Shown: piece by piece, positions 1 to 32,989 of the stretch
How the letters are laid out: each line of letters starts with the position of its first letter
Position numbering within the stretch: position 1 is the stretch's first letter
Source of the DNA: Spirosoma sp.
GTDB lineage: Bacteria > Bacteroidota > Bacteroidia > Cytophagales > Spirosomataceae
Reading direction: 5' to 3'
Length of the DNA stretch: 32,989 bases
NCBI GenBank assembly: GCA_014377625.1
Contig: JACMPG010000167.1
Location: 1 to 32,989, forward strand
Position numbers and translations under genes: made by a program
The notes under the pieces: generated by a model
Seen by the model: the letters and a program-made list of their open reading frames with translations, nothing else
Databases searched by the model: none
Told to the model about the DNA's origin: nothing

Positions 1-69
1 GGGGAAAAATTTCTGGCGTTAGACGACGAGCCCACCAAGAAAAAAAATTTGGATTTCACGTTCGAATAA
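1..69 (+). pseudogene. 3' end of a second RluA-family pseudouridine synthase copy (cut by window edge)
   Basis: The frame starting at base 1 ends in TAA at 67-69 and encodes 22 residues that match the last residues of the minus-strand synthase at 137-865 (shared LALDDE and DFTFE segments). The two genes would be convergent, tail to tail, around one hairpin. Of six base differences in the shared coding part, all six change the amino acid and none is silent (W to G, E to K, A to P, D to K by two changes, M to L). That pattern is not expected for a paralogue under purifying selection. It fits a decaying copy, or sequence error in a fold-back artefact at a contig end. Whether a full gene lies to the left cannot be seen. 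Confidence 0.5.
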
Positions 70-79
70 GGGTCCCGGT

Positions 80-126
80 CAACAGAAAAGCCCGGCATGA
101 TTGAACCATGCCGGGCTTTTCTGTTG
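80..126. terminator. Bidirectional intrinsic terminator, 20-bp perfect stem
   Basis: The arms at 80-99 and 107-126 are perfectly complementary, with a 7-base loop (100-106). The GC-rich core GCCCGGCATG is preceded by AAAA and followed by TTTT, so a U-run follows the stem on both strands. It sits 11 bases beyond the stop of the synthase at 137-865 and a similar distance beyond the partial copy ending at 69, so it can end transcription of both. Confidence 0.85.
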
Positions 127-136
127 ATCGGAACCC

Positions 137-865
137 TTATTCGAACGTGAAATCCATATTTTTATCCTTGGTGGCCTCGTCGTCTAACGCCAGAAATTCT
201 TCCCAGAAAGGGTCGGGGGGGAGTGCGGCCCGGCATAGCAGCGGCTCTTTTTTGACAGGATGCACGAAATACAATCGCCGGGCATGCAGGTATATCTTTT
301 TGTCCGGTACGGCCCGGTCGTATCCATACTTGACATCGCCCCGGATTGGGCAGCCCATACTCGCTAACTGCACCCGAATCTGATGCGGACGACCCGTGAG
401 CGGGTTTACTTCCAGTAGATAATGCTCATTAATTTTACCCAGAACCCGGTAGGTCAGCTCGGCCCGTTGTGAGCCGGGAACTTCGTATTCATGGGCTGTT
501 ACCACGTTTTTCTGTTCGTTTTTCACGAGCCAGTGTACCAGCTTCCCCGCGTTTTCGGGAGGTTTTCGACGTACAACGGCCCAATAGGTTTTCTGTACGA
601 GTCGTTTGCGGAAAATCTCGTTCATGCGCTCCAGTGCTTTGGACGTACGCGCAAACACCACCAGGCCACTTACTGGCCGGTCGAGCCGATGTACCAAACC
701 CAGAAATACCTCACCGGGTTTGTTATACTTGTCCTTGACATACTCTTTCAGCACGTCCAGCAGCGTAACGTCGCCGGTACGGTCGCCCTGCACCAGAATG
801 CCGGGGTCTTTATTGACAACCAGCAGGTGATTGTCTTCGTATATAACTTGAAATGGTTTTTTCAT
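137..865 (-). CDS. RluA-family rRNA/tRNA pseudouridine synthase
   Basis: The 242-residue protein isomerises uridine to pseudouridine in structured RNA. The family motif HRLDRPVSG lies at residues 59-67, with the catalytic Asp at D62. The second conserved block GRPHQIRVQ lies at about 158-166. There is no S4 domain, so this is a short RluA/RluC-like enzyme rather than a full RluD. The ATG follows the panB stop by only 3 bases, so the two genes are very likely cotranscribed. The substrate position in RNA cannot be read from sequence. The last 22 codons are duplicated in inverted orientation at the left window edge. Confidence 0.93.
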   Translation of the reverse strand: MKKPFQVIYEDNHLLVVNKDPGILVQGDRTGDVTLLDVLKEYVKDKYNKPGEVFLGLVHRLDRPVSGLVVFARTSKALERMNEIFRKRLVQKTYWAVVRRKPPENAGKLVHWLVKNEQKNVVTAHEYEVPGSQRAELTYRVLGKINEHYLLEVNPLTGRPHQIRVQLASMGCPIRGDVKYGYDRAVPDKKIYLHARRLYFVHPVKKEPLLCRAALPPDPFWEEFLALDDEATKDKNMDFTFE

Positions 866-868
866 GGA

Positions 869-1687
869 TTAATACGCTTCCTTCTCGTTTGGGAAGTCGT
901 TGGTTTTAACGTCATCGACGTAATGAGCAATGGCTTCGGTCATAACGGTGTGCAGGTCGGCGTACCGGCGCAGGAAACGCGGCTTAAACTCGTTGGTGAT
1001 ACCCAGCAAATCATGTACAACCAAAATTTGTCCGTCGGCGTCGGGTCCGGCACCAATGCCAATGGTTGGGATGGTCAGGTGTTCGGATACGATTTTGGTT
1101 AAAGTCGCCGGGATTTTTTCCAGCACCAGCCCAAAACAGCCAATGTCCTGTAACATCTGCGCATCCTCGATAAGTTTCTGCGCTTCGGCGTCTTCTTTAG
1201 CCCGCACGGCGTAGGTGCCAAACTTATAAATGGATTGGGGTGTCAGACCGAGATGGCCCATAACGGGAACCCCCGCGCTCAGGATACGTACAATCGACTC
1301 CCGAATTTCCAGTCCACCCTCCAGCTTAATAGCGTGTGCCCCCGATTCTTTCATGATCCGAATGGCCGACCGCAGGGCTTCTGACGAATTGCCCTGATAC
1401 GAACCAAACGGCAGGTCAACCACGACTAACGCCCGCTTTACGCCCCGTACCACCGAGCTGGCGTGGTAAATCATCTGATCGAGGGTGATGGGTAACGTTG
1501 TTTCGTGACCCGCCATGACATTGGAGGCCGAATCACCCACCAGAATTACCTCAACACCGGCAGTATCAACGACCCGCGCCATGGAGTAATCGTAGGCCGT
1601 CAGAGCTGAGATTTTCTCGCCTTTATTTTTCAGTTCCTGTAAGGTGTGCGTTGTAACGCGCTTGATGTCGGAATTATGAACAGACAT
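869..1687 (-). CDS. panB: 3-methyl-2-oxobutanoate hydroxymethyltransferase
   Basis: PanB (272 residues) transfers a hydroxymethyl group from methylene-tetrahydrofolate to 2-oxoisovalerate, giving ketopantoate, the first committed step to pantothenate and coenzyme A. The expected metal-site residues are visible by eye: D52 in VGDSASN, D91 in DLPFGSY and E123 in KLEGG. E190 in LVLEKIP fits the catalytic Glu. The length is typical (about 265-275). The pseudouridine synthase follows after 3 bases, an apparent two-gene operon. No other pantothenate gene is in the window. Upstream lies a 24-bp inverted repeat that separates panB from the envelope operon. Confidence 0.97.
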
Positions 1688-1700
1688 GTTTAGCTGAGTT

Positions 1701-1781
1701 GTAGAGTTGTACAGTTATAGAGTTATACAGTTATGACGTCATATAGAGCAACTTTACAACTCTATAACTGTACAACTCTAC
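1701..1781. repeat. Inverted repeat with 24-bp perfect arms and an internal 16-bp tandem period
   Basis: Arms at 1701-1724 and 1758-1781 are perfect reverse complements. The left side also contains a tandem pair with a 16-base period: GAGTTGTACAGTTAT at 1704 and GAGTTATACAGTTAT at 1720. This points to a short minisatellite built from a TAGAGTTGTACAGTTA-like unit that has inverted. It fills the gap between panB and the gene upstream of it. It can fold into a strong hairpin and may end the envelope operon, although no U-run follows. Confidence 0.75.
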
Positions 1782-1785
1782 GACT

Positions 1786-3195
1786 TTATCTTGGGCTAAG
1801 CCACGATTCGGGATTGAGTTTGGTGAACTCTTTCCAGATTTGGAATTGAATCTCAGAGATACCGTTTTTGTCGGTAGCTACGGTGCCGATGGCTTCGCGG
1901 GCCTTAACGCGCTGACCCACCCGAACAGATACGCTTTTGAGTTTGGCATACACCGTAAAATAGTCGCCGTGCTGAATGGCAACTACATTGTTCATACCGG
2001 GCATACTGGCTACGTCCTGCACTATGCCATCGTACACTGTTTTGACGCCCTCACCTGCGTTGGTCTGAATATCGACGCCCTGATTCTCGACGTAAACACC
2101 TTTCAATACTCCGTGCGGACGCCTACCGAAGTGGTCGGAAATGAATCCTCTGTTCACGGGCCAGGGCAGGTGGTTTCTCGATGCACCAAAGGACGAAGCC
2201 AACGCTGTTTCTTCCCGGTTGAGGTTAGTATTGCTTCGCTCGTCTGGTTTGGGGGCGGCTGGTTCGGGTTCAGCAGGACGCTCGGCGCGGGCTACATCGG
2301 TGGGGTTGGGTGCTTCGCCTGCTTTCTGGGCGGCAGCTACGGCCTCCTCGGCACGTTTGCGTTCGGCGGTTCGGCGGGCGGCTTCGGCTTTGGCAACCCG
2401 GGCCAGGCGTACTCGTTCGGCCCGGGCTTCGGCTTCGCGCCGTACTCGTTCGGCCCGTTCGCGGGCTACAATGCGCGTAATCATCGACTCTAACTGCGCT
2501 ACGGCCCGTCGGCTTTCGGTAAGTTCAGTCTGGAGTTCACTCTCTTTCGCGCTGAGGGCCTTAACCACCTGGTTCTTCTCGTCTTTCAGGCCCTCCAGTT
2601 TCTTTGTTTCGCCGACTTTGGCTACCAGCGTCCCTTTCTGTTGCTGGCGTTTACGTTGCCTGATCTGCTCCTTTGTTTGCAACTCACCCTGAATCCGATT
2701 TATCTGCCGTACCTGATTCTGACGGGCGTCGGAGTATTGCCGTAGGTACCGATACCGGGCCACGAGCTGATTGAAGTTATCAGAAGCAAACAGAAAACCC
2801 AGTGGATTGACCTGCTGACGCCGTTTGTCGGCATTATAAATCATGGCCGAATACTCGGTTTTGAGCGTGTTCAGGTCTCGGCTAAGAGCGGTGCTGGTTT
2901 TGCGGAGTTCGGCAATTTCGCTTTCCGTTAGCCGGATATCTTTGTTAAGCAGACCAATTTGTTTCGATTGCACCTGAATCTGCTGGTCAAGAATTTTTAA
3001 CTGGCCCAAACTGACATTTTTCTCAGAAGACGTCTTGCGTAGCACCGTTCTGAGCTGGTTCATTTTCTCAATGTTCTGCTTCTTTTCTTTTTCCAGTGCC
3101 TGCCGCCCCTGTTGTTGCCCAAATACCGCAGGGGTAACCAGCAAACCGCCAATGAGTAGCAAAACAGCAAAGAGAATAGGAGGGGAGAAGCGCAT
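1786..3195 (-). CDS. EnvC-like protein: signal peptide, coiled coil, degenerate LytM (M23) domain
   Basis: This 469-residue exported protein has an N-terminal hydrophobic segment ending near VFGQQQ and a long coiled coil from about residue 25 to 290, very rich in Ala, Arg and Glu. A Pro/Glu linker follows, then a LytM/peptidase-M23 fold at about 341-469. The zinc-site positions are altered: N371 where the first His of HxGxD is expected (D375 kept), K418 in place of the His of the YxHL motif, and EIQF at 448-451 in place of HxHF. Such dead LytM domains with coiled coils are typical of EnvC/NlpD, which activate cell-wall amidases rather than cut peptidoglycan. It is the last gene of the operon, 14 bases after the DUF4292 gene. 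The alternative, an active DD-endopeptidase, is unlikely. Confidence 0.88.
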   Translation of the reverse strand: MRFSPPILFAVLLLIGGLLVTPAVFGQQQGRQALEKEKKQNIEKMNQLRTVLRKTSSEKNVSLGQLKILDQQIQVQSKQIGLLNKDIRLTESEIAELRKTSTALSRDLNTLKTEYSAMIYNADKRRQQVNPLGFLFASDNFNQLVARYRYLRQYSDARQNQVRQINRIQGELQTKEQIRQRKRQQQKGTLVAKVGETKKLEGLKDEKNQVVKALSAKESELQTELTESRRAVAQLESMITRIVARERAERVRREAEARAERVRLARVAKAEAARRTAERKRAEEAVAAAQKAGEAPNPTDVARAERPAEPEPAAPKPDERSNTNLNREETALASSFGASRNHLPWPVNRGFISDHFGRRPHGVLKGVYVENQGVDIQTNAGEGVKTVYDGIVQDVASMPGMNNVVAIQHGDYFTVYAKLKSVSVRVGQRVKAREAIGTVATDKNGISEIQFQIWKEFTKLNPESWLSPR

Positions 3196-3209
3196 AGAGA
3201 CTGGTCAGT

Positions 3210-4079
3210 TTAACGTTGGGGCCGTCGTTCATAGCTCGCCGGAATCGTGAACGGAAAGCCGGGATTTTTGTCCACCAGTTCAACTTTGTTGTGTTTGATG
3301 CGCAAGAGCGTCTGGTAAAACTGCCCGTCGGTTTTAGACTGGTAATTGAGCGTGACGAGACTGGTATACGGAAACAGAAAGTCATTGAGTAACGAAAAGT
3401 CTTCGTAATCCAGCCGCAGCGTGTTTTTGGTGGGTTGCTCCGTCACCATCAGTTTTTTCAGCTTTCGGTCTTCGCCAATGTAATTCTCGACCAGTACTTT
3501 ACCTTCGCTCTGCCGCAGCAATAGATAATCCCGCTCGTTCTTTACCTTCTGCGCTGGTCGTTTGGGTAGGGGTAAGTTGCCAACAATCAGGGCCTGCAAC
3601 AGGTCAAAGTTCATTGCGAAATTGAACTGGTTGCTCAGTGCCGGGTAGTCATACACTGAATATTCGCGGTGAATTTTGTCGAGGATGATGATTGAATCGC
3701 GGCTTATGAGGCCTCGCACGGCTTCGATGCCGAGTTTGCTGATGGATACCCAAATCAGACTGTCTTTGCGGACCCGAATATTGACACTGGCATTGTCGAT
3801 GGACTGTTCGGGGCCTTTGAACGAGACTTTTGATTTGGCCGTCAGGTAGTCGAAATCAATCTCGGCCACATTGGCACGGGCTTCGCTAATGCCGGGTCGG
3901 TCAGGTAACACCGCTGCCGAGTCAACCAGAATGGGTAGGGTAATGACGGAAGCACTCGAATCAGGCTGGACTGAAACTGTAGCCGGGGCCTCCGCTACGG
4001 TGGTTCGGGTACGACGCCTACAACCTTCGGAAAATATGATTACGCCTAAAAACAAGGCAATAAATACAGACTTATTCAT
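3210..4079 (-). CDS. DUF4292 outer-membrane lipoprotein
   Basis: The 289-residue protein begins with a lipoprotein signal, with a lipobox ending at C20 (FSEGC), so it should be lipid-anchored. The body (SVNIRVRKDSLIWVSI, KLGIEAVRGLISRDSIIILD) matches the Bacteroidota family DUF4292, a LolA/LppX-like beta-rich fold of unknown function. From memory, the order TPR protein, DUF4292, M23/EnvC-like recurs across Bacteroidota, and it is reproduced here. That supports a joint role in envelope assembly or division, but the molecular function is not established. The gap to the next gene is 14 bases, and to the TPR gene upstream 83 bases. Confidence 0.88.
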   Translation of the reverse strand: MNKSVFIALFLGVIIFSEGCRRRTRTTVAEAPATVSVQPDSSASVITLPILVDSAAVLPDRPGISEARANVAEIDFDYLTAKSKVSFKGPEQSIDNASVNIRVRKDSLIWVSISKLGIEAVRGLISRDSIIILDKIHREYSVYDYPALSNQFNFAMNFDLLQALIVGNLPLPKRPAQKVKNERDYLLLRQSEGKVLVENYIGEDRKLKKLMVTEQPTKNTLRLDYEDFSLLNDFLFPYTSLVTLNYQSKTDGQFYQTLLRIKHNKVELVDKNPGFPFTIPASYERRPQR

Positions 4080-4162
4080 GTATGGGCGGACAATGGCAAC
4101 TTCTTTGTCAACTCTTAATTTAACTAACTGATTAGTTGAAGGCTACAAACTGGCGACTGTTC

Positions 4163-5935
4163 TTATAATTTTCCGGTGGTAATTTTCCGGTCTATTTCGG
4201 GTCCGGCACCACCCTTGGCTTTGGCCTGTTTCCACTGTTCGAGAGCCCTGGCCTGTTCGCCGAGTTGAAAAAGTACATCGCCGTAGTGTTCGATGATCGT
4301 ACCGCTCACACCCGATGGATCGGCCAGGGCTTTCTCCAGATACTGCTTCGCTTTGGCGTAATCTTTCGAGACGTACAGCACCCAGGCATAGGTATCGAGG
4401 TAGGTAGATTCGGTGGGGTGGCGTTCAACCAGTTTCCTGCTGAGTTGCAGCGCCCGGTCCAGTTTCTCTTTTCTCAATGACAGGAAATAGCTGTAATTGT
4501 TCAGGACGTAGTCGTTGAGGGGGTCGACCTTCAGCACGGCTTCGTAGGCTTCGTCCGATTTGGCATGCTCACCCAGTCCGTTATAAGCATCGCCCAATTG
4601 AGCCTGTATGCCACTTTGCAACTCCCGGTTGTTAGTAGCGGCCAGCAATTTCTGACTTTCCTCAAGCGCATCGACCGCCTGTTGGTAACGTCGCTTAATC
4701 AGGTTGGCCGAGCCATTGGAGTACCAGAACAGCCCCTGCGTAGGAAATACTTCCAGAGCTTCTTCAGAGTGTTTCAGCAAGCTATCGGCCTGATTCAGTT
4801 CGCCATCCAATCGGAGCAACGCCCCCCAAACTTCGTAAATCGACCCGTCGAGCCGGGCCGCACGAGCATACGCGTTGCGTGCGTCGGCTTTGCGACCCTG
4901 TTGCAGGAGCAGATCGGCTACCATCACCTGCGATTTATGATCGTTCGGATTCGCTTTGGCCAGTTCTTCGCCCATTTTGAGCGCGTCCTGCTTCGCTACG
5001 GCACTGTTGCCGGTGAGATCGGCATAATTCGACAGAATTCGGGCTTTCAGCCCCGCTTCCAGATTGGGGTTGGCAATGACCTTATTCAGCTCTTCGGTTA
5101 CGCGGGTGGTGTCGCCTTTTTTGCGGTAGATGTCTGCCAGTAGTACATGGGCCTGAGGTAGGTCGGGATTAAGTTTCAGAGCGCGGTCAATCCAGCCGAT
5201 GGCCTGGTCGTCGCGATTATTGGCCACCAGCAGTTCGGCTCCTTCCAGCAGAAAATCCGGGTCGCCGGGCTCAGACTGCACCAGTTTTTCGGCTTCTTCA
5301 ACAGCCTTGTCAATCTTGTTCTGCTTGAGATAGATACGCTGTTTCTGCCGCGAAATTTCTTCGTTCACGCCCAGCTCCCGCTCCACCCGGCTGTAGGTAT
5401 CCAGGGCTTTGTCGGGCTTATCGTCAAACAGATAGATGGCCGCCAGTTCAACGCCGTATTCGGCGTTTTCGGGGCCTTGTTTCAGCATGGCTTCGTATAG
5501 CTGCTCCGCTTCGCCGTAGCGTTTCTGCTTCACGTATAATTCGGCCAGCAGCAGCGCGTAAAATTTGTTTTTGCCATCCAGCGCGTAAGCTTTGGCCGCG
5601 TAGGGAATGGCTTCGGTGGTTTTGCCAGTTTTGGAGAGGGCGTTGGCGATGGCGTATTGAGCGGCCGCGTTGTCAGGATGTTTCTGGAGAACCTTAGCAA
5701 ACTCCGCTACGGCTTTGGTCGGCTCGTCGGTCATCATAAACCGCATACCGTCGGTAAAGACCGTTTCTTCCTCCATCCGTACGGTCGTGGTCGAACCTGT
5801 TTTGGCCAGGGCCGAGTCGGGCGGGGTGCCACGTCTGCGCTGCGCCTGTGTAGAAAGACTCCCGGTCAGCAGCAACAACCCCAGTCCGCAGGTCAGGAGT
5901 ACACGGCTTTTGTATATGATTACTTGTGGATTCAT
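4163..5935 (-). CDS. Exported tetratricopeptide-repeat protein
   Basis: About 590 residues, mostly TPR units (for example AVAEFAKVLQKHPDNAAAQYAIANAL and similar helical pairs through to the C-terminus). I chose the ATG at 5935 because the product then starts with a good signal peptide (MNPQVIIYKS followed by a Leu-rich core, ending in TQAQ). An in-frame ATG 8 codons upstream at 5959 only adds a charged extension. TPR scaffolds bind partner proteins in the periplasm. As first gene of the operon with the DUF4292 lipoprotein and the EnvC-like protein, it probably scaffolds the same envelope process. No enzymatic motif is visible. Confidence 0.9.
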   Translation of the reverse strand: MNPQVIIYKSRVLLTCGLGLLLLTGSLSTQAQRRRGTPPDSALAKTGSTTTVRMEEETVFTDGMRFMMTDEPTKAVAEFAKVLQKHPDNAAAQYAIANALSKTGKTTEAIPYAAKAYALDGKNKFYALLLAELYVKQKRYGEAEQLYEAMLKQGPENAEYGVELAAIYLFDDKPDKALDTYSRVERELGVNEEISRQKQRIYLKQNKIDKAVEEAEKLVQSEPGDPDFLLEGAELLVANNRDDQAIGWIDRALKLNPDLPQAHVLLADIYRKKGDTTRVTEELNKVIANPNLEAGLKARILSNYADLTGNSAVAKQDALKMGEELAKANPNDHKSQVMVADLLLQQGRKADARNAYARAARLDGSIYEVWGALLRLDGELNQADSLLKHSEEALEVFPTQGLFWYSNGSANLIKRRYQQAVDALEESQKLLAATNNRELQSGIQAQLGDAYNGLGEHAKSDEAYEAVLKVDPLNDYVLNNYSYFLSLRKEKLDRALQLSRKLVERHPTESTYLDTYAWVLYVSKDYAKAKQYLEKALADPSGVSGTIIEHYGDVLFQLGEQARALEQWKQAKAKGGAGPEIDRKITTGKL

Positions 5936-6059
5936 ATGGGTGGTCCGGCGGTTCGGCATTCCAGTAGTTAAGTGGTCCGGAATTTCGGTTGGTGCGTATC
6001 CATAAAAAACGCGGTGGGTTAGGTTCTATTGCGATTTTATCGCCGGTAAACCCTACAAA

Positions 6060-6067
6060 CAAAGGTA
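6060..6067 (-). promoter_or_regulatory. Candidate -7 box (TACCTTTG) for the TPR operon
   Basis: The minus strand reads TACCTTTG, a match to the Bacteroidota -7 consensus TAnnTTTG, about 125 bases upstream of the TPR start. No TTG element is found at the usual distance upstream, so support is partial. The 243-base gap 5936-6178 between the TPR gene and ohr holds no gene that I can see, and it must contain two divergent promoters. Confidence 0.35.
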
Positions 6068-6178
6068 ATTCAAAATATCAGAACCCGACCCGCACCGGCC
6101 ATTGGTAACAGTTTGGGCCATTGTGGGTTTGGTTAGAGACAGTTCATCACAATTGACCTGCCAATAATCAAACTAAAC

Positions 6179-6619
6179 ATGACAACTACAGAAATTCCAT
6201 CAACCGCCGAAACCGTATATACCGCCACAGTCAGTAACGTGGGTGGCCGGGAAGGCGACGTTAAATCGCTCGACGGAGTCCTGGATTTAAAGGTGCGTCG
6301 GCCAGTGGAAATGCATGGCAAGGGCGAAGCCGCTAACCCCGAAATGCTGTTTGCTGCTGCGTATAGCTCTTGTTACAACGGTGCGCTAATGGCCGTGGCC
6401 GAACGCCGTAAAACCATCTTGCCCGAACATGCCGTCGAGGTAGCCATCTCGCTCAATAAAGACGGTAATAACATGTTCCTGTCGGGGAAAATCACCGTTA
6501 AAGCACCCGGCATGGACAAAGACCAGCTTCAGCAGCTTGCCGAAACGGCCCACGCTGTTTGTCCCTACTCCAAAGCCGTGAAGGGCAACATGGACATGAA
6601 GATTGAGGTAATGGTGTAA
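6179..6619 (+). CDS. ohr: Organic hydroperoxide resistance protein (Ohr/OsmC family)
   Basis: A 146-residue cytosolic thiol peroxidase that reduces organic and fatty-acid hydroperoxides. The peroxidatic Cys is C65 in YSSCYNGAL and the resolving Cys is C128 in HAVCPYSKA. The conserved active-site Arg and Glu correspond to R24 (GGREG) and E55 (NPEML). The DGVLDLKVRRP strand places it in the Ohr rather than the OsmC branch. It stands alone; no MarR-type OhrR is in the window. It faces the Dabb gene, with a 33-bp-arm hairpin between them. Confidence 0.95.
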   Translation: MTTTEIPSTAETVYTATVSNVGGREGDVKSLDGVLDLKVRRPVEMHGKGEAANPEMLFAAAYSSCYNGALMAVAERRKTILPEHAVEVAISLNKDGNNMFLSGKITVKAPGMDKDQLQQLAETAHAVCPYSKAVKGNMDMKIEVMV

Positions 6620-6620
6620 A

Positions 6621-6697
6621 GGGTATAAATGGGTAGGGTGTACGTGCTGACGCGAATACTTGTTGCGTCAGCACGTACACCCTACCCATTTACACCC
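6621..6697. terminator. Long hairpin between convergent ohr and Dabb genes
   Basis: Arms 6621-6653 and 6665-6697 pair over 33 bp with a single mismatch, around an 11-base loop. The hairpin starts 1 base after the ohr stop and ends 11 bases before the Dabb stop, so it fills the convergent gap. There is no U-run, so it may act as a processing or stabilising structure or be a repeat-family member rather than a classical intrinsic terminator. Confidence 0.75.
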
Positions 6698-6708
6698 TTA
6701 CGCCTTTG

Positions 6709-7008
6709 CTAACTTACCGCATCATAAATCTGCACTCGCAGCCAGAGGTGCTTGCACACGTCCACAAATTCAAGGTGGACGGGGTGAACCTGATACGCAT
6801 CGTGGGCGGCCCGGTCTGCGAAGACAAACGTCAGCGAGAAGTCATAGCTGTGGTCAACAACCGGTCGGCGGGTATCGGCGGGTATGCCAACGTATGCCTT
6901 TGAAATAGCGTCGATACCTTTGAGCGATTCGAGACCGGCGCGAAGGGCGTCACGGTCATCCTGACTTTCGGGGCGGTTAAGCCAGAAGAAAACGGTGTGT
7001 ACGAACAT
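6709..7008 (-). CDS. Dabb (stress-responsive alpha/beta barrel) family protein
   Basis: A 99-residue protein starting MFVHTVFFWL. It has the family hallmarks of a dimeric ferredoxin-like barrel: an N-terminal VHTVFFWL strand, a central helix with ALRAGLESLKGI, the DHSYDFSLTFVF strand, and the YQVHPVHLEFVDV helix. Homologues include plant stress-induced Dabb proteins and some small-molecule cyclases, but most bacterial members have no known substrate. It appears monocistronic. A specific function cannot be assigned. Confidence 0.88.
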   Translation of the reverse strand: MFVHTVFFWLNRPESQDDRDALRAGLESLKGIDAISKAYVGIPADTRRPVVDHSYDFSLTFVFADRAAHDAYQVHPVHLEFVDVCKHLWLRVQIYDAVS

Positions 7009-7070
7009 GGTTGTTCAGAATTTAGTGTTCAGGGTTATTGCCGTGCGATTTGTTGATTGACCAGCGATTT

Positions 7071-7102
7071 GCAGCCCGGACCGGCACGCCGGACCGGGCT
7101 GC
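7071..7102. terminator. GC-rich hairpin just after the second RluA-family gene
   Basis: GCAGCCCGG at 7071-7079 pairs with CCGGGCTGC at 7094-7102. An inner CCGGC/GCCGG pair is separated by an A-A mismatch. It begins 4 bases past the TAA at 7107-7109 of the minus-strand gene. The T-run lies on the plus-strand side, so for the minus-strand gene it is an imperfect intrinsic terminator. Confidence 0.55.
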
Positions 7103-7106
7103 ATTT

Positions 7107-7829
7107 TTACGCAAATTTCTCCAGTTGTTTTACCAGCACACCAAAATCTTTCGGGTACGGGGCCACAAACGTTTGCTCAGTACCATCGAGCAGGGTAAAC
7201 GTGAGCGAATGGGCGTGCAGGGCTACCCGCTGAATGAGCGGAAGTTCCTGTGTTTCCTGTTTGAGGTTGAACTTGCGTTTTACGTCCGACAGAAAAACCG
7301 GTTTCCCGCCATACGTCGGATCATTGGCGATGGGTGCTTTCAAACACATCAGGTGTACCCGAATCTGGTGCATTCGGCCTGTAATGGGCATACACTCGAT
7401 AAGCGTGGTGGTGCTGTAGGCCTGTAGCGTATTGAAAATAGTCTCGGCTACCTTGCCTTTCTCGCGGTCGATACGTACCGCCGTTCCGTCTTTGATAGGC
7501 GAAATGGGTAGATAAACCGAAATCCCATCGAAATTATGAACCCCGTTCGCTACGGCATGGTACCGCTTGGTTACCTCCCGATGCTCGAACTGCATGGCCA
7601 GATGCCGGTACGCTTCCGGGTTCTTTGCAATGGCCAGAATGCCCGACGTTTCCTTATCCAGCCGGTGACCCAACTGCGCATCGGCGTTGTAGGCTTTGGC
7701 TAAGCGGATAATGCTCTGCCCGGCCCGGTCGGTGGTGCGCTCATCGAGCGAGGCCACGTGGGGCGGCTTGTTGATGAGGATATAATCATCGTTTTCAAAA
7801 ACGATGAGGTCGGCGAAGTTGAGTTTCAT
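7107..7829 (-). CDS. RluA-family pseudouridine synthase (second, divergent paralogue)
   Basis: A 240-residue pseudouridine synthase with HRLDKETSG at residues 55-63 (catalytic D58) and GRMHQIRVH at 151-159. The opening strands FENDDYILINKPPHV match the RluA/RluC catalytic fold, and no S4 domain is present. It shares only family motifs with the enzyme at 137-865, so it is not a recent duplicate. The target is likely a 23S rRNA or tRNA uridine but cannot be specified. It appears to be its own unit, with a repeat-rich gap upstream and a hairpin downstream. Confidence 0.93.
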   Translation of the reverse strand: MKLNFADLIVFENDDYILINKPPHVASLDERTTDRAGQSIIRLAKAYNADAQLGHRLDKETSGILAIAKNPEAYRHLAMQFEHREVTKRYHAVANGVHNFDGISVYLPISPIKDGTAVRIDREKGKVAETIFNTLQAYSTTTLIECMPITGRMHQIRVHLMCLKAPIANDPTYGGKPVFLSDVKRKFNLKQETQELPLIQRVALHAHSLTFTLLDGTEQTFVAPYPKDFGVLVKQLEKFA

Positions 7830-7854
7830 CTTCAGGAGGTTAGTTTAAGAATTG

Positions 7855-7947
7855 TTACGCAGAGACGCGCAGAGAGAAAAGAAGGAGAGATACGCAGAGA
7901 TTTATTCCTCTGCGTATCTCTTTTGTCCTCCGTGTATCTCTGCGTAA
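7855..7947. repeat. Nested inverted repeat of the ACGCAGAGA type
   Basis: The outer arms TTACGCAGAGA (7855-7865) and TCTCTGCGTAA (7937-7947) enclose a perfect 13-bp inner stem, GAGATACGCAGAG at 7887-7899 with its complement at 7908-7920. The motif ACGCAGAGA or its complement occurs four times. It looks like a small dispersed intergenic repeat. It occupies most of the 7830-7990 gap upstream of the RluA-family gene, where that gene's promoter would be expected. Confidence 0.7.
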
Positions 7948-7991
7948 TAACCCCTTAAGACGTAACAACTCTCTGAAAAAATCTCAAATAC

Positions 7992-8020
7992 AAAAAGCCT
8001 CCCCCGGCATGGAAGAGGCT
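7992..8020 (-). terminator. Intrinsic terminator of rpmB
   Basis: On the minus strand AGCCTCTTCC (8020-8011) pairs with GGGGGAGGCT (8005-7996), ten pairs including two G-U, around a 5-base loop. It is followed by TTTTT. It begins 24 bases after the rpmB stop codon. Confidence 0.85.
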
Positions 8021-8043
8021 ATTCGGGAAAGAATCGCGGAACA

Positions 8044-8283
8044 CTATACCGACAGGGTACCGCGTTGGTAAGCTTTCTGAACGGTTAATTCCAGACCGTT
8101 CTTGTTGACGGTCTTGATCACCGAAGTCGCTACGCGAAGCGTAACCCACTGACCGGTTGATTCCATGAAGAACCGCTTTTTTTGCAGGTTTGGGAAAAAC
8201 TTGCGTTTTGTTTTATTGTTAGCGTGAGAAACGTTGTTTCCCGAGCGTGTGCGCTTTCCTGAGACTTGACAAATTCTGGCCAT
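8044..8283 (-). CDS. rpmB: 50S ribosomal protein L28
   Basis: The 79-residue product MARICQVSGKR... with NNVSHANNKTKRKFFPNLQ and RFFMESTGQWVTLRV is a clear L28, a structural protein of the large subunit. I chose the ATG at 8283 because family members start MAR.C..TGK. The same frame continues 15 codons upstream, but a good promoter box (8312-8319) lies inside that extension. L33, often next to L28, is not adjacent here. A strong terminator follows at 7992-8020. Confidence 0.97.
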   Translation of the reverse strand: MARICQVSGKRTRSGNNVSHANNKTKRKFFPNLQKKRFFMESTGQWVTLRVATSVIKTVNKNGLELTVQKAYQRGTLSV

Positions 8284-8311
8284 TACCGTACTCGTTTTCC
8301 GTATGAGGGCG

Positions 8312-8342
8312 CAAAGGTAGCTAATCAATTCATACTCTGCAA
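8312..8342 (-). promoter_or_regulatory. Bacteroidota-type promoter of rpmB (TTG-N20-TACCTTTG)
   Basis: On the minus strand TTG (8342-8340) is followed after 20 bases by TACCTTTG (8319-8312), matching the -33/-7 pattern of the Bacteroidota primary sigma factor. Transcription should start near 8306, leaving a leader of about 23 bases before the rpmB ATG. The -33 element lies directly after the DUF5522 stop (8344). Confidence 0.6.
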
Positions 8343-8343
8343 C

Positions 8344-8586
<243 letters not shown>

Positions 8587-8631
8587 TCAATATCGTTTTC
8601 TGAACACCCACTCTCCCAAATTGACTATACC

Positions 8632-9879
8632 ATGGAAATGACAGCAATGGGTACCGCTACCCAACAGGCCATTCAGTTAGAAGAACAATACGGTGCGCAT
8701 AATTACCATCCGCTGCCGGTGGTGCTGTCGCGGGGGGAGGGCGTGTATGTCTGGGACGTAGAAGGCAACCGCTACGTCGATTTTTTGTCAGCATACAGTG
8801 CCGTGAGCCAGGGGCACTGCCACCCGCGCATCATTGGGGCCATGATGGAGCAGGTGCAGCGGCTTACGCTGACCTCGCGGGCTTTCTACAATGACCAGGC
8901 AGGTATTTGCAACCAGTTCATGTGCGAATTCTTCGGCTATGACAAGGTACTTATGATGAATTCCGGGGCCGAAGCGGGTGAAACTGCGCTCAAGCTCACC
9001 CGCAAATGGGCCTATAAAGTCAAAGGTATCGCGCCGGATCAAGCCAAAACGGTCTATGCCGCCGGAAATTTCTGGGGCCGTACGCTGGCCGCTATCTCCT
9101 CATCCACCGACCCCAGCAGCACCACCGATTTTGGACCGCTGCTGCCGGGCTATATCATCATTCCATATAACGACCTGACCGCCCTGGAAGACTGCTTCAA
9201 AAGTGACCCCAACATTGCCGGGTTCATGGTTGAACCGATTCAGGGCGAAGCCGGTGTGGTGGTGCCGCACGAAGGCTACCTGCGTGGGGTGCGCGACCTT
9301 TGCACCAAATACAACGTACTGTTCATTGCCGACGAAGTGCAGACGGGCATTGGCCGCACGGGTAAACGCATCTGCTGCGACCACGAAAATGTGAAACCCG
9401 ATATTCTGGTGCTGGGCAAAGCGCTGTCGGGCGGGGCCATGCCGGTGTCGGCAGTGCTGGCGTCGGACGAGATTATGCTGACAATTCTGCCCGGCGAACA
9501 CGGCAGTACGTTTGGTGGCAATCCGCTGGCCTGCGCCGTTACCGTGGCTGCGTTGCAGGTAGTGCAGGATGAAAACCTGGCCGACAATGCTGAAGTAACG
9601 GGCCAGATTTTCCGCGACCGAATGACGGCCCTGAGCCAGAAAACGGAGTTGGTACAATCGGTGCGGGGCAAAGGGTTGCTCAATGCTATCGTTATTACCG
9701 AACGGCCCGACCTCGGCCATGAAACGGCCTGGGAGTTGTGTCTGCAATTCATGGCTAACGGCCTGCTCTGCAAACCCACCCACGGCGACAAAATCCGGTT
9801 TGCGCCCCCGCTCGTCATCACCGAAGAGCAGATGCACGACGCCTGTGACATCATCGAGAAAACCGTTCTGGCGTTCTGA
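8632..9879 (+). CDS. rocD: Ornithine aminotransferase
   Basis: A 415-residue fold-type I PLP aminotransferase. It converts ornithine and 2-oxoglutarate to glutamate semialdehyde and glutamate, linking arginine breakdown to proline and glutamate. [20 protein letters not shown] near the start is typical of ornithine rather than acetylornithine enzymes. [12 protein letters not shown] precedes the Schiff-base lysine, K263 in [11 protein letters not shown] chose ATG 8632 ([12 protein letters not shown]). The frame also opens 17 codons earlier with TTG, but that extension is not family-like. No arginase is adjacent. Confidence 0.94.
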
Positions 9880-9947
9880 ACCGCCCAAAAGCCAAATAAT
9901 AAGGTTAAATCCTGCCAGATGACCTATTTCGGGTCATTGGTGGAGTT

Positions 9948-11579
9948 ATGCAGCCAGCCGGAACAATCAACATTTTGTGGTTCAAGCGTGATTTGCGACT
10001 GCGCGACCACGCCCCGCTCCGGGCGGCTATCGACGCGGGAAAACCCCTGCTGCTGCTCTACTGCTTTGAGCCGTCGGTTATGGCCGATCCCAACTATGAC
10101 CTGCGGCACTGGCGGTTTGTCCACGAATGCCTGACCGATCTGAATCGGCAACTATCCTCCGTTGTGCGGACCAGCACACCCGTTCCGTTTGTACACGAGT
10201 GGCTCCCGTTCGAGTTCGATGATGCGCCCGTCTTCGATAACTCCGTTGAGACGGGATCTGCCAAACTCCGGGTTTTTCAGCGCGAAGTCATCGACGTCTT
10301 GCGGGCTATACAGGAGCAATTTGCCATCGACACGATTTTTTCGCACGAAGAAACCGGCCTGCGCGTGACCTACGGGCGCGACAAAGCTGTGGCCCGGTTC
10401 TGCCGCGAGACGGGCATAAACTGGCGCGAATTTCAAAGCAACGGCGTGATTCGGCCCCTGCGGACGCGCGAAACGTGGGTGGCCGACTGGCAGCAGACCA
10501 TGCGCAGTCCGCAACAGGACCCCGACCTGACCCGGTGGCGCCCGGCCAACGTAACTCCCGACTGGTACGAGACGCAGCGCGGTCCCGACCTGCCCGCCGA
10601 CTGGCTTCTGTCAAACCCGCTTTTTCAGCCCGGTGGTGAGCATAATGCGTATCGGTACCTGAACAGCTTTCTGGACGAACGCATCGCGTTGTATGCCAAA
10701 TCCATCTCCAAACCGCTGGAAAGTCGCCGGGGGTGCAGCCGGTTATCGCCGTACATGGCGTGGGGGTGTCTGAGCGTTCGGCAGGTGTTTCAGGCGCAGT
10801 TGGCAGCGGCCAAAAATCCACCCGCGCCGGGGTTGGGGCGGCAGTTTGTGGCCTTTGCGTCGCGGTTGCGGTGGCACGACCATTTCGTGCAGAAGTTCGA
10901 GAGCGAAGACCGGATCGAGTTCGAGAACGTAAACCGGGCGTTCGACGCCATCGACAAAAACATGAACCCCGACCATTACGCGGCCTGGCGCGACGGACAA
11001 ACCGGCTACCCGATGGTGGATGCCTGTATGCGTTGCCTGACCGCTACGGGCTACATCAACTTCCGAATGCGGGCCATGCTAACGTCGTTTCTGACGCACC
11101 ACCTGCTGATGCACTGGCAGGAAGGCGGGCAGCATCTGGCCCGAATTTACACCGATTTTGAGCCGGGCATTCACTACGCCCAGATACAGATGCAGGCGGG
11201 CATGACGGGCACTAACACCGTCCGAATTTATAATCCCGTAAAGCAATCGCAGGACCACGACCCGCGGGGCGTGTTTATCAAGCAGTGGATACCAGAACTG
11301 GCCAACTGCCCGCTGGCGTACATCCACGAACCCTGGACGATGCCCCCACTGGAGCAGGACATGGAAAATTTCCACGTTGGCACTGACTACCCCGCGCCCA
11401 TCATCGACATCGCCGAAACGACCCGCCACGCCCGCGCCAAACTCCACCAGCCCCGCAAAACCGAAACCGGCCTAGCCGAAAAAGACCGCATCCTCAAACA
11501 ACACGCCATTCCCAACGCCAACCGCGATCAGAAGAAACCGATAAAGCGGAAGCCGAAGAAAGCCGTTGCTACGTCCTGA
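9948..11579 (+). CDS. Cryptochrome/photolyase family flavoprotein with an atypical FAD pocket
   Basis: A 543-residue protein with an N-terminal photolyase antenna-binding Rossmann domain (LWFKRDLRLRDHAPL, about 10-24) and a C-terminal FAD-binding helical domain (about 235-465). The second has SRLSPYMAWGCLS, TGYPMVDACMR and RIYNPVKQSQDHDPRG. A basic tail (KKPIKRKPKKAV) ends the protein. By eye against E. coli photolyase, W359 is kept (W390) but W306 is a Lys (K337), W382 an Ala (A411) and N378 a Gly (G407). It may therefore not use the usual Trp triad. It is either a DNA-repair photolyase of a divergent class or a sensory cryptochrome. It starts 68 bases after rocD, with no terminator seen between. 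Confidence 0.88.
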   Translation: MQPAGTINILWFKRDLRLRDHAPLRAAIDAGKPLLLLYCFEPSVMADPNYDLRHWRFVHECLTDLNRQLSSVVRTSTPVPFVHEWLPFEFDDAPVFDNSVETGSAKLRVFQREVIDVLRAIQEQFAIDTIFSHEETGLRVTYGRDKAVARFCRETGINWREFQSNGVIRPLRTRETWVADWQQTMRSPQQDPDLTRWRPANVTPDWYETQRGPDLPADWLLSNPLFQPGGEHNAYRYLNSFLDERIALYAKSISKPLESRRGCSRLSPYMAWGCLSVRQVFQAQLAAAKNPPAPGLGRQFVAFASRLRWHDHFVQKFESEDRIEFENVNRAFDAIDKNMNPDHYAAWRDGQTGYPMVDACMRCLTATGYINFRMRAMLTSFLTHHLLMHWQEGGQHLARIYTDFEPGIHYAQIQMQAGMTGTNTVRIYNPVKQSQDHDPRGVFIKQWIPELANCPLAYIHEPWTMPPLEQDMENFHVGTDYPAPIIDIAETTRHARAKLHQPRKTETGLAEKDRILKQHAIPNANRDQKKPIKRKPKKAVATS

Positions 11580-11657
11580 TACGTATCAGAAACCAAAGCC
11601 AAAGGAGACGCTCATCATAGGCTGAACGGGGTGCTGAACGTTATCAGGCCGGTCAAA

Positions 11658-12314
11658 TCAGTACGCCATTGTGAAGGAAGCACTGTAATAGAAAACCCGG
11701 GTTCGGTCGCTGACCAAACCCACGCCCAGCCCCAGACTTTGCCGGAACGGAACCCGTGCGTAGCTGATGCCGGTGCTGGTTTCGGTCAGGGTTGCGTTGG
11801 ATAGCGGCTGCCAGGCTTCCAGCGTGATGTACGGATTGTGGTAGAAGTTGTTGGCTGTTTTTCCCCGACGAATTCGCCCCCTGATAAATGGGTAGTAATC
11901 AATGGCCAGCATACCAAGCCAGTTGTCTCCCGCGGCTTTGTATTGACGTGTGGAGCTAAACCCGGCTGGCGACCAGGCTGTTCCGGCCCGGATAGCGAAA
12001 TCGGGCGATAGCTTGTGATTAACGCCCAGCTAGAAACCACCCAACGGATACCGGTTTTGCAATTCCCCTCTTGTAATGAATGGTAGCTGATTTGGGGCCG
12101 CAATCCCAAGCTGAAACATAGTCGTTTCTTTCCGGCTCCTCCGAAACAGCAGTTTCAGTTTGTCCCGCTCTGTTGTAGCCCGTTTCGACGTATCGGCGGG
12201 CTGAGTCGCCATTGCCGATTCAATGGTTAACTCGGTACGAACGCTGTCGGCGGTTTGGGCGCGGGCTGAGAGGGTGAAGAGAAGCAGGGCGAGGGTTGTG
12301 TAGAGAGTTTTCAT
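11658..12314 (-). pseudogene. Outer-membrane beta-barrel protein interrupted by an in-frame TAG
   Basis: One continuous frame of 219 codons carries a single internal stop, TAG at 12032-12030 (codon 95). Before it is a signal peptide (MKTLYTTLALLLFTLSARAQ) and a first strand region ending YPLGGF. After it the frame continues with LGVNHKLSPDFAIRAGTAW, alternating strand patterns, and a C-terminal SASFTMAY typical of outer-membrane barrels (terminal aromatic residue). A CAG-to-TAG change would explain the stop. Without read-through the product is a 94-residue stub. It begins 36 bases after the preceding DUF4097-like frame, which is also damaged, so the operon looks inactivated. A sequencing error is the alternative. 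Confidence 0.75.
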
Positions 12315-12350
12315 GCGAGTTATTGGCTTAAAGTTTTGCGAATAAGGAAA

Positions 12351-13076
12351 TCAGCGGTCAACGAGGGGTTTTTCGCCCTGGATGGACACGGGGCTGTAAC
12401 TGTTCTGGATGTTGATTTCGGGTTTGGCGGCACCGGGCGACTGGTACGTAAAAGTCTGTTTGCCACCGTACTTGCCCAGTTCGCCCGTTACCGAGTCCGG
12501 GACGCGGATGGGGGCGTAGGTGTTATGTCGTACCGGAAAATCGGACAGGCGTTTGGTGGACACAGTAATCTCCGTGCGGGCCGCTTCCACAGTAAGTTTG
12601 TTGAGCGACGTAGTGGGCAGCAGCGTCAGTTTGTCGTAGCGACTCGTAATGCGGGCCGTGCCGCCGAGGTCTCGCAGCATTACGTCGGCTTTTTCGGTTT
12701 TGAGCGTCAGCTGCGCGTCGAGGTTGCGGGCGTCGATGTCGCCGTAGTTGGACGAGATAGTCAGTTTGCCGCCGATGTCGTCGAGCGTGAGTTTGCCGAA
12801 CTCGAAGGTGAGCGACACATCGCCCGATAAATCGCTCAGGGTCAAATCGCCGAAGGAGTTGGTCAGGGTTAGCAACGCTTTGGCTGGTACATTGACCTCG
12901 TATATGGCTTTGAGCTGACTTTGCAGTTTACCTGCCCGCTGCGGAATCACGAACCGGTTGCTCAGCTTAATTTCGCTGCCGTTGGCCTGTACCGTGTATT
13001 GGTGATATGCGACCTCGCGCTCGGCGAGGGCGCGTTCAGATATGTTGGGCGGAGTTTTCAGGCGAAACGGGGTGGT
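12351..13076 (-). pseudogene. DUF4097-like beta-helical adhesin domain protein lacking a start and signal peptide
   Basis: The frame is open from just after an in-frame TAA at 13079-13077 to TGA at 12351. It encodes about 241 residues with repeated strands such as LTLTNSFGDLTLSDLSGDV, SLTFEFGKLTLDDIGG and LTISSNYGDIDARNLD. These repeats are characteristic of exported DUF4097 (putative adhesin) proteins. No ATG occurs in the frame. The only recognisable start is a GTG at 12950, inside the conserved region (FVIPQRAG). Family members normally have a signal peptide, and none is visible here or in the other frames just upstream. I infer 5' loss or an early frameshift or nonsense change. It lies upstream of the broken barrel gene on the same strand. 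Confidence 0.65.
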
Positions 13077-13241
13077 TTAGGCGGCTTTTGGACTAAAGGG
13101 CAGCGGTAACGCGCAAAGGTTGGAACGGCTACGATATTTTTGTCCGGTCTGGGTTCATTCCCACGTTGACCGGAGCAGTCGATACGTAACTCTTCACGGT
13201 TAATCTCGTAGTTTGGAGCCGTAATCAGTCATCATAAGACC

Positions 13242-14594
13242 ATGAAATCTCCCGCACGCTGGGTCGTACTTTTTTTCACAATCATCCTACCCACTATGTT
13301 GTCGGCGCAAGGCATTGTGTTTGAACAGGGTAGCTGGGCCGATGCGGTCAAAAAGGCGAAGAAGCAGAAAAAACTGTTGTTTTTGCACCTCGACAAGCCG
13401 GACTGCGGGGGGTGTTCAGAGGTAGCGTCGGTAGCGTTCAACAGTCCACTAATTCGGGAGAAATTCGGTGTAAATTTTATCAGCTTTCGCACGGATGGCA
13501 CGACCGGCATCGGGAAAGAACTGGCCGATAAGCTGGAAGTCGAGTGCGTACCGTCGTCGGTTTTTGTCGATACCGACGAGTACCCACTGGCCCGCTTCTG
13601 TGGTACAACCAGCCTGGACCGGGCGTATCTGGAAAAAGCCGAAGAGGCCATCAACAAGAATCGTGAACTGCCCATGAAGTCGCTTGTTGAGTCGTATGAA
13701 AAAGGCGACCGTTCGCCGGCATTGCTGCGCCGGTACATGGACCGACGACGCGAAATGGGCCTATCGACCACCGACCTGCTGACCGAATACGTCAGGCAAC
13801 TCCCCGCCGACTCGCTGCGGTTGGGGGCGGTACTACGGTTTGTTTTTGAGCAGGGGCCGGTGGTGGGCAGCAAAGCCGATTCCGTTTTTCGATCCTACTA
13901 CCCCCGTACCGACAGCCTGTACAGGGCGGTAGGTCTGAAAAAGGCTATCGAACTGAACGCCCTGATTATGAACAACTCGATCAAAAAGGCAGTCAAAGAC
14001 AAAGACTCGCGACTGGCTTATCGAACGGCGACCTGGCGGCAACGAACCTATACCAATGATTATAAAGCCGGAGCCATGGCCTACGACTGGGTCATGCTGC
14101 GGTATTATCGGGGTGTTCAGGATACGTTACGTTATCTGCCGATGGCCGTTCGGTATTATGACCAGCACTTTATGCCCGCCAAAGTCGATTCGATTCAGAA
14201 CCTCGACAATCTGGAAAACCAACGGCGGATGCGGGGCGTTATGCCCGCTCAAACCAGCCCGCAGCGGCCCGGTATGGGTATTATGTCGTTTATGGCCAAC
14301 CCCAATACGCAGCGGTACGTATCGGCTCTCAACCAGGCGGCCTGGGAGTTTTATGAAATGACGCGCGATACCGTTTACCTGAACAAAGCCCTGCAATGGT
14401 CTAAACGAACGCTGGAATACCGCGAAGACCCCAGTTCGATGGATACCTACGCCCACATCCTGTACCGGCTGGGCCGGAAAGAGGAAGCGCTGACATGGCA
14501 GGAAAAAGCCGTAAAACTGGAGCGCGAACGGAACTCCCCGCTGTTGAAGGGGTTGCAAACATCGCTGGATAAAATGCAGGCCGGTACACTTTAG
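13242..14594 (+). CDS. Exported thioredoxin-fold protein with C-terminal TPR-like helices
   Basis: A 450-residue protein. A signal peptide ends near MLSAQG (residues 18-23). A thioredoxin-like domain follows at about 25-125, with the redox motif C55-G-G-C58 (DKPDCGGCSE) and the cis-Pro at P104 (CVPSSVFV). The rest is helical. The last 80 residues (ALQWSKRTLEYREDPSSMDTYAHIL) form TPR-like pairs. CGGC is close to the CGYC/CPYC of periplasmic disulfide proteins, so a thiol-disulfide role in the periplasm is likely, but the partner is unknown. A terminator follows at 14632. Confidence 0.87.
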   Translation: MKSPARWVVLFFTIILPTMLSAQGIVFEQGSWADAVKKAKKQKKLLFLHLDKPDCGGCSEVASVAFNSPLIREKFGVNFISFRTDGTTGIGKELADKLEVECVPSSVFVDTDEYPLARFCGTTSLDRAYLEKAEEAINKNRELPMKSLVESYEKGDRSPALLRRYMDRRREMGLSTTDLLTEYVRQLPADSLRLGAVLRFVFEQGPVVGSKADSVFRSYYPRTDSLYRAVGLKKAIELNALIMNNSIKKAVKDKDSRLAYRTATWRQRTYTNDYKAGAMAYDWVMLRYYRGVQDTLRYLPMAVRYYDQHFMPAKVDSIQNLDNLENQRRMRGVMPAQTSPQRPGMGIMSFMANPNTQRYVSALNQAAWEFYEMTRDTVYLNKALQWSKRTLEYREDPSSMDTYAHILYRLGRKEEALTWQEKAVKLERERNSPLLKGLQTSLDKMQAGTL

Positions 14595-14631
14595 ACGCTG
14601 TTTCAGGAAACCATTGCTAACTCCCGCGTAG

Positions 14632-14657
14632 GGCAGGCCAACTGGCTTGCCTTTTTT
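14632..14657 (+). terminator. Intrinsic terminator after the thioredoxin-fold gene
   Basis: GGCAGGCCA at 14632-14640 pairs with TGGCTTGCC at 14643-14651 (one G-T pair, short loop), followed directly by six T. It lies 37 bases after the stop codon and 15 bases before the prmA ATG. Confidence 0.7.
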
Positions 14658-14672
14658 GCTGAACTTTACCTC

Positions 14673-15542
14673 ATGAATTACACCGAACTGACATTCACCG
14701 TCGCGCCCGACTATGCCGATATCCTCACCGCCGAACTCGCCGAACTGGGTTACGAATCGTTTGTGGAAACCGACGAGGGCCTGAATGCATACATCACCGA
14801 GCCTGATTTTGACGAAGAAGCCGTGCAGCAGCTCATCGCCAGATATGCCCCGCAAACGGCAATAGCCTATACGGTCGCTTCGTTAGAAAAGAGGAACTGG
14901 AACGCCGAGTGGGAGCGGGACTATGCCCCCATTGAGGTGGCCAATGCCGTCCGGGTGCGGGCGTCGTTTCACGCAAAAGATGAGCGGTTTCAGCACGATA
15001 TTATCATCAATCCGAAAATGTCGTTCGGTACGGGGCATCACGAAACCACGGCCATGATGCTTGAACACCAGCTGTTGTTCGATATAGCGGGAAAAACGGT
15101 ACTCGACGTGGGTTGTGGAACGGGTATCCTGGCGATTCTGGCCGCGAAGATGGGTGCGAAAGCGGTCCTGGCCTTCGACATCGAGGAATGGGCCGTAGAA
15201 AACGCCCGCGAAAACGCCGACCTTAACGACTGCCCCCAACTCACGGTTTTTCAGGGAACAATTGCCGATATAAACTCACCTGATACTATACTCGACTGGA
15301 CGCCCGCGCTGTTCGACGTGGTGCTGGCTAATATCAACCGAAACGTGCTGCTCGCCGAGATTCCGATTTATACCGACCTGATTAAAGCGGGGGGCTATCT
15401 GCTCGTTAGTGGATTTTACGAGCAGGACGCCGTCGATATCGAACGCCGGGCCGTTGGCTGTGGAATGTTGCCCGTGCAGGGTATGACGACTAATCAGTGG
15501 ACTTCACTCGTTTATCAGAAACCAGCGGGAGAGTTTATTTAG
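14673..15542 (+). CDS. prmA: Ribosomal protein L11 methyltransferase
   Basis: A 289-residue class I SAM-dependent methyltransferase that methylates ribosomal protein L11. The N-terminal substrate-recognition domain (1-70, TELTFTVAPDYADILTAELAELG) is followed by the PrmA block SFGTGHHETT (117-126). The SAM-binding motif DVGCGTG is at 145-151, with AFDIEEWAVENARENA as the acidic loop and FDVVLANINRNVL as motif IV. Length is typical. It is preceded by a terminator and followed by the gene for the giant exported protein on the same strand, 107 bases away. Confidence 0.95.
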   Translation: MNYTELTFTVAPDYADILTAELAELGYESFVETDEGLNAYITEPDFDEEAVQQLIARYAPQTAIAYTVASLEKRNWNAEWERDYAPIEVANAVRVRASFHAKDERFQHDIIINPKMSFGTGHHETTAMMLEHQLLFDIAGKTVLDVGCGTGILAILAAKMGAKAVLAFDIEEWAVENARENADLNDCPQLTVFQGTIADINSPDTILDWTPALFDVVLANINRNVLLAEIPIYTDLIKAGGYLLVSGFYEQDAVDIERRAVGCGMLPVQGMTTNQWTSLVYQKPAGEFI

Positions 15543-15551
15543 CCGCCGGTT

Positions 15552-15630
15552 TTCTGTTATTCCGGTTGCTTGTCATGAGGCTGATTGTCATTCCTCGTCC
15601 CGCACTGGCGGACCGCTCGGAATGACAGAA
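15552..15630. repeat. Imperfect inverted repeat TTCTGTYATTCC / GGAATGACAGAA
   Basis: TTCTGTTATTCC (15552-15563) and TGTCATTCC (15586-15594) can each pair with GGAATGACAGAA at 15619-15630, the first over 12 bp with one mismatch. The structure lies between prmA and the giant gene and could attenuate read-through. Its TGTCAT-ended arms resemble those of the larger hairpin at 20878-20965. Confidence 0.45.
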
Positions 15631-15649
15631 AAATGAATCCAACAACTAC

Positions 15650-18600
15650 ATGAAACAGATCAACTATATACTGCTGCTGCTGCTGCCCGCGCTTTCGTTT
15701 GGGCAGGCGGTGCGCTTATCCGATAAGCCCGACCAGTTTCTGGATGAGGTACAGAAATTGATGGCAACGGGCGGGTCAGCCGCCGTGCGGGCGGGTACCA
15801 ACCTGCAAACGATCTGGTCGGAAAACCGCTTGTCGGTTCCGCAGCAACAGCGCGTTATGGCCCTGAGTCGGCGTATGAACCAGAAACGGCTACAGCCCGC
15901 CCCTTACTTTGCACCGTTTTATGACGCACTCTATCATGCCATCTACACCCAGAAACCGGCCGTGTCGCCTGCCGACATCGACGGACTGCTGACGGTGGTC
16001 GAGAAACTGTTTGAGACGCTTGAGGCCAAAGCATTTGGTCGGACGCTCGAAACTATCCGGCAGTTTCTGGACCGGCGGTTGCTCTATAGCGGCAACGTGA
16101 ACAAACTTTACGCGCTGGGCGGTACGTTCCAGTTTCGGTTTGTAGAAGACGTGCAGAAACTGGCCGCTTCGGGTGCCGCGCTCTCAGCCGCCGACTCAGT
16201 AGCCCTGGCTAAGGCAGACGCCGAAAAATCGCGCTTCGATGGCTGGGATGACCTGCCCTCACCTGACTCGGCCAACCGTCAGCCGCGCCAGGTGGGGCCA
16301 CGTTATATTCCGCAGCGACGGGCCATTCCGACGGTTTCTGGTGCGGTGATTTCGGTCAAAGACGTGCTTCTGACGATGGTTGCCTTCGGCGATTCGGCGG
16401 TGCTGAGAAATACGGGTGGCGATTTGCTGATTAAAGACGGTGTGTTTGTGGGTAAAGGCGGCAAATTCACGTGGGAGACAGCGGGTCGGCCCGATGTGTT
16501 CGTCACCCTCGCCGATTACTCCATGAACACGGCCAACCCGCGTTTACTGGCCGATGATGTGACGCTGACCTATGAGAAAGCCAAACCCCTTATCGGTACG
16601 TTCGAGTACCTCGCCCGGAAGCACAACGGTCCGGCAGTATATCCGCGTTTTTTGTCGTGGCAGAGCGACGTGCTGATTCCTGATTTGGGCAAAGACATTG
16701 ACTATCGGGGTGGACTGGCTCTGGCGGGTGCGCAGATGGTTGGCTCGTCGGCGAGTGGGCAGCCGGCGGTGCTTATTGTGAAAAATGGGGGCAAGCCAGT
16801 TTTTAAAGTCAGCAGCCGCCGGTTCGATTTTGGTGGTGACACCACAGGAACCGGCGCGAAACCTATCATCTCGGCGAAAGTAGCGGCCTTCGTGGGCTAC
16901 ATCGACGCCGATTCCCTGACGCATCCCGCCGTGCAGTTCCGCTTCGACAAAGCCGGGCGCGTGGCCTGGCTTAACCGGCTGGAACGGTCGCAGTATGCGC
17001 GGGTGCCGTACAAAGATTCGTACCACAAATTCTTTATTCAGCCCGAAGTGGTGCGCTGGGACGTGCCGCGCCAGAAGGTCGATTTTTATCAGGTAGGTGC
17101 CAAAAACGAGGTGCCGGTACGGTTCGAGTCGTTCGATTATTTCCTGCCCCAGCGCTACACCGACCTGACCGTCGATTACGGGTTTCACCCAATGCAGATT
17201 GTCGCCAATTTCATCTCGACCAAAAAGCAGCAGACGTTTCTGGACGATGAAATTGTGCAGTTTCAGCCGCGCGTCAATGCCAACTCCCTGCGCGGATCGC
17301 TAAACCGGATGGTGCTGGAAGGCTATCTTGACCGCGATGCACTCGGTAATCTGCGCCTGAGCCAGAAAGGCGCGCTGTACGTGCTGGCTTACGTGGGTAA
17401 GCGCGATTACGACAACTTCCAGGTTCAGTCGACGTTTAACTCGACCGACAGCGTCAAGAACGCGAGTATCAATCTGACCGACAAAATTCTGACCATCCGG
17501 GGGGTGAACGGCTTCGTTATTTCCGATTCGCTCAAAATCTACGGCGTCCCGTCCGATAAAACGCTGCGGGTGGGCAAAGGCCGGAATTTTACGCTCAACG
17601 GGCAGCTCAAAGCCGGAACCCTGCGCTACGCCGGGCGCGATATGCAGTTCGATTACGACAAGTTCGCTATGAACCTCAACAAAATCGACTCCATTACCTT
17701 TTCAGCGCAGAAGTTGGCCGCGCAGGGTAAAAACGGCGAAGTAGGGGGCGACATCAAATACGACAATCCGGGTACGGTATATCTGGGCAGTGCGGAAAAC
17801 CGGTCGGGCCAGATTAAGGGCAAGAAAACCACGCAGCGGCTCGTGATGCCGCAAGGTATGACGGTTTATTTCGACCAGCCCGTGCGAGGTAATCTGGTGT
17901 ATAACAAAAAAGTCTATTTCAAGATACCGGCTATCGACAACGACAGTATTGGCAAGGGCGATATTTCGTTCATCGGTACGTTCTATTCCGACGGTATTTT
18001 TCCGCCGTTCAAGGCCACACTCGAAACCATGCCCGACAATACGCTGGGTTTTGTGCAGAAGGCCCCAACAACGCCCCTGCCGCTTTACGGGGGCAAATCG
18101 ACCGTAAAACTAACCAGCGATATTACGATGGATAAAAGCGGGCTGCGGGCCGAGGGGGTACTCAGTCATCTCACCGCCAGCCTCAATACGCAGGGCGTCC
18201 TGTTCATGACCGATTCGCTACTGGCTTCCGGCGACAAGGGTGAGATTAAAGAGGGCGTTTCCGGGAAGGCCTATTACCCGGAGGTGGCCCTGAACGATTA
18301 CAGCCTGAAATGGTGGCCCAAAGCCGACAGCATGGTGATTTCTACGAAGAAAAACAGCGTTAGCCTGTACGGAGCCACCACCAATCTGGACGGTAATCTG
18401 GTTGTGCGTTCAACGGGGCTGTTCGGCAACGGTACGCTGCGCCGGAAAGACTCCGAAGCCGTTTCCAAAACCATCAAATTCAACAAAGAAGGCTTCACCG
18501 CCGACAGAGCGAGTTTTACGATTCTGTCGGGTCGGGCCGGTACCGTGGCCGATAGTAAGCCAGTATTGGTCGGTACGGGTATCGAAGTGGACTTCAACCA

Positions 18601-20860
18601 GACCAAAGGGCTGGTTGGGCTGGCCATCAATCAGGACGAGCAGACGCTGGAAGATACGGTGAGTGCCTCGCTGGAGTTTCCGTTTGCGGCTTATAAAACC
18701 AGTATCAGCCGGGCGCAGTGGAACATAAACGCCAAAACCATCGCCATGAAAGCGGGTACCATCCCCACCCCGGCTTCGCCCGCCAAAGCCGTTGCCAACC
18801 GTAATCTGAAAGTTACCGCCAAACTAAACCCGGCGTCGGTGGTGGCCGAAGCAAAGCCGAACGGGCCGAAAACGGGTATTTTCACGGCTACGGCTCAGGA
18901 ACAGGAAGGGCTGACGTTTGCCGGGGCTGCCGCGCTGTACGACATCGACAAGATGACACTCAACATCAGTGGGGTGCCGTTTGTTACCTCTGCCGATGCC
19001 CGGATTTATCCCGATAAAGGATTGGTAACTATCAAACGCAACGGCGATATGCTGGCCTTCAGAAATGCCCGGCTCGAACTGGATACGGTGAGTCTGTTCC
19101 ACAAACTACGCAACGGCAATATCCAGGTTTTGTCGCGGACGCGCTTTGCGGGCGATGCCAGTTACCAATATCCGACGATGAAGGGCGATACGGCCATCAT
19201 TAAGATGCAGAGTTTTGAACTGAACGAAGCTCCTGCCGTGGCTGGTGCCACCCTCACGGCGGATACGAAACGGGGCGGTCGTCGGTCGGCCAAGGCTAAA
19301 GAGACCGGTAAGGCGTATTTTACCACCGCCCGCGCTGAGGTGAGCGAACTGGACAACCTGCAACTGGCTCCCAAACTGCTATACAAGGGAACCATTACAA
19401 TGCGGGCACCCGAAAAAGACCTCGCGCTCGATGGGTTTATTAAACCGGCCCTTAAAAAGCGACGAAACTTAGTGGGCGACTGGTTGCCATTCAAAGAAAA
19501 AGTAGCCGAACGCCTGGAGATAAAGGTCGATAAGAACCTGAAGAATGAAGGGCAACAGCCGCTGGTGGTGGGTATTCACTTCGGTGTAAACGGCACGTTG
19601 TACCCCACGTTCCTGTCGCCGAAAGAAGACCCCCGCGACCCGGATTTGTTTACGGCTACCGGGGTGATGCGCTACGACGACAAAGCCAGTGTCTACCGCA
19701 TTACACCATCAATGGAGGCCGTGTCGGCGGAGAAAGGCAGGGGTAAAGTAAAGCAAGGCGCAGTGACTGAACTGACCGCCGTGGCAGACGAAGACAACGA
19801 AAATGCGTTTACCTTCAGCGATGCGCGGGGGTTGATGACCTACAAAGGCAAACTCAATCTCTTTAACACTGACCCCACGCCGTATTTGCTGGCGGCTGGT
19901 TCGGCAAAGGTCAACATTGATAGTGCGCTGTACCGGTTCAATACGCTAATGGCGTTCAGCTTCCCCGTGCCGGAACCCATTACCACCAGCATTGCCAGCA
20001 AACTCATCACGACTAATCAGGACGAAGGCAACGACGAAGCCGCCGATGATGACCTGAACCGACTCTCAGACAAGCTGTTGCCGCTGATTGGACAGGCCGC
20101 CGTGGATGCGTACCGCACTAAAGCACAGAATGCACACGCCCCCCTCAACACGGCCTCGCCCAAACTGAATGCGGCCATCGTGCTGGCTAACGCTAATCTG
20201 CGCTGGTCGGATAAGTACAATGCGTTCTACAGCATCGGTAAACTCGGCGTGTCGAACATGGGTACCGCCGACATCAACGCACAGATGGACGGCTTGCTCG
20301 AAATCAGGAAAGGGGCGGGGGGCGATGAGATGAGCCTGTTGCTGGAATCGTCGCCCGATGTCTGGACCTTTTACGATTACAAACCGGGCAACGGTCCCGG
20401 CGCGCTGGGTCAACTGGCCATCGTGACCTCTGAGCAGGACATCAACGATAAACTCACGGCAGGTTCTAAAAATAGCGGCAAGGCAACGCTGGAAGTTGTA
20501 CCGGCCACGCCCTACGAGAAAGAGCAGTTTGTGGACCGCTATCTGGACCAGTATAAGACCCGCGCCAAAGCGGCCCCCCGCCCGAAGAAGCAGCAACCCA
20601 AACCCGCTACCCCAACCGCGGCTACGCCGACCGTTGCCAGCACCGACCCGAACGACGAAACCGGCGAAGAACCCGTAGCGGAGGAAACGACAACGGTAAC
20701 TACGGATGCAGCAACCCGGGCAACGAAAACGGCTAAAACCAGCCCGAAAGCGACCGATAAAAAAGGGAAGCTACCCGCCAAACCTGCGCCGAAAGTAGCG
20801 GTCAAAGAAGCCCCGAAACCCGAGAAGAAAGACAAAGAAGCTGAACGCGAAGGGTTTTGA
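15650..20860 (+). CDS. 1736-residue exported protein of unknown function
   Basis: I do not recognise this protein. It starts with a signal peptide (MKQINYILLLLLPALSFGQ). A helical region runs to about residue 180. A very long beta-rich region follows (about 220-1500), with recurring short strands, Gly turns and DSL/DSI segments such as SDSLKIYGVPSDKTLRVGKG. At about 540-580 a segment (SLRGSLNRMVLEGYLDRDAL, then GNLRLSQKG) resembles a winged helix. The last 100 residues (from about 1635) are a low-complexity Lys/Pro/Thr/Ala tail. There is no lipobox, no transmembrane helix beyond the signal, and no recognisable outer-membrane barrel end. It should be periplasmic or surface-exposed. It probably has its own promoter and ends before a 38-bp-arm hairpin. 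Codon use matches its neighbours. Confidence 0.85.
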   Translation: MKQINYILLLLLPALSFGQAVRLSDKPDQFLDEVQKLMATGGSAAVRAGTNLQTIWSENRLSVPQQQRVMALSRRMNQKRLQPAPYFAPFYDALYHAIYTQKPAVSPADIDGLLTVVEKLFETLEAKAFGRTLETIRQFLDRRLLYSGNVNKLYALGGTFQFRFVEDVQKLAASGAALSAADSVALAKADAEKSRFDGWDDLPSPDSANRQPRQVGPRYIPQRRAIPTVSGAVISVKDVLLTMVAFGDSAVLRNTGGDLLIKDGVFVGKGGKFTWETAGRPDVFVTLADYSMNTANPRLLADDVTLTYEKAKPLIGTFEYLARKHNGPAVYPRFLSWQSDVLIPDLGKDIDYRGGLALAGAQMVGSSASGQPAVLIVKNGGKPVFKVSSRRFDFGGDTTGTGAKPIISAKVAAFVGYIDADSLTHPAVQFRFDKAGRVAWLNRLERSQYARVPYKDSYHKFFIQPEVVRWDVPRQKVDFYQVGAKNEVPVRFESFDYFLPQRYTDLTVDYGFHPMQIVANFISTKKQQTFLDDEIVQFQPRVNANSLRGSLNRMVLEGYLDRDALGNLRLSQKGALYVLAYVGKRDYDNFQVQSTFNSTDSVKNASINLTDKILTIRGVNGFVISDSLKIYGVPSDKTLRVGKGRNFTLNGQLKAGTLRYAGRDMQFDYDKFAMNLNKIDSITFSAQKLAAQGKNGEVGGDIKYDNPGTVYLGSAENRSGQIKGKKTTQRLVMPQGMTVYFDQPVRGNLVYNKKVYFKIPAIDNDSIGKGDISFIGTFYSDGIFPPFKATLETMPDNTLGFVQKAPTTPLPLYGGKSTVKLTSDITMDKSGLRAEGVLSHLTASLNTQGVLFMTDSLLASGDKGEIKEGVSGKAYYPEVALNDYSLKWWPKADSMVISTKKNSVSLYGATTNLDGNLVVRSTGLFGNGTLRRKDSEAVSKTIKFNKEGFTADRASFTILSGRAGTVADSKPVLVGTGIEVDFNQTKGLVGLAINQDEQTLEDTVSASLEFPFAAYKTSISRAQWNINAKTIAMKAGTIPTPASPAKAVANRNLKVTAKLNPASVVAEAKPNGPKTGIFTATAQEQEGLTFAGAAALYDIDKMTLNISGVPFVTSADARIYPDKGLVTIKRNGDMLAFRNARLELDTVSLFHKLRNGNIQVLSRTRFAGDASYQYPTMKGDTAIIKMQSFELNEAPAVAGATLTADTKRGGRRSAKAKETGKAYFTTARAEVSELDNLQLAPKLLYKGTITMRAPEKDLALDGFIKPALKKRRNLVGDWLPFKEKVAERLEIKVDKNLKNEGQQPLVVGIHFGVNGTLYPTFLSPKEDPRDPDLFTATGVMRYDDKASVYRITPSMEAVSAEKGRGKVKQGAVTELTAVADEDNENAFTFSDARGLMTYKGKLNLFNTDPTPYLLAAGSAKVNIDSALYRFNTLMAFSFPVPEPITTSIASKLITTNQDEGNDEAADDDLNRLSDKLLPLIGQAAVDAYRTKAQNAHAPLNTASPKLNAAIVLANANLRWSDKYNAFYSIGKLGVSNMGTADINAQMDGLLEIRKGAGGDEMSLLLESSPDVWTFYDYKPGNGPGALGQLAIVTSEQDINDKLTAGSKNSGKATLEVVPATPYEKEQFVDRYLDQYKTRAKAAPRPKKQQPKPATPTAATPTVASTDPNDETGEEPVAEETTTVTTDAATRATKTAKTSPKATDKKGKLPAKPAPKVAVKEAPKPEKKDKEAEREGF

Positions 20861-20877
20861 TCTGCTTTGTTATCCCA

Positions 20878-20965
20878 TTTTTGTCATGCTGACGAAGGAA
20901 GCACCTCTATCGCAAATTATAATCCGCTTGCGATAAAGATGCTTCCTTCGTCAGCATGACAAAAA
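20878..20965. repeat. Long hairpin (38-bp arms) between convergent large genes
   Basis: Arms 20878-20915 and 20928-20965 pair with only two mismatches: a perfect outer 26 bp, then four positions with two matches, then a perfect inner 8 bp. The loop is 12 bases. The outer ends are TTTTTGTCATGC and its complement, so U-runs flank the stem on both strands and bidirectional termination is plausible. The size and symmetry also fit a small palindromic dispersed repeat or MITE. Confidence 0.8.
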
Positions 20966-20979
20966 ATACTGTCGCTACG

Positions 20980-21007
20980 GCTGTTCGGGAGGTACGTCCC
21001 GAACAGC
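20980..21007 (-). terminator. 11-bp perfect hairpin after the FG-GAP lipoprotein gene
   Basis: GCTGTTCGGGA (20980-20990) and TCCCGAACAGC (20997-21007) pair perfectly around a 6-base loop. The hairpin is 5 bases past the TGA (21015-21013) of the minus-strand gene, just ahead of the larger palindrome at 20878-20965, which supplies a T-run. Confidence 0.65.
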
Positions 21008-21012
21008 ACCCA

Positions 21013-24000
21013 TCAATACCGTTTCACGATGCTTTGCCCCGGCAGCAGCCACACGCCCCGCGCCGATTGGGAGTAGAACGACGAGCCGAAATACACCTCC
21101 TGCCGACGGACTTTGCCGTTTTTCAGTTTGATGTCTACCGCCCGTGTTTTGGCATCTACCGGCGTAAACGTCAGTGGTTTCGGTACGGACAGGATGCGCA
21201 GCGGCCCCCGGTTCTGCGACACGGCGATGCGGCATTTTCCGTTCACGTCGGGGAAATCGACAATGGCTTTGGCGTTGCCGGGAATGTAGAATCCACTTTG
21301 CTGTATGCTCATGGGTATGAAATGGCCTTTGCCATCACCCCGCAGGACTAAGCCGTCGAAGGCGTCGCTGCGTCCGGCCACGAGGTCACTACCGTAATCG
21401 TTACCCACCAGAACCGCGTCTAAGTTGCCGTCGCCATCTACATCCTGCGCCAGCATTCCGAACACGGGAGCCATCTGCGCGGGCATCGGCAGCGGACGAA
21501 TCGCGAATTTGCCATTGCCCTGATTTTCGATATAGCTACTCGGTGTGTAGTTAACCGTGAGTTTCAGAGCCTGGTTGCGTTCATCTTCGGTCAGAATCTG
21601 GCTCATCGTGGCCTTGCCAATGGCGTTGTACTCCACGTACCGTTTTCTAATGCCAACCATCTGCCGCACCATGTCGTCCAGCCCAAAATACGGGTACTCG
21701 TCGTACTGCCCCTTCTGATTCTTGAAATAGACCGACGTAAAGGCATCGTAAAAGCCGTTGTTGTCGAAGTCGCCCGCGTACATGCGCACGGGGCGGTCGG
21801 GGGTGGCCCGGAGCAAGGTGTTTTGGCCGAGGTTTCCGGCGAGATAATCTATGTCGCCGTCGTTGTCGAAATCGCCGGGAGTCAGGCTGTTCCAGAATCC
21901 GTTTTTGTCGGAAATGCCCGCTACGGTCAGCGGTTCAAATTTGCCGCCTACGTTACGCAGCAGGGTAGGGGCTTCCCACTCGCCCACCAGCATGAGGTCG
22001 GTTTGTCCGTCGTTGTCGAAATCTGTCCAGAGTGCGTCGCAGGTCAGGCCGCCTGTGAGGAGCGACGGCGCCTGTTTTGCCGTGACATCCGAAAAATGTC
22101 CTTTACCGTCGTTTTGCAGCAGGAAAGACCGCACCGGAGCCGGATACTTGCCGGGTTCTACGCGCCCACCCACAAACAAATCCAGATCGCCATCCAGGTC
22201 AACGTCAGCCGCTTTCACGCACGACCCGCTGATGCCGGTTTTAGGCAGTGCATTCTGAGCAATGGTAAACGTACCGCGTCCATCGTTGAGATAAAGCCTG
22301 TGCGCCAGTGCCTCATCACGTTTGTCGGGCGCAAACTCGGTGCTGCCGCTTACGGCGTACAGGTCCAGGTCGCCATCGCCATCGGCATCGAACAGCAGCA
22401 GCCCGGCATCTTCAGATAATTTGGTTGGTAGTGCGCGTATTACAAATTTTCCGTTGGCCTGTTGCAGCAGCAGGTTAGCCGCCCGGTTGGCACTACCGCC
22501 CACAACCATGTCCTGTGTACCGTCGTTGTTAACGTCGCCCACGGCCAGCGCAGGGCCGTATTCGGAGAGTTTGTGCAGGATGAGTTTCTGGCTGTTGAAG
22601 TCGATGAAATCGGTTTCCTCGTGCCGGTAGGTCATACCCAGCGAGTCGGTTATGTCGTGGAGCAGAGTTGCCGGAGCCGTTGCCATCGTGTTGGACGGTC
22701 CGGGTCGTGCATCAGAAATTTTGACGGTTAAAACCTGATCGGTCTTTACGCCCGGCAAAATCTGCACGCGACCGTCGGGCCAGGTGATGGTCAGATTTTG
22801 AATCGTTTTCGCGTTGCCCAGGCCCAGATGTGCCACCGGCTCCACACTCGACAGGTAGCCTCGGTAGGGCGTGTGGTCGTAAAATTCGCGGTGTCCGTTG
22901 GGTAGCTCGTAGGTCAGCGTTGCGCCCAGCCCCATCGGGTTGGCCCCATCGCCCACGAACTTCACCCGCAGGTAATGCGTGTTTTCCGGCTTCTTATCGC
23001 TTAGTGTATTCCGGTAGACGAAGGCCGCGTCATTGATATTGTTAACCATATAGTCCAGGTCGCCGTCGCCGTCGAAGTCGGCATAAGCGGCCCCGTTGGA
23101 GAAACTTGGCTCATTCATGCCCCAGCGGTTGGTTTCGTTGGCAAACGTGCCATCGCCCCGGCCCCGGAACGCGTAGTTACTGACCTTTACCTGCGGCATT
23201 TTCTGCGTCAACTCCTTACGCATGGCGTCGGTGAGCAGATTATTGACGCTGCTGAAATAGTTGGTGAAATCGCGGTCGGTCACGTCGCGCGGAAAACCGT
23301 TCGTCACCAGTAAATCGCGGTTGCCATCGTGATCGACATCGACCAGTAACGGACTCCAGCTCCACTCGGTTTCTGATACGCCCGCCAGCATACTGACCTC
23401 GCTGAAAACGGGAATGTTGTTCTTTGCCGTATCGGTTTTGCCGGGCCAGCCCCGATTCAGTTGCAGGGTATTGCGGGCGTATTGATGTTCGTAGCCGAGC
23501 CGGTCCCACTCCTGATGCACGAAATAGTTGCTGCCGCCCATCAGGCTTTTCTTGCGCAGGTTGTCTTCGGGCAGCATGTCCATCGCCACAATGTCGGCCA
23601 GTCCGTCGTGATTGATATCGGCGATGTCGTTGCCCATTGCCGAATAGCTCGTATGCCGGAACGCGTCGTGGGCCTGATTGGTGAACGTGCCGTTGCGGTT
23701 ATTGATGTAAAAAACGTCTTTCGTGGCGAAGTCGTTGGTCACGTAAATATCTTTCCAGCCGTCGCGGTTTATGTCGCAGATGTTCAGGCCCAGCCCGAAG
23801 CCTTCGTAGGTAATACCCGCTTCTTTCGATACGTTGGTAAATACCGCATGGCCGCGCTCCGGGTCGAAATCGTTGCGGTACAGCCGGTCAACATTGGGCG
23901 AAGTACCGTCGGATTTCTGCTCGCGGAGGTTGGTGGTGATCTTCTCGTCGAAAATCTGATCTACCAAAACGTACAGGTCCAGATCGCCGTCGTTGTCGTA

Positions 24001-24558
24001 GTCGAAAAAGGCTGCGTTGGTGCTGTACGTAGTGTCGGCAATGCCGTAGTCGGCGGCCATTTCGCGGAAGCGGGGCGAGCCATTGGCATCGTTACCCTGG
24101 TTGACGTACAGCAGATTTGCCCGCCGTTCTGCCGATTTGTGCAGCGTATTGGCCACGTACAGATCCATCTTGCCATCGGCGTTCACATCAACCACCGCCA
24201 CGCCCGAACTCCACCGCCCGTTGCCCGTAACCCCCGCCGATTCGGTCACATCGCGGAAGTGCATGTCCTCGCCAGTTTCGGTTTCGTTGATGTACAGCTT
24301 GCTCGATACCTGATTACCCGCGAAGAACACGTCGGGTTTTTGGTCGCCGTTAAAATCGCCGATGCCCACGCCCCCGCCGTTGTAGATATACTGGTAGTTG
24401 AGAATGTTCAGCGAGTCGCTGTCGGTAATGGTATTGGCGAACGCAATGCCCGTATCAGCCGCGTCGAGCCGCTCAAACAGGGAGGTTTCTTTGCAGCCGG
24501 TCAGCAGGAACAGCAGCGCGAGCAGCAGGCCCGCGCTATAATATTGAAGACGTTTCAT
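21013..24558 (-). CDS. CRTAC1-type lipoprotein with 14 FG-GAP/VCBS calcium motifs and an ASPIC/UnbV domain
   Basis: An 1181-residue lipoprotein. I chose ATG 24558 because it gives a proper lipoprotein signal (MKRLQYYSAG then LLFLLTGC, C22); an in-frame ATG 22 codons upstream does not. Fourteen D-x-[DN]-x-D-G-type calcium-binding beta-propeller motifs are visible. Seven lie before (for example GDFNGDQKPD, VDVNADGKMD, YDNDGDLD) and seven after (for example GDVNNDGTQD, DADGDGDLD) an ASPIC/UnbV domain around residues 540-640 (HYLRVKFVG, ITWPDGRVQ). This suggests two propellers on the cell surface. In Bacteroidota such proteins often accompany SusC/SusD systems, but none is in this window. The ligand is unknown. 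Confidence 0.92.
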   Translation of the reverse strand: MKRLQYYSAGLLLALLFLLTGCKETSLFERLDAADTGIAFANTITDSDSLNILNYQYIYNGGGVGIGDFNGDQKPDVFFAGNQVSSKLYINETETGEDMHFRDVTESAGVTGNGRWSSGVAVVDVNADGKMDLYVANTLHKSAERRANLLYVNQGNDANGSPRFREMAADYGIADTTYSTNAAFFDYDNDGDLDLYVLVDQIFDEKITTNLREQKSDGTSPNVDRLYRNDFDPERGHAVFTNVSKEAGITYEGFGLGLNICDINRDGWKDIYVTNDFATKDVFYINNRNGTFTNQAHDAFRHTSYSAMGNDIADINHDGLADIVAMDMLPEDNLRKKSLMGGSNYFVHQEWDRLGYEHQYARNTLQLNRGWPGKTDTAKNNIPVFSEVSMLAGVSETEWSWSPLLVDVDHDGNRDLLVTNGFPRDVTDRDFTNYFSSVNNLLTDAMRKELTQKMPQVKVSNYAFRGRGDGTFANETNRWGMNEPSFSNGAAYADFDGDGDLDYMVNNINDAAFVYRNTLSDKKPENTHYLRVKFVGDGANPMGLGATLTYELPNGHREFYDHTPYRGYLSSVEPVAHLGLGNAKTIQNLTITWPDGRVQILPGVKTDQVLTVKISDARPGPSNTMATAPATLLHDITDSLGMTYRHEETDFIDFNSQKLILHKLSEYGPALAVGDVNNDGTQDMVVGGSANRAANLLLQQANGKFVIRALPTKLSEDAGLLLFDADGDGDLDLYAVSGSTEFAPDKRDEALAHRLYLNDGRGTFTIAQNALPKTGISGSCVKAADVDLDGDLDLFVGGRVEPGKYPAPVRSFLLQNDGKGHFSDVTAKQAPSLLTGGLTCDALWTDFDNDGQTDLMLVGEWEAPTLLRNVGGKFEPLTVAGISDKNGFWNSLTPGDFDNDGDIDYLAGNLGQNTLLRATPDRPVRMYAGDFDNNGFYDAFTSVYFKNQKGQYDEYPYFGLDDMVRQMVGIRKRYVEYNAIGKATMSQILTEDERNQALKLTVNYTPSSYIENQGNGKFAIRPLPMPAQMAPVFGMLAQDVDGDGNLDAVLVGNDYGSDLVAGRSDAFDGLVLRGDGKGHFIPMSIQQSGFYIPGNAKAIVDFPDVNGKCRIAVSQNRGPLRILSVPKPLTFTPVDAKTRAVDIKLKNGKVRRQEVYFGSSFYSQSARGVWLLPGQSIVKRY

Positions 24559-24746
24559 CGGATCAATAACGAACTGCCCCGGTGGTATAGCAGGCAGAAC
24601 AGTTTGCAATTTACGAAGATACATCGGTACAGTACTGTGGCTCTTTCGCCAAAAAGCGCGGCTTACTCCCCAACCATCGCTACGCCGGTACCTTCGGCGA
24701 TGGTGGGTGTCTGCCCGGATCGTTGTCTCGCTTACTTCCGATGGTT

Positions 24747-25778
24747 TTATCGGGTAGCCAGCAGTTCGTTGACCAGAACGGGCGAACCGACGTACAGTGC
24801 CGATCGCTGGTGCAGTTCGGTGGGTGTTACGTCCAGCACCGCCTGTTGCCCGTCAGAAGCCTGCCCACCGGCCTGTTCGGCAATGAATCCCATCGGAAAG
24901 CATTCGTACAGCAGCCTGAGTTTGCCGAACGGCGTTTTCTGGGTGGGTGGATATAGATAAATGCCACCCTTGATCAGATTGCGGTGGAAATCAGCCACCA
25001 GCGACCCGATGTATCGACTCGTCAGCCGACGCTGCCGACAGGTGTGCAGGTACGTCTGTACGTAGTCCGGATAGTCGGCCATGTTGCCATCGTTGCATGA
25101 AAAAATAGATCCGGTTCGTAGCTGCTGCATCGTTGCGTGGGAGAGAATATATTCGCCCAGCGAGTGATCGAGCGTGAAGCCGTTGACGCCCTGCCCGGTC
25201 GTAAAAATTAGAATAGTGGATGAGCCGTAGAGTACGTACCCGGCTGCTACCTGCCTGCGTCCCCCCTGAAGAAAATCGGCCACTGTTGCATCAGAACCAA
25301 CGGGCGAAATCCGGCGGTAAATAGAGAAAATAGTACCGATGGAAACGTTTACGTCAATGTTGGATGAGCCATCCAGCGGGTCGATGGCCACGACGTACTT
25401 CCCGTTGGCGTTGCCCGTCAGAATCATATCATCGTCTTCTTCGGAGATGATAGCGCAGACTTCCCCACCATTTCTCAGTGCCCGGATGAACCGGATGTTG
25501 GCAATAACGTCGAGTTTCTGCTGCGCTTCGCCCTGCACGTTATCCGTCCCGCTGGCACCCGTCACGTCGATCAGCCCCGCCCGGTTAATTTCGCGGTTAA
25601 CGATCTTACTGGCCAGAGCAATGTCGCGCAGTAACTGCGACAGCTCACCGGTAGCGAACGGGAACGCGTTCTGTTCGCGTAGAATGAATCGGTCGAGCGT
25701 CGTCCCCACCGGTAGGGCCAGTTCCGGCGGGGCTGAGCGGGGGATAGTGGGCAGCGGTGTATCGGCAAGTGAAATCAT
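24747..25778 (-). CDS. fbp: Fructose-1,6-bisphosphatase class 1
   Basis: A 343-residue FBPase that hydrolyses fructose-1,6-bisphosphate to fructose-6-phosphate, the irreversible late step of gluconeogenesis. The metal-binding signature [10 protein letters not shown] is at 133-142, with the upstream acidic pair E113-E114 (ISEED), and [11 protein letters not shown] occurs near the C-terminus. Its ATG overlaps the pckA stop as ATGA (25778-25775), so translation of the two genes is probably coupled. Together they form an operon dedicated to gluconeogenesis. Confidence 0.97.
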
Positions 25779-27379
25779 ACGGAGAGTGATGTAGGAGTGA
25801 CAGACCGGCGTTTTTCCGAAAAAAGGTCTTTTAGATCATTGGCTTTCTCATCATATACCGTTGGGTCGCTCCAGGTCTGACGTGGATCGAGTATCGAATC
25901 AGGTACGTCGGGGCAGGTGGCTGGCATGGCCAGGTCGAAAATGGGGTGGGTATTGAAGGGGCTGGCCGATAGGGTTCCCGTTAGTACGGCCCGGATTAGG
26001 GCCCGGGTGTAGCTCAGGTTTATGCGCTGCCCCACGCCGAAGCCGCCACCTGTCCAGCCGGTATTGACGAGCCATACCGTAGCGCCCTGTTCCTGAATTT
26101 TTTGACCCAGCATCCGGGCGTATTCGCTCACCCGAAGCGGCATGAACGCGGCTCCAAAGCACGATGAGAACGTGGCCTGTGGTTCCTTAACACCCATTTC
26201 TGTTCCTGCTACTTTTGCCGTGTAGCCCAGTACGAAGTAGTCCATAGCCTGTTCGGGCGTTAGTCGGGCAAGGGGAGGCAGCACACCGAACGCATCGCAA
26301 GTCAGAAAAAAGATGTTTTTGGGATGCACGCCTACCGACGGTTCGATGGCGTTACCGATAAAGGTAATAGGGTACGAAGTACGGGTGTTTTCTGTCAGGG
26401 TCGTGTCCGTATAATCAACGGTTCGGGAGTTGGGCAGCAGCCGGGTATTTTCGACAATAGAGCCGTAGCGGATGGCATCGAAAATCTGCGGTTCCCGTTC
26501 GCGGGTCAGGTCAATAACTTTAGCGTAGCAGCCACCTTCAAAATTAAAAACCCCGTTGGCACTCCAGCCGTGTTCATCGTCACCAATCAGCCCGCGTTCG
26601 GGGTCTGCCGAGAGGGTCGTTTTGCCCGTACCCGACAACCCGAAATACAACGCTACGTCGGTCGGGTCGTCTAAGCTGACGTTGGCTGAACAGTGCATTG
26701 GCAAGACTTCCTGTTGCGGCAACAGGAAGTTGAGGGCCGAGAAAACCCCTTTCTTGATTTCGCCCGCGTACCCCGTTCCGCCCACCAGAATCGTGCGTTT
26801 TGAGAGATTTAGGATAGAAAAGTTGGTGCTCCGCGTCCCGTCTACGGCAGGGTTAGCGTGAAATTCCGGAATGGCAATGATCGTAAAATCGGGCGTGAAG
26901 CTGGCCAGTTCGCTGGGTAAGGGGCGCAGGAACATATTGGTGCAAAACAGATTCTGCCAGGCCTGTGTGGTCAGGATACAGAGTTTTAGTTGATGGTTTG
27001 GATCGGCACCGGCCAGAGCGTAGCGGACGTAAACAGGGTGGTGTTCAACAAAATGGCGCATCCGGCGATGCAGTTGATCGAATTGCTCTTCATGAAATGG
27101 TAAATTGACCGTTCCCCAGTCAACCCGCGAATCGGTCAGCTGGTCACGAACAATGTAACGGTCTTTGGGCGACCGGCCCGTATAATGGCCCGTGGTACAC
27201 ATGAGTGCCCCGGTGTCGGTCAGTACTCCCTCACCCCGGCGCAGCGCGTGTTCGATCAGGTTGGCGGGTGTGGGTTGAAAATACACTTCTTTATTCGTTT
27301 GAATCCCTAAAAAACGCAGGGCTTTTTCTTCGGGCAACAGACTCCTCGACGTAGAGGAGAGATTGACTTCGGCTACCAT
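25775..27379 (-). CDS. pckA: Phosphoenolpyruvate carboxykinase (ATP)
   Basis: A 534-residue ATP-dependent PEPCK that converts oxaloacetate and ATP to phosphoenolpyruvate and CO2, the entry step of gluconeogenesis. Visible motifs are GRSPKDRY (68-75), [12 protein letters not shown] (200-211), the P-loop [13 protein letters not shown] (247-259), and DDEHGW (267-272). Length matches the ATP-type family (about 530-540), not the GTP type (about 600). It is first in the pckA-fbp operon, which diverges from an ScfR-type regulator. A TATATTTG -7 box and phased inverted repeats lie upstream, so regulation by that protein is a reasonable inference. Confidence 0.97.
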
Positions 27380-27416
27380 TACAGGGGGTGTTTATGATGA
27401 GTGTTCATTTACCTTA

Positions 27417-27424
27417 CAAATATA
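27417..27424 (-). promoter_or_regulatory. -7 box (TATATTTG) of the pckA-fbp promoter
   Basis: The minus strand reads TATATTTG, an exact TAnnTTTG match. The predicted start near 27411 leaves a leader of about 32 bases to the pckA ATG at 27379. No clear TTG is present at -33; that place is occupied by the central palindrome of the operator array. A weak -33 could mean that the promoter depends on an activator. Confidence 0.5.
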
Positions 27425-27425
27425 T

Positions 27426-27479
27426 TTAGCGATTACGAATAAAAAAGCGAACGTTCGCTAATTATATAATAATCGCTAA
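27426..27479. promoter_or_regulatory. Symmetric operator array between pckA and the ScfR-type regulator
   Basis: Three elements share one centre of symmetry: TTAGCGATTA (27426-27435), the perfect 14-bp palindrome AGCGAACGTTCGCT (27446-27459), and TAATCGCTAA (27470-27479), the exact reverse complement of the first. The half-site AGCGA/TCGCT occurs four times. Element centres fall at 27430.5, 27452.5 and 27474.5, spaced exactly 22 bp, about two helical turns. The array abuts the pckA -7 box. It is the obvious candidate binding site for the adjacent regulator, by inference only. Confidence 0.65.
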
Positions 27480-27515
27480 TATTCTTTATTTGTTACCTCT
27501 GTTTCCCAAAAAAGT

Positions 27516-27523
27516 TATTTTTG
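27516..27523 (+). promoter_or_regulatory. -7 box (TATTTTTG) close to the regulator start codon
   Basis: TATTTTTG matches TAnnTTTG and ends 4 bases before the ATG at 27528. A TTTG at 27489-27492 lies 23 bases upstream, slightly longer than usual. If used, transcription would begin at or next to the start codon, giving a leaderless mRNA. Confidence 0.4.
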
Positions 27524-27527
27524 TGGC

Positions 27528-29018
27528 ATGGCATCAGACCGGGAAAAAGTACGGCTCATTTTTGGGCTGAAGATCAAACAACTACGTAACGAACTTGGCC
27601 TGTCGACCTACGACTTGGCCGATCAGACGGGTTTGTCGCCCTCATACCTCAACGAAATCGAGAAAGGCAAGAAATACCCCAAGGCCGAGAAGGTGTTTGC
27701 CCTGGCGAAAGCCCTCAACAGTACCTACGATGCCCTGGTATCGCTACAGGTCAGCAAGTCGCTGGAACCGGTTGTTGACCTGCTGAATTCCAACAAACTG
27801 AATGAGTTACCGCTGGAGCTATTTGGTATTGAACCGAGCTATTTTCTGGAGGTGATGGCCAGTGCACCCGCTAAACTGAGTGCGTTCATTAATACACTAA
27901 TCGAAATTGGCCGGAACTACGACCTGAGCGTCGAGCAGTTTTACTTTTCTGTCCTGCGGACGTATCAGGCCATGCACAACAATTATTTTGAGGAACTGGA
28001 GCAGCAGGCGGATAAATTTCTGGTGGACTTCCCCCCGCCTGATTCGGCTGATCGGTACGTTACCTGGTTGACCGGCGTTTTGAAAGAAGGCTATGGCTGC
28101 ACGGTCGAGTATTATGACGAAACCACGCAGCCGGGCCTGCTGTCGCTACGGTCGGTGTATTTGCCGGAGAAGAATCAATTTCTGCTGAACCGCAGCTTGT
28201 CTGTTGAACAACAAGTATTTACGCTGGCCCGAGAGGTAGGTTACCACCGTCTGGAGCTAACGATCCGACCATTGGAATCATCGGTGCTAACAGCCCGCTC
28301 ATTCGACGAGGTGCTGCATAATTTTCAGGCGTCCTACTTTGCCCGTGCCCTGCTTATTCCCCGGCAACGGCTCCACTATGAACTTGACCTACTACTACAA
28401 CAACCCCGCTGGGACAATGACCGGATGCTGTCTCTGCTGGCCCGTTATACGGCCACGCCGGAGATGTTTTTACTGCGTGTAACCAACCTGCTTGCGGGTC
28501 AGTTTGGGCTGAACGACCTGTTTTTTATACGGGTAAACCAGCTGACCAATGGTCGCTTTACGATAGCGAAAGAGCTGCACCTGAGTAAGCTACATACCCC
28601 ACACGGCATTGCCCGTGACGAACACTACTGCCGACGACAGGTTTCGGTAACCATTCTGAATGAACTCCGGCAATTGCAGGAGGCCGGGCAGTGGGATGGG
28701 AAACCCGTCTGCCGGGCGCAGCGTATTTCGTTTGCTACCAATGGCACTACGTACTTCGTCTTCTCCATCGCCCGCTCGTCGCCCCCCACGTCCGACAATA
28801 GTAGTATCAATATCGGGTTCCCAATCAGCGAAACCCTGCTTGGCCGGTTGCCTTTTATCAACGATCCCAGTATGCCGACAGTACCGGTGGGCGAAACCTG
28901 CGAACGCTGCCCAATTACCGACTGCACCGTTCGGGCTGCCCCGCCTGTCGTTTTGGCCCGTCAGCAGCGTACAAAAGATATTCAGTCTACTATTGAGCAA
29001 CTGCGGTCAGCGTTATGA
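27528..29018 (+). CDS. XRE-family short-chain-acyl regulator (ScfR/RamB type) with degenerate ImmA/IrrE domain
   Basis: A 496-residue transcription factor. An XRE helix-turn-helix occupies about residues 10-72 (LGLSTYDLADQTGLSPSYLN, EIEKGKKYPK). The middle corresponds to the ImmA/IrrE-like region, but the expected HExxH is REVGY at 235-239, so peptidase activity is unlikely. The C-terminus has the C458-x2-C461-P-x4-C466 motif of the short-chain fatty-acyl regulator family (ERCPITDCTVRAAPP). Characterised relatives such as RamB control acetate and propionate metabolism in Actinobacteria. Divergent from pckA-fbp with a palindromic array between, it probably links acetate, propionate or acyl-CoA status to gluconeogenesis, and probably controls itself. 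Confidence 0.9.
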   Translation: MASDREKVRLIFGLKIKQLRNELGLSTYDLADQTGLSPSYLNEIEKGKKYPKAEKVFALAKALNSTYDALVSLQVSKSLEPVVDLLNSNKLNELPLELFGIEPSYFLEVMASAPAKLSAFINTLIEIGRNYDLSVEQFYFSVLRTYQAMHNNYFEELEQQADKFLVDFPPPDSADRYVTWLTGVLKEGYGCTVEYYDETTQPGLLSLRSVYLPEKNQFLLNRSLSVEQQVFTLAREVGYHRLELTIRPLESSVLTARSFDEVLHNFQASYFARALLIPRQRLHYELDLLLQQPRWDNDRMLSLLARYTATPEMFLLRVTNLLAGQFGLNDLFFIRVNQLTNGRFTIAKELHLSKLHTPHGIARDEHYCRRQVSVTILNELRQLQEAGQWDGKPVCRAQRISFATNGTTYFVFSIARSSPPTSDNSSINIGFPISETLLGRLPFINDPSMPTVPVGETCERCPITDCTVRAAPPVVLARQQRTKDIQSTIEQLRSAL

Positions 29019-29037
29019 GGGCGGACAAGGGATGAGC

Positions 29038-30177
29038 CTACCCAATAGCCTGCGCCAAATCCTGAATCAAATCGTCGGCGTCTTCAATGCCAACGCTGAG
29101 CCGGATGAGGGTGTCTTTCAGGCCGTTCTTGTGGCGTTCGTCGGCAGGGATGCTGGCGTGGGTCATGCTGGCCGGGTGCGTACACAACGACTCAACGCCA
29201 CCGAGCGATTCGGCCAGCGAGAATACCTCGAAACTTTCCATCACCCGCGTAGCCTCGTCCATCCTATCGCCCACGAGTTCAAACGAGAGCATCCCGCCGA
29301 AGCCGCGCATCTGCCGTTTGGCCAGGTCGTGGCCGTGGTGGGTGGGCAGACCGGGGTAATGTACTGCGCTGACTTTGGGGTGCTGTTGCAGATATTCGGC
29401 GATTTTCTGGGCGTTTTCGCAGTGTCGTTGCATCCTGACGTGCAGGGTTTTTATGCCGCGCAACACCAGAAAGCAGTCCTGTGGCCCCGGCACGGCTCCA
29501 CAGGCATTCTGGATAAATGCCAGTTTCTGAGCCGTTTCGTCGTCGTTCAGGACAATGGCCCCCATGACCGTGTCGGAGTGGCCACCGAGGTATTTCGTGG
29601 CCGAATGCACCACAATGTCGGCCCCCAGATCGAGCGGATTTTGCAGATACGGCGATGCAAACGTATTATCCACGACAAGCTGAATGCCGCCTGGTTTGGT
29701 GATGTTGGCCACAGCCGCAATGTCTACCAGCCGAAGCAGCGGATTGGTTGGTGTTTCGATCCAGACCATTTTTGTATTCGGCGTAATGGCTTCTTCCAGA
29801 GCCGACGCATCGGACAGGTCAACGAACCTGAATTTCAGGCCAAACTCCTGAAACACGCGCACCATAATCCGGTATGTACCGCCGTAGAGATCGTTACTGG
29901 CAATGATTTCGTCGCCGGGGCGGAATAGTTTCAGGATGGCGTCGGTAGCCGCTAAGCCCGATGCGTAGCAAATACCGTGCTTCCCGTTTTCGAGGGCCGC
30001 GAGGTTGTTTTGCAAGACATCGCGCGTGGGGTTTTGGGTCCGGGCGTACTCATAGCCCTTATGTTTGCCGGGCGATTCCTGCACGTAGGTCGAGGTCTGG
30101 TAAATGGGTGTCATAATCGCGCCCGTGGTAGGGTCCGGCTCGACACCGGCATGGATGGCTTTGGTTCCGAAGTTCAT
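29038..30177 (-). CDS. Cystathionine gamma-synthase/lyase family PLP enzyme
   Basis: A 379-residue enzyme of the Cys/Met metabolism PLP family. Visible are [14 protein letters not shown] (42-55), the [15 protein letters not shown] strand (168-182) and the Schiff-base lysine K195 in [12 protein letters not shown]. The C-terminal [17 protein letters not shown] is the family's conserved end. Both gamma-synthase (methionine biosynthesis) and gamma-lyase/beta-synthase type reverse transsulfuration enzymes carry these motifs, and sequence reading alone does not separate them. It is convergent with the ScfR-type regulator gene, with only 19 bases between stops and no strong hairpin seen. Confidence 0.92.
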
Positions 30178-30236
30178 CTGGTGAAGTTAGCGGTTCAAAT
30201 CCGACTACACAAAACCACCCGTTTCCCCGTTTAGTG

Positions 30237-30398
30237 AGAAGCTGTTTGAGTTGATCGCTTTGGTCGCAAAGCGCGTCTTTTGGCCGCGTTCTGCGTTATT
30301 TTTCTCAACCGTAGCTACGGCTACGCTCTCGAAAAATGCCTTACCCGCACCCAAAACCCACTGCTTTTCGTCTCAAATCGCCACCCCAAACAGCTTCT
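30237..30398. repeat. 162-bp element with terminal inverted repeats (MITE-like)
   Basis: AGAAGCTGTTTG at 30237-30248 is repeated perfectly in inverse at 30387-30398, and weaker pairing extends inward for about 25 more bases with small gaps. The centre contains the palindrome CCGTAGCTACGG flanked by TTTTTC and GAAAAA. A possible 5-base direct repeat, TAGTG, lies at 30232-30236 and 30402-30406, three bases outside the right end. No open frame of note is inside. It fills the gap between the cystathionine enzyme and the VTT-protein gene. Confidence 0.6.
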
Positions 30399-30403
30399 AA
30401 GTA

Positions 30404-31081
30404 GTGAAAAACACCATTCTCCAGAAATTTACCGGAACGGCCCTGCTGGGCGTTTTGCTGTCCATTACGCCCATTGTGTTTACGTCGGTGCTGAGCTACT
30501 ACGCCATTGTTTACGAAACCACGATTGCGGGGCTGACCGTTGGGCAGTGGGTTCTGGTCACACTAATCTGCACCATCACCTCAGCCGCCCTCACGCCCCC
30601 CACCATGCTGGCGTTGCTGCTTGGGTATTTTCTGGGCTGGAATGCACTGCTGCCTATTCTGGTGATCAACCTCGGCGGTATCCTGTTTATCAACCTGCTC
30701 GTTCGCTGGATCGACCACGACCGGTTTATAAGGTATCTGCGTCAGAACCCCAAAGCACAGTCGGTACTGGACAGAATTCTCAACAAGGAGCTTGAAGTTA
30801 TTTTCTTCGCCAAACTCTCACCTATCCTGCCCTTCGGTCTGACCAACTTGCTCTTCGCGCTGTCGGGGGCCAGTTTGGGGAATATTTTGCTGGGTGGTTT
30901 TCTGGGAATGTTGCCGCGCACGCTGCTCGCCATCTGGTCGGGCCGAGAAGCCCGCGAAATTCAGGCGTTGCTCAACGACCCTAACCAAAGCCGCTGGGGC
31001 GAAATCGTTATTATTGGGCTGATTATTGTCTCGATCATCGGTCTGTGGCAGGTGGTACAACGGGCGTTGGCGAAAGGCTAA
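30404..31081 (+). CDS. TVP38/DedA-like (VTT domain) membrane protein
   Basis: A 225-residue integral membrane protein with about five hydrophobic segments (near 10-35, 45-77, 80-102, 135-172 and 200-221). The VTT-domain features are visible: GYFLGWNALLPILVINLGG, the helical RFIRYLRQNPKAQSVL segment, and FFAKLSPILPFGLTN with its re-entrant Pro-rich turn. Such proteins are proposed lipid scramblases or flippases, but a substrate cannot be assigned. The start is GTG at 30404, just after an in-frame TAA at 30398-30400 and within the edge of the inverted-repeat element. Its stop overlaps the stop of the convergent hydrolase gene by 3 bases. Confidence 0.85.
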   Translation: MKNTILQKFTGTALLGVLLSITPIVFTSVLSYYAIVYETTIAGLTVGQWVLVTLICTITSAALTPPTMLALLLGYFLGWNALLPILVINLGGILFINLLVRWIDHDRFIRYLRQNPKAQSVLDRILNKELEVIFFAKLSPILPFGLTNLLFALSGASLGNILLGGFLGMLPRTLLAIWSGREAREIQALLNDPNQSRWGEIVIIGLIIVSIIGLWQVVQRALAKG

Positions 31082-31878
31082 ATTTGCGCTGCTACCTGCT
31101 CAATCAAGTGCGTATGACCCGTTTTTAATACTGTTAGGTCGTACTGCCGAAGGCGGTCGGTGAGAGGCAGAATATACTGACCCGGCACAATACGGTCGAA
31201 CGCGCCGGTGAAGAACCGAACGTGAACAGGGCAGTTGTTGAGCAAAGCCGCGATGGCGTCAATATTGGGCCGAATGTGCCGAAACTGAGTCCAGGTATCA
31301 TAAACTAACTGCCGCTGTTGGGGCGTTGCGAGTGAGAGTTCGGCGAAACGCATGGCTGTTCGGTTTAGCAATCCTGTCCGCACCAGCGCGTGACCAACCC
31401 GGTTTAATACGGACAGATGCCGCAGCGTGTACCGGAAGAGCCAGCGGCCAGTGCCGCTTTGCGTGGCCAGCCGATACCACAAACTGCGCGTAATACCGTC
31501 GGGCGCAATGAGCCAGAGTTGATCGATGCGGTCGGCAAAGGCTTCGAGCGTAGCGAGCGAAAATCGCCCGCCGAGGCTGAACCCAACCAGCGAAAACCGG
31601 TTGATGCCCTGCTCCTGTAAAAAGTCGTGGATGAGTTGTTGCCAGTCGGCTTTTGTTAGCAATGAGCCACTCGTGAGTTGACTTTTGCCGTGTAAAAACA
31701 GGTCGACGGCGTAGACCGTAAAGCCGTTATCGGGCTGATTCTGGAATGATTGATAGGCCGTATTATCCTGACCGAAGCCATGAAAGGCCAGCATCACCGC
31801 CGGGCCGTTGCCGAACACCCGAAACGCTACGCGCCCCCGGTGGCAATCAAAAAACTGAACGGCAGTAGATGTTGTCAT
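31078..31878 (-). CDS. Alpha/beta hydrolase
   Basis: A 266-residue alpha/beta-hydrolase-fold enzyme. The oxyanion-hole motif HGFGQDN is at 33-39, the nucleophile elbow GFSLGG places S101, the acid is probably D228 (GAFDRIVP) and the base H255 (TGHTHL). A helical cap lies at about 130-205. The substrate is unknown; the fold covers esterases, lipases and dehalogenases. The gene converges with the VTT-protein gene and their stop codons overlap (TAG at 31080-31078 against TAA at 31079-31081). Confidence 0.9.
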   Translation of the reverse strand: MTTSTAVQFFDCHRGRVAFRVFGNGPAVMLAFHGFGQDNTAYQSFQNQPDNGFTVYAVDLFLHGKSQLTSGSLLTKADWQQLIHDFLQEQGINRFSLVGFSLGGRFSLATLEAFADRIDQLWLIAPDGITRSLWYRLATQSGTGRWLFRYTLRHLSVLNRVGHALVRTGLLNRTAMRFAELSLATPQQRQLVYDTWTQFRHIRPNIDAIAALLNNCPVHVRFFTGAFDRIVPGQYILPLTDRLRQYDLTVLKTGHTHLIEQVAAQI

Positions 31879-31883
31879 TAGCT

Positions 31884-31891
31884 CAAAAGTA
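31884..31891 (-). promoter_or_regulatory. -7 box (TACTTTTG) adjoining the hydrolase start codon
   Basis: The minus strand reads TACTTTTG, an exact TAnnTTTG match ending 5 bases before the ATG at 31878. Transcription would start at about the A of the start codon, again suggesting a leaderless mRNA. No clear TTG is present at -33. Confidence 0.4.
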
Positions 31892-32011
31892 CGTCAGGGA
31901 TAGATTGAGTTTGAAAACCCCGCTACATTCCGCAACTTCGCCAGCCATAACATCCGTGACCTTTTGCCCGTTGCGGTTGTTTAACAGTAAAGAAAACCTA
32001 CCAAACCAGTT

Positions 32012-32989
32012 ATGGAAGCCATTCTCGAAGATGTTCAGCGCGTAGGCTACGTAAACCAGCCCGTTGACGATACCCTTGACTTAGTTGCCGAAATAAAGCG
32101 ACTCAAAAAAGAAAAAAACGCCGTTATCCTGGCCCACTACTACGTGGATGATGCCATTCAGGACCTGGCCGATTACGTGGGCGACAGTCTCGGCCTGAGT
32201 CAGCAGGCAGCCGCCACTACGGCCGATATGATTGTGTTTTGTGGAGTACATTTTATGGGTGAAACGGCTAAAGTGCTTTCGCCGAACAAAAAAGTAGTCA
32301 TTCCCGATCTGAACGCAGGCTGCTCCCTTGCCGATTCGGCCCCCGCCGATAAGTTTGCCGAGTTCAAAGCGCAGTACCCCGACCATATCGTGCTGTCGTA
32401 CATCAACTGCTCTGCCGATATCAAAGCCCTGTCGGATATCATCGTGACGTCGTCCAACGCGCTGAAAATTGTGGAGAGTCTGCCGAAAGATCAGAAAATC
32501 ATCTTCGCGCCAGATGCTAATCTGGGCCGGTATGTGGCCAGTAAAACCGGGCGCGACATGGTGTTATGGGAAGGCGCCTGTATTGTACACATTGACCTTT
32601 CGCTAGAGAAATTAAAAGCTCTGCAACTGCAATACCCCGACGCTAAGTTCATTGCCCACCCCGAATGTCAGGAACACATCCTGCGCGAAGCTGACTTCAT
32701 CGGCTCCACAACGGCCCTGCTGAAATACGTGGTGGATAGCCCAGCCGATACGTTTATTGTGGGTACCGAAGCGGGCATTTTGCACAAGATGCGCCTGGCC
32801 GCACCCGGCAAAAAACTGATTCCTGCTCCGGCCAATGCCAATAACACCTGCGCCTGTTCGGAGTGCCCATACATGAAAATGAACACCCTCGAAAAGCTGT
32901 ACAACTGCATGCTGTACGAACAGCCCGAAATTCTGGTGCCGGAAGCCGTGCGCCTGAAAGCCTACGAATCCGTAGCCCGAATGCTGGAA
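32012..32989 (+). CDS. nadA: Quinolinate synthase (3' end beyond the window)
   Basis: The frame starts at ATG 32012 ([11 protein letters not shown]) and stays open for 326 codons to the last base, so only the final few residues are missing. NadA condenses iminoaspartate with dihydroxyacetone phosphate to quinolinate in de novo NAD synthesis and carries a [4Fe-4S] cluster. Visible motifs are [32 protein letters not shown] (C77), [19 protein letters not shown] (C190), HPECQ, STTALL and [12 protein letters not shown] (C280, C282, C285). The cluster ligands are probably C77, C190 and one of the C280-C285 group. nadB and nadC are not in the window. Confidence 0.96.

Follow-up and report, generated by a model that had tools for sequence, protein, structure and literature searches.

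What acts on the 148-bp gap that separates pckA from a divergently transcribed regulator gene, here called REG1, and to what effect? The gap lies in a window (the whole stretch of DNA analysed, 32,989 nucleotides) from a Spirosoma genome, G000, of 5.33 Mb in 378 contigs and 85% completeness. In a REG1 scan of GTDB species contigs, the closest named relatives of REG1 were from Cytophagales, e.g. Rudanella, Spirosoma and Fibrella. The gap holds a symmetrical array of short repeated half-sites, and the features considered are as follows.

24747-25778, minus strand: fbp, class 1 fructose-bisphosphatase (NF006778, 464.8 bits; cut-off 368)
25775-27379, minus strand: pckA, ATP-type phosphoenolpyruvate carboxykinase (PF01293, 695.7 bits; TIGR00224, 655.4 bits, cut-off 590.05)
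27417-27424, minus strand: candidate -7 element of pckA, TATATTTG on that strand (CAAANNTA starts 28-30 bp left of the core in 29/40 loci)
27426-27479, no strand: whole predicted operator array of four AGCGA half-sites, dyad centre 27452.5 (from sequence, shuffles and relatives)
27428-27432, plus strand: outer half-site facing pckA, 18 bp from its inner partner and close upstream of the candidate pckA -7 element
27446-27459, no strand: core palindrome AGCGAACGTTCGCT, with inner half-sites at 27446-27450 and 27455-27459 (at most one mismatch in 40/40 aceB- or pckA-linked loci)
27473-27477, minus strand: outer half-site facing the regulator gene, 18 bp from its inner partner; the less conserved side
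27516-27523, plus strand: candidate -7 element of the regulator gene, TATTTTTG, an uncertain assignment from sequence, very near the start codon
27528-29018, plus strand: regulator gene REG1, 496 aa, with an XRE helix-turn-helix, an IrrE/PrpR-like middle and a C-X2-C-X4-C tail

The main target of the array is presumed to be pckA. The start of fbp overlaps the end of pckA, and fbp is also found 3' of pckA in several relatives; the two genes are probably carried on one transcript. On the other side of the gap, the candidate -7 box of the regulator gene nearly abuts the ATG; the gene may be transcribed without a leader or may start at a later codon.

Symmetry, spacing and conservation of the array

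Three symmetrical elements had been named in a preliminary description, and their positions and common centre are exactly as claimed there: TTAGCGATTA at 27426-27435, the core palindrome, and TAATCGCTAA at 27470-27479 are all symmetric about 27452.5. The "perfect global dyad symmetry" claimed for the array is true of these three elements but not of the full 27-bp arms, which match at 20 of 27 pairs (7/7 among the inner pairs). The "22-bp phasing" proved to be the centre-to-centre distance of the elements chosen, whereas the AGCGA/TCGCT half-sites start at 27428, 27446, 27455 and 27473, in steps of 18, 9 and 18 bp. The conserved metabolic-side step in relatives is also 18 bp: an outer half-site with at most one mismatch was located at offset 18 in 33 of 40 loci and at offset 17 in 3 loci, while no other offset between 8 and 29 had one in more than 1 locus. 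Given that B-DNA has 10.5 bp per turn, such steps do not place the four half-sites on one helix face, as had been proposed.

The letters of the array and their arrangement are non-random. When the 148-bp intergenic sequence was shuffled 2000 times, no shuffle reached the observed 20/27 dyad matches (the best reached 19), and 60 dinucleotide-shuffled windows together held a single AGCGA-N4-TCGCT. A perfect palindrome of 14 bp was unremarkable by itself, with 2 observed in the window versus 2.7 per shuffled window, and one arose in 68 of the 2000 intergenic shuffles.

Conservation was assessed in relatives of the locus, for which the best 80 of 573 confirmed stretches from the REG1 scan were taken. 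A spacing scan of 82 loci (724 kb; the window and the G000 paralogue of REG1 included) found AGCGA-N4-TCGCT 41 times, in 37 loci, and each other spacing from 0 to 15 between 0 and 3 times. Among 81 regulator loci from the same best 80 of 573, the linked gene was aceB in 31, pckA in 9 (including the window) and neither in 41. The malate synthase A call was made with TIGR01344 for L035 alone (754.8 bits, above cut-off) and extended to the other aceB genes by similarity to L035. At regulator-linked loci, aceB was mostly followed by isocitrate lyase (aceA). One aceB, at L073:2210-3722 of Hymenobacter qilianensis, is split into three overlapping frame pieces, by frameshifts or sequencing errors.

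At the linked metabolic gene, the core was present with at most one mismatch in all 40 loci (31 aceB and 9 pckA; again from the best 80 of 573); 35 of these cores were exact, and the 5 with one mismatch all read GGCGA. Within 500 bp upstream of the regulator, such a core was found in 31/31 aceB-linked, 7/9 pckA-linked and 5/41 unlinked loci, two of the latter group (L054 and L081) being without usable upstream DNA and one of the five with a core (L049) adjoining acs. In the two pckA-linked exceptions, L013 and L016, an exact core lies directly upstream of pckA, which is itself away from the regulator start; in these two and in L144, where pckA and regulator start are apart, the array follows pckA. 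The preliminary description had named absence of the array from orthologous pckA/regulator pairs as an outcome that would count against an operator, and had pointed to glyoxylate genes as further places to look. An exact AGCGA-N4-TCGCT was found in 9/9 such pairs, and the same array lies upstream of aceB-aceA elsewhere. With the core kept in every linked locus, comparison strongly supports the view that the array is an operator for the neighbouring regulator.

The outer half-sites are kept unequally. With at most one mismatch and at 17 or 18 bp, the metabolic-side half-site was found in 36/40 loci and the regulator-side one in 22/40 (at least two mismatches in the other 18); both were kept in 19/40. 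Among the outer boxes of the 40 sites, AAAGCGAA was the commonest (7), with TTTGCGAA and TTAGCGAA occurring twice each. The arms between the half-sites are AT-rich and weakly conserved; what is conserved is the half-site letters and their spacing.

REG1 and related regulators

The N-terminus of REG1 is an XRE-type HTH (HTH_3, 53.1 bits; Pfam cut-off 23), and the protein contains an IrrE-like domain (Peptidase_M78, 34.5 bits; Pfam cut-off 22). REG1 scored below the gathering score of Pfam ScfRs PF09856 (18.5 vs 24 bits) and, at full length, below the cut-off of the NCBIfam RamB equivalog NF038139 (58.3 vs 700 bits). An AlphaFold2 model of REG1 from 44 aligned rows (pLDDT 83.0, pTM 0.70) was compared with the PDB. 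The six best matches were chains of Mycobacterium tuberculosis PrpR (E 7.0e-12 to 3.4e-9), followed by PprI/IrrE; the PrpR matches had TM scores of 0.61-0.70 by target length and 0.41-0.45 by query length, an rmsd of 5.6-6.6 and 16-18% identity. Fold matches to the HTH included C.BclI and C.AhdI. A profile of the part of REG1 behind the HTH matched PrpR sequences only (4, E 2.4e-4 to 1.3e-3).

Four cysteines, C368, C458, C461 and C466, are invariant in 44/44 aligned rows (44 of the 81 loci were aligned), and the last three form the C-X2-C-X4-C motif. This motif was lined up with that of PrpR by hmmsearch, the stretch alone scoring just 1.6 bits; C368 was paired with Cys363 of PrpR by order and domain, the profile alignment having no stretch over Cys363. 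In PrpR, the C-X2-C-X4-C cysteines and Cys363 hold a [4Fe4S] cluster that is needed for CoA binding and activation (PMC6765138). By likeness to its relatives, REG1 may carry an Fe-S cluster and respond to an acyl-CoA or CoA ligand. Linkage to genes of acyl-CoA or acetate assimilation, a trait of the ScfR/IsaR family, was seen as well (aceB at 31/81 loci, acs at L049); the window's own linked genes, pckA-fbp, belong to gluconeogenesis. Taken together, these data suggest that REG1 is probably a distant, divergent branch of the ScfR/IsaR family (PrpR, RamB, PccR), below its curated cut-offs, and works like it.

Published descriptions permit a comparison with known systems. REG1 resembles M. tuberculosis PrpR in its IrrE-like/GAF fold, its C-X2-C-X4-C tail and its association with acyl-CoA metabolism, and both sites lie between divergent genes; the 17-bp PrpR site has two close TTTGC(A/G)AA-type boxes, TTTGCAAA and TTTGCgAA, one base apart, and the boxes of MtRamB read TTTGC(A/G)AA (PMC6765138). 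The Bacteroidota array differs in its half-site, AGCGA(A), in its 14-bp core with outer half-sites at 18 bp, and in its linked genes, pckA or aceBA. Closer in spacing is the class 2 RamB of Paracoccus denitrificans, an ScfR-family protein encoded divergently from a glyoxylate-cycle operon, whose two boxes are separated by an 18-bp spacer; there, CoA esters convert the tetramer to dimers, and repression as tetramer and activation as dimer have been proposed (PMC10370305). The symmetric array of four half-sites and the AGCGA core set the Bacteroidota sites apart from it, in a comparison of site arrangement. RamB of Corynebacterium glutamicum likewise controls acetate and glyoxylate genes, through a 13-bp site, AA/GAACTTTGCAAA (PMC4448153). 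The array letters do not fit AA/GAACTTTGCAAA, and REG1 reached, as given above, a small part of the RamB cut-off. Restriction-modification C proteins bind paired dimer sites, as a tetramer on a four-half-site operator. They share with REG1 the HTH fold and with the array the four-half-site arrangement; unlike REG1, as proposed here, they are without a ligand or Fe-S domain.

Open-licence papers (title and start of abstract) yielded no operator or regulator acting on glyoxylate or PEPCK genes of Bacteroidota. The earlier suggestion that the motif may be undescribed thus stands for those papers, but the half-site resembles TTTGC(A/G)AA of mycobacterial PrpR and RamB, a likeness that makes the array a variant of a known operator type. 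Within this known kind of operator, it stands out by a new core and new targets and by the symmetry of its outer sites.

Promoter geometry and the sign of control

Bacteroidota promoters carry a -7 box with the consensus TANNTTTG at -12 to -5 (PMC6847099, PMC9723704), and in Flavobacterium the -33 element is much weaker than the -7 element (PMC6847099). Because Bacteroidota use TANNTTTG, a view of the promoter as a sigma-70 one was dropped. CAAANNTA, the complement of TANNTTTG, starts before the core, at a distance of 30 bp in 24 of the 40 linked loci, of 29 bp in 3 and of 28 bp in 2, so that 11/40 are without a -7 match at this distance. A CAA abutting the core, which is the -33 TTG on that strand and lies 20 nt from a -7 box at -30, was present in 22/40 loci; the TTG is missing in 18/40, including the window and the other four loci with a core centred on CG, and the C of the abutting CAA alone is found at 30/41 sites. 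In the window, we infer a pckA transcription start near 27412; counted from there, the array would span roughly -16 to -65, with its dyad near -40.5. Towards the regulator, relatives have TANNTTTG at varied distances, and the core lies anywhere between 56 and 1524 bp from the regulator start (39 loci). With the offset to the metabolic -7 box near-fixed and the distance to the regulator variable, the positional constraint falls on the metabolic promoter. Equal control of both promoters, as first proposed, is therefore not borne out: the array holds its place with respect to the metabolic promoter, and in L013, L016 and L144 it accompanies pckA.

Occlusion, i.e. repression, best accounts for a half-site lying between -33 and -7, and the geometry, from which the sign is read, favours repression of the pckA promoter. 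The missing -7 matches (11/40) and the missing -33 TTG (18/40) could reflect dependence on an activator.

The reading we favour, with a probability of about 0.68, is that the array is the operator of the divergent REG1, from a Bacteroidota branch of ScfR/IsaR, and that REG1 represses pckA(-fbp) until relieved by an acyl-CoA or CoA ligand together with the Fe-S cluster. A REG1 dimer would bind the core palindrome, and the outer half-sites, 18 bp off, would be filled by further REG1 subunits, the whole probably forming a tetramer; published relatives of REG1 form tetramers (PMC10370305, PMC6765138). Bound REG1 would cover the pckA(-fbp) promoter from just upstream of -7 to beyond -33 and so repress it. 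In the presence of an acyl-CoA (or CoA), and with its Fe-S cluster intact, the complex would then loosen or rearrange and permit gluconeogenesis from acyl-CoA-derived carbon.

A less likely reading, which nonetheless deserves serious weight, keeps the same operator and REG1 and gives the protein a chiefly activating role at pckA, or a dual one; RNA polymerase would then be contacted from the dyad near -40. The inferred dyad at -40.5 would suit this, as would the loss of the -33 TTG in 18/40 loci, all five CG-core ones among them, and activation is described for Paracoccus RamB and for PrpR (PMC10370305, PMC6765138). Against it stand the conserved half-site between the -7 and -33 positions and the TTG retained in 22/40 relatives; moreover, cores before ilvD, described below, differ in their distance to the gene start and in some cases follow a TANNTTTG-like box (by eye, uncounted), which suits a repressor.

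Distribution, apparent change of target and duplicated regulators

To follow the operator through whole genomes, 40 of the 41 sites, all but that of L049, were made into a sequence-only profile, R1. In G000, R1 matched the window array at E 2.9e-10, a value that is not independent, the site being a training row, and a site before ilvD at 2.8e-4; weak matches lay before 2-isopropylmalate synthase (0.35) and at C6:9488 (0.52; without a core; L131). A one-mismatch pattern scan of G000 gave 46 places versus 25 for a reversed-pattern control, and was set aside as too loose to list targets. Among 61 genomes of the family, R1 matched at E<=0.001 in 36, and a REG-family protein was found at E<=1e-60 in 55. 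In the 6 genomes without such a protein (weaker protein matches lie outside this count), R1 had no match at E<=0.001, and 19 of the 55 with the protein were also without one.

The ilvD gene was detected at threshold in 60 of the 61 genomes. Within 420 bp before it, AGCGAANNTTCGCT with at most one mismatch was found in 50 of 53 testable genomes with a family protein versus 0 of 6 without (E<=1e-60; Fisher p 1.9e-6, kinship ignored), a count that left out G003 (no ilvD match at threshold) and G007 (43 bp left). The ilvD site of G000, at C9:55639 (L129:2040), is a AGCGAAATTTCGCT-like palindrome, and the flanks of ilvD sites often read GCGTNATTACGC (by eye). The leuA (2-isopropylmalate synthase) site, at C120:4177 (L130:2677), is a one-mismatch core with a ATTACGCAATC flank as at ilvD.

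In the 61-genome sample, a linked regulator of the REG1 clade was found in 20 genomes, and all 20 have the core at pckA or aceB (19 exact; one mismatch in G006). The REG1-array pair is patchy within its genus, since all three same-genus genomes sampled (G004, G035 and G051) have the paralogue only and neither REG1 nor a pckA array. G010, G043 and G045 carry a core at pckA or aceB, with one mismatch in the first two, and no adjacent regulator, so that a more distant family member must serve there; in G045, a core also precedes fbp-pckA. Other cores, all in one genus (g2), lay just before a 483-aa glyceraldehyde-3-phosphate dehydrogenase in three genomes (one checked by HMM) and just before a gene for a 93-aa SCP2-domain protein in three (L134, L137 and L141; again one checked by HMM), in the last case with what looks by eye like a TonB-type receptor gene on the other side; those of L147, L150, L151, L164 and L166 had no clear target gene.

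That another regulator binds the array, the neighbourhood of REG1 being incidental, is improbable. Cores at ilvD and leuA, far from any regulator gene, and those at aceB or pckA in the three genomes without a neighbouring REG1 would fit such a view; the core in 40/40 linked loci argues against it, as does the lack of both profile matches and ilvD cores in the 6 genomes without the family (vs 36/55 and 50/53 with it). A structural DNA or RNA element (cruciform, or a terminator hairpin, dropped as the array is upstream of both genes) or a chance palindrome can practically be dismissed: the array is an inverted repeat in an AT-rich stretch, but it lies before the inferred transcription starts of both divergent genes, its half-site letters and spacing rather than its arms are conserved, and shuffles speak against chance.

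The linked genes point to a change of target. A search of 32 of the 61 genomes for isocitrate lyase found it in 7/7 with REG1 beside aceB, a contrast partly built in, as aceA is usually 3' of aceB. It was detected in 0/13 with REG1 beside pckA, three of which are 85-90% complete, and in 2 of 12 others (G043 and G045, which have aceBA with a core and no adjacent regulator), so that absence is common. In G000, isocitrate lyase was not detected; a remote malate synthase-like protein is encoded at C271:2086-3717 (L201; PF01274 155 bits; malate synthase A 234.7 of 594.5). In a quick tree with long branches, used for broad groups only, the aceB link was spread over the family and the pckA link was confined to few groups, with 4 changes. 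The glyoxylate shunt genes aceB-aceA, linked in 31/81 loci vs 9 for pckA, are the probable earlier charge of REG1, as judged from gene neighbourhoods, and operator and regulator together seem to have shifted from the shunt to PEPCK in genomes that lack the shunt.

The paralogue of REG1, REG2, offers a second line of comparison. In G000 it lies at C366:33316-34800 (L199; also L012), shares 45% identity with REG1 and has no core in the 320 bp upstream. Near it are a CoA-transferase gene (best model butyryl-CoA:acetate, 301.6 of 674.8 bits) and a LysR/OxyR-like gene (by eye). Because 34 of the 50 genomes with an ilvD core were classed as having REG2 only (a class that wrongly takes in G006, whose regulator is pckA-linked; the pooled count with and without the family is unaffected), REG2 is the likely binder predicted at ilvD. 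Among genomes with a single REG1-type protein, ilvD is without the core in G030 and G042 and has it in G001, G005 (with a mismatch), G032, G033, G048 and G049.

Where REG1 and another family member co-occur (n=12), the centre of the metabolic core was CG in 7 genomes, TA in 4 and AT with one mismatch in 1 (G006), and that of the ilvD core was AT in 10/10 readable genomes; a central CG marks the pckA clade that also has the paralogue. A centre other than AT was found in 11/12 two-regulator vs 3/8 single-regulator genomes (p 0.018), in a test made after the pattern was seen. Its rows are related, the CG ones forming a single clade; for G048 the pckA site was used rather than the aceB sites, which read AA and TA, and G010, G026, G043 and G045, with no REG1-linked operator, were left out. 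In the recognition helix, REG2 has S or T at the position of REG1 N42 in 7/7 CG-core genomes (L199, L265, L267, L269, L270, L271, L272) and in 1/4 TA genomes (L276), with N kept in L273, L274 and L275; the third paralogue of G002, G034 and G050 (L264, L266, L268) also keeps N. A link between HTH residue 38 and the central dinucleotide was dropped, as related rows confound it. The differences in core centre and helix suggest that two duplicated regulators may have been insulated from each other.

Different metabolic genes appear to have been placed under one and the same control switch, the site being found beside related regulators across many Bacteroidota, mostly with glyoxylate-cycle genes. 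More broadly, and tentatively, at somewhat less than even odds, these regulators may form a hitherto unrecognised Bacteroidota-wide Fe-S acyl-CoA regulon, in which the clade would have begun at the glyoxylate shunt and been re-wired to PEPCK/FBPase in lineages losing isocitrate lyase; where a second paralogue controls ilvD and leuA via AGCGAAATTTCGCT, the centre of the pckA operator would have turned to CG (or TA) and the recognition helices diverged, insulating duplicated regulators of one-operator origin. The analysis supplies a concrete predicted operator, a regulator family and a set of predicted targets. It also offers a natural series, from a single regulator through a switched target to a duplicated regulator with a changed core, in which the co-evolution of operator and regulator and the insulation of paralogues are directly testable.
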